Source: Oceanobacillus indicireducens (GTDB taxonomy: Bacteria > Bacillota > Bacilli > Bacillales > Amphibacillaceae). From it: DNA of 64,000 nucleotides. Location: positions 62,001 through 126,000 of the forward strand of contig NZ_BMOS01000009.1 in NCBI RefSeq assembly GCF_014647195.1, written 5' to 3'. Both the position numbers and the translations under genes were made by a program. Positions 1-64,000 of this stretch are shown here, piece by piece. A model generated the notes under the pieces. The model was not told the origin of the DNA, searched no databases, and was given only the letters and a program-made list of their open reading frames with translations. Numbering within the stretch: the first letter of the stretch is position 1; each line of letters opens with the position of its first letter.

Positions 1-1102
1 TAACGTCTCCAAGTTGGAATCCGGAATGGTCGTCATCTTTTTCATAATTTTTTACTTCGACTTGCTCTTTCTCCTGTTCCAATTCTTTGATACTTAAGGA
101 AATACGTTCGTCTTCTTCGTTCACGTCAAGCACTTTAACATTTACTTGCTGACCTACTTCAAGCACTTCATCTGGTGTGCCGATATGACGGTTCGCAATC
201 TGGGAAATGTGAACAAGTCCTTCTACTCCAGGGAATAATTCAATAAAAGCACCAAAGCTAACTAAGCGTTTAACGGTTCCTTCTAACACATCACCTTGAG
301 AAACGCGTTCTCCGATATTTGTCCAAGGTCCTGGTAAGGTCGCTTTATGGGATAGAGAAATTCTTTCATTATCTCTGTCGACGGATAGCACTTCCACTTC
401 AATCTTGTCACCTTCTGAAACAACATCGGAAGCTTTTTCAACATGGTAGTGAGCTAATTGGGAAATATGCACTAGTCCATCAATACCGCCGAGATCAACG
501 AATGCACCAAACCCTGTTAGGCGTTGTACAGTTCCTTCAATTACTTGACCTTCCTCGAGGGAATCAAGAAGTTCTTTCTTTTTCTCCTCTTCTTCCTTTT
601 CAACTACTGCACGGTGAGAGAGAATAACGCGATTTTGACTGCGGTCGAGTTCTTCTACAATCACTTCTAATGATTTACCTTCATAATCACTGAAATCTTC
701 TACATAATATGTTTCTACGAGTGATGCGGGGATGAAACCACGTACACCTACATCAACAACAAGTCCACCCTTAACAACTTCTTTTACAACGGTTTCAAAA
801 ACTTCCTTGTTGTCATGTTTTGCTTCAAGATCTTCCCATGCTTTTTCAGCATCTACTGCCCGCTTGGACAATACTACTTCTTCATCTGTCAATTTCTTCA
901 CTTGTAGGGTAACAGAATCCCCTTCACTTACGACATCGCTTGGAAGCTCGACATGTAAGCTGGAAAGTTCACTAATTGGGACAATTCCCTCTGTTTTATA
1001 ACCGATATCTACGAGAACTTGTTTTTCCTCTACTTTTACAACTGTTCCCGTAACCGTATCTCCTACATTTAATTCTGGTATTTCGTTAAATTCGTTAGTC
1101 AT
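1..1102 (-). CDS. ypfD: S1-domain RNA-binding protein (ribosomal protein S1 homologue), 3' end cut off by window
   Basis: The frame starts at an ATG (1100-1102) behind a strong ribosome site GGAGGG (1111-1116) and stays open to the window edge, giving at least 367 residues; the B. subtilis homologue YpfD is about 380. My translation shows four consecutive S1 (OB-fold) domains at roughly residues 15-85, 103-168, 189-257 and 274-343, with repeating signatures such as GFGAFVDLGG and GLVHISQL. S1 proteins bind single-stranded RNA; in low-GC Gram-positives this four-domain protein is not a canonical 30S subunit protein and its exact role is unclear. It lies 89 bases downstream of cmk in the same direction, the B. 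subtilis order. Identity is firm; the C terminus is not visible. Confidence 0.93.
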   Translation of the reverse strand, partial: MTNEFNEIPELNVGDTVTGTVVKVEEKQVLVDIGYKTEGIVPISELSSLHVELPSDVVSEGDSVTLQVKKLTDEEVVLSKRAVDAEKAWEDLEAKHDNKEVFETVVKEVVKGGLVVDVGVRGFIPASLVETYYVEDFSDYEGKSLEVIVEELDRSQNRVILSHRAVVEKEEEEKKKELLDSLEEGQVIEGTVQRLTGFGAFVDLGGIDGLVHISQLAHYHVEKASDVVSEGDKIEVEVLSVDRDNERISLSHKATLPGPWTNIGERVSQGDVLEGTVKRLVSFGAFIELFPGVEGLVHISQIANRHIGTPDEVLEVGQQVNVKVLDVNEEDERISLSIKELEQEKEQVEVKNYEKDDDHSGFQLGDV

Positions 1103-1191
1103 AACCTTAGCCCTCCTAATAGCATCATAGCGATATAAATTATTCTTTCTATAACTTCTAATAATTACATTTCTTTGTCAAGCAAAGTATT

Positions 1192-1878
1192 CTAATTTTG
1201 CTTATTTTTATACTTTTCCACTTCTTGTAAGATAGAGTGGACGACTTCATGGATGGAAAGGGATGTTGTATCAAGTTCAACCGCATCATCTGCCTTAACT
1301 AAGGGTGCTGTTTCACGGTTAGTGTCTATTTCATCTCTTTTCTCAATTTCAGCTTTTAATTGGTCTAAATCCGACGGGATGCCTTTTGCAATATTTTCAT
1401 CATGTCGTCTTTTTGCTCTTTCATCAACAGATGCCACAAGAAATATTTTCACTTGTGCACCGGGAAGGACATGAGTACCAATATCCCGGCCATCCATCAC
1501 GACACCACGGTCTTTCGCTAATTCCCGCTGCCGTTTCAGCATCTCTTGGCGCACGGCAGTAAGCTTAGCAATATAAGATACATTCGCAGATACAGGCTGG
1601 TAACGGATTTCTTCTGTCACATCTTTTCCATCCAAAATAACACGTTGTCCTGTCGAATCGTTGGCAAGTTCGATATTCGTCTCTAGTAACAAGTTTATAA
1701 CCGCTGCCTCATCGGAAGGATCAACTCCATCGTTAAGCGCCTTCAACGTTAATGCACGATACATCGCACCTGTATCCACATAGATATAATTTAATTTCTC
1801 AGCTACAATTTTTGCGACCGTGCTCTTACCAGCAGCTGCCGGGCCATCAATCGCAATAGCTATATGTTCTTCCTGCAT
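1192..1878 (-). CDS. cmk: Cytidylate kinase (CMP/dCMP kinase)
   Basis: Phosphorylates CMP and dCMP with ATP in the cytosol, feeding CTP and dCTP pools. The 228-residue protein opens with a P-loop GPAAAGKS (residues 13-20) and carries DTGAMYRA, DGRDIGT and the lid arginines (RAKRRHDE), the conserved set of bacterial Cmk; B. subtilis Cmk is 224 residues. The ATG at 1876-1878 has a GGAAG stretch about 7 bases upstream. Gene order ypfA-cmk-ypfD matches B. subtilis except that the small ypfB gene normally between ypfA and cmk is absent here (1879-2000 has no credible frame). Confidence 0.97.
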   Translation of the reverse strand: MQEEHIAIAIDGPAAAGKSTVAKIVAEKLNYIYVDTGAMYRALTLKALNDGVDPSDEAAVINLLLETNIELANDSTGQRVILDGKDVTEEIRYQPVSANVSYIAKLTAVRQEMLKRQRELAKDRGVVMDGRDIGTHVLPGAQVKIFLVASVDERAKRRHDENIAKGIPSDLDQLKAEIEKRDEIDTNRETAPLVKADDAVELDTTSLSIHEVVHSILQEVEKYKNKQN

Positions 1879-2000
1879 CTACAAACTTCCGTCCTCTCAT
1901 AAGCATGTCTGTAATTTCTTCATAAGTATTGTAAGTAATAATCATTTCTATCTCCTGTTTATCATAGCATAATTCAATTTGGAAGGTCTACAATCTGTAC

Positions 2001-2663
2001 TTAAGATAATTCTTTTTTTCTCATTTCCCGTTGTTTTTCAAAACAGTAACTAATGACTAATTGTTGATCCGTCGGTTTTAATCCAAGGAACTTTATTGAA
2101 GCTGTATGGATTCCGTTTCTCAGTTGCAAGAAAACGACTTGACCTGCTGTCTGTATATAATGATATTTCCCTGAGCTAAAGCTGAGTACGAGCCAGACAT
2201 TAATCACTTCATGTATATCCAGTAGATCTTCCCTTGGCACGATTAATGATAAACCGCCACCGCTTATATCGGAAGTAACCGTTGTAAAAGCTTCCTCATT
2301 TTGACGATGGATAGCAACATCAATTGTTGCATCCACACGTACAAATTGTCTCCGCTGAATTCGCTCAATATCTTCTGGCTCTGGTTTACAAAGTGCTAAA
2401 GCGGGGACATTCATCTTTACTCTATCTGCCAGTGTCGTCTGAAATTGATAAACTGCTTCATCATCACCTACAAAATCAACTTTAAAAGAGGCACCTATTT
2501 GGAAAAATTTGGTCTTCCCTGTTTGTTTATGTACGGGATAATCAATAAGAAGATAGTTGTCGTTGATGTCAACAACTTTACAATAATATTCATCCGCTTG
2601 CAATCCAGGTTCTTTAAATGTTAATCCCAGCTTTGTGCCAATCTTTATCATTGGTCCTTTCAT
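2001..2663 (-). CDS. ypfA: PilZ-domain c-di-GMP receptor (YcgR/DgrA-like flagellar brake)
   Basis: 220 residues with an N-terminal YcgR-type domain (about 1-95) and a C-terminal PilZ domain. Both c-di-GMP-binding signatures are visible: RxxxR at R105-R109 (within RRQFVR) and DxSxxG at D132-S134-G137 (DISGGG). In B. subtilis the homologue binds c-di-GMP and inhibits motility, so the same role is inferred. Two starts are possible: the ATG at 2663 behind GGTGAAG, or Met5 (2651) with AAAGGA just upstream; the shorter form looks closer to the family. It lies between ypeB and cmk in the same direction, separated from ypeB by a terminator-like hairpin, so it is probably transcribed separately. Confidence 0.9.
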   Translation of the reverse strand: MKGPMIKIGTKLGLTFKEPGLQADEYYCKVVDINDNYLLIDYPVHKQTGKTKFFQIGASFKVDFVGDDEAVYQFQTTLADRVKMNVPALALCKPEPEDIERIQRRQFVRVDATIDVAIHRQNEEAFTTVTSDISGGGLSLIVPREDLLDIHEVINVWLVLSFSSGKYHYIQTAGQVVFLQLRNGIHTASIKFLGLKPTDQQLVISYCFEKQREMRKKELS

Positions 2664-2733
2664 ATCTTCACCACGATTCTATCTGCCTTCATGACGGAAT
2701 GATTGTATATATTTATTATTACAGATTTAAGAG

Positions 2734-2764
2734 AAAAGGGGAAGGCTTTTTGCCTCCCCCCTTT
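2734..2764 (-). terminator. Terminator after sleB-ypeB
   Basis: On the minus strand a G/C-rich stem (AAAGGGGGGAGGC pairing with GCCTTCCCCTTT, one bulge) closes an A-rich loop and is followed by TTTTCTCTT. It lies 80 bases beyond the ypeB stop. Confidence 0.7.
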
Positions 2765-2846
2765 ACCTGTATTAAAAAAATATAAAATAAAGATGCAGTG
2801 GACAACTATAGTTGCTAGCAATCGCCACATCCGTTCTGGAGCTTTT

Positions 2847-4190
2847 TCAGGAATATTTCAATTCCTTGCCCCCGAGTTTTTCGACTTTTTCTTCTCTGCC
2901 ATCCATGGCGTTAATGAAGATGCGGTACGTATCATTGTTGAATGTACCTAAGAATTCATAAGTAAGCACTTCTTCATCCACATCATTCGTAATAATCGCT
3001 AGGCCGCTTTCTTCTATTTGGACATTCGTATTAACGAATTCGCGTGCTTCTTCTTCCGTAAGTTCCGGTTCATCGATTTCTCGTTCATGATGATTACTAT
3101 AATATTCGCTTGCTGTCACTCCTAAGACATCTCCATTATCTAGCGCTACTTTCACCTCTACGGAATCAGAGTAAATCCGAATGCCATCCTGATTATAATT
3201 GAACGAATACATTCCGACATTATTCAGTTCCATACTTTGATATAGTTCCATATCGTCAAAGTCAAATTGCTCCAGATATTTTTCCGCATGTTCTTGTCCA
3301 TCATGCAAACTAAGCTTCTTATTTTCTACCGGACGTTCGATCAATAATGTTAACGGATAACCTCCTTTTTGAGAGAGGTCCATATAAGCGCGTTTCTCAC
3401 CATTTTGATAAGATACACTGTAAATTGGAATATCGGCGCCATCTCCAGAAGGTGTAATTTCAATATTTTCTTTCGAATTGATATCGAAAATCTTTCTGCT
3501 TTTATCTAATGCTTCCTCTTCACTCAATTTTTTTCCGGGAAGATTTTCGAAGTGATCTTCTGGCTTTGTACTAACCCCGATTAAACCGGATTGGCTGTTC
3601 GCCTCAGCGTACCCCTCCACTTGCTTCTCCACAGTTTTAAACCCATCGATAATCGTGTTATCTGTTTGGTCATTGTTAACTAATGCAAGCTGAACATCCA
3701 TCCACCGCAAATTATTTTCAAGTGCTAAATGCTGTACATGCCGCAATTCATCTTTAATATCATTTGCTTGTACGTAAAGATCTTCTAGAACTTTCGTTTC
3801 ATCTTCAGTTAACGGGTCGTCATCCAAGTTGCGAATCGCCGTGCGGTACGTGAAATCACCAATATTCGAGAGAAACTCTTCTGTTTTATTAAATGGCAAG
3901 AGCCCGAGTGGTAATTGGGAAACATTGGAATGAGCTTCTGAAGTAATCCGCCAAATATCAACGAACTTAGGTGATAACCGTTCATGGGAGTTCATTGCCA
4001 GCACTGTTCCAATCTCATCATGCAGTAAATCCATATAATAACTAAGCTCGTGGAATGATTTTTGATAACTGTTTTCCGCCTGTATTAAAATCGCATTTTT
4101 CTCCTGGTGTTCTTGGTAGCCCCAAATGGCTGCTCCAACTAATCCGAGCGACAGAATACCAATGGTAATCCAACGAATCATACTATTCAC
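2847..4190 (-). CDS. ypeB: Germination protein YpeB (partner of cortex-lytic SleB)
   Basis: 447 residues, close to the B. subtilis length of about 450. There is one N-terminal membrane anchor (about residues 5-24), a long helical region (30-210) and C-terminal PepSY-type repeats (about 215-440; typical motif EEALDKSRKIF). YpeB is required for SleB to be correctly localised and stable in the dormant spore inner membrane and is cleaved during germination. The ATG lies 6 bases after the sleB stop, so the two are translated from one message. SleB-YpeB is a conserved spore-former pair, which makes the assignment secure. Confidence 0.95.
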   Translation of the reverse strand: MNSMIRWITIGILSLGLVGAAIWGYQEHQEKNAILIQAENSYQKSFHELSYYMDLLHDEIGTVLAMNSHERLSPKFVDIWRITSEAHSNVSQLPLGLLPFNKTEEFLSNIGDFTYRTAIRNLDDDPLTEDETKVLEDLYVQANDIKDELRHVQHLALENNLRWMDVQLALVNNDQTDNTIIDGFKTVEKQVEGYAEANSQSGLIGVSTKPEDHFENLPGKKLSEEEALDKSRKIFDINSKENIEITPSGDGADIPIYSVSYQNGEKRAYMDLSQKGGYPLTLLIERPVENKKLSLHDGQEHAEKYLEQFDFDDMELYQSMELNNVGMYSFNYNQDGIRIYSDSVEVKVALDNGDVLGVTASEYYSNHHEREIDEPELTEEEAREFVNTNVQIEESGLAIITNDVDEEVLTYEFLGTFNNDTYRIFINAMDGREEKVEKLGGKELKYS

Positions 4191-4196
4191 ACCTTC

Positions 4197-5012
4197 CTAT
4201 TTACAAAAGATATGCTTACCAATTTGCTTGATCTGCGGCCTTGTCCATATCCAAGGCGAGGTTGCCGTATCCGGGTTAAAATAATAAATGGCATTGGAAG
4301 AAGGATCCCAACCATTGATTGCATCAAGCACAGCCTCTTTTGCCACTTCATTCGGTGTGAGCCAGATTTGACCATCTGCTACGGCTGTAAAAGCCCGTGG
4401 CTCAAAGATGACACCTGAGACTGTATTAGGAAAACTAGGACTCGCTACCCGGTTAAGAATTACGGCTGCAACTGCAACCTGACCTTCATATGGCTCTCCT
4501 CTTGCCTCCCCATATACCGCATTTGCCATCAATTGAATATCATTCTGTGAAAAGCCTTGCGGAACATTGACTGCGGTTGTATTATCTACCGGTACATTTT
4601 GCTCTTGTTGTTGCGCTTGGCCACCCTGTTGCTGCCCGCCTTCCGTTCCGCCGTAATGACTAAAGCGATTACCCTTGGAAATTTGTTCTTTCACATACGC
4701 TTCATTAAACTGACTCGCATTTACTAGTTTATTCTTTGTCTCCTGACCAGCGAGCCCATCAATGTTCATACCAAATTCATATTGGAAATTACGAAGAGCC
4801 CAATATGTTCCCCATCCGAAAACTCCGTCAATATTTCCGTTATAAAATCCTAAATATTGTAATCTCGCCTGTAGTTCAATAACATCATCCCCAACTGCAC
4901 CATGTTGAATAACCTGGGGACTGAATGCTTGTGCCTCTTCTTTTCCGTCGAAGAATAAAGGTAATAGAAACAAACCGAAAACCATGAAAAAACTAATCTT
5001 TCTGTATCGCAA
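4197..5012 (-). CDS. sleB: Spore cortex-lytic enzyme SleB
   Basis: 271 residues. A signal peptide (1-29, ending EAQAF) is followed by a peptidoglycan-binding repeat domain (about 36-96, IELQARLQYLGFYNG), a Gln/Gly-rich linker (122-140) and a hydrolase_2 catalytic domain (about 160-271). The catalytic Glu of lytic transglycosylase SleB enzymes is E169 in YGEARGE. It degrades muramic-lactam cortex peptidoglycan during germination. The start codon is TTG (5010-5012), chosen because GGAGGG lies 7 bases upstream and it gives the full signal peptide. First gene of the sleB-ypeB operon; forespore (sigma-G) expression is known for the family but no clear promoter was recognised here. Confidence 0.95.
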   Translation of the reverse strand: MRYRKISFFMVFGLFLLPLFFDGKEEAQAFSPQVIQHGAVGDDVIELQARLQYLGFYNGNIDGVFGWGTYWALRNFQYEFGMNIDGLAGQETKNKLVNASQFNEAYVKEQISKGNRFSHYGGTEGGQQQGGQAQQQEQNVPVDNTTAVNVPQGFSQNDIQLMANAVYGEARGEPYEGQVAVAAVILNRVASPSFPNTVSGVIFEPRAFTAVADGQIWLTPNEVAKEAVLDAINGWDPSSNAIYYFNPDTATSPWIWTRPQIKQIGKHIFCK

Positions 5013-5121
5013 GTCTAACCCTCCTCAAAAAACGATTCGTCATGCCGAAGAATCTTTGCTTATCTTCCGCGAAATGTTAACTAAGTTATCAGAGCATAAG
5101 CGTCCGTTTACTCTCACCTTT

Positions 5122-5158
5122 ATAAAGTGAAACTTCATTCAGTGGGGGTTTCCTTCCC
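5122..5158 (+). repeat. Degenerate copy of a dispersed hairpin repeat
   Basis: A 37-base stretch identical at all but one position to 23978-24014 in the same orientation (core CATTCAGTGGGGGTTTCC). The 3' arm that forms a 12-bp hairpin in the other copy is missing here, so this looks like a decayed or truncated copy. Confidence 0.8.
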
Positions 5159-5259
5159 TTTTACAAGCTGAAAGGTATACGAACGGTTGCACTTTGATAA
5201 AGCAATGACTTGAGGATAGCTTTTGTTGCTAATCTATTTTTATACACATTTATGAAATA

Positions 5260-5296
5260 AAAAGCATGTACAGCGAGGGATACTGTACATGCTTTT
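5260..5296 (-). terminator. Rho-independent terminator of prsW
   Basis: Perfect 14-bp inverted repeat AAAAGCATGTACAG / CTGTACATGCTTTT around a 9-base loop. On the minus strand it is followed by TTTTTATTT and begins about 20 bases after the prsW stop. Confidence 0.9.
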
Positions 5297-5316
5297 GTAA
5301 CGACGTATTCTGTTCT

Positions 5317-5964
5317 TTAATTCAAATCAGGTTGATTAGCAATTTTCATGCGGTGAAGTCCGAATATCCATAAGATAATCATGAATGGAACAAGGTAGTA
5401 AATCCAATTGCTCGATACCGACTGCAAGATGTAATTATAGATTCCATGAAGTAGAAACGGGATGAAAAAAGCGAGCCCAAGATTAAATCTTGTCTTACTT
5501 ACACGTGTCTTCGCTTTTCCGAAATAATAACCCATAATAACACCGAATAATGCATGCGATGATACAGGAAATATCGCTCTTGAAAAGGCATACTCAATTC
5601 CATTTGTCAGTAAATATAAGATGTTTTCCACCGAGGCGAAACCCAAACTGATTGCCACAGCATATACAATTCCATCATAATGGTCATCAAATTCGTCATG
5701 ATGGTACATGGAGAACATAAAAATAAACCATTTTAAAAATTCTTCCAGTAATGCAACTTGGAAAAAGGATGTTAAGAAAATATTTAACACGAATCCTTCC
5801 TTTACAAATGCATGCTGCACAAACATAATCGGAAATACAATCAGACAGCCTAATAGAAAAGACCGTACAATTAAAGGGATTGGTTCCGTATATTCATCCT
5901 TAAGATAAAAAAAGGACATCAATGCTACAACAGGGGCAAGTCCCACAGAGAAAATAGCAATCAT
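5317..5964 (-). CDS. prsW: Intramembrane protease PrsW (site-1 protease family)
   Basis: 215 residues, B. subtilis PrsW is 218. Multiple membrane segments are visible from residue 1 on, with the conserved glutamates E74-E75 in LLEEFLKW and the conserved histidines H137 (SHALFGVIMGYYFG) and H173 (LLHGIYNY) of the PrsW/CAAX-related metalloprotease superfamily. In B. subtilis it makes the first cut in the anti-sigma factor RsiW, releasing sigma-W in response to envelope stress. No sigW/rsiW pair is in this window; the only anti-sigma here is the RsiX-like protein, which has no demonstrated link to PrsW. ATG preceded by AGAGG. Single-gene unit divergent from ansA. Confidence 0.93.
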   Translation of the reverse strand: MIAIFSVGLAPVVALMSFFYLKDEYTEPIPLIVRSFLLGCLIVFPIMFVQHAFVKEGFVLNIFLTSFFQVALLEEFLKWFIFMFSMYHHDEFDDHYDGIVYAVAISLGFASVENILYLLTNGIEYAFSRAIFPVSSHALFGVIMGYYFGKAKTRVSKTRFNLGLAFFIPFLLHGIYNYILQSVSSNWIYYLVPFMIILWIFGLHRMKIANQPDLN

Positions 5965-6054
5965 AGTTATAAACCTCTTTCCAAGTACAATACTTTTATC
6001 GTATCATGAAGTTATCCTATTGGAAATAGTGAAAATGTGAAGCAGGTGATTTCG

Positions 6055-7023
6055 TTGAAGAAAATCTTGATTATCCATACAGGTGGAACAATTTCGATGC
6101 TAGAAAATAAGGAAACTGGAGCAGTTAATGTTACAGATGAACATCCATTGACTAAACTGCAGGATCAATACAACAAATTTGCCGATGTGGATGAATTCGT
6201 TGTTTTTGACCTGCCTTCCCCACACATTACACCAAAGAACATGCTGGAACTGGCAGAGTGCATAAAACAATCCTTACCTAAATACGATGGAATTGTCATT
6301 ACTCACGGAACAGATACATTGGAAGAGACGGCGTATTTCCTTGACCTTATGATCGATACTGAAAAGCCGATTATCATTACCGGTGCCATGCGATCCAGTA
6401 ATGAAATCGGATCAGATGCACTCTATAATTTAATCAGTTCCCTTCGCGTTGCCTGCGCGGAACAAGCAAATGGCAAAGGTGTACTAGTTGTTATGAATGA
6501 TGAAATTCATACAGCTGCAAACGTCACGAAGACCTCAACAAGCAATGTCGCAACCTTCCAAAGTCCGCAATATGGCCCAATTGGAATTGTTACGAAAGAA
6601 TTGATTGTTTTCCATCACAGCATTTTAAAAAGGGAGCACTATCCTGTTACGAAAGTTGAATCTAAAGTTTTTCTTCTGAAGGCATTTGCTGGGATGGATG
6701 AGGATTTAATTCACGCGCTCCACCTAGGGAAACCGGATGGACTTGTTATTGAGGCATTTGGCCAAGGTAATTTACCAGGATCGATTATGGATGCACTTAC
6801 GAAAGTTATAAATGATAATATCCCAATCATCCTCGTCTCCCGCTGTTACCAAGGAACCGTTCAGCCAACTTATGCTTATTCCGGCGGCGGTAGACAATTA
6901 AATGAAATAGGTGTAATCTTCGCTAATGGACTAACCGGCCCTAAAGCAAGAATCAAATTACTCCTTGCTTTAGAACAAACGACGAATATGGAAGAGTTGA
7001 GCAAACTATTTTCTGAACAGTAA
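6055..7023 (+). CDS. ansA: L-asparaginase, type I cytoplasmic
   Basis: Hydrolyses L-asparagine to aspartate and ammonia. The asparaginase signatures are present: TGGTI with T12, and HGTDTLEE with T86-D87. No signal peptide is present, consistent with a cytoplasmic enzyme. I place the start at TTG 6055-6057, which gives MKKILIIHTGG and has AGGTGA seven bases upstream; a longer GTG start at 6037 adds six residues without a good ribosome site. The protein is 322 residues from this start (B. subtilis AnsA 329). It is monocistronic, with its own terminator right at the stop codon. There is no adjacent ansB (aspartase) or ansR as in B. subtilis. Confidence 0.93.
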   Translation: MKKILIIHTGGTISMLENKETGAVNVTDEHPLTKLQDQYNKFADVDEFVVFDLPSPHITPKNMLELAECIKQSLPKYDGIVITHGTDTLEETAYFLDLMIDTEKPIIITGAMRSSNEIGSDALYNLISSLRVACAEQANGKGVLVVMNDEIHTAANVTKTSTSNVATFQSPQYGPIGIVTKELIVFHHSILKREHYPVTKVESKVFLLKAFAGMDEDLIHALHLGKPDGLVIEAFGQGNLPGSIMDALTKVINDNIPIILVSRCYQGTVQPTYAYSGGGRQLNEIGVIFANGLTGPKARIKLLLALEQTTNMEELSKLFSEQ

Positions 7024-7053
7024 AGGAGCTAGCAGTCGCTAGCTCCTTTATAA
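7022..7053 (+). terminator. Terminator of ansA
   Basis: Perfect 12-bp stem AAAGGAGCTAGC / GCTAGCTCCTTT with a 4-base loop, overlapping the ansA stop codon. Confidence 0.85.
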
Positions 7054-7089
7054 TAGTATAAGAAACTATAAATAAAATGCTGTGATAAC

Positions 7090-7258
7090 TTAGGTGTCTA
7101 GGGCTAGCCACGTCCAGCTCCAGCGCCCAGCAACTAGCAAACTTCACACTCCTCCAATCGATAAGTCAACATCAACTCACTTCGTTCGTTGTGTTTCCTT
7201 TATCTCATTCCGGAGTGCTCCAGTTTGTACGTTGCTAAACGGGCACTTGCGCCTTTGT
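7090..7258. repeat. Probable decayed intergenic repeat between ansA and ypdA
   Basis: C-rich stretch (CTAGCCACGTCCAGCTCCAG near 7112, CGGGCACTTGCGCCTTTGTG near 7240) that resembles, from memory, a common dispersed repeat of Bacillaceae intergenic DNA. No second copy is in this window, so the call rests on resemblance only. Confidence 0.35.
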
Positions 7259-7261
7259 GCA

Positions 7262-8251
7262 TTATACTTTCATTGTCCGGTTCGCCGCGATCGAACGTGC
7301 AATTGCATCTCCGTGAAAACGTCCATTTTCAATAAAGATAGCATTGTTGTTAAACCCTGCCGCTACAACACCAGCTACATAGATTCCTTGTATGTTTGTT
7401 TCATACGTATCTTCATCATACGCTGGAATTCCACTCACTGGATCTGTTTCGACACCCGCGTCGTGTAAAAATTTGATATCTGGTTGGTAACCGATCATTG
7501 CGAAAACAAATTCATTATCAATACGCCGCTCGACTCCATCCACTTCATAAAAAACCGCATTTTCAGTAATTTCTTTTACATTCGCATTAAATACCATCTC
7601 GATCTCATCTTTCCTAACTAAAGAATCAAATCCCGGAAGAATCCAAGGCTTAACGCTCGAAGAATATTCCTTTCCGCGGTAAAGGACTGTCACATTTGCT
7701 CCTGCCTTATGGAGTTCGATCGCTGCATCTACTGCGGAGTTTTTCCCACCTATAATTAAAACGTCTTTATTGTAATAAGGATGTGCTTCTTTAAAGTAAT
7801 GGCTAACCTTAGGCAAATCCTCACCCGGAACATTCAGACGGTTTGGTTGGTCATAATAACCTGTCGCGATAATAACAAATTTTGCTTTGTATTGTTTTTT
7901 CTCATTATGATTAGCTTCCGTATTGAGCAAAAAGCCTTTATCTTTCTTTTCAATCTTAGTAACTTCCTCGAAGGATTGAATGCGCAGCGCTTTTCTTTTT
8001 GCTACTTCTCTGTAATATACCAGTGCTTCATTTCTGACTGGCCGCTGTTTCTCGGTAATAAAAGCAATATCACCGATTTCCAGATTGTCACTGGAGCTGA
8101 AAAATGTTTGGTGTGTCGGGAATTTGTACAAGCTATTCACGACGTTTCCTTTTTCAATTAACAGAGGGTTGATACCTCTGTCTTGTAAAGCAATCGCTGC
8201 AGCCATTCCACAAGGTCCGGCTCCAACAATAATAACTTCTTCCTGTTGCAT
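7262..8251 (-). CDS. ypdA: Bacillithiol-disulfide reductase YpdA (Bdr), FAD-dependent
   Basis: 329-residue pyridine-nucleotide disulfide oxidoreductase-like flavoprotein. The FAD-binding GAGPCG (10-15) contains Cys14, the conserved catalytic cysteine of YpdA/Bdr; a second Rossmann motif GGKNSAVDAA binds NADPH. It reduces oxidised bacillithiol (BSSB), recycling the thiol consumed when bacilliredoxins strip bacillithiol from proteins. Its partner bacilliredoxin brxB lies in the same window at 53892-54323. The gene follows gudB as in B. subtilis, but a terminator lies between them. Confidence 0.93.
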   Translation of the reverse strand: MQQEEVIIVGAGPCGMAAAIALQDRGINPLLIEKGNVVNSLYKFPTHQTFFSSSDNLEIGDIAFITEKQRPVRNEALVYYREVAKRKALRIQSFEEVTKIEKKDKGFLLNTEANHNEKKQYKAKFVIIATGYYDQPNRLNVPGEDLPKVSHYFKEAHPYYNKDVLIIGGKNSAVDAAIELHKAGANVTVLYRGKEYSSSVKPWILPGFDSLVRKDEIEMVFNANVKEITENAVFYEVDGVERRIDNEFVFAMIGYQPDIKFLHDAGVETDPVSGIPAYDEDTYETNIQGIYVAGVVAAGFNNNAIFIENGRFHGDAIARSIAANRTMKV

Positions 8252-8393
8252 TTACTGCCACATCCTTTTCACATGCTCTAATAATATTCTACTATAATTT
8301 GCTTATCGGATAAACCAAGATGGTTAAAAACAAAAACTTATATTCTACTGAACGTCAGCAGTCTAAAAATGGTAATTGTATTTTACCCAACAG

Positions 8394-8429
8394 AAAAAAC
8401 CCCTATCCTAAGATGATAAGAGTTTTTTT
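8394..8429 (-). terminator. Terminator of gudB
   Basis: Minus-strand stem AACTCTTATC / GATAGGGGTT (with G-U pairs) followed by TTTTT, 15 bases after the gudB stop. Confidence 0.75.
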
Positions 8430-8444
8430 GTGATTAGCTTAATC

Positions 8445-9725
8445 TTATACCCAACCGCGGAACCTTGCTGCTTCGGCCATTTTACGGACCCCTATCATAT
8501 AAGCAGCTAGCCGCATATCAACTTGCCTCGTTTCGGAAAGATTATAAATGTTATTAAAAGAATCAATCATAATCTCATGTAGTTTTTGATCAATTTCTTC
8601 TTCAGACCAGTAATAACCTTGGTTATTCTGTACCCATTCGAAATAGGATACTGTTACTCCACCAGCCGAAGCAAGTACGTCAGGCACTAAAAGAATATCT
8701 CGATCGGTTAAAATTTTTGTCGCTTCAGCTGTTGTAGGCCCATTGGCAGCTTCGACAATAATACTCGCTTTAATATTATGTGCATTCTCCCGAGTGATTT
8801 GATTCTCTACTGCAGCAGGAATGATAATGTCACAGTCGAGTTCAAACAACTCTTTATTCGTAATTGTATTATCGAACAGGTTGGTCACCGTGCCGAAACT
8901 GTCTCTCCTGTCAAGAAGATAGTCAATATCAAGGCCATCAGGGTCGTGCAGCGCACCGTGTGCATCCGCAATTCCCACAATCTTTGCCCCTTGATCATAA
9001 AGGAATTTCGATAGATAACTACCCGCATTTCCAAACCCTTGAATGACGATACGGGCCCCTTCAATATCAATTCCGCGTTTTTTCGCAGCTTCGTTTAGTA
9101 CGATTGTAACCCCTTTTGCTGTAGCAGATTCTCTACCATGTGAACCACCAAGAACAATCGGCTTCCCGGTAATAAATCCGGGATTATTAAATTCATCAAT
9201 CTTACTGTACTCATCCATCATCCAGGCCATGATCTGTGAATTCGTGAATACGTCTGGTGCCGGAATATCTTTCGTCGGTCCAACGATTTGACTGACAGCA
9301 CGAACGTAACCACGACTAAGCGTTTCCAATTCACGGAAGGACATATGGCGCGGATCACAAATTATTCCACCCTTTGCTCCGCCATATGGTAAGTTGACAA
9401 TACCCGCTTTCAAACTCATCCAAATAGATAAGGCTTTTACTTCTTTTTCCGTTACGTCCGGATGGAACCTGATGCCACCTTTCGTCGGGCCTACAGCATC
9501 GTTATGCTGGGCGCGATATCCAGTGAACACTTTCACCTTGCCATCATCCATACGTACCGGAATGCGAACAGTCATCATACGAAGCGGGTCTTTTAATAAT
9601 TCATATACCTCATTGGAGTATCCCAACTTTTCCAAAGCCGTCATAATTACTGCTCTTGTTGAACTTAAAACATCTAGATTTTCATGATTTTCTTCGGTAG
9701 AATCTACTGCTTTATCGGCTACCAT
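8445..9725 (-). CDS. gudB: NAD-dependent glutamate dehydrogenase GudB
   Basis: Oxidatively deaminates glutamate to 2-oxoglutarate and ammonia. 426 residues (B. subtilis GudB 427). Substrate and catalytic lysines of the GDH family are visible at K82 (PTKGGIRFHP), K106 (MSLKAG) and K118 (GGAKGG), and the NAD domain carries GFGNAGS. The region EVKALSIWMSLKAG has no duplicated VKA triplet, so this copy has the active form rather than the cryptic 9-bp duplication of laboratory B. subtilis 168. ATG at 9723-9725 behind GGGGGT. A good vegetative promoter lies upstream and a terminator downstream, so it is a single-gene unit. Confidence 0.96.
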   Translation of the reverse strand: MVADKAVDSTEENHENLDVLSSTRAVIMTALEKLGYSNEVYELLKDPLRMMTVRIPVRMDDGKVKVFTGYRAQHNDAVGPTKGGIRFHPDVTEKEVKALSIWMSLKAGIVNLPYGGAKGGIICDPRHMSFRELETLSRGYVRAVSQIVGPTKDIPAPDVFTNSQIMAWMMDEYSKIDEFNNPGFITGKPIVLGGSHGRESATAKGVTIVLNEAAKKRGIDIEGARIVIQGFGNAGSYLSKFLYDQGAKIVGIADAHGALHDPDGLDIDYLLDRRDSFGTVTNLFDNTITNKELFELDCDIIIPAAVENQITRENAHNIKASIIVEAANGPTTAEATKILTDRDILLVPDVLASAGGVTVSYFEWVQNNQGYYWSEEEIDQKLHEIMIDSFNNIYNLSETRQVDMRLAAYMIGVRKMAEAARFRGWV

Positions 9726-9776
9726 GAAATTTACCCCCTAGAATACATATATTAATAAACCTTCTACTAAGAAGTT

Positions 9777-9804
9777 AGTATACACTTTCACTGTAAATAT
9801 GCAA
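9777..9804 (-). promoter_or_regulatory. Sigma-A promoter of gudB
   Basis: On the minus strand: TTGCAT (9799-9804), 16-base spacer, TATACT (9777-9782), about 50 bases before the gudB start. By sequence only. Confidence 0.6.
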
Positions 9805-9844
9805 TTAAAATACTATGGAACACTATATTATTTGTCAGATGAAA

Positions 9845-10426
9845 CTAGTTGTAAAAATGATTCATAATCTGTTTTACAGCCTGCTTTTCATAAATAATTT
9901 TCCCGTATTCCTTTAGACGATGGGAAGTAAGAATACTTGAATGAGAATACTCCGACATGATTGCAATGATGCTTTCTTTTTCAATCTCGGGAAGGGACTC
10001 TTCATCAAATAACATATAATAATGATCATCCAAATAATATACTTGCCCATCTTCTATTCCAAGTGGCGATAAATAGGATGCAACGTCGATTAAATCTTCA
10101 ATGTCCTCAAATAAAAATATTAATTCATGGCTTTCGTCAAGTGTCACTTTCATTTCAATAAAATCTTCGTCTTCATTTTCCATATCACTCATTTGCGTCA
10201 CGACTACATGCATACCTTGAGCCTGCATCATGAAAACTTGAACAAGCAGCATTCCATCAAGTTCTATATCTAATTCATCACTTGCATCATACATCATTTC
10301 ACTAAATAAACTCCGGACACTAGCTGCATCGTGCCATATTTCATCACTCGTGAAACCACGCTCAATTAAATCGTCAAAAGTCAAAAATATGGTGAACTGA
10401 TGACTGGATAGTCTTTCCACACGCAT
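9845..10426 (-). CDS. mecB: ClpC adaptor protein, MecA family (MecB/YpbH)
   Basis: 193 residues with the MecA architecture: N-terminal substrate-binding part beginning MRVERLSSHQFTIFLTFDDL, an acidic middle (about 60-105) and a C-terminal ClpC-binding domain (110-193; YLDDHYYMLF). MecA/MecB adaptors deliver substrates to the ClpCP protease and trigger ClpC assembly. The position between gudB and the ypb cluster matches B. subtilis ypbH (mecB) rather than mecA, which lies near spx elsewhere. ATG with GGGGGA upstream. Confidence 0.9.
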   Translation of the reverse strand: MRVERLSSHQFTIFLTFDDLIERGFTSDEIWHDAASVRSLFSEMMYDASDELDIELDGMLLVQVFMMQAQGMHVVVTQMSDMENEDEDFIEMKVTLDESHELIFLFEDIEDLIDVASYLSPLGIEDGQVYYLDDHYYMLFDEESLPEIEKESIIAIMSEYSHSSILTSHRLKEYGKIIYEKQAVKQIMNHFYN

Positions 10427-10565
10427 ACAGTATCCCCCTTAAAAAATATTACTTAACAACAAAGACAACGGTCTATACATGCAGATGAAACATTGGATGT
10501 ATACAATACTATATGCAATTAATCAATTTTTAGGTAGTAAGCTAATCCGTAAAGTCTGTTCCTTA

Positions 10566-10880
10566 TTAGAGTTTATGCAACAGAGTCGTAATTTCATCCT
10601 GCCAGACATAAATTGCCGTTCCCAATCCCGCTATAACAATAATCACCGTAAAAAGAAATCGCAAGAGTGGCTTGCTTAACTTAATTTTAGTCCGTTTATT
10701 TTTCGTATGTACCTCTTTTCTCGGAGGTAAATTCAAAACATCAATCTCATTTATGGTTTGATCAGCGAACAATTCTTCATCATTTTCATTTCCTTCTTCA
10801 ATATCCTGAAAAAGGGTCCTCAACTCATTCGCTTGATCTTCCTCTTTATATTCAAGCTGCGTACTCAACTTAGAAAGCAC
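10566..10880 (-). CDS. Small single-pass membrane protein at the ypbE position, no LysM domain
   Basis: 104 residues: an acidic N-terminal cytosolic part (1-50), a basic stretch LPPRKEVHTKNKRTKIK (about 54-70), one membrane segment (about 74-91) and a short outside tail of about 13 residues. The LPPRxEVH plus basic-stretch plus membrane-helix layout and the position after ypbD recall B. subtilis YpbE, but YpbE has a long external part with a LysM peptidoglycan-binding domain that is absent here. It starts one base after the ypbD stop and is the last gene of ypbB-recQ-ypbD-this. Function unknown; the YpbE relation is inference. Confidence 0.7.
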   Translation of the reverse strand: MLSKLSTQLEYKEEDQANELRTLFQDIEEGNENDEELFADQTINEIDVLNLPPRKEVHTKNKRTKIKLSKPLLRFLFTVIIVIAGLGTAIYVWQDEITTLLHKL

Positions 10881-10881
10881 C

Positions 10882-11448
10882 TCACTTTTTGAAGCGAATA
10901 AATAATCCTAAAAGAAAGTCTACTATAAAATGAAGTGTAATAGTAACAAAAAGATTTTCCGTTATTAGAAAGAGGTAACCTATTAAAAGACTGATCACCA
11001 ATATGGATATGAATAATACCGGTTTCCTTAAATAACGGAGATGAACGAGTGCAAATAATATACTTGCAGGTATATATCCGATTGTACTTTGGATCACACC
11101 GCGGAATAGTAGTTCCTCTGAAATTGCTACTAGTAAAGCTATACCAAAAATAAAAGAAATGGATCTGTTTCTAAAAATCCTTTCATTTATTCCGCCATCA
11201 TCAACTGCAGATTCAGGCAGCAATCTAATTAATAGCAAGTCCATCCCGACGATGAATATAGCAGGTAGAACACCAAAGTAAATAACTTCCTGTGTGTCCC
11301 AAACAAATAAAGTTGTCCAATCACGAAATCGATCAAATAAAAACAAGCTTAACAAGAGAGCAATTCCAAGAAATATCCCTTGGGAAAACAATAGATTAAT
11401 TTTTAGTTCCCGATCTGATAATTGTTTGATTAATTCACTTTGCTTCAT
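10882..11448 (-). CDS. ypbD: CPBP-family intramembrane metalloprotease YpbD
   Basis: 188 residues, several membrane helices, with the three CPBP (CAAX protease/bacteriocin-processing) motifs: EExxxR at E111-E112-R116 (SEELLFRG), H136 (FALVHLRYL) and HxxxD at H173-D177 (TLHFIVDF). Substrate unknown. An open frame runs 61 codons further upstream inside recQ, but the ATG at 11446-11448 has GGAG eight bases upstream and gives a normal start MKQSELIKQL, so the longer form is rejected. Overlaps the recQ stop by 14 bases, showing translational coupling. Confidence 0.88.
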   Translation of the reverse strand: MKQSELIKQLSDRELKINLLFSQGIFLGIALLLSLFLFDRFRDWTTLFVWDTQEVIYFGVLPAIFIVGMDLLLIRLLPESAVDDGGINERIFRNRSISFIFGIALLVAISEELLFRGVIQSTIGYIPASILFALVHLRYLRKPVLFISILVISLLIGYLFLITENLFVTITLHFIVDFLLGLFIRFKK

Positions 11449-12985
11449 GTTCTGCTCCAAGTAGTAGCTTTCGAAGTTTTCCCCTCCAATCGGTATCTTT
11501 CTGTAGACTAGGGGGTAACGCTTGAGCTTCCCATTGTTCAAGATCGATCCCACAGTTACTGCAGCACTCAAAGATTGGCGGATCATAACCCGATTGAAAC
11601 TTTTTATACAACTGCTTCCGTAAGCAATCATCTGACTCAGCCCAACGAATCATCTCTTGCAACTCTTCCATTTTATACAGACTTCGTGATTGGATCCACT
11701 TGACAAGATGCTCATATACATTACGCCAATGCTCAGCTTGATAGACAACTTTCTTACCATTAATCATACCATGTTTTTCAAAATGAAACCGTAAAAATCT
11801 CCATTTTATTTCACTGATTTGAAAGAGTTCATTTAAATCATGCAGCGTTTCTTTCGTCAGTTCAATTCCTTGTTCACTCAACACTTTTAACTGTTGCATA
11901 ATCATCCGGATTTCACCGGATTCTGGTAATTCATTTTCAATAATACTCTTTGGAATTGCGGCATCATAACGCCCATAGAGTAATAAACAAATACTTGGTT
12001 TTCCGTCTCGGCCTGCCCTTCCGACCTCTTGAATATATGCTTCCATTTGCGACGGAATATGATAATGAATAATTAAACGGATATTCTGCTTATTAATTCC
12101 CATTCCAAATGCACTTGTACAGCAAATTACATCAATTTGATTATTCATGAACTGTTGTTGAATCTGGATTCTATCGATTGGCTCTACGCCACCATGATAG
12201 AAAGCAACTTGAAGTTCAGGTAATTTCTCTGTTAAAATACGTGCAAGATTTTCAGCTTGGATTCTGCTCGAGAAATAAATTAAAGCAGGTCCATAATGTT
12301 TATTGAGGTATATAGTTAATAATTCAAGCTTCTCTTGATCAGAAGTTACATCTTGAATCGCAAATGTTAAATTGTTCCGATCCATTGGATAGACCCGCTT
12401 CACCATTCGGGGTCGGTCCAAGCTTTTAATAATATCCGCCTGAACAGCAGGGGTTGCTGTTGCACTTAATGCCAGCACTGGTGGATGATGCAAATTTTCA
12501 ATTACCTTGCCAAGTTTTAAATAATCCGGACGGAAATCATGTCCCCATTGGGAAATACAATGGGCTTCATCGATAACGAATAAACTAATTTTAAGTTGCG
12601 ACAATCGCTTGAGTAGCTGCGGCTGCTGCAATAATTCTGGAGAGATATAAAGTAATTTATAATGATGCAACTGTTCCATTACCATCTGTCTTTCGGAATA
12701 GGTGACAAAGCTATTTAACGCAACAACTCTTTTAAAGTTTTTAGCTTTCAATTCTTTTACCTGGTCGATCATCAAAGATATTAAAGGTGAAACGACAACG
12801 GTCAGACCATCCAATAACAGGGATGGCAGCTGATAACAAATCGACTTTCCAGAGCCGGTCGGTAAAATGCCAAGCACGCTTTTACCTTGCAGTACATCGG
12901 AAATAATTTCTCGTTGCCCTAGGCGGAACGAATGATATTGAAAATGTTTCTGTAATTCATTTTCCAAATGAAGGGTTTCACCCAT
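11435..12985 (-). CDS. recS: RecQ-family ATP-dependent DNA helicase (RecS/YpbC)
   Basis: 516-residue superfamily 2 helicase. Walker A is LPTGSGKS (41-48), the DEAH box D139-H142 is followed by the RecQ-specific CISQWGHDFRPDY, and motif VI reads QEVGRAGRDG. A C-terminal cysteine cluster (CLRKQ ... CCSNCG) marks the zinc-binding RQC subdomain; there is no HRDC domain, so it is the short RecS type rather than full-length RecQ. It unwinds 3'-tailed DNA in replication-fork repair. The ATG overlaps the ypbB stop by 8 bases and its ribosome site GGGAGGAAG lies inside ypbB. Confidence 0.93.
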   Translation of the reverse strand: MGETLHLENELQKHFQYHSFRLGQREIISDVLQGKSVLGILPTGSGKSICYQLPSLLLDGLTVVVSPLISLMIDQVKELKAKNFKRVVALNSFVTYSERQMVMEQLHHYKLLYISPELLQQPQLLKRLSQLKISLFVIDEAHCISQWGHDFRPDYLKLGKVIENLHHPPVLALSATATPAVQADIIKSLDRPRMVKRVYPMDRNNLTFAIQDVTSDQEKLELLTIYLNKHYGPALIYFSSRIQAENLARILTEKLPELQVAFYHGGVEPIDRIQIQQQFMNNQIDVICCTSAFGMGINKQNIRLIIHYHIPSQMEAYIQEVGRAGRDGKPSICLLLYGRYDAAIPKSIIENELPESGEIRMIMQQLKVLSEQGIELTKETLHDLNELFQISEIKWRFLRFHFEKHGMINGKKVVYQAEHWRNVYEHLVKWIQSRSLYKMEELQEMIRWAESDDCLRKQLYKKFQSGYDPPIFECCSNCGIDLEQWEAQALPPSLQKDTDWRGKLRKLLLGAEHEAK

Positions 12986-14060
12986 GTCGACTTCCTCCCT
13001 CCCTCAATTTGTGATGAAAGACGAGCATTAAGCGTATTTGGAAAAAACTTATCTCTGGGTGGACATTTTCTTTAATCGTCTTCAATTTAAATGAATTCGT
13101 TTCTTGAATCGCTTGTAAAATTTCCTTCGTGTCTCTTTCCGATACATAATCCGAAAAGGGGAAAGCAGGATCATACAGTGCGATTTCAGCTAAATGATCG
13201 TAAATTGTATTAATTTTTAAGCTCCGTATGCGAGAAATCTCTTCAGGAGTAAGTCCTTGCTTGAACAAATCATATGTCTTCCCTGGTGAGCCGACTAATT
13301 TTACTGTCTGGCCAAGATCAGCAACTAGCGGGTATAGAGCGCTGTAGTCTGATTGACTTATTTCAATCTTTTGCAACAACATATGTATCATACCGACCAA
13401 GAGCAAGCGGATATCAGCTGCTTCTCTGTTATACTGGATCGCAAGTTGATCGAGACTTTTCCCGTAATGATTATATCCTGAAAATCGGTCAATGAATATT
13501 TGAGCTTCCTCTTCGGGAAAAGCAGCCAGTAACTGAACAAGTTCATCATATAATTCTTCCAAGTAACTTCTCTCATTTTCTTTAATCTGCTTATAAAATT
13601 GTCGTACAAACCGTTCAGTAGCCGGCTGATGAATAACGGGAATAAACGAGAAATTACTTTCGTTCGTATTACTTAATGTTTGAACGAGTAATAGTAATCT
13701 ATTATAAAATACGTCGGCTTTATCAAAATACAGAAACCCCTGAAAATAGTGAAAGGGAATTCTGCTCTGGTGAGCGGCAAGCCACGTTTCTCCCTCAGGT
13801 AAACAGCGTACTGCTTGGCGTCCCTTTTCTTCAACAGTTTCTTCCAAGAAACCTGCTTGAATTAATGCAGTTATTTTCTCATCAAAGATTTGCTTCCTCA
13901 GCCCTCTATAAATTCCAAAGAATGCCTGGTTGGAGAAAATATGGGCATCTTGAAGGGTCTGGATGCTCCTGCTGCCTGTTAGTAAATGATAAATGCTTGA
14001 TGTACTCCGCTCTTGTTTAATTTGTTTTGCTGCTGTTAAGAGTATACCGTTAAAAATCAA
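12978..14060 (-). CDS. ypbB: Helix-turn-helix protein YpbB, RecS partner gene
   Basis: 360 residues (B. subtilis YpbB about 352). The N-terminal part starts with a conserved segment RSTSSIYHLLTGSRSIQTLQ, and the C-terminal third contains a helicase-associated HTH-like repeat (about 265-300; FKQGLTPEEISRIRSLKINT). Start codon is TTG at 14058-14060, chosen because it aligns with the family N terminus; the upstream GGATGTGAG is a weak ribosome site. It always precedes recS in Bacillaceae and overlaps it here, so it is presumed to act with the helicase, but its biochemical role is not known. Divergent from fer. Confidence 0.85.
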   Translation of the reverse strand: MIFNGILLTAAKQIKQERSTSSIYHLLTGSRSIQTLQDAHIFSNQAFFGIYRGLRKQIFDEKITALIQAGFLEETVEEKGRQAVRCLPEGETWLAAHQSRIPFHYFQGFLYFDKADVFYNRLLLLVQTLSNTNESNFSFIPVIHQPATERFVRQFYKQIKENERSYLEELYDELVQLLAAFPEEEAQIFIDRFSGYNHYGKSLDQLAIQYNREAADIRLLLVGMIHMLLQKIEISQSDYSALYPLVADLGQTVKLVGSPGKTYDLFKQGLTPEEISRIRSLKINTIYDHLAEIALYDPAFPFSDYVSERDTKEILQAIQETNSFKLKTIKENVHPEISFFQIRLMLVFHHKLREGGSRHG

Positions 14061-14089
14061 TTATCTCACATCCATTCCTAATCATCTAA

Positions 14090-14118
14090 TTGAAATTATT
14101 CGTGACTAGTTTTACAAT
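14090..14118 (+). promoter_or_regulatory. Sigma-A promoter of ferredoxin gene
   Basis: TTGAAA (14090-14095), 17-base spacer, TACAAT (14113-14118). A transcript from about 14125 would have a leader near 20 bases. Confidence 0.7.
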
Positions 14119-14145
14119 AAGGAGTGTTTAATGGGGGTAAAATAA

Positions 14146-14376
14146 ATGTATGTTATCGTGAATCAGGATACTTGTATCGCTTGTGGAAATTGCGGGGCTA
14201 ATGCACCGAAGTTATTTGGATATAATGAGGAAGGGTTGTCTTTTGTTAAAATTGATGGCAATACAGGGACGAAAAAGGTAAAAAGAAGATTAAGAAACGA
14301 CCTTCTATATGCTTATGAAGCTTGTCCATCTATGTCTATTCATATTAGCAAAAAGCCATTTCAAACGGACAAGTAA
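14146..14376 (+). CDS. fer: Ferredoxin, single [4Fe-4S] cluster
   Basis: 76 residues with ligand cysteines C10, C13, C16 (CIACGNC) and C60 (ACP), the single-cluster arrangement of B. subtilis Fer (82 residues). Small cytosolic electron carrier; in Bacillus it is a donor to cytochrome P450 and desaturase-type enzymes. Its own promoter and a strong shared terminator make it monocistronic. A four-codon mini-frame (ATG GGG GTA AAA TAA, 14131-14145) with its own GGAG sits immediately upstream and in frame with the true ATG, so initiation could be coupled; the G-run of that mini-frame can also serve as ribosome site. Confidence 0.95.
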
Positions 14377-14443
14377 TAGATGTTACCCAAGTCATATTAT
14401 AGTAAAATTTAAAGTAACAGCCAAGTGTTTCACTAAAACTATT

Positions 14444-14481
14444 GAAAACTGCGAGAATCAGTTAAAATTCTCGCAGTTTTC
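14444..14481. terminator. Bidirectional terminator between fer and rsiX
   Basis: Perfect 15-bp stem GAAAACTGCGAGAAT / ATTCTCGCAGTTTTC, 8-base loop, with T tracts on both strands. It overlaps the last bases of rsiX. Confidence 0.9.
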
Positions 14482-15604
14482 ATTTAATATCAGCGATTAT
14501 ATTTACAGCGGTTGGAACAGGTAGCGGTGAATTGAAGTTATAGCCTTCTAATTGATTGAACGGGAGTTGGTCAAACTGGACTTCGGTATATCCAAAGCTT
14601 TTTGCTGTTAGTAATATTGCTTCAACCATTTGAATCGTTACATCTGCTTCTTGAATAGATTCTTGTACGAACTCCACTATAACTGTTTCCCCGGCTTCTT
14701 TCACAGTGAATTCAATATCTGCATCCATCACCGGTTTAATTTGACTATCGGAGTACGACTGTTTTAGTGCATGTAATGCCTCTTCAACTGTCGAATCATT
14801 GTCCAGAGGAACAATGATATAGTTACCACCATACAAAAAATAGCTTTCCCGCTGCTTAGCGTACGTAGATAAGTCAATTGTTTGCGTCGTTTCGCTCGCG
14901 TCATTTACAAACGTTACCTCTTCAATACCATATGGAAGGAACATTTCGCCCAATAATTGTGGTAGTAATTCATTCGAATTCGAATCCTCAAGTAACTCGT
15001 TCTGCATAGTTAGGACGACTTGCTTCGTGTCGAGATCGATTGAAAACTCTGCACCCTCCAATATATAATGATCTGGTAAAAGGTCGAAAGCATTTAATAT
15101 TTCATCCAACTGTGCGTAATAACTCTCCATGTCTGCTTCTTCTGGTACAAGAAAGGTTAACGGAATAACATACTCCCCTGTTGCATTATAAGTTGCAAAG
15201 TGAATGACTTCCCTGTCTGACGGTACATCGGTAAGTACCCCGCCACTAATAAGAGATATCTCCATTAGTCCCTCCCGCTCGAATGTTTCCGTACTTTCCA
15301 TATTATCGTCGGAAGTATGGGACGATTCCTCTTCTATTCCGAAAATTGCACGTTCATCGGTTGCATCTGTTTCCATTGTTGTTTGTTCCGTTATGTTATG
15401 ATTGACAACAAAAGGTAAGCCCAGAAGCAGAAGGAAGATCGAAAGAGCAGCAACATAAGGAATAAATCTCTTGCTCTTTCTTTGAGATTTTCCCTTGAAC
15501 TGCAAAGTCAATTTTTCATATATTTCCTGTTGGGGGCGCTTGTCCTTATGCTGGGGCAGATTTTCCAATAGTTTAATTATCTTCTCATCATCTCGGTTAG
15601 TCAC
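14480..15604 (-). CDS. rsiX: Anti-sigma factor RsiX-like, single-pass membrane protein
   Basis: 374 residues: N-terminal cytosolic anti-sigma part (1-47) whose KLLENLPQHKDKRPQQEIYEKL strongly recalls B. subtilis RsiX, one membrane segment (about 48-66) and a large extracytoplasmic domain. Holds SigX inactive at the membrane. The start is GTG at 15602-15604, preceded by GGGGGAG; the frame also permits an ATG at 15634, but that would push 10 extra residues into the end of sigX. The GTG overlaps the sigX stop, which indicates translational coupling and 1:1 synthesis. Terminated by the hairpin at 14444-14481. Confidence 0.88.
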   Translation of the reverse strand: MTNRDDEKIIKLLENLPQHKDKRPQQEIYEKLTLQFKGKSQRKSKRFIPYVAALSIFLLLLGLPFVVNHNITEQTTMETDATDERAIFGIEEESSHTSDDNMESTETFEREGLMEISLISGGVLTDVPSDREVIHFATYNATGEYVIPLTFLVPEEADMESYYAQLDEILNAFDLLPDHYILEGAEFSIDLDTKQVVLTMQNELLEDSNSNELLPQLLGEMFLPYGIEEVTFVNDASETTQTIDLSTYAKQRESYFLYGGNYIIVPLDNDSTVEEALHALKQSYSDSQIKPVMDADIEFTVKEAGETVIVEFVQESIQEADVTIQMVEAILLTAKSFGYTEVQFDQLPFNQLEGYNFNSPLPVPTAVNIIADIK

Positions 15605-16133
15605 CCGACTCTCCCCCTTTCTTCTCTTTCGCAAACAAATTCTTCAACTTCTTTATTGCACGGTGCTGCAAGGTTTTCACATTGCTTACTGTCATATTCA
15701 GTATCTCTGCCGTTTCTTTCAGGCTATGCCCTTGTATGTAACGGAGAACAACTACTTGTTTCTGATTAATACTGCACTTATCTAGAAGGCGATACAATAC
15801 TTGCATATCCTCCTGTTGGATAACGACTTCATCTGGAGCGGCCTCTGTCGTAGGGATGAATTCCGTCCATTCACCAAGATCGACTGTTTCGTTTGTATGT
15901 TTTTTCTTTCTTTTTTGCTTACGGAAGTGATCAAATACGGCATGTCTAGCTATCGAGAAAGCCCATGTTTTTTCACTGCTGTCTCCACGAAAGCGGTCAT
16001 AGGATTTAATAATACGAATATATACTTCTTGAACGATATCTTCTGCCACAGTTCTGTCTTTAACCATATAGAAGACATAATTATAAATGTCCTGATGATA
16101 CGTCTCATAAAAATGATTAAACAGAGCTTTCAT
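15597..16133 (-). CDS. sigX: ECF sigma factor SigX
   Basis: 178 residues with the two ECF domains: sigma-2 (about 10-75; YNYVFYMVKDRTVAEDIVQEVYI is the -10 contacting part) and sigma-4 (about 125-172; QGHSLKETAEILNMTVSNVKTLQHRA is the -35 HTH). Neighbourhood next to resE and a downstream RsiX-like anti-sigma match B. subtilis sigX, which controls cell-envelope charge genes (dlt, pssA). A consensus-type ECF promoter lies 23 bases upstream, so autoregulation is likely. ATG with GGGGGAAG upstream. Confidence 0.9.
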   Translation of the reverse strand: MKALFNHFYETYHQDIYNYVFYMVKDRTVAEDIVQEVYIRIIKSYDRFRGDSSEKTWAFSIARHAVFDHFRKQKRKKKHTNETVDLGEWTEFIPTTEAAPDEVVIQQEDMQVLYRLLDKCSINQKQVVVLRYIQGHSLKETAEILNMTVSNVKTLQHRAIKKLKNLFAKEKKGGESGD

Positions 16134-16155
16134 CTGCTTCCCCCATTCCTCCTAT

Positions 16156-16184
16156 TAGACGTCATTCCAATCAAAAACGTTTCA
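16156..16184 (-). promoter_or_regulatory. ECF-type (sigma-X/sigma-W class) promoter of sigX
   Basis: Minus strand: TGAAAC (16179-16184), 17-base spacer, CGTCTA (16156-16161). The AAC/CGTC pattern is the hallmark of ECF promoters. Expected start near 16149 leaves a leader of about 16 bases before the sigX ATG. Confidence 0.75.
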
Positions 16185-16321
16185 CATTCATTTAGCGTAT
16201 GTGTTTTGCTCATTCACTAATTTTAGGGTTCTAATCGACGTTCAGTTGCCCGGCGGAAAGCGAGAGGTGCCTGGACTGCGGACCTTCAGAAGTAAGTTGC
16301 ACATACTACGCTGAATGAGAG
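16185..16321. repeat. Repeat family R1, copy A (137 bp internal-deletion derivative)
   Basis: Ends are imperfect inverted repeats (left TTCATTTAGCGTATGT; right ACTACGCTGAATGAGAG). It has the two outer ends of the roughly 440-bp copies C and D, in the same orientation. The body is missing between GTTGCCCGGCGG and AAAGCGAGAGGTG, where the full copies have GCGG at both deletion edges. It abuts the -35 element of the sigX promoter. Confidence 0.85.
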
Positions 16322-16452
16322 TGATTAGTAGTTCTTTTTGAAAAAGCCTTTTATATTAAAATAAGGGTGTCTTGGGATGATTTGCTTTCTTTTTTAAGGT
16401 GTGAAGTCTAAATACTTTAGCGATGAAACTTGTATGTTCTAATTATAGATCA

Positions 16453-16494
16453 TAAAAAAGGTTGGAACAAAACTTTGATGTTATGTTCCAACCT
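16453..16494 (-). terminator. Terminator of the resDE-lipoprotein unit
   Basis: 11-bp perfect stem AGGTTGGAACA / TGTTCCAACCT, followed on the minus strand by TTTTTT; 12 bases beyond the lipoprotein stop. Confidence 0.9.
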
Positions 16495-16505
16495 AATCTT
16501 GCCTT

Positions 16506-16919
16506 TTATTGCAAATCGAGGATGATTCGATCTCCACCGCTTAAGGTGTAATCTTTAGCTGGTACGTCGGATATTTCGTCGTTTACGAATAGATGCCAGC
16601 TTGTGCCTTCTTCTTCACTGATTGCGACCCGTTCAATGGAGGTCAGCTCGTCATCTTCATCTGTTTCGATATAGAACGTATCATCTAGAACTTCCAGTAA
16701 ATTTGCACCATCTTCAATTTCAACTTGCTGTTCATTAATAAATTGTTCCCCATCATTGATTGAAATCGTGAGCCGGACCTCATTTTCCGGAACATCGTTC
16801 ATTTCACCAGTTTCATTTGTACTAACTGTTGTTGTCGTCTCTTCATTACTGTTCCCGCATGCTGCAAGGAATAGGAGAACTGCAAAAATGATGAGAACGT
16901 TTATTAATCGTTTGTTCAT
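16506..16919 (-). CDS. Small DUF4430-like lipoprotein
   Basis: 137 residues. A lipoprotein signal with lipobox LAAC (Cys21) anchors it to the outer membrane face; then a Thr/Glu-rich linker and one domain (about 50-137) with WHLFVNDE and ending GGDRIILDL, which fits the DUF4430/transcobalamin-C-like fold. Start ATG at 16917-16919, with GAGG nine bases upstream; an earlier GTG at 16934 overlaps the resE stop and is less likely. It lies 11 bases after resE and before the operon terminator, so it is co-transcribed with resDE. B. subtilis has no such gene there. Function unknown; a ligand- or haem-related role with the Res system is only a guess. Confidence 0.8.
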   Translation of the reverse strand: MNKRLINVLIIFAVLLFLAACGNSNEETTTTVSTNETGEMNDVPENEVRLTISINDGEQFINEQQVEIEDGANLLEVLDDTFYIETDEDDELTSIERVAISEEEGTSWHLFVNDEISDVPAKDYTLSGGDRIILDLQ

Positions 16920-16930
16920 TTGTAGCAACC

Positions 16931-18712
16931 TCACTTTGTAATCTGTTTCTTATTGGACTGGGGAATTACAAAAGTAAAAGTAGTACCTTGCAGTAACTTA
17001 CTTTTCACGCGAATCGTACCTTGGTGAGCATCGATAATGTTTTTCGCAATAGCAAGTCCAAGGCCTGTCCCTTTCTTCTCTTTATTCCTTGTCCTTGATT
17101 TATCCGCTTTATAGAATCGTTCAAAGACAAACGGCAAGTCTTCTTCAGGAATACCGCTGCCATTGTCGGCAATCTCTCCAAGAAATTCTGTTTCATTCAC
17201 TGTAACTTTAATATGAACATATCCTTGTTCATCAGTGTGTCGAATCGCATTATCAATCAGATTAGTGAAAACTTGTTCGACCCTGTCCGAATCAAAAGTT
17301 GCCTGATTTGTTGTGATATTCGTAGACAGTTTTACTTCTACATGATTCTCCTCGGCAACTCGTTGGAACTTCTTAATAATCCTTTCGATAAAGGGTTCTA
17401 CCTCCACTGTTTCCAGGTTCAACTGAATATGTCCTGCTTCCATTCGTGCTAAATCTAATAATTCATTAACAAGTCTGCTCATTCGCAATGATTCATCATG
17501 AATGATGGCCGCAAGTTCATTTTTCTCCGATTTAGATTCTGCTACATCATCAACAATCGCTTCACTGTATCCTTGCAGCATTGCAATCGGCGTCCGCAAT
17601 TCATGTGAAACATTTGCGATAAAATCTTTCCGCAGCTTATCCAGTCTCCGTTCTTCCGTCATATCTCGAATGACGGCAACTGCGCCTCGAACATAATTCT
17701 CATCGTACAATGGTGTCATCAGCATGACATAATCTCTTCCCTGTAGATGCATTTCGTGAACGACTTCTGTTTCTCCTCCGATTACTTTCTCTAAAGCCTT
17801 CCTTAATTCATCCGGTAATTTCTGTTGGTTTGCATTCGGTTCGATATTTCTTTCAAAATACCAGTCTTCGATATACTTCTCAGCTGGTGGATTGATCACA
17901 ATAATATCTTCGTTACGGTTAAGCGTTATGACTCCATCAGCCATCGATTTTACAATACTTGCGAGTTGTTCCTTTTCTTGACTAACAGCATTAATATGAT
18001 ACTTCAGCTGTCTTCCCATCCGGTTGAATTCCCTGGCCAGATCTCCAAGCTCATCATGAGTTAAAACAGGAACTTTCGTATTAAATTCTCCTCGTGTCAA
18101 ATCGGCTGCAGCTTCTCGCATTTTAATTAGCGGAGACGTTATCCGCGTTGAAAGGAATACTGCAAAGAATACAGTAAACACAATGGCAAAGCCTGCAGCA
18201 ATTAAGATGATCTTCTGTGTCTCTTCCTTCGTTTGATTTACAACATCAAGGGATTGATAAATATAGACTGCACCATCATTTAAGAGTGGCTTACCAACAA
18301 TTATTGCTGCCGTTGTATCGTCCGGCAGCACAATAAGTTTTTGAATTTCCCGTTCCAAGGTAATCACTTCAAGGAGATCCGGTTCATTTTCGATCCAGTC
18401 CAAATCAATAGCACTAAGTTCATTATCACTGCTCATCGACAGCCAGAAATCCCCTGTCGGATAAAGAATTGCAATCCTGCTTGCGGGATCTTTAATTAAT
18501 TCGGTTGTTTCATGAATAAAACTCCGATCATCCTGCTGGTCAATGATTGTAGCAATCTTTGTAGCTGTTTCAAGCATATCCTCTTCTGCTTCATTAATAT
18601 AGAAATTCTCAAAGAACTGCATGAGAAGCATAAACAGAATGAATAAAACAATAAACACAAGAAGGATAATTGTTAATGCCAATTTAATAACAATATTATT
18701 ACGCCATACCAT
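16931..18712 (-). CDS. resE: Sensor histidine kinase ResE
   Basis: 593 residues (B. subtilis ResE 589). Two membrane segments (about 10-31 and 167-188) flank an extracytoplasmic domain; then HAMP (about 188-240), PAS (about 250-355), the phospho-acceptor H370 in SHELRTPIAML, and the HATPase domain with NAIRH, DNGSGIP and GTGLGLAIA motifs. It partners ResD in controlling respiration under oxygen limitation and nitric oxide. The ATG overlaps the resD stop by one base (TAATG). Confidence 0.96.
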   Translation of the reverse strand: MVWRNNIVIKLALTIILLVFIVLFILFMLLMQFFENFYINEAEEDMLETATKIATIIDQQDDRSFIHETTELIKDPASRIAILYPTGDFWLSMSSDNELSAIDLDWIENEPDLLEVITLEREIQKLIVLPDDTTAAIIVGKPLLNDGAVYIYQSLDVVNQTKEETQKIILIAAGFAIVFTVFFAVFLSTRITSPLIKMREAAADLTRGEFNTKVPVLTHDELGDLAREFNRMGRQLKYHINAVSQEKEQLASIVKSMADGVITLNRNEDIIVINPPAEKYIEDWYFERNIEPNANQQKLPDELRKALEKVIGGETEVVHEMHLQGRDYVMLMTPLYDENYVRGAVAVIRDMTEERRLDKLRKDFIANVSHELRTPIAMLQGYSEAIVDDVAESKSEKNELAAIIHDESLRMSRLVNELLDLARMEAGHIQLNLETVEVEPFIERIIKKFQRVAEENHVEVKLSTNITTNQATFDSDRVEQVFTNLIDNAIRHTDEQGYVHIKVTVNETEFLGEIADNGSGIPEEDLPFVFERFYKADKSRTRNKEKKGTGLGLAIAKNIIDAHQGTIRVKSKLLQGTTFTFVIPQSNKKQITK

Positions 18713-19431
18713 TATTCGTCCTCAACAACCTCGAATTTATAGCCGACACCCCAAACAGTAACAATCATCTTTGCAGCTTTATCTGAAACAGAACTTAACT
18801 TCTCTCTCAGTCGCTTGACATGCGTATCAACTGTACGCAGATCTCCAAAGAATTCATATTGCCATACTTCTTTCAGCAAGACTTCCCGGTTAAATACCTT
18901 ATCAGGCGCTTTAGCGAGGAAACAAAGTAATTCATATTCTTTTGGTGTCAGGTTTACTTCTTCACCATCTGCGGTAACACGGTGGGCGTCATGATCAATT
19001 GTCAGATGCGGGTATACAAGAACATCTCTTGCCGAGCCATCTGCATTTGTTAATGAAGAAGAGGTCACTCTTCTTAGGATTGCTTTTACTCGTAGGACAA
19101 CTTCGCGTGGACTAAATGGCTTCACAATATAATCGTCCGCCCCGACTTCAAAGCCTTGTACACGATTTGATTCTTCTCCTTTTGCTGTTAACATTATAAC
19201 CGGTGTTGATTTTTGCTTTCGTAATTCCTCACATACTTCAATACCGTCCATTTCAGGCATCATGAGATCTAGGATGATACAGTCATAGTCCTCTTCCAAT
19301 GCCATTTCCAAAGCTTCGTGACCATTCTCCGCTTCATCGATCTCATAATTTTCCCTTTCTAAATACATCCGAACAAGCCTGCGGATCCTTTCTTCATCAT
19401 CAACTACTAAAATTCTTACATCGGTTTCCAT
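18712..19431 (-). CDS. resD: Response regulator ResD
   Basis: 239 residues: receiver domain (1-120) with acidic pocket DDE (11-13), phospho-acceptor D55 (LDLMMPEMDG) and K of TAKGEE, and an OmpR-type winged-helix DNA-binding domain (about 140-237). Start ATG 19429-19431 has GGGGGAA eight bases upstream; an in-frame TTG six codons earlier is rejected. In B. subtilis ResD activates resA, ctaA, fnr, nasDEF and hmp. Separated from resC by a terminator-like hairpin, so resDE probably also has its own promoter in 19432-19550. Confidence 0.96.
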   Translation of the reverse strand: METDVRILVVDDEERIRRLVRMYLERENYEIDEAENGHEALEMALEEDYDCIILDLMMPEMDGIEVCEELRKQKSTPVIMLTAKGEESNRVQGFEVGADDYIVKPFSPREVVLRVKAILRRVTSSSLTNADGSARDVLVYPHLTIDHDAHRVTADGEEVNLTPKEYELLCFLAKAPDKVFNREVLLKEVWQYEFFGDLRTVDTHVKRLREKLSSVSDKAAKMIVTVWGVGYKFEVVEDE

Positions 19432-19550
19432 GAATAAATTCCCCCACAATCTCTAATCTTTCATATATTCCACTAAACTCAATTATTACAAAACCCTTAC
19501 ATCAAATCTCTATCAATCATTATAAACGAATCTGTAATAAATGTATAAGA

Positions 19551-19603
19551 AAAGAGACAAATGCAGCCGAATTCTAACGATGCGGTGCATTTGTCTCTTT
19601 TTT
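19551..19603 (-). terminator. Terminator-like hairpin between resC and resD
   Basis: Perfect 15-bp stem AAAGAGACAAATGCA / TGCATTTGTCTCTTT with a 20-base loop, followed on the minus strand by TTTTCTTAT. It can end resABC messages or limit read-through into resDE. Confidence 0.8.
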
Positions 19604-19615
19604 TATTCCTGATAT

Positions 19616-20806
19616 TTAAGCGTATGAGTGTAATCCGGCAAGGACGAGGTTCACGACAACCAAGTTAAACATAATGATACCGAAACCTACAACAGCAAGC
19701 CAACCTGATTTTTCACCGTGCCAACCACGGGATAGACGTAAGTGCAGGAAGGCAGCATAGAAGAACCATGTAACAAGTGCCCATACTTCTTTCGGATCCC
19801 AGCCCCAGAATCTGCCCCAGGCGATTTGTGCCCATATCGCAGCAAATATTAGTCCACCGAGGGTAAAGACTGGGAATCCAATTGCAACAGCACGATACAT
19901 AATCTCATCAAGAAGGTCAGCTTTCACACCGCGCAGTAAAGGCTGGATTGCAGCAGCGACCCGTTTTCTTAAAATAAGTACGGTGATCCCATAGATGAGT
20001 GTACCGGTTAATAGAGACCAGATGACCGTATTAAACTTCCTGCCAGCGTCCTCTCCTTGCATCCAGGCTGGAGCTTCGAACAACGGCTCCATTACATTCT
20101 CTGAACGTAACACACCATTATTTGGAGAAACAATTGCCGGGAGGTGGTATTCTGTCTCTATAATTTGATTTCCATCTTGATATTCAAAAGTCGCTTTATA
20201 ACCCGCGATATTAAATGCAGACGTGATCACGATAAAACCAATAACTATAAACAATGTATACATAACAATTTCAAGCCACGTATTCCTTTTTGTCCGCTTC
20301 GTCTGATCAATCTCCTTAATCAGGTACATTAATCCAGCAACGAAACTGATGAACAAAATACCTTGACCAATCGCTACAGTCGATACATGAATCCAGAGCC
20401 AGTAACTATTTAGTGATGGGACTAATGGAGCTACCTCTGTCGGGAACATACTCGCATAAGCAATAATTAACATTGCAATCGGTAAAGCAAATAGTCCTAA
20501 AAATCCAAGTCGATACATAAAATAAATAATAATGAATGCAAGAACCATCGCCATCCCGAGGAATGTGACAAATTCAAACATGTTTCCAAGCGGAGCATGG
20601 CCACTTGCTATCCATCTTGTAAAGAAATACGTTAATTGTGCTAAGAATCCAAGGATTGTAATAGTGATTGCAATATTGCCAGCGACTTCTTTTTTGTTTT
20701 CTTTATTACGTTTTTCACGAATTGTCGCTCCGAAAAATAGCGTCGCAATCAAATATAAGATAAAAGCAGCAAAAAGCATATTACTGCTTAAATTGACTAA
20801 ATCCAT
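19616..20806 (-). CDS. resC: Cytochrome c biogenesis protein ResC (CcsA family)
   Basis: 396-residue polytopic membrane protein of system II cytochrome c maturation, working with ResB to move haem across the membrane and attach it to apocytochromes. The haem-handling tryptophan-rich motif [15 protein letters not shown] is at about residues 330-344. Start ATG at 20804-20806 is set by AGGAGGG eight bases upstream; a longer frame of 12 residues is rejected. Follows resB by 45 bases. Confidence 0.95.
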
Positions 20807-20851
20807 CAAACACCCTCCTATAGAAGTTAGTAGACTAGACAAATAGATATA

Positions 20852-22492
20852 CTACTTGTCTAGCTCCTGCCTATCTTCGACCATTTTTATATTCGTTTGT
20901 TCAATCGCTTTCTCTATATCTTTCGACAAGCCAAACCAGTTCTTATTCGTATGGGCAGCCAATAATACACCATCGTCTTTCGGGTGGATCCAGACTCTGC
21001 GATGTTGCCAGTACATTCCTTGAATAACACCAATCATAAAGATAGCTGCGCCAATTCCAAAGAAGATCAATGTATGGTCCACACGTAACGTCAGGCCACT
21101 GACATAATGGGTATCGAAATCCTGAATAGCAATTTTATATTCATTCTCTCCAGTTGCATCGATATTTCTACCGATACCAAGGAAACTTATTTCAGGTTCC
21201 GTTTCGTCTGGCGGGTAGACGAGCAATACAAATGCTGGATTTCTTGGATAATTTGTTTCTGAAGCCGGTGTTCCATCATCTGCTAAATAATAATCTGGAT
21301 AATACTGATCAATCACTACCCTGAAATCATTATCCAGTATGTATTCTGATTCTGGATTAAATAAATCAATGGTAAAGGAATCAATCGCTTTTGCATCTTC
21401 ATCATCCGTTTCATGGATTTTAAAGGTCATACTGCTGAATTCATTCTCCTGATACCCTTGTTGATATAGTGTATATCCGTCAAATTTCGCAGGTTTATTC
21501 ATTTGGATGGATTCTGTTAGAATAGGTTCCAGTTCAGGTTCAGCACCTGGTATATCCTCATTTGCATCCTTATATATGACAGCATCTGTTTGGAAATTAC
21601 TAGCTACCGCTCCAGTTTGTTCGATTGCATCTTTGAATCGCTCATCATCTGGATCGTGCAAGTCTAAATGAAACTTTTTGTTTTCAATATAGTATTCACC
21701 GTTTGTTCCAGGGATAACGATTGTCTCGCCTTCCCTCACCCAGACATACTCATCAGTGAACATAATCGGGGTTGTCCGTAATATTGCTGCAAGCAGAATG
21801 ATAATGAGTCCGATGTGGTTGACATATGGTCCCCATCTCGAAAACCTGCCTTTTTCAGCTAAAATATGGCCGTTCTGCTCAGTTATTTTATAACGTTGTT
21901 TCTTCAATTTTTCTTTTACTTGTTCAATTTCCGCGTCACTGACTTCTTTTGATTCACTGTAAAAACGCTGTCTGTTCAGAAATGTCTCATGACGGCGCGG
22001 CTTTTGAATCTTCAGTGCTTTGTAAAGTGGTATAAAACGGTCTAGACTACAAATAACTAAGGAGACACCAATTAAACCTAATAATAGCAAGTACCACCAA
22101 GCACTGTACATTTCATGAAATCCGAGTAAATAATAGATCTTACCAATCAACCCGAATTGATCTTCATAATAGATTGCAGGGTCCCTTGATACAGCATTTT
22201 GTGGAATGAATTGTTCTTGCGGAAAAATCGTGCCAATCATAGAAGCGACAAGCGCAAGGACGATGAGCCAGACTCCTACTTTAACGGAAGAGAAGAAACC
22301 CCAGACTTTATCGACCATTGATTTCCGGTAAGTCTGTGAACGGCGTGCAGATCCTTCATATCTCATATTAAGTAATTTCTTCTGATCATTGCCGTCAATA
22401 TGCTGATTCCCTTCTACCGGTTTCCCGCATGCTTCACATAGGACCGTTCCCTCCGGGTTAATATGACCGCATTCACATTTGATCTTGTTCAT
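20852..22492 (-). CDS. resB: Cytochrome c biogenesis protein ResB
   Basis: 546 residues (B. subtilis ResB 542). An N-terminal zinc-ribbon-like cluster (C6, C8, C19, C22) precedes three membrane segments (about 70-90, 125-145 and 220-238), a large extracytoplasmic domain (240-455) and a fourth segment near 460-485. ResB and ResC form the haem-delivery and ligation module. The 5' neighbour resA supplies reduced apocytochrome thiols. Order resA-resB-resC is intact. Confidence 0.95.
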   Translation of the reverse strand: MNKIKCECGHINPEGTVLCEACGKPVEGNQHIDGNDQKKLLNMRYEGSARRSQTYRKSMVDKVWGFFSSVKVGVWLIVLALVASMIGTIFPQEQFIPQNAVSRDPAIYYEDQFGLIGKIYYLLGFHEMYSAWWYLLLLGLIGVSLVICSLDRFIPLYKALKIQKPRRHETFLNRQRFYSESKEVSDAEIEQVKEKLKKQRYKITEQNGHILAEKGRFSRWGPYVNHIGLIIILLAAILRTTPIMFTDEYVWVREGETIVIPGTNGEYYIENKKFHLDLHDPDDERFKDAIEQTGAVASNFQTDAVIYKDANEDIPGAEPELEPILTESIQMNKPAKFDGYTLYQQGYQENEFSSMTFKIHETDDEDAKAIDSFTIDLFNPESEYILDNDFRVVIDQYYPDYYLADDGTPASETNYPRNPAFVLLVYPPDETEPEISFLGIGRNIDATGENEYKIAIQDFDTHYVSGLTLRVDHTLIFFGIGAAIFMIGVIQGMYWQHRRVWIHPKDDGVLLAAHTNKNWFGLSKDIEKAIEQTNIKMVEDRQELDK

Positions 22493-22564
22493 TTATATCC
22501 CTCACAGTTGTCTTTACCAAATCTGGAATAAACATATTTTCTGGTAAGGTAACTTTCATACCTA

Positions 22565-23137
22565 TTAATTTGGTGTTATTTCGTTCAAATATCCTTCCAG
22601 CAGATCCAAAGTCAAAGCACCGTTCACTACTTCCTGTATCTCGCCGTCAGGGTTAATGAAAAATGTGCTCGGAATTGGACCAACTTTATATAAATCCCTA
22701 ATTTCCCCATTTTTGTCATGAGGGATTGGGAATGTCAAATCATAGCGATCGATGAAACGATCAACGACAAGCTCCGTAGTATCCAGACTAACAGCTACAA
22801 TTTCCACCCCTTTATCCTTATACTTTGGATAAAGTTCTTGCATATACGGCATTTCCGCTTCACAGGGTTTACACCAAGTTGCCCAGAAGTTCAACATGAC
22901 ACCTTTCCCCTCGTAGTCACTTAAGCGCAACGTTTCCAAATCACTATTCTTATTGATTTGCGTTAACTGAAAGTCTGGCGCCGGATCCCCTACTCGGTAA
23001 ACCGTATTATCTTTTTGCAGGTTCGATACAATGGCAAAAATAAGCGCACCAACAAGCGCAGCTAAGATGACGCCCCTATATATTAACCTGTTTCTTTTTT
23101 TTTGTTTTTTTCTCTTTTTTGCTTTCTCTATACTCAT
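22565..23137 (-). CDS. resA: Thiol-disulfide oxidoreductase ResA
   Basis: 190 residues: very basic N terminus (KKRKKQKKRNR), a membrane anchor (about 20-38) and an extracytoplasmic thioredoxin-like domain with active site WCKPC and the cis-proline VGPIPSTFF. It reduces the CxxCH haem-binding cysteines of apocytochrome c. ATG 23135-23137 has GGGAGTG upstream; the in-frame GTG three codons earlier overlaps that ribosome site and is rejected. Active site here is CKPC where B. subtilis has CEPC. Starts 75 bases after rluB. Confidence 0.95.
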   Translation of the reverse strand: MSIEKAKKRKKQKKRNRLIYRGVILAALVGALIFAIVSNLQKDNTVYRVGDPAPDFQLTQINKNSDLETLRLSDYEGKGVMLNFWATWCKPCEAEMPYMQELYPKYKDKGVEIVAVSLDTTELVVDRFIDRYDLTFPIPHDKNGEIRDLYKVGPIPSTFFINPDGEIQEVVNGALTLDLLEGYLNEITPN

Positions 23138-23212
23138 CAAAATCACTCCCAGTGTATTGTACCATCATAGCGGCTTAGAGAATTAACAATTCTATGTCAA
23201 AACTGGTACAAT

Positions 23213-23935
23213 TTACTTCGCGATATTCTTTAATTGTTTCACTTCTTTAGGGGTCAATGGTCTCGTTTCACCGGGGGATAAACCATCCAACGTCAAGAAG
23301 CCATACCTTTCTCTTTTTAATTTTTGTACAGGGTATCCGAGTGCCTCCATCATCCTTCTTACATGACGGTTCTTCCCTTCCACCAATGTTAGTTCCAGTA
23401 TCATTGTATCTTTTTTTCTATCGGCAGATAATATATTATACCGAACCGCTTTTAGTAGTTCTCTATCTGCTGTTACACCCTTTCTCAGCTTTGCCAACTC
23501 TTGTTTACTCGGGATCCCTTTCAGTTTAGCTACATAAACCTTCTCCACACCATGGCTTGGATGCATAAGTGTATTGGCAAGATCCCCATCATTCGTTAAG
23601 AGAATTAAGCCGGAACTATCATAATCAAGTCTCCCGACAGGGTAAATCCTCTCTTCGACCTCCGGAAAGAAATCAAGAACAGTCTTTCTTCCTTTATCAT
23701 CTTTTGCACTTGAGATGATGCCTCTTGGCTTATACAACATATAGTACACGTGCGCTTCCTTTTCAATCGGCACACCTTCTACTTCAATCTCATCTTGGGC
23801 AGAAACTTTCGTACCCAGTGTCGTAACAACTTGATTATTTACTTTCACCTTGCCACTTGCAATTAACTGCTCCGCCTTCCTCCTTGAAGTAAGCCCGCTC
23901 TGAGCAATAACTTTTTGTAATCTTTCCAGTGCCAT
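23213..23935 (-). CDS. rluB: 23S rRNA pseudouridine synthase RluB
   Basis: 240 residues: S4 RNA-binding domain (about 1-60; LQKVIAQSGLTSRRKAEQLI) and RsuA/RluB catalytic domain with the nucleophilic Asp in GRLDYDSSGLILLTNDG and the C-terminal motif KNRHVRRMMEALGYPV. It modifies the U2605 region of 23S rRNA in the family. Upstream of resA as in B. subtilis (ypuL). Confidence 0.94.
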   Translation of the reverse strand: MALERLQKVIAQSGLTSRRKAEQLIASGKVKVNNQVVTTLGTKVSAQDEIEVEGVPIEKEAHVYYMLYKPRGIISSAKDDKGRKTVLDFFPEVEERIYPVGRLDYDSSGLILLTNDGDLANTLMHPSHGVEKVYVAKLKGIPSKQELAKLRKGVTADRELLKAVRYNILSADRKKDTMILELTLVEGKNRHVRRMMEALGYPVQKLKRERYGFLTLDGLSPGETRPLTPKEVKQLKNIAK

Positions 23936-23977
23936 TCTTTCATCATCCTAAAAATTATTTTTTCGCGTTTTCCGTCC

Positions 23978-24026
23978 ATAAGGTGAAACTTCATTCAGTG
24001 GGGGTTTCCTTCCCCCCCCACTGAAT
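23978..24026 (+). repeat. Intact copy of a dispersed hairpin repeat
   Basis: A perfect 12-bp stem ATTCAGTGGGGG (23993-24004) / CCCCCACTGAAT (24015-24026) with a 10-base loop, preceded by AAGGTGAAACTTC. It shares 36 of 37 bases with 5122-5158. Short palindromic units of this kind are typical of REP-like or transposon-end sequences; the origin is not identified. Confidence 0.8.
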
Positions 24027-24134
24027 GTTAGTTGAACAGAATCAGGTATTTACGGACTGTGTATCCCTACCCTTCACATATTGATTTTCCTCCATGTTTA
24101 GAAGTGGGGGTACTACAGACCGTTAATACGTGAT

Positions 24135-24170
24135 AAAACAATAATAGCGTTTAATCTAGATTAAACGCTA
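24135..24170 (-). terminator. Terminator of dacB-spmA-spmB
   Basis: 26-base perfect palindrome at 24145-24170 (arm TAGCGTTTAATCT) followed on the minus strand by TTATTGTTTT, 10 bases after the spmB stop. Confidence 0.85.
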
Positions 24171-24179
24171 CAAATTAGC

Positions 24180-24710
24180 TTATCCAAATACAATGCTAAC
24201 TATTATTATCGCAACAATTATACCAACCAGGTCCGCTAATAGTCCAACCTTAAGTGCATAACGCATCTTTTTTATTCCAACTGCACCAAAATAAATCGTA
24301 AGGATATACAGCGTCGTATCTGTACTACCCTGCATGGTCGAAGCTAATCTTCCAATAAACGAATCTGGTCCATATGTTTGAATCAATTCTGCTGTCATTC
24401 CTAGCGCCGCTGTACCTGAAATTGGTCTAATGAGTGCGAGCGGTAATACTTCCGGCGGGACTCCGATAAAAGTAAGTACCGGTGTGAGTAACCCGATCAG
24501 TGCATCCAAAGCTCCAGAACTTCTTAAAATCGTAATCGCTACAATCATACCTACCAAAAAAGGAAGTAAAGAAAATGCCAATTTGACACCTTCCTTCCCT
24601 CCTTCAACAAACAGTTCATAACTGGGCAGCTTTTTCCAAGAGGCTGTGACTAATACAATTAATAAAAAACAAGGGATGATCCATACGCTTATTGTAGTCA
24701 TCCAACTCAT
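24180..24710 (-). CDS. spmB: Spore maturation protein SpmB
   Basis: 176-residue membrane protein of the nucleoside-recognition (Gate) family, with PISGTAALGMTAEL and GRLASTMQGSTDTTLYIL motifs. Together with SpmA and DacB it is needed for proper spore-core dehydration and heat resistance. Starts one base after the spmA stop region; mother-cell expression is expected from the dacB promoter. Confidence 0.95.
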   Translation of the reverse strand: MSWMTTISVWIIPCFLLIVLVTASWKKLPSYELFVEGGKEGVKLAFSLLPFLVGMIVAITILRSSGALDALIGLLTPVLTFIGVPPEVLPLALIRPISGTAALGMTAELIQTYGPDSFIGRLASTMQGSTDTTLYILTIYFGAVGIKKMRYALKVGLLADLVGIIVAIIIVSIVFG

Positions 24711-24711
24711 C

Positions 24712-25296
24712 CTATTTCCTCCGTGACTCTTTATTATAGTAATACCGATCTATCAGAACAGCACTCGTAACACCGGCAATTGATGCAATTAAGGTTGTAC
24801 CGACGATTTCAGTTGGCGAAACCGAGTTATATTGCATGCGGATGGCTATAACAGTAGTCGGAATCAACGTTAGACTCGATGTATTGATAGCAAGAAAGGT
24901 TATCATCGACCTGGATGCGGTATCAGAGTTACTCAGGTTTTTCATTTCTTGCATCGCTTTGATCCCTAATGGGGTTGCAGCGTTACCTAAGCCGAAAAAG
25001 TTCGCAGTGAAATTGGAGAGGATATACCCCATTGCCGGATGATCCTTCGGTATGTCCGGGAAAATTTTTATAATAAGAGGTCGCAATAATTTAGTGATTA
25101 GCTTAAGTATTCCCGCTGCTTCAGCTATTTTCATTACGCCAAGCCAGAAAACGAGAATGCTGATTAATCCAATCGATAACGTTACGGCTTCATTTGCACT
25201 TTCAATTATTGCTTTATTCACATCATCCATCGTACCATTCAACATCGCATAAAGGATTCCGACAATCGCCATCAGTGCCCAAATTAAATTCACCAT
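24712..25296 (-). CDS. spmA: Spore maturation protein SpmA
   Basis: 194-residue membrane protein, nucleoside-recognition (Gate) domain, with [14 protein letters not shown] and [14 protein letters not shown] motifs. Partner of SpmB. Its start overlaps the 3' end of dacB by 7 bases, so the three genes are translationally linked. Confidence 0.95.
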
Positions 25297-26186
25297 GTTT
25301 GAATCCCTGTCACTTTACGTAATATTTCAGATAAAATAGACGAAACACTGTTTCCAGCGGTTTCTTTTACCTCTGTCTCTTTTTCAGGGCTATTTTCTGT
25401 TAACTCTTCAAATCCCCATTCAAATAAGGTGATATGATCATTCCAATCATTCCCGGCATTCAGGGTTACGACAATTAACGAATGGCCATTTTTTTCAGCT
25501 GTCGTTACAAGAGTTCTGCCGGTCTGTTTCGTATATCCGGTCTTTCCCCCTGTAGCATTCTCATAATACCCAGTCACAAGTTTATGTTTATTCCGCCAAC
25601 TGTAGGAACGGTTTTCAGATAAATAACTCGTACTGCCGCTAATTTCCCGAAACTGTTTATTTTTCATCGCCTCTCTTGTTAGAAGCGCCATGTCGTAAGC
25701 GCTCGAATAATGTTCTTCATCATCCAAGCCGTGCGGGTTTGTGAAATGAGTCTGATCCATCCCTAACCACATTGCCTTTTCATTCATCAAATAGACGAAT
25801 CCCTCTTCACTTTCCCCAATATGTTCAGCAATCGCGACAGCAGCATCATTTCCTGAACGCAGCATTAGCCCATAGACAAGATCTTGAATCGTAATCTTCT
25901 CCCCCTGTTCCAGATAAATAGAAGAACCTTCTGTATAAATAGCATTTCTTGAAACAGTTGCCTTCTCGTCCATTTTTCCAGATTCAATTGCAAGAATAGC
26001 TGTCATGATTTTCGTAATGCTTGCAATCGGTCTTGCTTCAAATGCATCTTTTTCAAATAAAACTTGTCCACTCTCTGCATCCATTAAGATTGCCTGTGCT
26101 GCTGATACATCTGGAGCAGCCTGTCCATGCTCAGGTAAAAAGAAAAAAAGGGAAACGCATAATATGAAGCCGAAGAATAATCGCAT
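25290..26186 (-). CDS. dacB: Sporulation D-Ala-D-Ala carboxypeptidase DacB (short form)
   Basis: 298 residues: signal peptide (1-23) and a penicillin-binding S11 peptidase domain with SxxK at S56-K59 (SITK), SGN at S111-N113 and KTG at K215-G217. It trims spore cortex peptide crosslinks. B. subtilis DacB is about 382 residues; this one stops soon after the catalytic domain, ending in a 50-residue tail without the PBP5-type beta-rich C-terminal domain. No frameshift is evident because spmA begins within its last codons. ATG behind AGGAGG. A sigma-E-like promoter lies upstream. Confidence 0.9.
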
Positions 26187-26219
26187 GCGAACTTGCCTCC
26201 TAGCATATTTCTCTATTTC

Positions 26220-26248
26220 ATTCTATGCAGGAAGGTTTTCTATATATG
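26220..26248 (-). promoter_or_regulatory. Sigma-E-like promoter of dacB-spmAB
   Basis: Minus strand: CATATAT (26242-26248), 14-base spacer, CATAGAAT (26220-26227), close to the sigma-E consensus (kmATATT ... CATACAmT). Sits 34 bases before the dacB ATG, and the homologous operon is sigma-E dependent. Confidence 0.6.
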
Positions 26249-26260
26249 ACAAAGATAAAC

Positions 26261-27097
26261 TTAATCGCGGATGTTCATTGCTCTTAACAAGCGATTGTTG
26301 ACATCCTCCCAGTCCACAATATTCCACCAGGCTTCCACATAATCGGCTTTCTCTGTTTTATATTGTAAATAATAAGCATGTTCCCACATATCAAGGACAA
26401 GGAGCGGAATCATCGAAACGAGGTGATTCTGCTGATGTTTCTCAATTGATTCAATTACAAGCCGGTGGTTAACTGGATCGTACAATAATGCAGCCCAGCC
26501 CGGACCTTGGACACTTTTGGCGACATTTGTAAAACCTTCCTTAAAATGGGCGAAAGAACCAAAATCCCTATTAATCCATTGCTCTATCTGTTTGCTTGGT
26601 ACTTTTGATGAGTATGGGGTCATATTTTTCCAAAAAACAGAGTGAAGCAGATGCCCTGATCCGTTGAAAGCCTGCTCTCGTAACCAATGTCTTAACATAT
26701 CCGGTTCATGATTACGGTAATAAATCTCTTCTTCAGCTTTATTTAATCCATTCACATACGCTTGATGATGCACAAGATGGTGGAGCCTCATGATTTCTTC
26801 ACTAATATATGGCTCCAATGCATCATAAGCATAGGGAAGCGGGGGAAGAACATGATTCGCATAATCTGCACGGATTAATTCTTTTGAAGAATCACTTAAA
26901 TGACGCTGCAATTCCTCCCCTTGCTGGTGGAGCTTTATTAATTGTTCTTGTTCCACGCCATTTTCAAGAGAAGCTTGAATTTCCTCGTCCCAGTTTCCCC
27001 AAGTATTTATCGTTTCCTCCGGTAAATCTTCCATTTGTATGGTCTTCTTTACATCATCACTCCACTTTTTTAACGCTTGTAAATACAATTCATTCAT
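26261..27097 (-). CDS. sodF: Fe/Mn superoxide dismutase with N-terminal extension (SodF type)
   Basis: 278 residues; the SOD domain starts near residue 83 (LPPLPYAYDALEPYIS) after an 80-residue charged helical extension, the same layout as B. subtilis SodF (281). Metal ligands are visible: His in LHHLVHHQAYV, His in GHLLHSVFW, Asp and His in DMWEHAYY. No signal peptide. The leader region (27098-27130) can form a hairpin, AGCCCCC with GAGGGCT, that includes the GGAGGAGGG ribosome site; this could restrict translation or act as the scpB terminator. Confidence 0.9.
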   Translation of the reverse strand: MNELYLQALKKWSDDVKKTIQMEDLPEETINTWGNWDEEIQASLENGVEQEQLIKLHQQGEELQRHLSDSSKELIRADYANHVLPPLPYAYDALEPYISEEIMRLHHLVHHQAYVNGLNKAEEEIYYRNHEPDMLRHWLREQAFNGSGHLLHSVFWKNMTPYSSKVPSKQIEQWINRDFGSFAHFKEGFTNVAKSVQGPGWAALLYDPVNHRLVIESIEKHQQNHLVSMIPLLVLDMWEHAYYLQYKTEKADYVEAWWNIVDWEDVNNRLLRAMNIRD

Positions 27098-27155
27098 ATT
27101 AAAAAGCCCTCCTCCAAAGTATTTTATGAAGGGGGCTGCTAATTGTGCCTATGAA

Positions 27156-27743
27156 CTACTCTTCTAGTTCATCATTAAATCGTTCGAAAAACAAATCAAC
27201 TTCTTGATTGTTTGTATCGTCTGTCGTTTCCTGAAGTGGCGGCAATTCGTCAAGGGAAGTTAAACCAAAATAAGTCAAGAAATCTTTCGACGTTCGAAAG
27301 AGGATGGGACGTCCAATCGTTTCTTTTCTGCCCATCTCTTCAATTAATGAGCGATTAAGTAATGTCTGAACCGGTCCATCGCTCTTCACCCCTCTGATCT
27401 CATCGATTTCCGCCCGGGTGATGGGCTGCTGATAAGCGATGATTGCAAGTGTTTCAAGGGCTGCCTGTGACATTCTTGTCGAGCGGGGTGTTTCAATTAA
27501 TTTCTTGAAATACGAGCTATGTTCCGGTTTCGTTGTCAGATGCAATACTCCATTTGCTTCCATGATTTTCAGTCCACGAGTTTTCTGTTCATAATCATCT
27601 TTTAATTCATCAATAAGCTCTGTTGCTACGTCTTCTGTAATATTAAGCACTTTACTTAATTGTTTAATGGTAACTCCTTCATCTCCTGTGGCAAAGAGAA
27701 GCCCTTCCGCGACAGCTTTCCGTTCTCCGATATCCACTTTCAT
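27156..27743 (-). CDS. scpB: Segregation and condensation protein ScpB
   Basis: 195 residues (B. subtilis 197), two winged-helix domains, with the conserved LAIIAYQQPITRAEIDEIRGV. Kite subunit of the Smc-ScpAB condensin that organises replicated origins. Overlaps the scpA stop by 4 bases. Confidence 0.96.
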   Translation of the reverse strand: MKVDIGERKAVAEGLLFATGDEGVTIKQLSKVLNITEDVATELIDELKDDYEQKTRGLKIMEANGVLHLTTKPEHSSYFKKLIETPRSTRMSQAALETLAIIAYQQPITRAEIDEIRGVKSDGPVQTLLNRSLIEEMGRKETIGRPILFRTSKDFLTYFGLTSLDELPPLQETTDDTNNQEVDLFFERFNDELEE

Positions 27744-28480
27744 TCCTCCATAGCATACAAATATAACACATCAAAATGCTTCGTTTGTTTACAATAAATT
27801 TGTCTATCCTTCATTAGTTCTAATAAGGCAAGAAAGGTGACGACAATATGGTTGCGGGTGCGCTCCGGAAATAATTCATCAAACCGGACGCCTTCCCTTG
27901 TTTTATTAACGATGGAAAGCACTTCTTCCATCCGCTCTTCTATTGAAATTTCGGCGCGCTGGACTTTCGTATCAAGCGGTTCACTCCATTTTTTCCTTTC
28001 TAGCATCTTACCGAGAGCACCAAGCATATCATAAATCGTAATTTCCCCTTGTACAACAGGCGGTTTTTTAGTTAGGATTTCATCAAATCCCATCGGTGGC
28101 CGTGTAAAGGTGTGAGTTGCTTCTTCTTCTTTCTTCTTGAACTTCTCAGCGGCTTCTTTGTATTTACGATATTCGATTAATCGCTGCATAAGTTCATCCC
28201 GCGGATCTTCCATATATTCTTCCACGTCTTCCGTCATTTCTTGCTTAGGTAAAAGCATTTGACTTTTAATTGCGACAAGCGTCGATGCCATAACGAGATA
28301 TTCACTTGCAATATTCAACTCTAACACTTGGAAGGTATGGATATATTGCATATATTGTTTCGTTATGTCTGCTACAGGGATATCATAAATATCAATCTCA
28401 TATTGCTTGATTAAGTGTAATAAGAGATCAAGCGGTCCTTCAAATTGTTCTATTTTCACCTTATAAGCTTCTTGCATCAT
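27740..28480 (-). CDS. scpA: Segregation and condensation protein ScpA (kleisin)
   Basis: 246 residues, with the kleisin N terminus FEGPLDLLLHLIKQYEIDIYDIP that contacts the Smc neck and a C-terminal winged helix (VVTFLALLELMKD). Of three neighbouring ATGs (28486, 28480, 28477) the one at 28480 is placed best, with AAAGGA six bases upstream. Forms an operon with scpB. Confidence 0.95.
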   Translation of the reverse strand: MMQEAYKVKIEQFEGPLDLLLHLIKQYEIDIYDIPVADITKQYMQYIHTFQVLELNIASEYLVMASTLVAIKSQMLLPKQEMTEDVEEYMEDPRDELMQRLIEYRKYKEAAEKFKKKEEEATHTFTRPPMGFDEILTKKPPVVQGEITIYDMLGALGKMLERKKWSEPLDTKVQRAEISIEERMEEVLSIVNKTREGVRFDELFPERTRNHIVVTFLALLELMKDRQIYCKQTKHFDVLYLYAMEE

Positions 28481-28626
28481 TTGCATCCTTTCTAGAAAAG
28501 AAAAAAATATTATGTAATCTGCCCAAACATATTTGTTAGCAACACATAAGCTATATCGTAAGCAAAGTCAGAATGCTCTTCATCTGACTTTATCACCTAC
28601 GCATTACGTAAAGGAGGTTTTTAGTT

Positions 28627-28719
28627 ATGAGTGGTTACGGTGGAGGCTTTGCAGGAGGATTCGCGCTAATTGTCGTGCTGTTTATACTCTTAATTATTGT
28701 AGGGGCAGCATGGTTCTAA
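28627..28719 (+). CDS. YjcZ-family tiny sporulation membrane peptide
   Basis: 30 codons starting at ATG 28627 with a strong AAAGGAGG eight bases upstream. The peptide has a Gly-rich head MSGYGGGFAGGF followed by one hydrophobic helix and ends GAAWF, the signature of the tiny-TM YjcZ/CotX-like spore peptide family in Bacillaceae. It is on the opposite strand to its neighbours, with its own terminator (28764-28795). Spore-specific expression is expected for the family but no promoter was assigned with confidence. Confidence 0.9.
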   Translation: MSGYGGGFAGGFALIVVLFILLIIVGAAWF

Positions 28720-28763
28720 GTCGAATGTAGGTGATTATTCTACCCGCTTAAAATAGCAGGTAT

Positions 28764-28795
28764 AAAAGCCAGCCCGGTTGATGGGGCTGGCTTTT
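28764..28795. terminator. Bidirectional terminator between yjcZ-like gene and ribT
   Basis: 12-bp stem AAAAGCCAGCCC / GGGCTGGCTTTT with an 8-base loop; A/T tracts on both sides. It follows the small peptide gene and directly abuts the ribT stop. Confidence 0.9.
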
Positions 28796-28796
28796 A

Positions 28797-29159
28797 CTAC
28801 TCAATCGAGTCACATTTCTCATAAAACTGTCTGATTTGTTCACTTGGGTAAACAATATATTTCTCACTATATATTTCTTTTATTTCTTGTATTAAAGTTT
28901 TCCCTAGGCCTAGGTTCCGGTGGGATGGGTTGACGGACAAATCTTGAATAATCGCATTCACTTCATCCTCTATTCGAACACCAACCGTACCTAGGATGTC
29001 ATCTTCCTCGTTTTTCCATAAATACAAATGCCAATCCGGATTCGTTTCATACTCTTTTATATGTTGCTGGAGCTTTTTTACATCCCTTTTTTCATCAGGC
29101 ATAAAAGATAATAAGCCCATTGCAATTTTCTCCATATTTTTCTTATAGCGAATTAACAT
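28797..29159 (-). CDS. ribT: GNAT-family acetyltransferase RibT
   Basis: 120 residues (B. subtilis RibT 124). The N terminus LIRYKKNMEKIAMGLLSFMPDEK is nearly that of RibT as I recall it, and the acetyl-CoA loop reads NPSHRNLGLGKTLI. In B. subtilis it is the last gene of the riboflavin operon ribDEAHT; here it stands alone between the YjcZ-like gene and ppiB, with no rib genes next to it. Substrate unknown. GGG about 6 bases before the ATG. Confidence 0.85.
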   Translation of the reverse strand: MLIRYKKNMEKIAMGLLSFMPDEKRDVKKLQQHIKEYETNPDWHLYLWKNEEDDILGTVGVRIEDEVNAIIQDLSVNPSHRNLGLGKTLIQEIKEIYSEKYIVYPSEQIRQFYEKCDSIE

Positions 29160-29307
29160 ATTAATCCCTCATTAATTAACTTAAACTTATATTAAGTCAT
29201 TTCAACAATGAATCATTCTAAAGCATATATATATTTATGGCATTTTAATGCTAGTTTGTCAACAAAAATCCGTTATGAAAAAATGAATGATCCTTCGTGC
29301 TCTAGAA

Positions 29308-29745
29308 TTATTCAGCAGATACCCGCACTTCTTTCATGACATCACCATTCTGCATATTACGTGCAACTTCTAGTCCAGAAGTGATTTTTCCAAATACAGT
29401 ATGGACTCCGTCTAGATGTGGTTGCGGTTCATGGACAAGGAAAAATTGGCTTGAGCCTGTGTCTTTACCAGCGTGTGCCATAGATAATGCTCCTGCTTCA
29501 TGTTTGTGCGGATTACCTTCTGTTTCACACTTAATGGTCTTACCACTGCCACCAGCCCCAGTTCCTGTCGGGTCTCCTCCTTGGCTTACGAAACCAGGAA
29601 TTACGCGGTGGAATGTCACCCCATCATAGAATCCTGAATTTGCGAGCTCTTCAAAGTTTTTTACCGTGTTCGGTGCAGCTTCAGGGAAGAATTCCATTTC
29701 AATTTTTTCCCCATTTTCCATTTGTATATAGCCTGTTTTAGTCAT
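29308..29745 (-). CDS. ppiB: Peptidyl-prolyl cis-trans isomerase B (cyclophilin)
   Basis: 145 residues (B. subtilis PpiB 143), cyclophilin fold with [19 protein letters not shown] and SSQFFLV motifs containing the catalytic Arg and the substrate-pocket residues. Cytosolic, no signal. Start at ATG 29743-29745 with GAAGGAG; an upstream in-frame ATG would add 12 residues without a ribosome site. Between lysA and ribT as in B. subtilis. Confidence 0.95.
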
Positions 29746-29824
29746 GCAAAACGCTCCTTCTATGTTTAATTCATATTCCAATCTATTTTACCATTTTCGA
29801 TTATTATTGAAAAGAAATGTCATA

Positions 29825-31132
29825 TCATTCATAGGATAAATCATTTTTTACAATGTCTTCTACGCTCTCTCTTCTTACAACGAGTCTATCCATACCATCT
29901 TCAACAAAGACTACCGCAGGCTTTGCTAAACGGTTATAATTACTTGCCATAGAAAAACCGTAAGCTCCGGTTGCAAGGACTGCAAGTACATCTCCGGGCT
30001 GGACTTCCGGAAGCGGCAAATCCCAGATAAGCATATCTCCTGATTCACATGCTTTCCCTGCAATCGATACAGTTGTTGTCGGTTCTTCCGTCGCTTTATT
30101 AGCGAGAACTGCTTCATACTGCGCCTCATAGAGGGCTGGGCGGATATTGTCAGCCATCCCACCGTCAACTGATACATAATTTCTTATATTGGGAATTTCT
30201 TTGGATGAACCAATCGTATATAAAGATACACCAGCATTTCCAACAATCGAGCGACCTGGTTCAATCCAGATCTCCGGCAGGGATATGTTTAAACGCTCAC
30301 TGTTTTCTCTCACAGCTGCAACGATTTTTTCCGCGTAGATATGATATGCCAAAGGCTCATCTTCTTCTGTATAACGAATCCCGTATCCTCCACCAAGATT
30401 TAATACTTCCGGAACAAAATCTACTTGATCCAACCACTTTTCTAGTTGATCGAATAATAGATTAACAGCAACCATAAAACCTTCTGTTTCAAAAATTTGT
30501 GAACCGATATGGCAGTGTAGTCCCTTCAATTGAATATGTCCATGATTATGTAAGAGTTGAAAAGCTTCATCCGCTTGCCCGTTAATAAGATTAAAGCCAA
30601 ACTTAGAGTCTTCATTCCCCGTCATAATATATTGGTGAGTATTCGACTCGATACCAGGCGTTACGCGAATAAGAACATCGATTGTTTTATTCTCTTCCCG
30701 AAGAATTTCTTCAAGCAATTGAATTTCATACAGATTATCAATGACGATACAGCCAATGTTTTCGTCAACTGCCATTTTTAATTCTTCTCTGCTTTTATTA
30801 TTGCCGTGTAAGTGGATCCGCTCTGTTGGAAATCCAGCTTGAAGGGCGGTATATAGCTCCCCTTCTGAAACGACATCAAGACACAAGCCTTCCTGTTTCG
30901 CAACTTGTACCATCGCAATACTGGAAAATGCTTTACTTGCATATGCCACTTTAGCTTGGACATCTAAATCTTTGAACGTTTGGACGAAGCTTCGCGCATT
31001 TTTACGGATAATCCCCACATCATATACATATAATGGGGTTCCATATTTTTCAGCAAGCGTCAGACTATCAACGCCCCCGATCATTAAGTGCCCTGCAGCA
31101 TTAACCTCAAATGGATGGTGGTCAATTATCAT
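29825..31132 (-). CDS. lysA: Diaminopimelate decarboxylase
   Basis: Last step of lysine biosynthesis: meso-DAP to L-lysine and CO2, PLP-dependent. 435 residues, alanine-racemase-like barrel with the PLP lysine in KVAYASKAF, HCHIGSQI, GGGYGIRY, EPGRSIVGNAG and CESGD motifs. The ATG at 31130-31132 has GGGGGAG at proper distance; an ATG two codons earlier abuts the ribosome site. In B. subtilis it follows spoVAF; here repeat copy B separates them. No lysine riboswitch was recognised upstream. Confidence 0.96.
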   Translation of the reverse strand: MIIDHHPFEVNAAGHLMIGGVDSLTLAEKYGTPLYVYDVGIIRKNARSFVQTFKDLDVQAKVAYASKAFSSIAMVQVAKQEGLCLDVVSEGELYTALQAGFPTERIHLHGNNKSREELKMAVDENIGCIVIDNLYEIQLLEEILREENKTIDVLIRVTPGIESNTHQYIMTGNEDSKFGFNLINGQADEAFQLLHNHGHIQLKGLHCHIGSQIFETEGFMVAVNLLFDQLEKWLDQVDFVPEVLNLGGGYGIRYTEEDEPLAYHIYAEKIVAAVRENSERLNISLPEIWIEPGRSIVGNAGVSLYTIGSSKEIPNIRNYVSVDGGMADNIRPALYEAQYEAVLANKATEEPTTTVSIAGKACESGDMLIWDLPLPEVQPGDVLAVLATGAYGFSMASNYNRLAKPAVVFVEDGMDRLVVRRESVEDIVKNDLSYE

Positions 31133-31689
31133 CTTCATCTCCCCCGTACGCTATATTGTAAAATGATACATTACTTTACCATATTAAAGAGGAAAACAAA
31201 AGCACAATGCCTTAAAAAAATTATAATTATGCACTCAACGCATCACTTTCATTCAGCGTAAGTGCAACTTTCATCTGGAAGTCCGCAGTCCAGACACCTC
31301 TCGCACCTGCTGAGCGGCTGGTGAGCCTCCTCGGGCTGCCGCCCTGCGGGGTCTCACCTATGCCTATCCTCCTGCAGGAGTCTCGAGGTGTCTGGACTGC
31401 TCAGAGGAAAGGCGTGATTTGGATTACTGTTTAATATTCCAGAAGTACAATCCTTATTATAACGGAATAATTTCTTTTTAAAATAATCCTTTAGACCAGT
31501 TCAGTTGCCCGGCGGACGGTGACTCCTACGGGAATAGCACGAGTCCAGACCTGAGCCGGAAGCGCTTTTCTTCCGAGGAGGCTGAGGCCGTGCCCGTGGA
31601 AAGCATCCGTCCGCCGGGCAACTGAACGGTAATTAGAACGCCAATAAAATGAATGCACAAAATACTTACGCTGAATGAAAGGGAACGAA
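31133..31689. other. 557-base intergenic region spoVAF/lysA
   Basis: Holds about 110 bases of A/T-rich DNA upstream of lysA and the full repeat copy B (31246-31681), which ends 8 bases from the spoVAF stop. No coding frame is credible. Confidence 0.85.
31246..31681. repeat. Repeat family R1, copy B (436 bp, inverted relative to A, C, D)
   Basis: Bounded by a perfect 18-bp terminal inverted repeat CTTTCATTCAGCGTAAGT (31246-31263) and its complement (31664-31681). Inside are two long hairpins: one with arms GCAGTCCAGACACCTC / GAGGTGTCTGGACTGC, one with arms CAGTTGCCCGGCGGACGG (31502-31519) / its complement (31607-31624). No flanking target duplication is obvious. Noncoding. Confidence 0.92.
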
Positions 31690-33183
31690 TTATTTGTTTT
31701 TCCCTTTCCCTTTCCCTTTTTCTAGGGGTTGCCGGTAAACATTCTTTGGATGAACAATGCCTGGTCTCCTGTTCGTGTATGGAACAGGAATACGAAAGAT
31801 GATATGGAGCAATGCACTTGGATTATAAGGAATGAACGGCCAGAAGTACGGCGTTTTCAATGATTTTTGCTCTACCAAAAATAAAATCGTTAACGTAAAA
31901 CCAATCATTAGTCCATTAATACCAAATAGCGCCGTTACAATCACTAGAAAATATTTAAGAATCTTATTCGCTGTCCCTAACTCATAACTAGGCGTCACAT
32001 AGGAACCGATTGCTGAAATAGATACATAAAGGATGACTTCCGCACTGAACATACCAACATCAATCGCGATTTCACCAATCAATACCGCCGCAATCAAACT
32101 CATCGCAGTGGAAAGAGGCGTTGGGGTATGAACAGCTGCCATCCGCAAGAATTCAATCCCCAAATCGGCTAAAATGATTTGAAGAACGATTGGCACACTT
32201 CCTTCTTCGTTTGGACCGATAAAAGCCAGATTTTTCGGTAATAAACTCGGATCCTGGACAAACAATATCCATACGGGAAGCAGAAATATTGATAAGAATA
32301 CGGCTAAGAATCTTATCCATCTTACGAAAGTACCAAATACCGGTGATTGTCTGTATTCCTCCGCATGCTGCAAATGGTGAAAATAAGTTGTAGGAAGAAT
32401 AATCACACTTGGTGAAGAATCAACCGTCACTATTACATGTCCCTCTAACAAGTGATTCGCTGCTACATCCGGACGTTCGGTATAACGTACTAATGGAAAA
32501 GTATTCCACTTTCTTTTAATAATAAACTCCTCTAGTGACTTGTCGGCCATGGATAAACCGTCGACTTCAATACCTTCAATTCTTTCCTTGACTAAGTCTA
32601 CAAGACCATCGCTGGCTATATCTTTAATGTAAGTGATACAGACGTCCGTTTTAGACCGTTCTCCCACTTTCATCATTTCATTACGCAAACGAGCGTCCCG
32701 CAATCTTCTTCTCGTTAAAGCAGTATTTTCTACCACATTCTCTGTATATCCATCTCTGGAACCCCGAATGACTTTTTCTGTGTCCGGCTCTTCAGGTGTT
32801 CGCCCAGGGTAATGTCTTACATCAATTGAAAATACTTGGTTATATCCATCTACAAATATGACAACCAAACCGGAAAGCATTTCATCTACTGCTTCATCCA
32901 ATGTTTTCAACTTAGCTACCTGTTGATGTACTAAGCGGTTTGTAAAAATTTCGGGAAACTTCTCCTTTTCTTTCTCATTTTCATTCAAGTTAAGCATTTC
33001 TATTAATAACTCTTGAACGATGGTCGTATCACAAAGCCCGTTAACAAAATACAGTTGAACACGGCGACCAAGTATAATAACTTGCCGGTAGTCAACATCA
33101 TAGGAAATATCCAGGCCTAACCTTTCCTTCATATACTTTTCATTTTTCTTAATATCTTGATATACTTTCGTTTTTACTTCCAT
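31690..33183 (-). CDS. spoVAF: Spore protein SpoVAF (GerA-family)
   Basis: 497 residues (B. subtilis 493), the GerAA-like architecture: large N-terminal cytosolic domain (1-280) and a membrane domain (about 285-450), ending in a Lys/Gly tail. SpoVAF associates with a GerA-type receptor homologue complex in the spore inner membrane and modulates germination. Start ATG 33181-33183 with GGAG eight bases upstream; a GTG three codons earlier overlaps that site. It follows spoVAB by only 33 bases, which is unusual because spoVAC, AD and AE genes normally lie between. Confidence 0.94.
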   Translation of the reverse strand: MEVKTKVYQDIKKNEKYMKERLGLDISYDVDYRQVIILGRRVQLYFVNGLCDTTIVQELLIEMLNLNENEKEKEKFPEIFTNRLVHQQVAKLKTLDEAVDEMLSGLVVIFVDGYNQVFSIDVRHYPGRTPEEPDTEKVIRGSRDGYTENVVENTALTRRRLRDARLRNEMMKVGERSKTDVCITYIKDIASDGLVDLVKERIEGIEVDGLSMADKSLEEFIIKRKWNTFPLVRYTERPDVAANHLLEGHVIVTVDSSPSVIILPTTYFHHLQHAEEYRQSPVFGTFVRWIRFLAVFLSIFLLPVWILFVQDPSLLPKNLAFIGPNEEGSVPIVLQIILADLGIEFLRMAAVHTPTPLSTAMSLIAAVLIGEIAIDVGMFSAEVILYVSISAIGSYVTPSYELGTANKILKYFLVIVTALFGINGLMIGFTLTILFLVEQKSLKTPYFWPFIPYNPSALLHIIFRIPVPYTNRRPGIVHPKNVYRQPLEKGKGKGKNK

Positions 33184-33216
33184 CCCGTTCACTCCGAATT
33201 CTCGTTTAGTACGAAT

Positions 33217-33660
33217 CTAAACCGTTACGAAATATAGCCATTGAAAAAGTGAGCCAATAATTTTACCGAACATAATCGCCATTAATAACCAAAGTAAAAA
33301 ACTATCCAATTTTACTCGCTTCAGCAAAATAGGAAACACATTCAGTATTTCTGTAAGTGCAGCTGCGAGCATCCCATTAAAAATCCCATGCAATAACCCC
33401 CATAATACGAGCAGTATAACCGGCTCCTGCCAACTGCCGTTAAAGAAGGTGAGAAAAGTTCCAAATAATAAACCTAATATAATACTTGCTGTATATATTT
33501 TAATAAATGCTTCGCTTTTACTTAGCTGAATGAGGCGCGGAATGATCCTTAATACTGTAATAAAGGCAACAAAACCAGCACCAACCGTAATGCCACCACC
33601 AAAACCGATGAACGCTTGCGCGAGATTCAGACTAATTTCTTTCATCGAGCTCATTCTCAT
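33217..33660 (-). CDS. spoVAB: Stage V sporulation protein SpoVAB
   Basis: 147 residues, four to five membrane segments, with family motifs GFGGGITVGAGFVAFITVL, AAALTEILNVFPIL and GKIIGSLFQWLYF. Component of the SpoVA system linked to dipicolinic acid movement in spores. Start ambiguous: Met1 at 33660, Met3 or Met6 (33645); Met6 gives a length like B. subtilis (141). It overlaps the spoVAA 3' end. Confidence 0.92.
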   Translation of the reverse strand: MRMSSMKEISLNLAQAFIGFGGGITVGAGFVAFITVLRIIPRLIQLSKSEAFIKIYTASIILGLLFGTFLTFFNGSWQEPVILLVLWGLLHGIFNGMLAAALTEILNVFPILLKRVKLDSFLLWLLMAIMFGKIIGSLFQWLYFVTV

Positions 33661-34240
33661 GCATCACTAAATACTGATTGAGTTCAGTTTGATAATTTGA
33701 GATTTCGATCTCAAGAGGACTAGGCTCTTCGTTAAACCGTTTATTGAACCAATGGTTGAAAAACAATAAAGTCCCGAGACCGAGACCAAGGGAATAAGGG
33801 ATTTGAATCCATAATGGAAATTCATTTTCTTCACCGGTTAATATATAGTGGAGCTTCTGTTGAACTTCCTGCATGCTGACATCATAATGAAAGTTCATGA
33901 TAGTCATTGCTGTACCAATAAATAAAAGCAACCAGATTAATACTGCAATAAACAAATTTGCTTTTTTCTTTTTCTTTTCTATCCGGATGACCGTTTGATC
34001 CGGTCCAACTGATTGGATATCCAGTTCAGGGAATTCTTTTATAAGTTCTTTAATAATGAGAAATACGTCAATGACAAGGATGTTGAGGTCTTTATCACTG
34101 ATGCGGTAAATTGGTTTATTTTCAAGGTTCTCTTTAATCGCAAAAGGTGCTGCTATATGGGCAATATCTCTGAGATGCAGCTGCTTATTTTCATTTACAT
34201 CCACATTACGCTTCATTCGCAAATAGACCGTATGAACCAT
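33632..34240 (-). CDS. spoVAA: Stage V sporulation protein SpoVAA
   Basis: 202 residues: N-terminal cytosolic domain starting VYLRMKRNVDV, a basic KKKKK stretch, then two membrane segments (about 113-133 and 166-184). First gene of the spoVA operon, as in B. subtilis. A sigma-G-type promoter lies 32 bases upstream and the sigF terminator separates it from sigF. The AAAGG ribosome-like site is rather far (about 11 bases) from the ATG. Confidence 0.9.
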   Translation of the reverse strand: MVHTVYLRMKRNVDVNENKQLHLRDIAHIAAPFAIKENLENKPIYRISDKDLNILVIDVFLIIKELIKEFPELDIQSVGPDQTVIRIEKKKKKANLFIAVLIWLLLFIGTAMTIMNFHYDVSMQEVQQKLHYILTGEENEFPLWIQIPYSLGLGLGTLLFFNHWFNKRFNEEPSPLEIEISNYQTELNQYLVMHENELDERN

Positions 34241-34271
34241 AACATCATCAACCTTTACCGAGCATTTTGCT

Positions 34272-34301
34272 TAGTATGAGTATTTCGATTGAATTTTATC
34301 C
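34272..34301 (-). promoter_or_regulatory. Sigma-G promoter of the spoVA operon
   Basis: Minus strand: GGATA (34297-34301), 18-base spacer, CATACTA (34272-34278), matching the forespore sigma-G consensus; transcript start expected near 34265. The homologous operon is sigma-G dependent. Confidence 0.7.
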
Positions 34302-34371
34302 TCCAAAAAACAATTTCAGAAATATATTCTATCGTTACAGAAATATACAACACTTTCCGCAGGGGCGAACA

Positions 34372-34414
34372 GAAATACCCCCAGCAAGGATCCCGATATC
34401 CATGCTGGGGGTAT
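34372..34414 (-). terminator. Terminator of the spoIIA operon
   Basis: Perfect 12-bp stem ATACCCCCAGCA / TGCTGGGGGTAT then TTTCTGTT on the minus strand, starting 3 bases after the sigF stop. Confidence 0.9.
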
Positions 34415-34416
34415 GT

Positions 34417-35172
34417 TTAGATTCCTAAGTATTCTTTTATCTCTTGTAAGAGCTTTTTTTCAATTCGTGATACTTGGACTTGGGAGATTCCTAGACGTTC
34501 TGCTACTTCCGTCTGGGTCTGGTCTTTATAATACCGCAAATAAACAATTAATCGCTCTCTTTCATCTAAATGCTGAATCGCTTCTTCCAAGGAAATTTTC
34601 TCAAACCACTTCGTATCCTCCGTTGAAATCTGATCTAGCAATGTAATCGGATCACCATCATTTTCAAAAACCGTTTCATGTATTGATTGCGGTGTTCTTG
34701 CAGCTTCTTCAGCATGAATGATTTCTTCTACGGAAAGATCCAACTCCTGCGCAAGTTCACTTACAGAAGGGGATCTGCCCAGTTCCTTCGTCAAGGCATC
34801 CTTCGCTCTCCGTATTTTATTCCCTGTTTCCTTTAACGTCCGACTCACCTTTACGCTCCCGTCATCTCGAATGAACCGCTGAATTTCACCGATAATCATC
34901 GGGACGGCGTAAGTGGAAAAACGTACGTCATAGGTTAAATCGAATTTATCGATGGATTTGATTAAACCGATACTGCCGATTTGGAATAAATCGTCCGGAT
35001 CATACCCCCGATTGATAAAGCGTTGCACGACGGACCAAACGAGCCGAACATTCTGCTCCACCAAGAAATCCCTTGCTTCTTTATTGCCATTTTGGCTTTG
35101 GAAAAGTAGTTCTTTAACTTCCTCATTCGTAAGCTTATGCTTATTTGACTTTGGTTTTGTATTAAGATCCAT
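34417..35172 (-). CDS. sigF: RNA polymerase sigma-F (forespore)
   Basis: 251 residues with region 2 (QNVRLVWSVVQRFINRGYDPDDLFQIGSIGLIKSIDKFD in the protein, about 43-80), region 3 (DGSVKVSRTLKE) and region 4 HTH (QTQTEVAERLGISQVQVSRIEKK). First compartment-specific sigma factor of sporulation, held by SpoIIAB until SpoIIAA frees it. 11 bases after spoIIAB. Confidence 0.97.
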   Translation of the reverse strand: MDLNTKPKSNKHKLTNEEVKELLFQSQNGNKEARDFLVEQNVRLVWSVVQRFINRGYDPDDLFQIGSIGLIKSIDKFDLTYDVRFSTYAVPMIIGEIQRFIRDDGSVKVSRTLKETGNKIRRAKDALTKELGRSPSVSELAQELDLSVEEIIHAEEAARTPQSIHETVFENDGDPITLLDQISTEDTKWFEKISLEEAIQHLDERERLIVYLRYYKDQTQTEVAERLGISQVQVSRIEKKLLQEIKEYLGI

Positions 35173-35183
35173 TGGCTTTCATC

Positions 35184-35624
35184 CTAATTATAAACCGTTT
35201 TATTATTTATTAATTGCTTTGACATCTCTACCGTCGTACCTTCACCGGGACGGGAAACAATCTCTACTTTATCCATAAAGTTTTCCATAATCGTAAAACC
35301 CATACCTGAGCGCTCTAGTTCTGGTTTGGATGTATAGAGCGGTTCACGGGCTTCTTCAATATCGTCAATACCTAATCCTTTGTCTTCAATTCTAAGTTTA
35401 ACTTCATTATCCTCTATTGAACAAAAGATTTTAATGAAATGATGAGGTTCATTCTGGTAACCATGAATAATCGCATTGGTTACCGCTTCAGAAACAACGG
35501 TCTTCATTTCTGTCATTTCCTCAACCGTAGGATCTAATGGAGCGATGAATGCTGCAACAGCTACTCTCGCAAAGGCTTCATTCTCACTAACACTCAAAAA
35601 TTCCAATTGCATACTATTTTTCAT
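35184..35624 (-). CDS. spoIIAB: Anti-sigma-F factor and kinase SpoIIAB
   Basis: 146-residue GHKL kinase with N-box [19 protein letters not shown] and [10 protein letters not shown] motifs. Binds sigma-F with ATP, and phosphorylates SpoIIAA. ATG overlaps the spoIIAA stop by four bases, ensuring matched synthesis. Confidence 0.97.
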
Positions 35625-35974
35625 GATGCCACCCCCAAGGTTTCCAAAGCATTTTCCTCATTTTCAGCAAGACGGATAATTTTAAATAACCCAGCCATTT
35701 CAAACAAGCGATTAATCGCTGGTGTAACAGAACAAACGACCATTTCACCACCAAGCTGTAATACTTCTTTATATCTGCCTAAAATAACGCCTAAACCAGA
35801 ACTATCCATGAATGAGATTCCACCCAAGTTTAAAATAACATGTTTTACAGGACGACTATAAAGCATGTCTTTCCACTCTTTTCGAAGCGTTTCAGCTGTA
35901 TGATGGTCCAGTTCTCCCGTCAGTCTGACAATTAGTACATCCTCCTTCACGGAAAATAAGGATTGTAATCCCAA
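35621..35974 (-). CDS. spoIIAA: Anti-anti-sigma factor SpoIIAA
   Basis: 117-residue STAS-domain protein; the phosphorylated serine is S58 in [14 protein letters not shown]. Dephosphorylated by SpoIIE in the forespore, it displaces sigma-F from SpoIIAB. Start is TTG (35972-35974) behind GGAGGAG. The upstream gap to dacF (102 bases) contains a sigma-H-like promoter. Confidence 0.96.
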
Positions 35975-36008
35975 ATTAATCTCCTCCTCTTTAATTCCTT
36001 AATCTATG

Positions 36009-36036
36009 TTTCTTTATTCCTTCGTCTAATTCCTGC
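36009..36036 (-). promoter_or_regulatory. Candidate sigma-H promoter of spoIIAA-spoIIAB-sigF
   Basis: Minus strand: GCAGGAATT (36028-36036) matches the sigma-H -35 (RnAGGAwWW); after 12 bases AAAGAAA (36009-36015) is one base off RnnGAAT. spoIIA is sigma-H dependent in B. subtilis. Confidence 0.5.
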
Positions 36037-36076
36037 ATGACGACAAAACTAGTCAGAATAACCGTTTATTCGACCC

Positions 36077-37258
36077 TTATTCAAAAACAGCCACTTCCTG
36101 TAAAGACCGTTTCATTAAGGTGAAAAAAGATGCCTTATGAATTGGGTGTTCTACGGTCAGCGGAGATTCAATTATAATTTCTTCACCATTTTTAATCAAA
36201 AGTGTTCCAATTCTGTCCCCTTGTTCAATTGGAAGACTGATATCGTCCATCAATTCATATTCTGTTGTTAAATCTTCAAGCTTTTGACCCTTCGTATGAA
36301 TCGTGCTTATCGGGGATGCAGTGATGATATTTGTTTTTTTTCTGTCACCTTTTAGCGTAGTAATTTCGGTAATGACCTCGCCTTCTTCATAAAGCCTTTC
36401 CGTTTCAAATTGATTAAATGCATAATCAAGCATTGAGGAAACAGCAGCATTTCTCGCTTTCGAGCTCTCGTATCCTAAAACGACAGCAACAACTCGCATG
36501 TCATCCTTTTTGGCAGTTGCAGTCAAACAATATTTCGCTTCACTCGTGTACCCTGTTTTTAATCCATCCACTTCAGGGTAAAAACGGACGAGTTTGTTTG
36601 TATTGACAAGCCAGAATTCCTTATCAGTATCTTTCCGTAAGTAGTCCTCATAAATCGAAGTAAATTCTGTGATTTTTTCGTATTTTAGCAGTTCGCGTGC
36701 CATCATTGCCATATCATAAGCTGTGCTGTAATGATCATCTGCTGGTAGTCCGGAAGTGTTTTGGAAGTTGGTATTTTCTAGACCTAGGGATTTCGCTTTT
36801 TCATTCATCGCTTTCACAAAAGCTTGCTCACTTCCCGCAATCCGTTCAGCAAGTGCTACACTCGCATCGTTTGCTGATGCTATTGCAATACCTTTCAAAA
36901 GATCTGTAACCGACATTTCCTCCCCTGCCTCAAGGAAAATTTGCGATCCACCCATAGACGCAGCATTTTCACTCACACGCACCTTCTCATCGAGTGATAA
37001 GGACCCTTCATCGATCGCTTCCATGATTAATAAAAGAGTCATGATTTTCGTCATACTTGCGGGTGGTAATTTTTCATGAGGATTCTTATTAAATAAAATG
37101 GTGCCAGTGTCCTGTTCAATCAAGATTGCTGACTTGGCATCCTCCGCGAGTTCCGGCTGATTTTCCTCCTTTGAAGCTGCATGAACTGCAAGTAGTGGGG
37201 TGAAACTAGTAAATAGTAAAAACGAGATAACTGTTAGAAGAATACTGCTTTTATTCAT
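36077..37258 (-). CDS. dacF: Forespore D-Ala-D-Ala carboxypeptidase DacF
   Basis: 393 residues (B. subtilis 389). Signal peptide (1-28), S11 peptidase domain with SMTK, SAN and KTG active-site motifs, and a C-terminal PBP5-type domain plus amphipathic tail, so full length, unlike DacB in this window. With DacB it regulates cortex crosslinking. ATG 37256-37258 behind GGAGGT; the frame runs 26 codons further upstream through the promoter and is not used. First gene before spoIIAA. Confidence 0.95.
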   Translation of the reverse strand: MNKSSILLTVISFLLFTSFTPLLAVHAASKEENQPELAEDAKSAILIEQDTGTILFNKNPHEKLPPASMTKIMTLLLIMEAIDEGSLSLDEKVRVSENAASMGGSQIFLEAGEEMSVTDLLKGIAIASANDASVALAERIAGSEQAFVKAMNEKAKSLGLENTNFQNTSGLPADDHYSTAYDMAMMARELLKYEKITEFTSIYEDYLRKDTDKEFWLVNTNKLVRFYPEVDGLKTGYTSEAKYCLTATAKKDDMRVVAVVLGYESSKARNAAVSSMLDYAFNQFETERLYEEGEVITEITTLKGDRKKTNIITASPISTIHTKGQKLEDLTTEYELMDDISLPIEQGDRIGTLLIKNGEEIIIESPLTVEHPIHKASFFTLMKRSLQEVAVFE

Positions 37259-37276
37259 AGATTTACCTCCAAAATA

Positions 37277-37316
37277 TAGTATGGAACTAGGATGCCCAAT
37301 TTGGAGGGTTTTATAC
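37277..37316 (-). promoter_or_regulatory. Forespore (sigma-F/G type) promoter region of dacF
   Basis: Minus strand: GTATA (37312-37316), 17-base spacer, CATCCTA (37288-37294) within GGGCATCCTA, which resembles sigma-F/G promoters. A second, perfect -10-like CATACTA (37277-37283) lies nearer the gene but without a good -35. Confidence 0.5.
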
Positions 37317-37319
37317 AGT

Positions 37320-37352
37320 AAAAAACCCTTATTCATTTGAATGGAATAAGGG
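37320..37352 (-). terminator. Terminator of xerD
   Basis: Minus-strand stem CCCTTATTC / GAATAAGGG followed by six T; begins 15 bases after the xerD stop. Confidence 0.88.
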
Positions 37353-37366
37353 CTTAATGCGTTCAG

Positions 37367-38257
37367 TTAAGCTCTTGGATGATATGCTTTGTACATATCT
37401 TTCAGTCTTTTCTTCGTAACATGTGTATAGATTTGCGTGGTGGAGATGTCCTCGTGACCAAGCATTTCTTGGACGATCCGTAAATCAGCGCCATTTTCGA
37501 GCAAATGGGTGGCAAAGGAGTGGCGTAAAGTATGTGGTGTAATATTTTTCTTAATACCAGCTTCTAGTGCTTTTTTCTTGAGGATTTTCCAAAATCCTTG
37601 TCGTGATAACGGTCTTCCATGCTGGTTGACGAAAAGTGTTTGCGTACTTTGTCCTTTAACAAGCTTCGGTCTAGCGTTTTCTAAATAGTCTTCAATCGCA
37701 TGGATTGCTGTATTTCCCAATGGAACGATACGTTCTTTGGATCCTTTGCCGAAGCATTGCACAAATCCCATCATAAGATGCAGATCATTTGTTTTCAGTT
37801 CAATCATTTCCGTCACCCGTAAACCTGTTGCATACAATAATTCGAGCATCGCTTTCGTTCGTAATTCTAGCGGGGTGTCATCATTTATTTCAAGAAGCTT
37901 ATCAATTTCCTCTTGCGCTAAGACGTCTGGTAACGTGCGGTCGTTCTTCGGCTTTTCAATATGGAGGCTAGCATCCTGTGCGACGATTTGCTCCCTGACT
38001 AAAAATTGATGGAGTGAGCGGATAGAAGAAATATGCCGGGAAATGGTTGCAGTTGATTTCTCGTTATCCTTTAGATGATAGAGAAACTGTATAATATCGT
38101 TACGTGAAACTTCTTTCCAGTTCGTTTTAGCTGCTTCTTTCTCCAAATGTTTTATATAATTTTTTAAATCTCGCTTGTAGGAGGTCAGCGTATTTTCCGC
38201 TAGACCCCTTTCAATTTGTAAAAAATGCAAAAAATCTTCCAGTTCATTATGTAACAT
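37367..38257 (-). CDS. xerD: Tyrosine recombinase XerD (chromosome dimer resolution)
   Basis: 296 residues, same as B. subtilis XerD (RipX). SAM-like N-terminal domain and catalytic domain with the Arg in [37 protein letters not shown] (His and nucleophile Tyr). With CodV (XerC) it resolves chromosome dimers at dif. ATG 38255-38257 has GGGATGAGAACG upstream; an ATG three codons earlier abuts the G-run and is rejected. Between dacF and fur as in B. subtilis. Confidence 0.95.
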
Positions 38258-38367
38258 CGTTCTCATCCCCTATAATGTCTAATTTACTCTTTTTCAGCTC
38301 AATTGTAAATGACAGTCTGACCGAATATATGGAGTTAGACCGCAGCATTTACTTGAGTTTCTTATAC

Positions 38368-38401
38368 ACAAAAAAAGCTTCATCCCGTTTTTGGACAAAG
38401 C
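38368..38401 (-). terminator. Terminator of fur
   Basis: Minus-strand 9-bp stem GCTTTGTCC / GGATGAAGC (two G-U pairs) followed by seven T. Confidence 0.75.
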
Positions 38402-38415
38402 CGTTCTTTGCATTG

Positions 38416-38871
38416 TTATTGTACTTTCACTACTGATTCCTGGCATTGTTTGCAAATTCCATGAAACGTCAAACGATGATCCATCACCTGGAAACCGAAA
38501 TCATTTTCAACAATTTTTTCAACATCTTCTAATAGATCATTAACAATTTCTTCAACAGAGCCGCATTCAATACAAACTAGATGGTGATGAAAATGTTTAG
38601 CGCCTTCTTTACGAAGATCATAGCGAGAGACACCATCTCCAAAATTTATTTTATCGACAATCTTCAGTTCAGATAATAACTCCAATGTTCGGTAGACAGT
38701 CGCTAAACCAATTTCAGGCGATTTTTCTTTAACTAATAAATAAACATCCTCCGCACTTAGATGATCTTCTTCTCTTTCTATTAATACCCGAACGGTTGCT
38801 TCTCGTTGCGGTGTCAATTTATAATTCTGTGCATGGAGTTGTTTTTTAATTTGTTCAATCCGATGTTCCAT
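38416..38871 (-). CDS. fur: Ferric uptake regulator Fur
   Basis: 151 residues (B. subtilis Fur 149): winged-helix domain (1-85; GLATVYRTLELL recognition helix) and metal/dimer domain with HFHHHLVCIECG and two CxxC zinc sites (CIEC, CKQC). Represses iron-acquisition genes when Fe(II) is bound. Own consensus promoter upstream and a box resembling a PerR/Fur operator. Confidence 0.94.
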   Translation of the reverse strand: MEHRIEQIKKQLHAQNYKLTPQREATVRVLIEREEDHLSAEDVYLLVKEKSPEIGLATVYRTLELLSELKIVDKINFGDGVSRYDLRKEGAKHFHHHLVCIECGSVEEIVNDLLEDVEKIVENDFGFQVMDHRLTFHGICKQCQESVVKVQ

Positions 38872-38903
38872 TCCCTGTTCGCCTCCCTCATAATCCCAAC
38901 TTT

Positions 38904-38932
38904 ATTATAGGCACCATTCGTAAGCGTGTCAA
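38904..38932 (-). promoter_or_regulatory. Perfect-consensus sigma-A promoter of fur
   Basis: Minus strand: TTGACA (38927-38932), 17-base spacer, TATAAT (38904-38909). Both hexamers and the spacing are the vegetative consensus. Confidence 0.9.
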
Positions 38933-38954
38933 AGTATAGTCTATCACTTTATAT

Positions 38955-38969
38955 TAATAATAATTATAA
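38955..38969. promoter_or_regulatory. PerR/Fur-type box upstream of fur
   Basis: Minus strand TTATAATTATTATTA matches 14 of 15 positions of the PerR box TTATAATnATTATAA. It lies 22 bases upstream of the fur -35 and just beyond the spoIIM stop. B. subtilis fur is under PerR. Confidence 0.55.
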
Positions 38970-38980
38970 AGAAGGTTCGA

Positions 38981-39619
38981 TTATAAGTAAAATGATTTGA
39001 TTAGCGTCTCCATCAAACCACCGGAAATATAAACTTCAACGAAGGATGCGCCGATTGATACGATAATCAGGATTGAGAATATGACGATGTAATTGACAAA
39101 TGGTTGCCAAAGCGAATCAACATTTCTTCTCGAAAATATTTTCCGTAAACTGAACAGCGCAAAGATCATCGCCATTGTGCCGGCAAATATATAGATTGGA
39201 ATGGCAATTAAATTATGTGGGGCTATCGTTAAAGTTGAAAACAAAAGACCTTCTGAACCTAGCTGATTAACGATGAAACCAACAGAGAATCCAATGACTA
39301 AGCCTTTAATGAACAATAAAATCCAAATAACCGGCAAGCCAATCACAGAAAGACCCAGTACGAATAATAACAAAAGATATTTCAAGTGAAAATAAAAGCT
39401 ATCTTTCCATACTATAAAGCGGTCCACATCTTTTTCGTCTAACGTATGATTGAAAAAACGTTCCAAATAAAAAAACAAGTCCTGTTTCTGGATAAAATTC
39501 ATGCTGTTAACGAGGAGCGCACCGAAGATGATTCCCGTTAACAGCAAAATGCACATGAATAAATAGATGATAGCGTAAGTTCGTATATGGTTGGCGAACC
39601 GTAATTTAAATTCTTGCAT
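38981..39619 (-). CDS. spoIIM: Stage II sporulation protein M (SpoIIM)
   Basis: 212-residue membrane protein with about five membrane segments; part of the SpoIIDMP engulfment peptidoglycan-remodelling complex in the mother cell. Start ATG 39617-39619 set by GAAGGAGGG; the earlier ATG lies inside that site. Same direction as and 95 bases after the endoQ-like gene. Confidence 0.94.
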   Translation of the reverse strand: MQEFKLRFANHIRTYAIIYLFMCILLLTGIIFGALLVNSMNFIQKQDLFFYLERFFNHTLDEKDVDRFIVWKDSFYFHLKYLLLLFVLGLSVIGLPVIWILLFIKGLVIGFSVGFIVNQLGSEGLLFSTLTIAPHNLIAIPIYIFAGTMAMIFALFSLRKIFSRRNVDSLWQPFVNYIVIFSILIIVSIGASFVEVYISGGLMETLIKSFYL

Positions 39620-39714
39620 GTGGACCCTCCTTCGCATATTTCTATAATTATGCTATGAAGGTCTATAATTAAATAGAACTTATTACTAGATTCACCCTTG
39701 AAAAAGAAGAGAGT

Positions 39715-40899
39715 TTAATTGCTGGAATCTGTTTCACTGGCAACAACTTTACCATATTTACCGCCACCACCTGCTGCTATTTGCAATTCTCCATTCCGGT
39801 TTGTTAATATCATCTCGGCCAGTTTAGCAGGGACGACTTCTTCCAATTCTTCTTTACTCACCCGGTGAATGATATTCATTTCTGTACCGAATGCTTTTAA
39901 TAGTTTTGCGTACGTTTTCGCACCTAAAGAAGGGATGAAGTCAAGCGGAACTTGGTGTACATAGGCTGGACGTTCACGAGAATATTCATTCGTTTTTAAC
40001 ATATCAATCCGTTCCTTCACACCATTTATCCGCTGTAGGGAGCCGCAGTTACTGCACGGTTCATTTTTAGGCGCAGGGTTTAAACATTTTTTACAAACCG
40101 TATGATAATATTTTCCAAGAAGTGGATTCATTCCATAATTACGAACTATTTTTCTTCCTTTGACGTGATGGATTGCATAGTAAAGCTCCTTAAAACTCGG
40201 TGTTTTCATAAGTGCTTCCTGATATTCCCTCGCCATCTTCCCTAATGAATGGGCATCAGAATTCGTTAAAAATGTGTAAGGATTAAGCTCATCAATCCCG
40301 TCAACCATATACGTGTCCGAACTAAGACCTAGCTCGACTGCATCAATTAATGAGTCATCTAATACTTCCCGGAGTGACTGCTGCACCCCTTTTCCGTATA
40401 AACTCTTAAATGGGGTGAAAATATGGGCCGGAATAAACAAGCCGGATAACTCTTTTACTTTATACTGTAAATCCTTTGCAGAACCATAATACCTTTGAGA
40501 GCTAAGATTTATATTTGTCATCCGTTCCCTTAGCCAAGCTGCAAAGGCGCTCATACTTGCTAGAGTCGGGAAAAAACAAAGCACATGGATCGGTCCTTTA
40601 CAATTTTCATCATAGATTTCGATCTCTGAGCCTAGAATCAATGTCACTTGTTTGAACTGGATTCCACCATCTTTCAATTCTTTAGCCTGCTTCGTATCGA
40701 TCAATTCCTGAATTTCAGCTTGTACGGCAGGGGCGTGGCAATCGATCACACCAACCATATCCAATCCCTTCTTTTCATCTGCTTCCTTTAGAATATTGGA
40801 TAAGGTAAGTGTCTTTGCTCCTGTAATCTTCACCGGTCGATTATGGTAATCCCTGCCGATATGAATATGCAAATCTACAAAATACGATGATAAGTTCAT
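39715..40899 (-). CDS. PHP-domain endonuclease Q homologue (YqxK-like)
   Basis: 394 residues. An N-terminal PHP phosphoesterase domain begins YFVDLHIHIGRD, with further metal-site motifs (DCHAP, HVLCFFP, PAHIF, TNSDAHS); a central zinc finger CKKC ... CSNCG and a C-terminal helix-hairpin-helix-like part (FIPSLGAKTYAKLLKAFG) follow. Endonuclease Q nicks DNA 5' of deaminated bases (uracil, hypoxanthine) and abasic sites; Bacillus homologues of this arrangement have that activity. The ATG overlaps the nudF stop (TAATG), linking nucleotide-pool sanitation and DNA repair in one message with spoIIM downstream. Confidence 0.85.
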   Translation of the reverse strand: MNLSSYFVDLHIHIGRDYHNRPVKITGAKTLTLSNILKEADEKKGLDMVGVIDCHAPAVQAEIQELIDTKQAKELKDGGIQFKQVTLILGSEIEIYDENCKGPIHVLCFFPTLASMSAFAAWLRERMTNINLSSQRYYGSAKDLQYKVKELSGLFIPAHIFTPFKSLYGKGVQQSLREVLDDSLIDAVELGLSSDTYMVDGIDELNPYTFLTNSDAHSLGKMAREYQEALMKTPSFKELYYAIHHVKGRKIVRNYGMNPLLGKYYHTVCKKCLNPAPKNEPCSNCGSLQRINGVKERIDMLKTNEYSRERPAYVHQVPLDFIPSLGAKTYAKLLKAFGTEMNIIHRVSKEELEEVVPAKLAEMILTNRNGELQIAAGGGGKYGKVVASETDSSN

Positions 40900-41444
40900 T
40901 ACATCCTCCCAAGAGCGTGTAAGTAGAGAATGGCATAATTTGTTTTCGCATCATGAATCTTTTCTTCTTCGACGTACTGCTTCGCTTCATCCAGTGTCAA
41001 TTCAATGATTTCGATAAACTCATCGTCATCTCCTTGAACTGGTGTCTCCAACTTTTCCAATGTATCCGTAATGTAAATATAGATAAGTTCATCTGCAAAG
41101 CCAGGTGATGTATAAAAAGATGTGACGAAATTCAGTTCTTTCGTCGTATAACCCGTCTCTTCCTCCAGCTCGCGTATCGCTGCTGCAAGTGGTTGTTCAT
41201 TATCATCCAATTTCCCTGCCGGTATCTCTACTAATGTTTTTTCAAGCGGTTTACGATATTGTTTCACAAATACGATTTTTTTATCCTTTGTAATCGGTAT
41301 AATTGCCACTGCACCAGGATGTTTGACAATCTCCCTTTTTGCTTTTTCACCATCTGGTAAAACGACATCATCGACTTGCAGATCAATTATCTTTCCTTCA
41401 TATATTTTTTCTGTATGAATTGTTTTTTCTTCAATATTTTTCAT
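40899..41444 (-). CDS. nudF: ADP-ribose pyrophosphatase NudF
   Basis: 181-residue Nudix hydrolase; the Nudix box spans G77-G98 (GKLDDNEQPLAAAIRELEEE ... G). Cleaves ADP-ribose to AMP and ribose-5-phosphate. AAAGGAG upstream of the ATG. First gene of nudF-endoQ-(spoIIM); B. subtilis has the same neighbourhood (yqkG-yqxK-spoIIM-fur). Confidence 0.93.
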   Translation of the reverse strand: MKNIEEKTIHTEKIYEGKIIDLQVDDVVLPDGEKAKREIVKHPGAVAIIPITKDKKIVFVKQYRKPLEKTLVEIPAGKLDDNEQPLAAAIRELEEETGYTTKELNFVTSFYTSPGFADELIYIYITDTLEKLETPVQGDDDEFIEIIELTLDEAKQYVEEEKIHDAKTNYAILYLHALGRM

Positions 41445-41515
41445 TATAATCTCCTTTATTTCCTTGTATGTCTCACCATTTTATCATATATTTAATTATT
41501 AAAACTAGTAACTGA

Positions 41516-41545
41516 TTGGCGTATGTCACGAATCTTCCTTATAAT
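41516..41545 (+). promoter_or_regulatory. Sigma-A promoter of aldo/keto reductase gene
   Basis: TTGGCG (41516-41521), 18-base spacer, TATAAT (41540-41545), 32 bases before the start. Confidence 0.6.
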
Positions 41546-41577
41546 AGAGTTAACTTGAAACTAGTGAGGTGCAAGAC

Positions 41578-42498
41578 ATGAAAATGAATCAATTAGGGAA
41601 ATCAGATATTTATGTATCCGAGCTTACCCTCGGTTGTATGTCTCTTGGACAAGACAAAAATAAAGCAAAAGAAATTATCAGTACCGCATTAGCACAAGGG
41701 ATTAATCATCTCGATACAGCTGATTTATATGATTTCGGATTAAATGAAGAAATTATCGGAGAAATTATTAAAGATAGAAGACAAGATGTGATTCTCACTA
41801 CGAAAGCTGGAAACCACTTTTCAAAAGAAACGAAGGATTGGTTCTGGGACCCATCTAAAGAATATATCATGCAGGCTGCAAAGGAAAGCTTAAAACGACT
41901 CCAGACCGATTATATTGACTTCTTCATGCTTCATGGCGGAACGATGGAGGATCCAATAGACGAAACGATTGAAGCAATGGAAGAACTGAAAAAAGCAGGA
42001 TTAATCCGGGCTTACGGTATCTCCTCCATCCGTCCTAATGTAATTGATGCATATGTGAGAAAATCTTCCATCGATGGCGTCATGCTGCAATACAGCTTGC
42101 TTGACCGCCGGCCGGAAGAAAGTGTATTAAAGCAGCTGGATGATAACAATATTAGTGCAATAGCAAGAGGGCCACTAGCGAAAGGGATGCTGAGTACATA
42201 TTATAAAGAAAATATTACGAAGAAAGCTGCAAAAGGTTTTCTCGATTATAACCAGACCGAGCTGCTGCAAACGGTTGAAAATATTGCCGCACTCTCTGAA
42301 GGTATGCCAATGAACGAATTGGCTTTAAAATATGTCTTACAACACCCTGCCGTGACAACAATTACCTTTGGTGCGAGTACGATAGAGCAAGTCATAGAAA
42401 ATACCAAGGTTGATTTAACTACTGGATTATCTGAAGAAATGTATGAAAAATTAAAAGAACAAACAAAACGAAATATCTATGAGCAGCATCGGGTCTAA
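41578..42498 (+). CDS. Aldo/keto reductase (YqkF-like)
   Basis: 306 residues, exactly the length of B. subtilis YqkF. NADPH-dependent AKR barrel with catalytic tetrad D46, Y51, K76 (TTKAG) and H119 (MLHGG). Substrate unknown. Start ATG with GAGGTG upstream; a GTG three codons earlier overlaps the ribosome site. Divergent from nudF, followed 29 bases later by the GDPD gene. Confidence 0.9.
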   Translation: MKMNQLGKSDIYVSELTLGCMSLGQDKNKAKEIISTALAQGINHLDTADLYDFGLNEEIIGEIIKDRRQDVILTTKAGNHFSKETKDWFWDPSKEYIMQAAKESLKRLQTDYIDFFMLHGGTMEDPIDETIEAMEELKKAGLIRAYGISSIRPNVIDAYVRKSSIDGVMLQYSLLDRRPEESVLKQLDDNNISAIARGPLAKGMLSTYYKENITKKAAKGFLDYNQTELLQTVENIAALSEGMPMNELALKYVLQHPAVTTITFGASTIEQVIENTKVDLTTGLSEEMYEKLKEQTKRNIYEQHRV

Positions 42499-42527
42499 AC
42501 CTACAATGTTTCGAAAGGATGGATCAC

Positions 42528-43259
42528 TTGCAGACGATGATATTCGCTCACCGCGGAGCAAGTAACTATGCCCCGGAAAATACAATGCCCGCTTTCGAGC
42601 TCGCCTATCAGATGGAGGCGGAAGGAATTGAAACCGATGTACAATTAACAAAAGATGGCATCCCCGTTCTGATTCATGATGAAGACGTCCGGCGAACGAC
42701 GAATGGAAGAGGTTTTATTATAGATCATCGATTAGAAGAACTACTAAATTTGGACGCTGGCGCTTATTTTGCACCTAAGTTCAAAGGTACCCGCATATTG
42801 ACACTTGATCAATTCTTAGAGTGGGCATGTGATAAGCCGTTACACTTAAACTTAGAACTGAAAAATAATAAGATAGCCTATGAAGAAATTGAAATTAAGG
42901 TTCTTGACGCAATACGGAACTATAATGTTAAGAAGCGTACGACGATATCAAGTTTTAACCCGGAAAGCGTCAAACGGATGAGGCAACTTGATCAGACATT
43001 AGACGTTGCCCTGCTCCGTTCAAGGAAACATCCCAATCTTGTGGGGTATGCCAAGGAATTAGGAGCAAGCTCTCTGCATGTTAAACATACCTTACTCACC
43101 CCATCCTTAGTTAGGGCATGTAAAGCTGCAAACTTACAACTTCGGGTTTATACTGTAAATCGGACGATCTTAATAAAAAAATGCCTAAAACTCGCTTGTT
43201 CCGGCATCATTACCGACGTCCCGGATAAAGCACATCACATCCGGAATAATTTTAAATAA
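42528..43259 (+). CDS. Glycerophosphodiester phosphodiesterase (YqiK/UgpQ-like)
   Basis: 243 residues with GDPD signature HRGASNYAPENTMPAF, ETDVQLTKDG, LIHDE and C-terminal VYTVN. Hydrolyses glycerophosphodiesters to glycerol-3-phosphate and alcohol; no signal peptide, so cytosolic. The start is TTG 42528-42530 with AAAGGATGG upstream; an ATG at 42519 lies within the ribosome site. Likely co-transcribed with the aldo/keto reductase. Confidence 0.88.
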   Translation: MQTMIFAHRGASNYAPENTMPAFELAYQMEAEGIETDVQLTKDGIPVLIHDEDVRRTTNGRGFIIDHRLEELLNLDAGAYFAPKFKGTRILTLDQFLEWACDKPLHLNLELKNNKIAYEEIEIKVLDAIRNYNVKKRTTISSFNPESVKRMRQLDQTLDVALLRSRKHPNLVGYAKELGASSLHVKHTLLTPSLVRACKAANLQLRVYTVNRTILIKKCLKLACSGIITDVPDKAHHIRNNFK

Positions 43260-43767
43260 ACCATCTATCACCTTCGTTCAGCGTAAGTATTTTGCTCGTT
43301 TATTTAATTTAGCGCTCTAATCGCCGTTCAGTTGCCCGGTGGAAGAATGCTTTCCGCGGGCACAGCCGAAGCCTCGACGCACAGGACGTGGCGAACTTAG
43401 TCTAACTCGGGCTGAGCACTAAGGAGTCTCCGGACTCGTGCTATTCCCGCAGGAGTCACCGTCCACCGGGCAACTGAACTGGTAGGGATGATTACTTTGA
43501 ATGGAAATTATCTCCTCCCAATGAGCAAACATCGTACCTGTTAAATAATAGTGTTCTAAGTCAGGCCTTTCCTCGGAGCAGTCCAGACACCTCGAGACTC
43601 CAGCAGGAGGCTCACCAGCCGCCTGCGGAAAGCGAGAGGTGTCTGGACTGCGGACCCCCAGGAGAAAGTAGAAAGTTGCACTTACGCTGAAAGTAAAGGT
43701 ATACCTAGCTGTCTAAAAATACGGAAGTTGGATTAATAAGTAAACTATTTGTTTCGGAGGAAATCGC
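43260..43767. other. 508-base intergenic region GDPD/rnz
   Basis: Almost entirely occupied by repeat copy C (43272-43698); the remaining 69 bases carry the rnz ribosome site GGAGG. No separate gene seen. Confidence 0.85.
43272..43698. repeat. Repeat family R1, copy C (427 bp)
   Basis: Ends CTTCGTTCAGCGTAAGT and its imperfect complement ACTTACGCTGAAAGTAAAG. Two hairpin modules: arms GTTGCCCGGTGG / CCACCGGGCAAC (about 43330-43480) and GCAGTCCAGACACCTC / GAGGTGTCTGGACTGC (about 43580-43650). Relative to copy D its second module lacks the core between two AGGAGG direct repeats, and its first module has a different, longer core. Confidence 0.9.
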
Positions 43768-44685
43768 ATGGAAATTACATTTCTTGGTACTGGCGCAGGT
43801 CTTCCATCGAAAAGCAGGAACGTGTCGGCTATTGCCCTACACCTTCTGCAAGAAGAGAATCAAATCTGGTTATTTGATTGCGGAGAAGCAACCCAGCACC
43901 AAATCTTACACACTTCGATTAAACCGAGGAAAATAAATAAAATATTCATTACCCATTTACATGGCGACCATATTTTCGGTCTCCCTGGCCTGTTAAGTAG
44001 CCGCTCCTTCCAAGGAGGAGATGATGCTGTCACCATTTACGGGCCACAGGGGTTACGTGATTATATCGTAACAGCACTGCGAATCAGCAAATCCCATTTG
44101 AACTATCCGATAACGATTAAAGAAATTAAAGATGGGACGGTTATTAAAGAAGACAACTATACAATTTATGTAAAAGAACTGGATCATGGAATCCCGAGCT
44201 TCGGTTATCGAATTGTCGAAAAAGACTCCCCCGGGGAGTTACTTGTAGACAAATTACAAGCAAAAGGAATACCAGCGGGACCGTTATACGGTAAAATTAA
44301 AAGTAATGAATATATTAATACGAAAGACTATGGTATACTCTATCGCAAAGATTTCCTCGGCCCAGATAAACCTGGGAAAATCATTACGATTATGGGAGAT
44401 ACCCGTTATCAGGAAAGTTTTACTTCTTTTGTTGAACGGTCTGATGTGCTCATTTATGAAGCCACCTTTAACGCGGAGCAGGAAGATTTAGCTTTTCAAT
44501 ACTTTCACAGTACAACGAAGCAAGCCGCAACCCTAGCGAAAGAAGGGAACGTAAAACAATTAATCATGACTCATATTTCGTCACGTTACCAGTTAGCAGA
44601 TTATGAGGATTTATTAAAGGAAGCTCGAGAAGTTTTTCGAGACACAGAGCTTGCAAACGATTTTTATCATCATCAAATTAGGTAA
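43768..44685 (+). CDS. rnz: Ribonuclease Z (tRNA 3' processing)
   Basis: 305 residues (B. subtilis 307). Metallo-beta-lactamase fold with H63-L-H65-G-D67-H68 and the C-terminal HxH region (LIMTHISSRY); ends near the family length. Removes 3' trailers from tRNA precursors lacking encoded CCA. ATG behind GGAGG. Confidence 0.96.
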   Translation: MEITFLGTGAGLPSKSRNVSAIALHLLQEENQIWLFDCGEATQHQILHTSIKPRKINKIFITHLHGDHIFGLPGLLSSRSFQGGDDAVTIYGPQGLRDYIVTALRISKSHLNYPITIKEIKDGTVIKEDNYTIYVKELDHGIPSFGYRIVEKDSPGELLVDKLQAKGIPAGPLYGKIKSNEYINTKDYGILYRKDFLGPDKPGKIITIMGDTRYQESFTSFVERSDVLIYEATFNAEQEDLAFQYFHSTTKQAATLAKEGNVKQLIMTHISSRYQLADYEDLLKEAREVFRDTELANDFYHHQIR

Positions 44686-44718
44686 TGAATGAGGGTTACA
44701 CAGTAGGAGAGAGAAAAA

Positions 44719-46089
44719 ATGAATCATATCCAAGAATTAATAGAAAATCAGCGAACCTTCTTTATCCATGGGAACACCACTGATTTTGAATACCGCAAAG
44801 AAAGTTTATTAAAATTAAGGAAAATGCTCAAAGAAAATGAAACAGAGATTTATTACGCTTTAAAACAAGATTTAAATAAATCAAAACATGAAGCCTTTGT
44901 GACAGAATTAGGCTTCTTATATTCCGAGATTGATTTTACATTGAAAAATTTAAAAACATGGATGACTCCGGAAAAAGTCCCGTCTCCATTATCACATAAA
45001 GGATCGAAATCCTATATAATGAAAGAACCATACGGGGTTGTACTAGTTATATCGCCATGGAACTATCCATTACATCTTGCACTCGCACCCGCAATTGCGG
45101 CTCTTTCGGCTGGAAATTGTGTCATTATTAAACCATCCGAACATGCAATAGCAACATCCCAATTGCTGCGTGCGCTCATACAAGATACCTTTGACCCTTC
45201 TTTAATTGACGTTGTTGAAGGTGGTGTAGAAACAACAGAAGCACTTCTGAAAGAAAGGTTTGATTATATCTTCTTCACCGGTAGTGCGAACGTTGGAAAA
45301 ATAGTAATGAGAGCCGCAAGTGAACATTTAACACCGATCACGCTTGAATTAGGCGGAAAGAGTCCAGCAATTATCGATTCTGACGCCAATGTTAATCTTG
45401 CAGCTAAACGAATAACATGGGCGAAATTTACTAATGCGGGACAAACGTGTGTAGCCCCGGATTATCTCTATGTTCATGATGACGTCAAATTTAAATTTAT
45501 GAAAGCACTCGTGAAACAGATTAAAGCCTTATTTGGAAAGCATCCGTTATACAATGAGGATTATACAAAAATAATTAATGAGAAACATTTCAACCGGTTA
45601 GTAAATTTTATTGATCAGGAAAAAGTTATTCATGGCGGAGGTTTTGCGCCTGACACGCGTTTAATCGAGCCGACTGTGATGGATAAAGTGACCTGGGATG
45701 ATCCAATTATGCAAGAAGAAATTTTCGGGCCACTTCTCCCTGTTCTTTCCTTTTCCAATATTGAAGATGCCTTGTATACAATCAAGCGACAAGAAAAGCC
45801 GCTAGCTCTCTATTACTTTGGAGAAAATGAAAAAATTCAACAGCAGGTCATTGAGTTTATTTCCTTTGGTGGTGGGGCCATCAATGATGCTGTCTATCAT
45901 TTAGGCAATCCGTTCCTGCCGTTTGGCGGTGTTGGCCAAAGTGGAATGGGAGCCTATCACGGTCAATACGGCTTTGACACATTTACCCACCAAAAAGGCA
46001 TCCTTAAACAAACAACCAAATTCGACTTCCCGTTCCGTTACCCAGGAAGCAAGCTAAACACTTCAGTTGTGAAAAGAATCATGAAATAA
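44719..46089 (+). CDS. Aldehyde dehydrogenase, class 3-like (YwdH type)
   Basis: 456 residues, same length as B. subtilis YwdH. NAD(P)-binding FTGSANVGK, catalytic E210 (LELGGKSP) and C244 (GQTCVAPDY) are present. The substrate range of such short ALDHs is medium to long fatty or aromatic aldehydes. Starts 33 bases after rnz and likely shares its transcript. A C-terminal stretch TTKFDFPFRYP is typical of this subfamily. Confidence 0.9.
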   Translation: MNHIQELIENQRTFFIHGNTTDFEYRKESLLKLRKMLKENETEIYYALKQDLNKSKHEAFVTELGFLYSEIDFTLKNLKTWMTPEKVPSPLSHKGSKSYIMKEPYGVVLVISPWNYPLHLALAPAIAALSAGNCVIIKPSEHAIATSQLLRALIQDTFDPSLIDVVEGGVETTEALLKERFDYIFFTGSANVGKIVMRAASEHLTPITLELGGKSPAIIDSDANVNLAAKRITWAKFTNAGQTCVAPDYLYVHDDVKFKFMKALVKQIKALFGKHPLYNEDYTKIINEKHFNRLVNFIDQEKVIHGGGFAPDTRLIEPTVMDKVTWDDPIMQEEIFGPLLPVLSFSNIEDALYTIKRQEKPLALYYFGENEKIQQQVIEFISFGGGAINDAVYHLGNPFLPFGGVGQSGMGAYHGQYGFDTFTHQKGILKQTTKFDFPFRYPGSKLNTSVVKRIMK

Positions 46090-46113
46090 ACGGTAACTAA
46101 ATAAGCTACCAAC

Positions 46114-46160
46114 AATCCGCAGTGCAAAGGAATCGGGGCTGCGGATTTCGTTTATTTTTT
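46114..46160. terminator. Terminator between aldehyde dehydrogenase and dinB
   Basis: Stem AATCCGCAG / CTGCGGATT, 16-base loop, followed on the plus strand by TTTCGTTTATTTTTT. It lies between convergent genes and may serve both. Confidence 0.75.
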
Positions 46161-47408
46161 AAAGTCATCGAGGAAGTCTTTTTGAAAGCTTGTTCTGAAT
46201 TCGTTGGATTCATTGTCTACTTTATTAGGTAATGCCTTAAATGTGTCCTCGCCAAATTTATCTGCAAGTTGGTTTACCGTCTGCTTTAACGTCTCTTTTT
46301 TCACCGCGTCTTCATACGTAAATAAATCAAGCTGCTCCCCAACATTACGCTTATCTTCTAGATGTTGAGCGGTCACTCCTAATAGCCGGATGGGTTGCTC
46401 ATTCCAATGCTGCTCGAATAACTCAACCGCTATTGGCAGGAGATCCGCCTTCTCATCGATATATGTATCCAATTTCCTGCTACGCGTAACCGTCTTCCGG
46501 TCATGATAACGAATCATAACTTGCACACTTTTCCCCACGACTTCCTTTCTCTTCATGCGGCTAATGACCTTCTCAGAAAGCTTATCAAGCAAGTAGTGAA
46601 TCTCTTGAAGGTTCGTCGTGTCGTATGGTAAAGTTTGTGAATTGCCGATACTTTTGAAATCAAAAATCGCATCGGGGTCGACTTCCCGATTATCAATGCC
46701 GTTTGCACGATTGATCAATCGCTCCCCGTTGATGCCAAGCAATTGCCGTAACTCATAAACATCTGCTTCCGCCAAATCTTTAATCGTATGAATTTTAATC
46801 GCTTTTAATTTTTCCGCCGTCTTTTCCCCCACACCATACATTTCATCAATGGGAAGTGACCACAACGTTTCGGGCAACTCCCTTTTTCGGATAATGGTTA
46901 TACCAAGGGGTTTCTTGAGGTCTGAACCCATCTTTGCTAAGAATTTGTTCGGGGCAATACCGATACTGCATGGCAAATCAAGTTCATTTAATATCCGCTT
47001 TTGTAAATTTCGAGCAATCTCTATAGGAGTACCTTGACCCTCCACGTCCGTCACATCTATGTAGCCTTCATCAATCGATACAGGCTGAACAAGTGGGGTA
47101 ATTTCAGACATCATCCGGAAGATTTCACTTGAAGCAGCCCGGTACCGTTCAAAATTCGGCTTCAAGATGATAAGTTCTGGGCAAAGTTTCTTCGCTTGCC
47201 AAACCGTCATAGTTGTCCGAACTCCTTTTGCCCTTGCCTCATAACTGCTCGTTACGATAATCCCTTTTCGTTCTTCAGGGTTTCCTGCAATAGCGACAGG
47301 TTTTCCTTTCAGGTCCGGATTGAAGGCCATTTCAACAGATGCATAAAAACTATTCATGTCTATGTGAAAGATTACTCTTCTTCTCCCTGTTGGCTTCAGC
47401 GTAGACAT
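46152..47408 (-). CDS. dinB: DNA polymerase IV (Y-family)
   Basis: 418 residues (B. subtilis YqjH/PolY1 414). Catalytic acids D17 (HIDMNSFYAS) and D113-E114 (SIDEGY), helix-hairpin-helix GVGEKTAEKLKAI and little-finger domain; the C-terminal LDLFTYEDA is a likely beta-clamp-binding motif (QLDLF). Lesion-bypass synthesis. ATG 47406-47408 with AGGGTGG upstream. No LexA box (CGAAC-N4-GTTCG) was seen upstream. Confidence 0.94.
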   Translation of the reverse strand: MSTLKPTGRRRVIFHIDMNSFYASVEMAFNPDLKGKPVAIAGNPEERKGIIVTSSYEARAKGVRTTMTVWQAKKLCPELIILKPNFERYRAASSEIFRMMSEITPLVQPVSIDEGYIDVTDVEGQGTPIEIARNLQKRILNELDLPCSIGIAPNKFLAKMGSDLKKPLGITIIRKRELPETLWSLPIDEMYGVGEKTAEKLKAIKIHTIKDLAEADVYELRQLLGINGERLINRANGIDNREVDPDAIFDFKSIGNSQTLPYDTTNLQEIHYLLDKLSEKVISRMKRKEVVGKSVQVMIRYHDRKTVTRSRKLDTYIDEKADLLPIAVELFEQHWNEQPIRLLGVTAQHLEDKRNVGEQLDLFTYEDAVKKETLKQTVNQLADKFGEDTFKALPNKVDNESNEFRTSFQKDFLDDFKK

Positions 47409-47455
47409 GTTAACCACCCTCTACTGATTGGTTGTCACTCTCTATTATATCATAG

Positions 47456-47493
47456 AAAAAGCATCCATCAGGTCTGAATCAGACCTTGGATGC
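47456..47493 (-). terminator. Terminator of the peptidase gene
   Basis: Minus-strand hairpin with outer arm GCATCC / GGATGC and inner perfect palindrome AGGTCTGATTCAGACCT, then TTTTTC. Confidence 0.85.
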
Positions 47494-47517
47494 CTATTAT
47501 AATGGTTTAATTTATCA

Positions 47518-48642
47518 TTACTTTGTTGTTTCCATTACAATTGCTGTAATTAGTTCTGTAATTTTAATCAAATTGTCTATGGAGATTCTTTCTTTCGTCG
47601 TATGGATTTCTTCATAACCTACTGCAAGGTTCACGGTTGGAATTCCGAAACCAGCGATAATATTGGCATCACTGCCACCACCGCTTTTCAGCAGTTTACT
47701 TTCTCTACCAATCGATTTCGCGGCTCTTCTTGCCACTTCAACGACTTGGTCTCCACTTTCTTGTTTGTAGCCGGGATACATAAGCTTTATTTCTACTTCC
47801 GCTTCACCGCCAAGTTCACTCGCTGCGTGTTCAAACGCTTCTTTCATTGCTGCTGTTTGTTTATCGAGTTTCTTTTTGTCTAAGGAACGAGCTTCTGCAA
47901 TAATATCTACATGATCTGCAACGATATTCGTTTGTTGTCCCCCTTCAAAACGACCGATATTTGCCGTCGTTTCTTCATCGATCCTTCCAAGCGGCATCTT
48001 AGATACTGCTTTGGCCGCAATCGTAATCGCAGAAACACCTTTTTCCGGTTCGACTCCAGCGTGCGCAGTTTTCCCTTTAACGGTTGCGAAGATCTTCGCC
48101 TGATTAGGCGCTGCGACAATAATGTCACCAACATCACCATTACTGTCAATTGCGTAACCGTAATCAGCGTGAATAAGAGAAGCGTCTAATGCTTTAGCAC
48201 CTACTAGACCCGATTCTTCTCCGACTGTAATAATAAATTGAATATCTCCATGCTCCACATTTTCTTCTTTTAATAAACGAATCATTTCTAAAATTGCTGC
48301 AAGACCAGCTTTATCATCTGCGCCAAGAATGGTAGTACCGTCAGACTTAATATAGCCGTCTTCTATTACTGGCTGGATATTTTTCCCCGGTACAACGGTA
48401 TCCATATGGGATGTAAAATAAATAGTATCGCCATCCGATTTGGTCCCTTTAAGTGTACAGATTAAATTTCCTGCACCGTGACCAGTCTTTTCCTTTGCAT
48501 TGTCTTCTTTCACTTCAACCCCAAGTTCAGTGAATTTCTTTTTCAGTAATGCTGCAATTTCTGCTTCATATTTTGTTTCTGAATCCACTTGAACGAGCTC
48601 AAGGAATTCCTCTACTAATCTTGTTTCATTTACTGTGACCAT
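47518..48642 (-). CDS. yqjE: M20/M42-family metallopeptidase, PepT-like (YqjE)
   Basis: 374 residues. Zinc-ligand and catalytic motifs SHMDTV, GADDKAG, VGEESGLVGAK, YAIDSNGD and a final HTTKE are visible. Annotated in relatives as tripeptidase T-like; substrate unproven. Cytosolic. AGG before the ATG. It follows the carboxylase gene, from which it is separated by the short element at 48681-48921. Confidence 0.9.
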   Translation of the reverse strand: MVTVNETRLVEEFLELVQVDSETKYEAEIAALLKKKFTELGVEVKEDNAKEKTGHGAGNLICTLKGTKSDGDTIYFTSHMDTVVPGKNIQPVIEDGYIKSDGTTILGADDKAGLAAILEMIRLLKEENVEHGDIQFIITVGEESGLVGAKALDASLIHADYGYAIDSNGDVGDIIVAAPNQAKIFATVKGKTAHAGVEPEKGVSAITIAAKAVSKMPLGRIDEETTANIGRFEGGQQTNIVADHVDIIAEARSLDKKKLDKQTAAMKEAFEHAASELGGEAEVEIKLMYPGYKQESGDQVVEVARRAAKSIGRESKLLKSGGGSDANIIAGFGIPTVNLAVGYEEIHTTKERISIDNLIKITELITAIVMETTK

Positions 48643-48680
48643 TATTTAACCTCCAATTACTCTTATTAAATTATAGTGTG

Positions 48681-48921
48681 TGTTCAAAAAAGAAGCAAGG
48701 TCGGCTAAGTAGTAAGGTGGCCTTGGCAAATTCGCCCCTAACGTACTATGCGCCGAAACTCGAGGTTGCAAGAGCTCTCCGTACCGGAATAAGCTGGTGA
48801 GACATGAGAAATGCAAAAGCAAGCCACCCAGCTTATCACTTATGTGACGGATTCTATACCATTCGGCTTAAGTAGAACTTCTACATTCATGAAGTGCCCT
48901 TTAAACAAGACTTTTTGAACA
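48681..48921. mobile_element. Putative 241-bp MITE-like element
   Basis: Noncoding stretch bounded by perfect 10-bp inverted ends TGTTCAAAAA (48681-48690) and TTTTTGAACA (48912-48921). Inside are further complementary stretches (GGTGGC near 48717 with GCCACC near 48823). It begins five bases after the carboxylase stop codon. No target duplication is obvious and no second copy is in the window. Confidence 0.55.
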
Positions 48922-48926
48922 ACCTC

Positions 48927-50489
48927 TTATAAAGGTATATTTCCATGTTTTTTATGAGGACGTTCTTCCTCTTTGTTCCGCAGCATTTCTAAAGCTTGAA
49001 TAAGCTTAATTCTCGTTTCCCTTGGATCAATGACGTCATCAACCATACCTAGACCTGCAGCTATGTAAGGGTTAGCGAATTTCTCGCGGTAGCTTGCAAT
49101 TTTCTCTGTCCGCAAGCTTTCCGGATTTTCACTTTCAGCGATTTCCTTTGCGTATAGAATATTAACTGCTCCTTCTGGACCCATTACAGCTATTTCAGCG
49201 TTCGGCCAAGCGAAAACGAGGTCAGCACCGATTGACTTACTGTTCAATGCTACATAAGCTCCGCCAAATGCTTTTCGCGTAATCACCGTAATTTTTGGAA
49301 CAGTTGCTTCTGAGTAAGCATATAAAATTTTCGCCCCATGACGTATAATACCACCATGCTCTTGTTTTACACCAGGGAAAAATCCGGTAACATCTTCAAA
49401 AGTGATAATCGGTATATTAAAGCAATCACAGAAGCGAATGAATCGGGAAGCTTTATCACTTGAATCAATATCAAGTCCACCGGCCATATATTTCGGCTGA
49501 TTACAGACAAGACCAACTGCTTCACCTTTAATCCTAGCAAAGCCAACGACGATATTTTTCGCGAAATCTTGATGAATCTCAAAGAAACTATCTTCATCAA
49601 CAATCGCTTCAATAACCTGCTTTACATCATACGGACGAACTGGATCAAAGGGAATGAGATCTGCTAAATTTAAACGGAGCTCTTCTTCCATTCGTTGCTC
49701 CTCATATGGCTGTCGCTTAGGCTTCTCTTCAAAATTCGCTGGAATATAGGATAATAGTTTTCTTACTGTATCAAGAGCAGCTTCTTCAGTTAGAGTTCTT
49801 ATATGCGCATTTCCGCTTTTTGTATTATGGATCGAAGCTCCGCCAAGGTCCTCTGAAGATATTTTCTCTCCAGTAACCGCTTCAATCACTTTCGGTCCCG
49901 TAATGAACATTTGTGAGGTCTTCTCCACCATTATGACAAAATCAGTTATTGCAGGTGAGTAAACCGCTCCACCCGCACTTGGACCCATAATAACTGAGAT
50001 TTGCGGAATAACACCTGAATAGATGGAGTTGCGATAAAACACATGCCCATAGCCGTCCAATGAAGAGACACCTTCCTGGATGCGTGCGCCGCCTGAATCG
50101 TTCAATCCGATAAACGGTACCTTTGATTTGGCTGCAAGGTCCATTACAGCCGCAATTTTTTCTCCATGCATCTCACCAAGAGCACCGCCATAAACAGTAA
50201 AGTCTTGGGCAAATAAATAGACAGGTCTTCCATCGATTTTTCCGTAGCCTGTTACAACTCCCTCTCCCTTACCGCTTGAGTTACCGTTCATGCTAAAGTC
50301 AGACGTGCGGGTTTCAATAAAGGGATTCAGTTCTACAAAACTTCCTTCATCCAGAAGATAATCAATACGTTCCCTTGCAGTCATTTTCCCTTTTTCATGC
50401 TGCCTTTTAATTCGTTCGTCCCCTCCGCCTAGTTCAACTTCCCTCCGTTTATCATACAACTCATTAATCTTATCATACATATCCATCAT
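48927..50489 (-). CDS. yqjD: Acyl-CoA carboxylase beta subunit (propionyl-CoA carboxylase / methylmalonyl-CoA decarboxylase family, YqjD)
   Basis: 520-residue carboxyltransferase with acyl-CoA site GGARIQEGVSSLDGYG and carboxybiotin site GGAYVAL. Transfers a carboxyl group between biotin and propionyl-CoA. No biotin carboxylase/BCCP gene is in the window, so the alpha partner must lie elsewhere. Start ATG 50487-50489 after AAGGAAG, overlapping the fusion-gene stop by 4 bases. Context with epimerase and mutase supports the propionyl-CoA direction. Confidence 0.9.
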   Translation of the reverse strand: MMDMYDKINELYDKRREVELGGGDERIKRQHEKGKMTARERIDYLLDEGSFVELNPFIETRTSDFSMNGNSSGKGEGVVTGYGKIDGRPVYLFAQDFTVYGGALGEMHGEKIAAVMDLAAKSKVPFIGLNDSGGARIQEGVSSLDGYGHVFYRNSIYSGVIPQISVIMGPSAGGAVYSPAITDFVIMVEKTSQMFITGPKVIEAVTGEKISSEDLGGASIHNTKSGNAHIRTLTEEAALDTVRKLLSYIPANFEEKPKRQPYEEQRMEEELRLNLADLIPFDPVRPYDVKQVIEAIVDEDSFFEIHQDFAKNIVVGFARIKGEAVGLVCNQPKYMAGGLDIDSSDKASRFIRFCDCFNIPIITFEDVTGFFPGVKQEHGGIIRHGAKILYAYSEATVPKITVITRKAFGGAYVALNSKSIGADLVFAWPNAEIAVMGPEGAVNILYAKEIAESENPESLRTEKIASYREKFANPYIAAGLGMVDDVIDPRETRIKLIQALEMLRNKEEERPHKKHGNIPL

Positions 50490-51307
50490 TCATCACTTCC
50501 TTTTGCCTGTTCGCATAACTCAACTAAGACACCATGAGCTTCTTTCGGATGAATGAAAGCGATTTGACTGTCGTTTGCACCTTGTTTCGGTTCTTCATTA
50601 ATGAGGCGGATGCCTTGTTCTTTCAACCGGGAAAGCCTCACCGCTAAATCTTCCACTTCAAAAGCTATATGATGGACGCCTTCCCCGCGCTTTGTTAAAA
50701 ATCCCTTAATAGGTGATTGGTCATGCAATGGTTCGAGTAATTCAATTCGTGTTTCCCCTATTTTTAAAAATGCGATTTTAACACCTTCCGACTCAACCTC
50801 TTCAATTGCTTCCACTTCAAGGCCAATTGTTTCCGTAAAAAACTGCAGTGCGTCTTTAATCTGATGAACGGCAATACCAATGTGGGCAATCCTTTTCGGA
50901 GGAACTGGCGCTTCTTCCGGTCGCAGGAGATTCTTTAAATAAACAGCCATTTCTTCTGTTGATGATCCGCTCGTGAATATTCGTTTTATACCTTTTTCAA
51001 GCAGGAATGGTATATCCTCATTCGGGATAACTCCCCCGCCAATTACCGGAATATCCCCTGCATTTCGTTTCTCCAGTTCTTCAATTACTTTGGGAAATAG
51101 TGTATTATGTGCCCCTGATAAAGAAGACAAGCCAACAACGTCAACATCCTCTTGAATAGCCGCAGTAGCAATTTGTACAGGTGACTGACGCAGCCCGGTA
51201 TAGATTACTTCCATTCCGTGATCACGCATTGCCTGAGCAATGACGAGTGCTCCACGATCATGCCCATCGAGTCCAGGCTTCGCAATTAGTATTCTGATTT
51301 TCCTCAT
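50486..51307 (-). CDS. Fusion: methylmalonyl-CoA mutase B12-binding domain + methylmalonyl-CoA epimerase
   Basis: 273 residues. Residues 1-128 are the cobalamin-binding domain of methylmalonyl-CoA mutase, with DxHxxG at D14-H16-G19 (the His is the lower cobalt ligand), GLSSLSG (59-65) and the phosphate-side IGGGVIP (89-95). After a Pro-rich linker (129-138) residues 139-268 form a VOC-fold methylmalonyl-CoA epimerase with metal ligands H142, H213 and E263. Start ATG behind AAGGGGGAAGG, 13 bases after the mutase stop; a longer frame into the mutase gene is rejected. The mutase catalytic subunit upstream lacks its own B12 domain, so this protein must supply it. Confidence 0.9.
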   Translation of the reverse strand: MRKIRILIAKPGLDGHDRGALVIAQAMRDHGMEVIYTGLRQSPVQIATAAIQEDVDVVGLSSLSGAHNTLFPKVIEELEKRNAGDIPVIGGGVIPNEDIPFLLEKGIKRIFTSGSSTEEMAVYLKNLLRPEEAPVPPKRIAHIGIAVHQIKDALQFFTETIGLEVEAIEEVESEGVKIAFLKIGETRIELLEPLHDQSPIKGFLTKRGEGVHHIAFEVEDLAVRLSRLKEQGIRLINEEPKQGANDSQIAFIHPKEAHGVLVELCEQAKGSDE

Positions 51308-51320
51308 GATACCTTCCCCC

Positions 51321-52961
51321 TTAAAATCCTGTGTACTCACCAAACTCATCACGCAACACGTTACAGATTTCACCAATCGAGGCATAAGCTTTTACAGCAT
51401 CTAATATATATGGTATCAAATTAGCCTCCTCGTCAATTGCCACCCTGCGCAGTGCTTCGAGCTTTTGGTCAACTGCTTCTTGGTTCCTCTTTTTGCGTAC
51501 TTTGTGTAAATTATTGATTTGGGCCTTCTCCAACGCCTCATCAACCTTCAATAGATCAGGGTTAACCTCTTCCTCCAATTTAAATTGATTGAGTCCGACA
51601 ATAATTTCTTCTTCACTTTCAATTCGTTTTTGCGTTTCATAGGCATTGTGATGAATCTCCCGTTGCATATATCCTTCTTCAATTGCTTGCACGGCCCCTC
51701 CGAATTCCTTGATCCGTTCTAAATAATCCATTACTTTTGCTTCCAGCTCATCTGTTAGCGCTTCCACATAATACGAGCCACCAAGGGGATCGACCGTATC
51801 CGCAACTCCACTTTCATGGGCAATAATCTGCTGTGTCCGTAAAGCTATTCGTGCCGATTCCTCTGTCGGTAAAGAAAGTGCTTCATCGCGTGAATTTGTA
51901 TGCAGACTTTGTGTGCCTCCTAATACTGCTGCAAGGGCTTGCATGGTCACACGAACAATATTATTATCCGGTTGCTGCGCAGTCAGTGTTGAGCCGCCAG
52001 TCTGAGTATGGAAACGCAATTTCCAACTTTTCGGTTCCTTTGCCTCATAATGTTCTTTCATAATTTTTGCCCAAATTCTTCTCGCTGCCCGGAATTTAGC
52101 AATTTCTTCAAAAAAGTTATTATGAGCATTAAAGAAAAATGCCAGCCGTGGTGCGAAAGTGTCCACATCAAGACCGGATGCAATTGCAGCATCGACATAA
52201 GCCATTCCATTTGCGATTGTAAACGCCGCTTCCTGTACAGCATTTGAACCCGCTTCCCGGATATGATATCCAGAAATACTTATCGTATTGAATTTAGGCA
52301 AATGTTCTTGACAATAAGCGAAGATATCTGTAATTAGCCGCATGGATGGCTTCGGCGGGAAAATATATGTCCCCCTTGCGATATATTCCTTTAAAATATC
52401 GTTCTGAATCGTTCCAGTAAGCTTTTCAGATGATACACCCTGTTTTTCCCCTACTGCAATATACATACATAAAAGAATTGCTGCAGGAGCATTAATTGTC
52501 ATGGATGTACTTACTTTGTCTAGTGGAATTTGATCTAATAAATTCTCCATATCAGCCAATGTATCAATTGCGACCCCGACTTTCCCAACTTCCCCTTCAC
52601 TCATGACATCGTCTGAGTCGTAGCCTATTTGTGTAGGTAAATCAAAAGCGACAGAAAGACCTGTCTGGCCTTGTTCCAATAAGTAGCGGAATCTTTTGTT
52701 CGTCTCACTCGCAGAACCGAATCCAGCATATTGTCGCATTGTCCATAATCTGCTGCGGTACATCGTCGGCTGGATCCCGCGCAAATAAGGATATTGACCT
52801 GGATAGCCCAAGTTATAATTTGCATCCTCTGTTCCATATAAATAGTCAACCGTGATTTCAGAGGAAGTGTGAAACGTTTCTTTACGCTCCGGAAAGCGCT
52901 TTAATGTTTTCTCGACATCTTTTATCCATTTTGTTTTTTCACTCTCATGCTTTTCAGGCAT
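51321..52961 (-). CDS. mutB: Methylmalonyl-CoA mutase large (catalytic) subunit, without B12 domain
   Basis: 546 residues: TIM-barrel substrate domain only, with family motifs [68 protein letters not shown] and [12 protein letters not shown]. Converts methylmalonyl-CoA to succinyl-CoA with adenosylcobalamin supplied by the downstream fusion subunit. Start chosen at ATG 52961 because GGGGGAACTAAT precedes it; a frame 17 codons longer exists. No MeaB chaperone gene is adjacent. Confidence 0.93.
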
Positions 52962-53087
52962 ATTAGTTCCCCCATTCTCCAGCAGTTCCATAGCAAAAAC
53001 ATTTTCTAACAATTTTTAAACTTGTCCAATGAGCAATTTCACGTTAAAATACTTAATAGTAGTAATTGTGATAAGGAGGTCAGAGAA

Positions 53088-53216
53088 TTGTCCAAACAAT
53101 CTTATACAAAAAGACAATCAAAACGTCAACGCAGGACAAAGATTATTGTATACGTAATGATTATCCTTATGTTGTTGTCAACATTCACTTACGGGTTGGC
53201 CGCCTTCGCTTTTTAA
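53088..53216 (+). CDS. Prli42-like single-pass mini-protein
   Basis: 42 residues from TTG 53088-53090, set by GGAGGTCAGAGAA: a strongly basic N terminus (KRQSKRQRRTK) and one membrane helix (about 20-40) beginning IIVYVMIILML. The layout resembles the stressosome anchor Prli42 of Listeria and bacilli, a 31-residue peptide with a similar KxxVYxMLxxM helix. Divergent from the mutase gene; own terminator downstream. The family match is from pattern memory. Confidence 0.6.
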   Translation: MSKQSYTKRQSKRQRRTKIIVYVMIILMLLSTFTYGLAAFAF

Positions 53217-53243
53217 TGAATCCGACTAATAAAAATGACTTAC

Positions 53244-53274
53244 AAAGACTGGTAAATAAAACCGGTCTTTTTTA
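53244..53274 (+). terminator. Terminator of the Prli42-like gene
   Basis: Stem AAAGACTGGT / ACCGGTCTTT (one G-U pair), 7-base loop, followed by TTTA. Confidence 0.85.
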
Positions 53275-53317
53275 ATTTCTTATTGATTCCACGTTCACAT
53301 CTGAAAACTGCCCATCG

Positions 53318-53761
53318 CTTCCATACAGCGTAAGTGTCTGCTCTTTCACTATTAAGGGCTCTAATCGCCGTTCAGTTGCCCGGTGGACGGATGCTTTCCG
53401 CGGGCACAGCTGGAGCCTCCTCGGGCTACCGCCCTGCGGGGTCTCCAGACTCGTGCTCTTCCCGCAGGAGTCACCGTCCACCGGGCAACTGTACTGGTAA
53501 GATGATTATTATTGAAAGCATTTATTCTAGTCCCATGTCACGATCCAAATTATATCTGTGGAATAATAAAGAGTGATCTAAGTTGGGCTTTCCCTCGGAG
53601 CAGTCCAGACACCTCGAGACTCCTGCAGGAGGAAAGGCATAGGTGAGACCCCGCAGTACGCAAAGCGTACGAGGAGGCTCACCAGCCGCCTGCGGAAAGC
53701 GAGAGGTGTCTGGACTGCGGACCTCCGGAAGAGAGTTACAGACACTTACGCTGTATAAAAG
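53318..53761. repeat. Repeat family R1, copy D (444 bp)
   Basis: Terminal inverted repeats share ATACAGCGTAAGTGTCTG at both ends. Module 2 arms CAGTTGCCCGGTGGACGG (53373-53390) / complement (53474-53491), perfect 18 bp. Module 1 arms GCAGTCCAGACACCTC (53600-53615) / complement (53703-53718), perfect 16 bp, with a core hairpin GTACGC-TTT-GCGTAC nearby. Same orientation as copies A and C. Confidence 0.92.
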
Positions 53762-53846
53762 GAATTCAGTTTATTCTTCAGTTTATTTTAAGTTTTATAA
53801 AGAAATGTTTAGTTATTTTAGGGTATGTAAGGTTGAGCTATGTAGT

Positions 53847-53880
53847 AAAAAGGAGACTGACTTGTGCTTGCCAGTCTCTA
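53847..53880 (-). terminator. Terminator of the bkd-brxB operon
   Basis: Minus-strand stem GAGACTG / CAGTCTC followed by CTTTTTA, 12 bases after the brxB stop. Confidence 0.75.
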
Positions 53881-53891
53881 CCTGATAATAA

Positions 53892-54323
53892 TTAGATTTC
53901 TTCACAGTGTGCGTCAAATAACGCTTGCAGCTTCACCATTACGTCCATTGCACTATAGCTTTCGATATCGTGACGTTCTAGCATAGACACAATCTCGCCG
54001 TCTTTAAGTAAAGCAAAGGATGGGGAGGATGGCGGGTAGCCTTCGAAATATTCTCTTGCTCGTTCCGTTGCCTCACGATCCTGACCGGCGAATACCGTTA
54101 CTAAATGGTCTGGCCGTCTATCATAGTGAATAGAAGTTGCCGCTGCAGGGCGTGCAATTCCTCCTGCACATCCACAAGTTGAGTTAACCATAACTAATGT
54201 AGTTCCTTTTTGTTTAAGTGCTTCATCCACCTCTTCTGGTGTTCTAAGCTCTTTAAAACCTGCTTCTGTTATATCTTTTCGAGCGGCATCAACAATATCA
54301 TTCATAAACAAGTTAAAATCCAT
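53892..54323 (-). CDS. brxB: Bacilliredoxin BrxB (YqiW)
   Basis: 143 residues, thioredoxin-like DUF1094 fold with the atypical C50-G-C52 active site ([15 protein letters not shown]) and the conserved [13 protein letters not shown]-type segment. Removes bacillithiol from S-bacillithiolated proteins; the resulting BrxB-SSB is recycled with BSH and the YpdA reductase (7262-8251). ATG 54321-54323 with GGAGTG upstream. Last gene after bkdB, 105 bases away. Confidence 0.94.
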
Positions 54324-54437
54324 CACAAACACTCCTTTCCCGGATAAACATAAATTTGTCTAAATACATATTTAGCTTAGCAGGGAATATTATTAATTTC
54401 AATTAAATAAATTGCAAAATACCTTCATAACGACCGA

Positions 54438-55709
54438 TTAATAAACTGAAGTCGTACTTTCATTCATATTCTCAAGGATTTCTTTCACCCTTCTTAAGAA
54501 CTGACCACAGACCAATCCGTCGAGTATACGATGATCTAATGATAAACATAGGTTAACCATGTCTCGTGCAGCAAACATATCGTCAATTATAACTGGTCGC
54601 TTCACAATCGATTCTACCTGAAGAATTGCCGCTTGCGGGTGATTGATAATCCCCATTGATTGTACCGAACCAAATGTACCCGTATTATTTAGCGTAAATG
54701 TGCCACCACTCATATCTGCAGTAGTTAGTTTACCACTCCTAGCTTTCTGTGCTAGTTCTGTAATCTCTCGGGCAATTCCTTTAATCGATAACTCATCCGC
54801 ATGTTTAATGACGGGAACAAACAATTCCTCATCACTTGCTACTGCAATTGAAATATTAATTGCTTTTCGCTGAATAATTTTATCTCCTGCCCATGTACTA
54901 TTAAGCTGCGGGAATTCTTTTAATCCTTGCGCGACAGCTTTAACAAAGAAAGCAAAGAAGGTTAAATTGTAGCCTTCTTGTTCTTTAAAATCTTTCTTAA
55001 GTGAATTACGATAATTAACAAGGCTGGTTACATCTGCTTCAACCGTCATCCATGCATGTGGAATTTCTTGAGTAGAGGTGACCATTTTTTGAGCAATCGC
55101 TTTTCTTACACCGGTTACCGGAATTTCGATATCGCCGGTTTCCGATTGAATGAACGATTCAACCGATTTTTTCGGCTTTTGTTGATCCGGTTTCGGTGTA
55201 TCAACTGCCGGACGCTCTGTTACTTCTGTTGCTTCTGGTTGGGGAATGTTTCCGGATTCGATGATTTTCTCAATATCTTTTCTCGTAATTCGACCACCAC
55301 GTCCAGAACCTGCCACATTATTTAAATCAATATTATTTTCCTGTGCTAGTTTTAATACGGCCGGAGAATATCTCTTCTTCATCGAAGTGTCTTTTTCCTC
55401 GCTAGGAGCAGGTTCGATTGCTTTATCTTCCCCGGTAGTACTTTCATCTTGCTCAGGCGAGCCCCTGCCTTCTGTTTCAATTTGGCACATCACTTCACCA
55501 ACTGCAATCGTATCTCCTTCAGTTGCAACAAGTTCTTTTATTACACCTGAGAAAGAAGACGGTACTTCGGCATTCACTTTATCTGTCATTACTTCAGCGA
55601 TGGGATCATATTTATTAATTTTATCCCCAGGTTGTACAAGCCAGGTCGTAATGGTCCCTTCTGTCACACTTTCTCCAAGTTGCGGCATTGTAATTTTTTC
55701 CAAGCCCAT
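54438..55709 (-). CDS. bkdB: Branched-chain alpha-keto acid dehydrogenase E2 (lipoamide acyltransferase)
   Basis: 423 residues: lipoyl domain (1-76) with lipoylated K44 (EVMTDKVNAEV), E3/E1-binding peripheral domain (about 111-147; SPAVLKLAQENNIDLNNV) and catalytic domain with H393 and D397 in DHRILDG. Transfers the branched acyl group to CoA. Follows bkdAB by 19 bases. Confidence 0.96.
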   Translation of the reverse strand: MGLEKITMPQLGESVTEGTITTWLVQPGDKINKYDPIAEVMTDKVNAEVPSSFSGVIKELVATEGDTIAVGEVMCQIETEGRGSPEQDESTTGEDKAIEPAPSEEKDTSMKKRYSPAVLKLAQENNIDLNNVAGSGRGGRITRKDIEKIIESGNIPQPEATEVTERPAVDTPKPDQQKPKKSVESFIQSETGDIEIPVTGVRKAIAQKMVTSTQEIPHAWMTVEADVTSLVNYRNSLKKDFKEQEGYNLTFFAFFVKAVAQGLKEFPQLNSTWAGDKIIQRKAINISIAVASDEELFVPVIKHADELSIKGIAREITELAQKARSGKLTTADMSGGTFTLNNTGTFGSVQSMGIINHPQAAILQVESIVKRPVIIDDMFAARDMVNLCLSLDHRILDGLVCGQFLRRVKEILENMNESTTSVY

Positions 55710-55728
55710 TTTTTCATCCTCCTAAAGC

Positions 55729-56712
55729 TTAAAATTCAGCTAAATCACGCATCGCATTCTCGACTTTTTCCGGATTAATCATAAAGTATTTTTCCATCGT
55801 TGGAGCATAAGGCATGGCAGGTACATCCGGTCCAGCGAGACGCTTGATTGGTGCATCCAAATCGAACAGGCAGTTCTCTGCTATAATTGCTGCCACTTCG
55901 CCAATGATGCTCCCTTCTTTATTATCTTCTGTGACAAGTAATACTTTTCCAGTCTTCGTTGCCGCTTCAATGATAGCTTCCTGATCGAGCGGATAAACGG
56001 TGCGTAAATCAAGAATATGAGCTTCAATCCCCTCTTCAGCAAGCTTTTCCGCTGCTTGCAGGGCGAAATGTACACCAAGTCCATACGTAATAACCGTGAT
56101 ATCATCGCCTTCACGTTTCACATCTGCTTTTCCGATTGGAAGTACATAATCATCGCTAGGGACCTCTCCTTTAATAAGTCGGTAAGCCCGCTTATGTTCG
56201 AAAAACAAAACAGGATCGTTATCCCGGATTGCTGCCTTAAGTAACCCTTTTACATCGTATGGGGTAGACGGCATGACAATTTTAAGTCCAGGCTGGTTGG
56301 CAAACATTGCTTCAACAGATTGAGAATGATATAAAGCACCATGTACGCCACCGCCATACGGAGCACGGATGGTAATCGGGGCCTGCCAGTCATTATTAGA
56401 GCGATAACGAATTTTAGCTGCTTCTGAAATAATTTGGTTAAATGCGGGTAAAATAAAGTCAGCAAACTGCATTTCAGCTACCGGCCGCAAACCGTACATT
56501 GCCGCTCCGATTCCAACCCCGGCAATCGCTGATTCAGATAGAGGTGTATCCAACACACGCGCCGCGCCAAATTCATCGTAAAGTCCGTCCGTTGCTCGGA
56601 ATACGCCACCTTTTTTACCGACGTCTTCACCGAGAATAAAAACTTTATCATCCCGTTGCATTTCTTCTCGTAATGCAGTAGTTACCGCTTGTATATAAGA
56701 CATTACTGCCAT
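55729..56712 (-). CDS. bkdAB: Branched-chain alpha-keto acid dehydrogenase E1 beta
   Basis: 327 residues, transketolase-like E1 beta subunit with GEDVGKKGGVFRAT, DTPLSESAIAGVGIG, RAPYGGGVHGALYHSQS and RLAGPDVPAMPY. Forms the alpha2-beta2 thiamine-diphosphate E1 enzyme with BkdAA. Starts 5 bases after bkdAA. Confidence 0.96.
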   Translation of the reverse strand: MAVMSYIQAVTTALREEMQRDDKVFILGEDVGKKGGVFRATDGLYDEFGAARVLDTPLSESAIAGVGIGAAMYGLRPVAEMQFADFILPAFNQIISEAAKIRYRSNNDWQAPITIRAPYGGGVHGALYHSQSVEAMFANQPGLKIVMPSTPYDVKGLLKAAIRDNDPVLFFEHKRAYRLIKGEVPSDDYVLPIGKADVKREGDDITVITYGLGVHFALQAAEKLAEEGIEAHILDLRTVYPLDQEAIIEAATKTGKVLLVTEDNKEGSIIGEVAAIIAENCLFDLDAPIKRLAGPDVPAMPYAPTMEKYFMINPEKVENAMRDLAEF

Positions 56713-56717
56713 TTCTC

Positions 56718-57719
56718 TTATCCCTCCTGTTCTTCATAAACAAAGCGTAATGCATGTTCCGGTTCTGCATAAGGAGCTTCTTCTGCATATTCGGTTGCTT
56801 CGTTCACAATCCCCTGTACTTCACTATTAATCTTTTCTTCGATTTCATCTGTAAGTACACCGGATTCTTTTAAGTAAGTGGAGAAAGTAAGGATACAGTC
56901 ATCTCTTTTCGCTTCTTCCACTTCCTCTTTCTCACGATACGTGCGGTCGTCATCATCACTCGAATGAGCGGTAAGACGATATGTTACTGCTTCGATGAGT
57001 GATGGACCGTCTCCGTTAATCGCTCTCTCCCGCGCTTCTTTAACAGCGGTATAAACTTCAATTGGATCATTTCCATTAACCGTCACGCCATGCATGCCAT
57101 AGCTTTTAGCCCGGATTGACACGTTTTCACTTGCAACCTGACGATCAAATGGCACAGAAATTGCGTACTTATTGTTTTCAACCATCGTGATGACCGGAAG
57201 CTTGTGTACACCAGCAAAGTTCAGACCTTCGTGAAAGTCACCTTGATTTGTAGACCCTTCGCCGAGTGTTACAAAGGAAACAAACTCCTCCTTCTCCATT
57301 TTACCTGCGAGGGCAACACCTACCGCATGTGGTAGCTGCGTTGTAACAGGAGAAGACCCAGTTAATATCCGATTTTTCTTTTGACCAAAGTGCCCTGGCA
57401 TCTGTCTTCCACCAGAGTTTGGATCCTCCGCTTTCGCAAAAGCGGAGAGCATGATATCTTTTGCCGTCATTCCGAACGCTAAAACAACACCTAAGTCGCG
57501 GTAATATGGTGCTGTCCAATCTTGCTCCCGGTCAAGCGCAAAGGATGCTCCAATTTGTGCCGCTTCCTGACCTTGACAGGATATAACAAATGGAATCTTG
57601 CCTGAACGGTTCAATAACCACATCCGTTCATCGATTTTCCTGGCGAGCAGCATCGTTTTATACATGTCAAGTACTTGTTCGTCTGTTATGCCAGCTTGTT
57701 GATGACGATTTAAACTCAT
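56718..57719 (-). CDS. bkdAA: Branched-chain alpha-keto acid dehydrogenase E1 alpha
   Basis: 333 residues with the thiamine-diphosphate motif GEGSTNQGDFHEGLNFAG ... ENN and the phospho-loop-like SSDDDDRTYR. Decarboxylates 2-keto acids of Val, Leu and Ile. 29 bases after lpdV. Confidence 0.96.
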   Translation of the reverse strand: MSLNRHQQAGITDEQVLDMYKTMLLARKIDERMWLLNRSGKIPFVISCQGQEAAQIGASFALDREQDWTAPYYRDLGVVLAFGMTAKDIMLSAFAKAEDPNSGGRQMPGHFGQKKNRILTGSSPVTTQLPHAVGVALAGKMEKEEFVSFVTLGEGSTNQGDFHEGLNFAGVHKLPVITMVENNKYAISVPFDRQVASENVSIRAKSYGMHGVTVNGNDPIEVYTAVKEARERAINGDGPSLIEAVTYRLTAHSSDDDDRTYREKEEVEEAKRDDCILTFSTYLKESGVLTDEIEEKINSEVQGIVNEATEYAEEAPYAEPEHALRFVYEEQEG

Positions 57720-57748
57720 CTTTCGTTCACTCCTTTTATTTAAACCAT

Positions 57749-59170
57749 TTAACCATGGATTTGCTTTCCATCTACAGCGAGTGCCGCTTCACCTATCGCT
57801 TCTGAAAGCGTAGGGTGCGGATGTACAGCAGATGCAATTTCCCATGGGGTTGCATCAAGGACCTTTGCAAGACCTGCTGCTGAGATCATATCTGTCACAT
57901 GGGGTCCAATCATGTGAACACCTAGTAAATCATCTGTATCCCTGTCCGCAACGATTTTTACAAAGCCTGCTGCTTCACCATGAACTAGCGCTTTTCCGAC
58001 TGCTTGAAATGGAAATTTGCCTACTTTCACATTATACCCTTTGTCCTTCGCTTCTTTCTCTGTTAAACCTACATGTGCTGCTTCTGGACTCGAGTAGATG
58101 CAACTCGGAATCGTTTCATAGTCAAGCGGCAATGGATTTTCATTTGCAAGATGTTCTACTGCTTTTATTCCTTCATGAGAAGCAACATGTGCAAGTTGCA
58201 TACCACCTATCACATCACCAATCGCATAAATATGCGATTCTTTCGTTTGCATGGAGGAATTCGTTACGATAAAGCCTTTTTCTACTTGAATATCCGTGTT
58301 CTCTAAACCGATATTTGCTACATTAGCCGTTCTACCGACCGATATAAGAATTTTTTCCGCATTGAAATTGATTTTTTCCCCAGCAACTTCTGCCTGTATG
58401 GAAACATCATCCGCAATATCTATCGTATCGGCGAGGACATTCGCCCCTTTCACAAAGTGAATCCCCTTTTTCTTAAGGAGGCGCTCCATTTCTTTCGCGA
58501 TTGCTTCATCTTCCGTTGGTAAGATTTGTTTCGCATATTCAATGACTGTTACATCCACACCAAAGTCATTCAGCATAGATGCCCATTCAATTCCAATTAC
58601 TCCACCGCCAATGATGAGCATGGAACTTGGGAGTTCTTCCAATTGTAAGGCATCATCTGAAGACAAGATATGTTCCCCGTCAAATGGCAGGCCGTTCAAT
58701 GAGCGAGGACTTGACCCGGTAGCGATAATTACATTTTTAGGAGTCAAAATTGTATTTTCCTCCCCATTTTCATACTCTACCGAAATCGTGCCAGGCATTG
58801 GAGAAAATATGCTGGGACCAAGAATTCTTCCAAACCCTTCATAAACATCGATTTTCCCCTTCTTCATCAGTCCCTGTACACCTTGATGCAGTCGGTCGAC
58901 AATTGAATTTTTCCGGGCCTGGACTTCTGAGAAATTTATCGTCGTATCTTTCGTTTCAATTCCGTATTCTCTTGCTTCCTTTGTCTGACGATACACTTCA
59001 GCACTGCGCAATAAAGCTTTAGATGGGATGCAGCCTCGATGGAGACATGTCCCTCCAAGCTTCCTATTTTCAACGACTGCCGTCTTCAGTCCAAGCTGGG
59101 AAGCACGGATTGCTGCAACATATCCCCCCGTACCTCCCCCTAATATGACTAAATCGTAATCCTCTGCCAT
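57749..59170 (-). CDS. lpdV: Dihydrolipoamide dehydrogenase (E3) of the BCKDH complex
   Basis: 473 residues (B. subtilis LpdV 474). FAD site GGGTGGYVAA (11-20), redox disulfide C42-C47 (GGTCLHRGCIPSK), NAD site GGGVIGIEWAS and C-terminal catalytic HPHPTLSE. Reoxidises dihydrolipoyl groups on BkdB. 33 bases after bcd; in B. subtilis buk lies between them. Confidence 0.96.
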   Translation of the reverse strand: MAEDYDLVILGGGTGGYVAAIRASQLGLKTAVVENRKLGGTCLHRGCIPSKALLRSAEVYRQTKEAREYGIETKDTTINFSEVQARKNSIVDRLHQGVQGLMKKGKIDVYEGFGRILGPSIFSPMPGTISVEYENGEENTILTPKNVIIATGSSPRSLNGLPFDGEHILSSDDALQLEELPSSMLIIGGGVIGIEWASMLNDFGVDVTVIEYAKQILPTEDEAIAKEMERLLKKKGIHFVKGANVLADTIDIADDVSIQAEVAGEKINFNAEKILISVGRTANVANIGLENTDIQVEKGFIVTNSSMQTKESHIYAIGDVIGGMQLAHVASHEGIKAVEHLANENPLPLDYETIPSCIYSSPEAAHVGLTEKEAKDKGYNVKVGKFPFQAVGKALVHGEAAGFVKIVADRDTDDLLGVHMIGPHVTDMISAAGLAKVLDATPWEIASAVHPHPTLSEAIGEAALAVDGKQIHG

Positions 59171-59203
59171 TGTCTATAACCCCTTTCCAGTTTACATTCC
59201 ATT

Positions 59204-60298
59204 CTAGCGATTTAAAATAGATCGTTCATTGACTAGGAATTGGCTGCGTGATTCCCGTTTCGCTTTAATTCGTTCTTCAGCCATTCGGTCAGCCGCAACA
59301 TAAGTCGGGATATTATCTCTTCTGGATATAGCAAAAACACGCTCAAGATTGGAATAAATTACTTCAACTTTTTGTAACGCTCTTTCTTTATTATAACCGG
59401 CAAGCTCATCTGCAACATTAATTACTCCGCCTGCGTTAATAACATAGTCCGGCGCATAAACAATTCCCATTTCATGGATAATATCCCCATGCTTTTCTTC
59501 TGCCAACTGATTATTTGCAGATCCTGCAATCATTTTCGCTTTAAATTGTGGTATTGTTTCATCGTTGATGATGGCCCCTAATGCACACGGAGAGAAAATA
59601 TCACACTCAACGCCATAAATCTCATCCGGTCCAACGGCTGTTGCCCCAAATGCTTCTACCGCACGTTGTACAGCAGCTTCGTTAATATCCGTGACGATAA
59701 GATTTGCACCTTCATCATGGAGATATTCACAAAGTGCAAAAGCGACATTACCAACTCCTTGGACGGCGATTGTTTTTCCTTCCAATGAATCTGTGCCAAA
59801 TGTTTCTTTTGCTGTTGCTTTTATCCCTTTGTAGATTCCATAAGCGGTTATTGGAGAAGGGTTTCCGGCTGCTTCTGGTGTAGTTGGTGAAGTCCCCGTA
59901 ACGAACTCCGTTTCCAAATGGATAAGATCCATATCTTCCGTTGTCGTTCCAACATCTTCTGCAGTGATATAACGTCCGTTCAATCCTTGGATATAACGAC
60001 CGAAAGCACGGAACAACTCTGGATTTTTGTCCTTTTTCGGATCACCAATTATGACTGTCTTCCCGCCACCTAGATCGAGTCCTGCAGCAGCATTTTTATA
60101 AGTCATTCCTTTAGCAAGACGGAGTGCATCTTCAATCGCGGCTTCTTCCGTCTCATACGTCCACATCCGTGTTCCTCCAAGAGCTGGTCCGAGTGTTGTA
60201 TCATGGATTGCAATAATTGCCTTCAATCCAGATGCCTTATCCTGGCAAAGTACTAATTGCTCATACTCATATTTCTCCATATATTTAAATAATTCCAT
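59204..60298 (-). CDS. bcd: Leucine dehydrogenase
   Basis: 364 residues, Glu/Leu/Phe/Val dehydrogenase family with catalytic lysines K68 ([13 protein letters not shown]) and K80 (DLGGGK) and NAD motif GVGNVA. Deaminates branched-chain amino acids to keto acids, the substrates of the BCKDH encoded next. ATG behind AGGAGG. First gene of bcd-lpdV-bkdAA-bkdAB-bkdB; the ptb and buk genes of the B. subtilis operon are absent. Confidence 0.96.
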
Positions 60299-60340
60299 TT
60301 CCCATTCCTCCTAGTTTATTTATTTACAAAGGCAAGTTGT

Positions 60341-60356
60341 ATGTAAGCGCTTTAAT
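60341..60356. promoter_or_regulatory. cre-like site (CcpA) before bcd
   Basis: ATGTAAGCGCTTTAAT matches 15 of 16 positions of the cre consensus WTGnAARCGnWWWCAW (and equally well on the other strand). It lies 43 bases upstream of the bcd ATG, just after the bkdR stop, so carbon catabolite repression of the bkd operon is plausible. Confidence 0.6.
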
Positions 60357-60375
60357 ATCCATTTATGATTAAATT

Positions 60376-62412
60376 TTATTCAAGCTGATATTTCTCGATT
60401 TTATAATATAAATTTCGAATAGAGATATCTAATGCTTGAGCTGTTTTCGTCTTATTGAATCCATTATTTTCATATACTTTATAAATATAATCTTTTTCAA
60501 AATTTTCCACGGCATCGGTTAATGAATCCCATTCCGGAAACATGAGATTGGATTGTTTCAGATTGGAAGATGAATGAAGTAATTTCGGTAAATACTCCTT
60601 TTTAATTTCTTTTTCCTGATTATCCATGAAAATCATCGCCCGCCCAATAATATTCTCTAGTTCCCTTACATTCCCTGGCCAGTGGTATTGTTCAAGCAAT
60701 GCGATTGCATCGTCACTAATATACTGGACATCCCTTCGATAATCCTTATTAAGCTTTTTAATAAGATGATGTGCCAGTTCACGAATGTCGGAAACTCGTT
60801 CTCTTAAGGATGGTATAAAAATTGGTAATCGATTTAATCGGTAGTAGAGATCTTCTCTAAATGTCCGATTACTGATTGCTTTTTCCAAGTTTGTGTTCGT
60901 TGCTGTAATGATTCGAACATCTATCGGGATCGATTGCTTGCCACCAACACGGATAATCTCCTGCTCTTCCAAGACTCGCAATAGTTTAGACTGCATATCT
61001 AAAGATAATTCCCCGATTTCGTCGAGAAAGACACTGCCTTTATTCGCTTCCTCGAAGGCGCCGATTTTACTTTTCGATGGGTCAAGTGATTCATAACCGA
61101 ATAATTCAACTTCAAGTAATGTTTCTTTAATCGTGGCACAATTGACACGAATGAATTTTTCTTGCTTTCGGTTACTTTCATTGTGAATAGCATGTGCAAA
61201 CAATTCTTTCCCTGTACCGGAATCGCCTCTTAGCAATACAGTTGCAGGGGTTTTCGCCCCAACTTTCGCTTGTTCAAGTGCTAGTTGCATTTCTGACGAT
61301 GAACCGATAATATCATCGAACGTATACTTTGCTTCCAAGCTGCGAATGATTTGCCTTGCCCGCTCGAGTTCATTTGTAAGAGCTTGAATTTCCGAAACAT
61401 CATGCAGGACTCCAACACTTCCTTGAATTTTACCTTTCGCAATGACGGGAGCAACATTTACAATAACTTCCCTTTTTTTCTGACCGACCTTCATGCGAAC
61501 CCCACGATAGACACTGCCTGTTTCGAGCACCTTCATATGCATGCTTTCCCCTTCATGGATATCGACTGTCGCCGGTTTACCAATCACATCTTCTTCTGTT
61601 AGCCCAGTAATTTTTGTATATGCCGGATTAATCATGATGCCATTGCCATGTTTATCAACAACACTTATCGCAGCATCTGAAGATTTGATGATAGCTTCAA
61701 GCATATTTTTCAGTTCAATTAAGTCAGTGTTTTCCTCCGCCAGTTTTACAACTTCGGTAATATCTTTAAATACAGTAAATGCTCCAACGAGATCATTGCT
61801 TTCACTGATTAATGGTATTCGTGTTGCGATGATTTTTTTTCCGTTTTCTAATGGGAACTTTTGATTAATTTCTTTTTCTTTCGTCTGAAGCACGATAGGT
61901 AGGCGCGAATTTTTTATAACATCTCTTATACGCTTGCCAATAAACATATCTTTTTGAAGCCCAATAATCTCTGCAGCTTTCTCATTCACAAATTGAATGA
62001 CCTCGTTCCTATCAATGACAATCATGCCATCACGAATATGGTTGAGGATTAATTCTTGATTATCGCTTTGCTGCTTTATTCGTTCGAGCAATGCATCTTT
62101 TTCATCCACGAGTTCAGAGATGATGTAGGCTACGGAGCCAGGAACGACTACTGTCTGCTCCCTTTTTGAACGGATCAATTCCTCCAAAACAGCCTGATCA
62201 CCTGTAGCTTCAAAGATGATATCGATCTCCTTATCGATCCAGTCTTTCCAATCACTTCCGGTTTGAATGTGTAACTTATTTGCTAATGCAAGGCCGGGTG
62301 CCCCTTCATTGTGATCAATTACTGCCACAATTTTCATAGTTGTTGTGGAGTGAATGATATGGATTAATGCCGTACCTCCCCGTCCGGCACCAACAATAAG
62401 TACATTTTTCAT
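60376..62412 (-). CDS. bkdR: BkdR-like enhancer-binding regulator lacking the GAFTGA loop
   Basis: 678 residues: N-terminal Rossmann-like domain (1-110; VLIVGAGRGGTALIHII), two PAS domains (about 120-225 and 235-345), AAA+ domain (about 365-600) and a Fis-type HTH (655-675). Walker A GDSGTGKE (396-403), Walker B VFLDEIGE (461-468) and the arginine-finger region (FREDLYYRLNRLPIFIPSLRER) are intact. After ELFGYE (436-441), where sigma-54 activators have the GAFTGA loop, the sequence is SLDPSKSK then IGAFEEA, so the sigma-54-contact loop is missing in frame. Position upstream of bcd matches BkdR. Divergent from yqzF. Confidence 0.9.
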   Translation of the reverse strand: MKNVLIVGAGRGGTALIHIIHSTTTMKIVAVIDHNEGAPGLALANKLHIQTGSDWKDWIDKEIDIIFEATGDQAVLEELIRSKREQTVVVPGSVAYIISELVDEKDALLERIKQQSDNQELILNHIRDGMIVIDRNEVIQFVNEKAAEIIGLQKDMFIGKRIRDVIKNSRLPIVLQTKEKEINQKFPLENGKKIIATRIPLISESNDLVGAFTVFKDITEVVKLAEENTDLIELKNMLEAIIKSSDAAISVVDKHGNGIMINPAYTKITGLTEEDVIGKPATVDIHEGESMHMKVLETGSVYRGVRMKVGQKKREVIVNVAPVIAKGKIQGSVGVLHDVSEIQALTNELERARQIIRSLEAKYTFDDIIGSSSEMQLALEQAKVGAKTPATVLLRGDSGTGKELFAHAIHNESNRKQEKFIRVNCATIKETLLEVELFGYESLDPSKSKIGAFEEANKGSVFLDEIGELSLDMQSKLLRVLEEQEIIRVGGKQSIPIDVRIITATNTNLEKAISNRTFREDLYYRLNRLPIFIPSLRERVSDIRELAHHLIKKLNKDYRRDVQYISDDAIALLEQYHWPGNVRELENIIGRAMIFMDNQEKEIKKEYLPKLLHSSSNLKQSNLMFPEWDSLTDAVENFEKDYIYKVYENNGFNKTKTAQALDISIRNLYYKIEKYQLE

Positions 62413-62613
62413 CGATTCACCACCTTTGCATTATCTTGCATACTAATATCATACGTTATCATGAATGAATTGGCAATGATTAATTGATTGTGATAATTAC
62501 TGCACGTTATGTAAGAAATGCCTGTGTTGGAATGATATTGTTCCGTTTTAATAGTCATCTTTGCTATACTCTATAGTTGAGACAACTTTTGATATGATTA
62601 AAGGGGAATGAGT

Positions 62614-62853
62614 ATGAGAAATATAGCAATTCTTATTTTATTAATCCCAGGCGTCATTGCTGCTATTGGAATTAAATTAATGCGAGATACTTTATTTAAT
62701 GATTTTTATACCATTTTTATCTATTCGTGGATCCAGTTCGGAGTTGGATTAGTTTTATTCATCGGGGGGATTGCTTTCCTTGGGGGATTTATAGTTTTCC
62801 GTGACCGAAAAAATAAAGCGAAAGAGAAGAATTCCTCTGTTAATGGTGAATAA
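62614..62853 (+). CDS. yqzF: DUF2627 membrane protein YqzF
   Basis: 79 residues, two membrane helices (about 5-20 and 36-60) and a charged C-terminal tail; start ATG 62614 with AAAGGGG eight to ten bases upstream (an ATG two codons earlier touches the G-run). Small conserved protein of unknown function that lies next to bkdR in Bacillaceae. Confidence 0.85.
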   Translation: MRNIAILILLIPGVIAAIGIKLMRDTLFNDFYTIFIYSWIQFGVGLVLFIGGIAFLGGFIVFRDRKNKAKEKNSSVNGE

Positions 62854-62948
62854 ACAAAATTTATTAACTTTTTATCGTAATTTTGCATGATTTTATGGTA
62901 TGATAAGTAGAAAATTATCTTTATGCAGTAAATTAAGGAGGAAATCAG

Positions 62949-64000
62949 ATGAAGGTCGCAAAATTTGGCGGCAGTTCAATGGCTAGTGCAAGCCAATTAA
63001 TTAAAGTTGGAGATATAATAAAGGATGATGCAAGCCGCAAATTTATCGTTGTGTCAGCTCCCGGGAAACGCTTCAAGGAAGACACAAAGATGACCGACTT
63101 GCTGATCGATCTTGGAACCGCATATTTACAGCAAACCAATTTTGCTGAACAGTTCGAGGCTATTATGCAGCGTTTTACGGAGATTGTTACGGAATTGGAA
63201 CTTCCAGATACTTTATTGGATGAATTTACTGAATCATTAAAACGAGTACAGGAACTATCTGATAATGAAGCAAGTTTAATGGATGCTGTAAAGGCAATCG
63301 GCGAGGATAGTTCGGCGAAAATGCTAAGTGCCTATTTAAATAAAATCGGCATCAATTCGTCATATATCAATCCACAGGAAGCAGGCCTCATACTTAGTGA
63401 TGAACCAGGTAACGCACAAATTCTTCCGGATAGCTTCGATAAGATTCGCATGCTTCGAGAACGTGATGGAGTACTCGTAATCCCTGGTTTCTTCGGGTAC
63501 ACGGAAGAAGGAAAGCTTGTTACATTTTCAAGAGGTGGGTCAGATATCACGGGATCGTTAATTGCGGCGGGTGTGGAAGCTGAAATTTACGAGAACTTTA
63601 CCGATGTAGATTCTGTGTTTACAGTGAACCCTTCCTTTGTATCTAATCCGAAAACAATTACGAAACTTACGTATAAGGAAATGCGGGAATTATCCTATGC
63701 AGGTTTCTCTGTTTTCCATGATGAAGCTTTGATTCCCGCCTATCATGCTAAAATTCCTGTTGCAATCAAAAACACGAATAACCCTTTAGCTAAAGGAACA
63801 TTAATTGTAGCAGAACGGGAATTAAATGGACGAGTCGTAACTGGTATTGCGAGTGATACCGGCTTCTGCAGCCTTTACGTCAGTAAATATTTAATGAACA
63901 GGGAGATCGGGTTTGGCCGTAAATTATTAAACATCTTTGAAGATGAAGGTGTTTCATTTGAACATGCCCCGTCCGGGATTGACAATATGTCTGTTATCTT
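62949..64000 (+). CDS. Aspartate kinase, class III-like (partial, runs off the window)
   Basis: 350 complete codons from ATG 62949, preceded by AAGGAGG; the frame is open to the window end. The N terminus VAKFGGSSMASA is the aspartokinase phosphate-binding motif; later SRGGSDITGSLIAAG and FTDVDSVFTVNP belong to the kinase domain, and an ACT regulatory domain begins near 310 (VVTGIASDTGFCSLYV). Resembles B. subtilis YclM (ThrD, 454 residues, Thr/Lys sensitive) rather than DapG or LysC. Phosphorylates aspartate, first step to Lys, Thr and Met. No lysine riboswitch was seen upstream. Confidence 0.9.
   Translation, partial: MKVAKFGGSSMASASQLIKVGDIIKDDASRKFIVVSAPGKRFKEDTKMTDLLIDLGTAYLQQTNFAEQFEAIMQRFTEIVTELELPDTLLDEFTESLKRVQELSDNEASLMDAVKAIGEDSSAKMLSAYLNKIGINSSYINPQEAGLILSDEPGNAQILPDSFDKIRMLRERDGVLVIPGFFGYTEEGKLVTFSRGGSDITGSLIAAGVEAEIYENFTDVDSVFTVNPSFVSNPKTITKLTYKEMRELSYAGFSVFHDEALIPAYHAKIPVAIKNTNNPLAKGTLIVAERELNGRVVTGIASDTGFCSLYVSKYLMNREIGFGRKLLNIFEDEGVSFEHAPSGIDNMSVI

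Follow-up and report, generated by a model that had tools for sequence, protein, structure and literature searches.

At positions 31234-31681 of the window, by which we mean the whole 64,000-nucleotide stretch of Oceanobacillus indicireducens DNA that was analysed, lies an intergenic repeat with two long internal palindromes. The initial annotation offered two interpretations of this and similar sequences nearby, namely that they are miniature inverted-repeat transposable elements (MITEs) moved by a transposase encoded elsewhere, or that they are structured RNA or DNA elements. The locus hence raises the question of which description applies, and whether one precludes the other.

Repeat copies within the window

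All four related repeats listed in the initial annotation were recovered in place, and their components are as follows.

Copy A, 16185..16412, strand (.): deletion derivative retaining a single composite hairpin; inner ends at 16186 and 16320
Copy B, 31234..31681, + strand: the element under study; inner ends at 31247 and 31680, two hairpins inside
Copy B hairpin 1, 31285..31400, + strand (GCTTTCC strand +): base stem GCAGTCCAGACACCTC; cmsearch 66.1 bits, E 2.7e-19
Copy B hairpin 2, 31504..31622, - strand: module of hairpin 1 in inverse orientation; base stem CAGTTGCCCGGCGGACGG; cmsearch 61.3 bits, E 9.6e-18
Copy C, 43271..43697, - strand: orientation opposite to B; neither outer end recognisable
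Copy C hairpin, 43331..43475, + strand: CAGTTGCCCGG-type; E 1.9e-17
Copy C hairpin, 43578..43651, - strand: GCAGTCC-type, shortened; E 1.3e-11
Copy D, 53287..53837, - strand: both outer ends recognisable, approximately 551 bp; inner ends at 53319 and 53760
Copy D hairpin, 53375..53489, + strand: CAGTTGCCCGG-type; E 1.4e-28
Copy D hairpin, 53600..53718, - strand: GCAGTCC-type; E 2.5e-30

The two long palindromes ascribed to each element were present in copies B, C and D (cmsearch E 1.3e-11 to 2.5e-30), where they form two hairpins flanked by inverted CATTCAGCGTAAGT-type ends, and copy B was inverted relative to C and D, as had been noted. A size near 440 bp holds for these three copies (approximately 430 bp) but not for copy A, which is shortened, with parts of both hairpins fused at 16185-16320 as by deletion. 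The elements, at about 430-550 bp, encode no credible gene, in agreement with the initial annotation: a check of the window copies for open reading frames of at least 80 amino acids returned just two within copies B-D, of 80 amino acids each and touching copy D, and a 139-amino acid frame overlapping the edge of copy A. At the gathering threshold, Rfam gave no match within the window.

The inverted repeats described as terminal are indeed shared between copies but proved to be subterminal, in that the flanks continue past them at both ends of the elements and about half of these flanks reach an outer end, CTCAACTTTCRCANCCTGAAA. In copy D both outer ends could be read (TTCCACGTTCACATCTGAAA with four mismatches and CTCAACCTTACATACCCTAA with five, spanning approximately 53287 to 53837), whilst copy A has a possible outer right end near 16412 (TTTAGACTTCACACCTTAAA read inward, four mismatches) and no recognisable outer left end. 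Copy B retains, as judged by eye, a remnant of its outer left end (CTCAAC at 31234-31239). The same scan of the window also yielded isolated, chance-level matches at six mismatches.

Copy number and gene context

When the end CTTTCATWCAGCGTAAGTG was searched against the 3.87-Mb genome at up to three mismatches, 74 forward and 70 reverse matches were obtained, compared with none for a reversed-pattern control. These 144 matches are thus not attributable to chance and correspond to approximately 72 elements, or an average of one per 54 kb. The high genome-wide copy number predicted in the initial annotation was thereby borne out, though not the density of one per 16 kb from which it had been extrapolated; with four copies in 64 kb, the window represents a dense patch. 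The repeats are accordingly neither confined to four copies lacking conserved ends nor fragments of a larger coding element. With copy B as the query, at least 75 matching rows were retrieved (40 of 108 candidates scored), the full-length matches being 71-93% identical, and assembly gaps occur in no fewer than three of the elements displayed (L023, L028 and L030). Searches of a plasmid collection gave partial matches in two records, and those of a phage collection gave no match.

Gene contexts, derived with a simple ORF caller, could be assigned to 44 elements, of which 28 lie in co-directional, 13 in divergent and three in convergent gaps; two other settings gave 28/13/4 and 28/12/3, respectively. 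The proposal that the elements sit at the boundaries of transcription units is therefore true only loosely, as 28 of the 44 separate co-directional genes.

Outer ends and a candidate transposase

The outer motif was first spotted by eye and then seeded into a motif search of 101 flanks, which placed TTACTCAACTTTCACAGCTTAAAACA in an estimated fraction of 0.54. A total of 39 flanks scored at least as high as the best of 101 reversed-sequence controls (12.75 bits), and in these the motif is 31 to 151 bp away from the inner end, on its outer side; the other 62 scored no higher than the control. Across the genome the outer-motif pattern had 23 matches, against none in the control. Of 159 genomes of the family, this one is practically alone in carrying the subterminal end, with 127 matches at up to two mismatches, against at most five in any other. 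Two genomes of another genus of the family (G081 and G084) carry an end variant, TTTCATTCAGCGTAGGCG, repeated four and five times. In this genome, loci on contigs 5 and 28 (L395 and L397) combine CTCAAC outer ends with an interior that reads by eye as approximately 50-bp tandem repeats, flanked by hairpin remnants.

One of the 23 outer-motif matches (three mismatches in 22) was found to be the end of a 1531-bp insertion sequence, so that the search for a transposase with matching ends, suggested in the initial annotation, was answered within the same genome:

Contig 22, 48135-49665 (L394, L401): IS4-family insertion sequence; 460-amino acid frame; 7-bp duplication CTCCATA

The 460-amino acid frame matches NCBIfam NF049925 (transpos_IS4_4) at 604 bits, relative to a cut-off of 250, and the ends of the element read CTCAACTTTCGCAG. 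It interrupts a gene resembling, by eye, that of a trypsin-type protease, and is the only full-length copy in this genome. The same family was identified in five other genomes, with ends CTCAACTTTCGCA[GC]; over eight loci, including that of this genome, the duplication is an exact 7 bp at six, 6 bp at one and absent at one. The repeats differ from this insertion sequence in having no transposase, and blastn against 50 element loci detected no shared interior; the strongest matches were weak (E 0.015-0.052) and aligned the end of the insertion sequence with the outer ends of L004, L007 and L021. Given the match between the outer ends of the repeats and those of an IS4-family element of this genome, a DDE transposase of the IS4 type is the most likely mover, as judged from these sequences. 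Within the window this reading is limited by copy B, which has no recognisable right outer end, and by copy C, which has neither.

Target duplications were then assessed in 16 elements, picked by hand, for which both outer ends had been placed. Five of these matched at five or more of seven flank positions (1.2 expected), compared with 18 of 240 cross-pairs, and three matched at six or more, compared with 7 of 240; the remaining 11 elements had fewer than five duplicated positions. A looser 6-bp test, in which two registers were allowed and the insertion sequence was included, gave 9 of 17 against 26 of 272. The duplication signal in this genome is weak but positive, which is to be expected given that the copies are old (71-93% identity to copy B) and most have since decayed.

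Equivalent elements in related genomes

Hairpins related to those of copy B are found well beyond this genome, as 45 of 57 other relatives gave matches at E 0.001. Six genomes of the same genus with at least ten matches (G007, G014, G016, G018, G022 and G024) carry elements with different ends, GGCTNTTTTCNNAAANNTTGTTG. Any such GGCT-type end was present in 12 of 26 genus genomes, whilst the genome under study yielded none at up to one mismatch. The elements with GGCT ends hold none, one, two or more hairpins. Target duplications, which the initial annotation had proposed as a diagnostic, were clear in these relatives: 18 of 28 placed elements have an 8-bp duplication matching at seven or eight positions, against 36 of 756 cross-pairs. 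The hairpin module is therefore carried by at least two types of vehicle.

Some elements of this second type have other contents. Three of them in G007 (L119, L131 and L153) are 183-184 bp in length with exact 8-bp duplications, and L119 and L131 hold an unrelated palindrome, TTTCAGAAAGGAAAACGC, whilst an element of G022 (L120, 1500-2331) is filled, as judged by eye, with tandem repeats of approximately 50 bp and not with hairpins. Flanks of the form GGCTGTGTTAAA...TTTAACACAGCC were seen in Neobacillus, by eye only.

The 8-bp duplication and GGCT start led to the guess that an ISL3 transposase moves these elements, an 8-bp duplication being fitting for ISL3. Over 30 loci examined, however, the readable ISL3 ends differed from those of the elements (for instance GGCTCTATACTAAATGTTGG), and ISL3 was rejected as the mover; the ISL3 copy of the genome under study has ends GGGTATTCGG. 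Inspection by eye of the starts of long ORFs at nine unpaired-end loci revealed no transposase that would mark an autonomous GGCT element. An automatic finder of ends plus duplication returned just two cases (L219 and L222) from 96 hairpin clusters of other genera, 84 of which were single hairpins.

Conservation and covariation of the hairpin module

The two hairpins of an element represent a single module of approximately 120 nt in opposite orientations. Within this module, the blocks GCTTTCCGCGGGC, AGCCTCCTCG, TGCGGGGTCT and CCCGCAGGAGTC are nearly invariant and the stems between them vary. Three of these blocks were part of the exact pattern with which the named genomes were scanned (other hairpin sets being gathered by a fuzzy pattern), hence their conservation is inflated; the fourth, CCCGCAGGAGTC, was free to vary and is equally well conserved. 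The exact scan retrieved at least 112 stretches, and the 80 titles listed among those matches were all Bacillales by name, with the exception of one 'Arthrobacter' and one 'Pseudomonas'. The latter two contigs (L230 and L284) carry the Bacillales hairpin and their records are probably mislabelled or contaminated.

Among 258 hairpins, the 188 with the best pairing displayed 97 distinct 12-mer base stems. Of 99 candidates, 75 were printed and 66 were aligned, nine having been left out by hand, either as odd-looking (L215, L220 and L233) or because their groups were already represented (L264, L266, L269, L270, L272 and L275). In this alignment 17 of 27 pairs vary on both sides, and the covariation score was 0.359, compared with 0.124 (sd 0.008) in shuffled alignments, none of 500 reaching the observed value, and at most 0.116 in slid structures. 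One of the five measures, the number of further pair types, did not rise above the shuffles (136 of 500). With a covariance model the hairpin was located in 86 genomes of the class out of 299 sampled (this genome counted among them), with 77 matches in one genome of 2.6 Mb. Covarying stems and nearly invariant loops, found in hairpins from many genera, also uphold the second interpretation in the initial annotation, that of a structured RNA or DNA element. Some hairpins (L009, L030 and L151) are extended close to the apex by an additional segment (GCAGACTAAG...CCACGTCCTGTGGC... or CTTGTTCCCTTGCACCGAGGAAGC), which suggests nested insertions.

Strand asymmetry and similarity to tsr24

The Rfam family RF02577, the Staphylococcus aureus sRNA tsr24, matched 7 of 12 sources with sub-threshold scores, and each of these matches fell on the GACTCC strand. 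The core GACTCC..GGGA..GAAGACC..GGCTGAG..CCC..GGAAAGC is common to tsr24 and the module on the same strand in all seven matches, yet the module stays below the 50-bit gathering threshold, with a best score of 33.5 bits and 29.3 bits for hairpin 2 of copy B (the same hairpin in L001). A literature search found no paper naming tsr24. Separately, a candidate T-box leader was seen at L019 3009-3230 (89.8 bits, Rfam threshold 93).

Other asymmetries were apparent between the two strands. On the GACTCC strand, G-U pairs in the variable stems outnumber A-C pairs by approximately 1.6-2 to 1 (42 to 21 or 46 to 29 in two countings, p 0.011 and 0.064), and the mean RNA folding energy is -66.0 kcal/mol, compared with -62.9 kcal/mol for the other strand. 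Two nearly invariant pairs point the other way: the opposite strand has U-G at these positions (in 66 of 66 and 61 of 66 hairpins), which corresponds to C-A on the GACTCC strand. Outside this genome, the 102 gaps that hold single hairpins were co-directional in 66 cases, convergent in 33 and divergent in three (49 + 17, 15 + 18 and 2 + 1 in the named and second sets, respectively); the second set comprised 36 contexts after eight loci had been excluded, namely one locus from this genome, loci with inverted pairs and a duplicate. In the co-directional gaps, the GACTCC strand followed the direction of the genes in 34 of 49 and 11 of 17 cases (45 of 66, p 0.004), the second set alone not being significant (p 0.33). 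In sum the strand evidence leans weakly towards RNA, and is partly contradicted by the U-G pairs of the other strand.

Alternative explanations

These asymmetries would also be expected of a host RNA element, such as a 3'-UTR structure or an sRNA distantly related to tsr24, in which the terminal repeats are secondary captures and mobility is not what maintains the hairpin. The single-strand bias of the tsr24 matches, the rarity of divergent contexts outside this genome, the co-directional orientation, the G-U excess and the greater stability of the GACTCC strand as RNA all favour it. The G-U excess is weak, however, the orientation bias is not significant in the second set alone, the two C-A pairs fall on the very strand that would be the RNA, and the tsr24 gathering score was never reached; moreover, 13 of 44 elements in this genome occupy divergent gaps and the relatives have units with ends and duplications, such that we regard this explanation as somewhat unlikely. 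We consider it clearly less probable still that the stems, free of any selected function, are kept complementary by template switching within DNA hairpins. Over their first 12 positions, the 188 stems are mostly Watson-Crick (1956 pairs, with 15 G-T, 34 A-C and 251 other), as template switching would produce, but the nearly invariant internal loops are left unexplained by it, including CCCGCAGGAGTC, which lay outside the scan pattern.

A role as bidirectional transcription terminators or insulators is improbable. Long, stable hairpins in intergenic DNA, and divergent gaps nearly devoid of them outside this genome, might suggest such a role, but no T-tract directly follows the stems in eight copies inspected by eye, only 3 of 44 elements in this genome lie between convergent genes, and the internal loops, for which a simple terminator has no need, are more conserved than the stems. 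The 13 elements in divergent gaps likewise indicate that these are not simply terminators. The pairing of inverted hairpins also recalls REP/REPIN elements, paired inverted palindromes moved by RAYT proteins that act on single-stranded DNA hairpins, and long Y1_Tnp proteins of RAYT-like size are encoded in this genome and in many relatives. Yet the hairpin (three of four blocks) lies within approximately 300 bp of the gene in only 1 of 20 RAYT-like regions (L358), and the inverted ends of the elements come with duplications of 7 or 8 bp, which are not made by single-strand transposition; we therefore rejected mobilisation of this kind, which we view as highly improbable. In relatives, the RAYT-like Y1 transposase genes of L361, L348 and L367 adjoin, by eye, Mg-chelatase/ComM-like genes.

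Discussion

The high copy number, ends that match those of an IS4-family insertion sequence, and target duplications (clear in relatives, weak here) together support the MITE interpretation, with at least two types of vehicle, and the structured RNA or DNA interpretation is likewise supported; the two are not exclusive. We consider, with a probability of about 0.7, that the repeats are gene-less mobile elements with IS4-type ends and an IS4-type mover in this genome, carrying a conserved hairpin module, a reading built upon the directly observed copy number and ends, an insertion sequence whose ends match and which has a duplication, the conserved and covarying hairpin, and the differing vehicles.

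Under this mobile-element reading, the IS4-type DDE transposase encoded elsewhere in the genome would move the elements by cut-and-paste, and their insertion into intergenic DNA would generate 7-bp target duplications, most copies having since decayed. Between the ends lie two inverted copies of a module more widespread than this vehicle, which in relatives is found in elements with GGCT... ends and 8-bp duplications. The hairpin may owe its persistence to selection for its structure, possibly that of an RNA read from the GACTCC strand; with two modules facing opposite ways, an element would then always present one of them in sense.

Short, non-coding, intergenic repeats in many copies are well known, and BOX elements are modular. 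The elements bcr1 (Bacillus cereus group), RUP and NEMIS are named as MITEs (PMC3733652) and BOX is tabulated in PMC2267715; by the descriptions given there, the repeats of this study resemble all four and differ from them in having two inverted hairpins of one module and more than one kind of terminal repeat. The stem-loop families Bhal-1 (74 bp, 36 copies), Efa-1 (163 bp, double hairpin) and Sta-1 (105 bp), from B. halodurans, E. faecalis and S. aureus (PMC2267715), are described as intergenic repeats of Bacilli of similar size and, as far as description alone allows comparison, may overlap with the hairpin module. Searches of the open-access literature, judged from titles, found no paper on these repeats or the hairpin.

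Whilst MITEs are known, a cargo far better conserved than its vehicle is unusual, and for one genome a concrete transposase candidate has been identified. We tentatively suggest that a structured RNA (or single-stranded DNA) module found across the Bacilli may persist by changing vehicles, in that unrelated transposase systems would spread it whilst its loops remain nearly fixed, and the inverted pair would guarantee one sense copy whichever way an element lands. If the hairpin is functional, it would constitute an abundant and largely unnamed structured element of the Bacilli, and would connect the annotation of a staphylococcal sRNA with mobile repeats.
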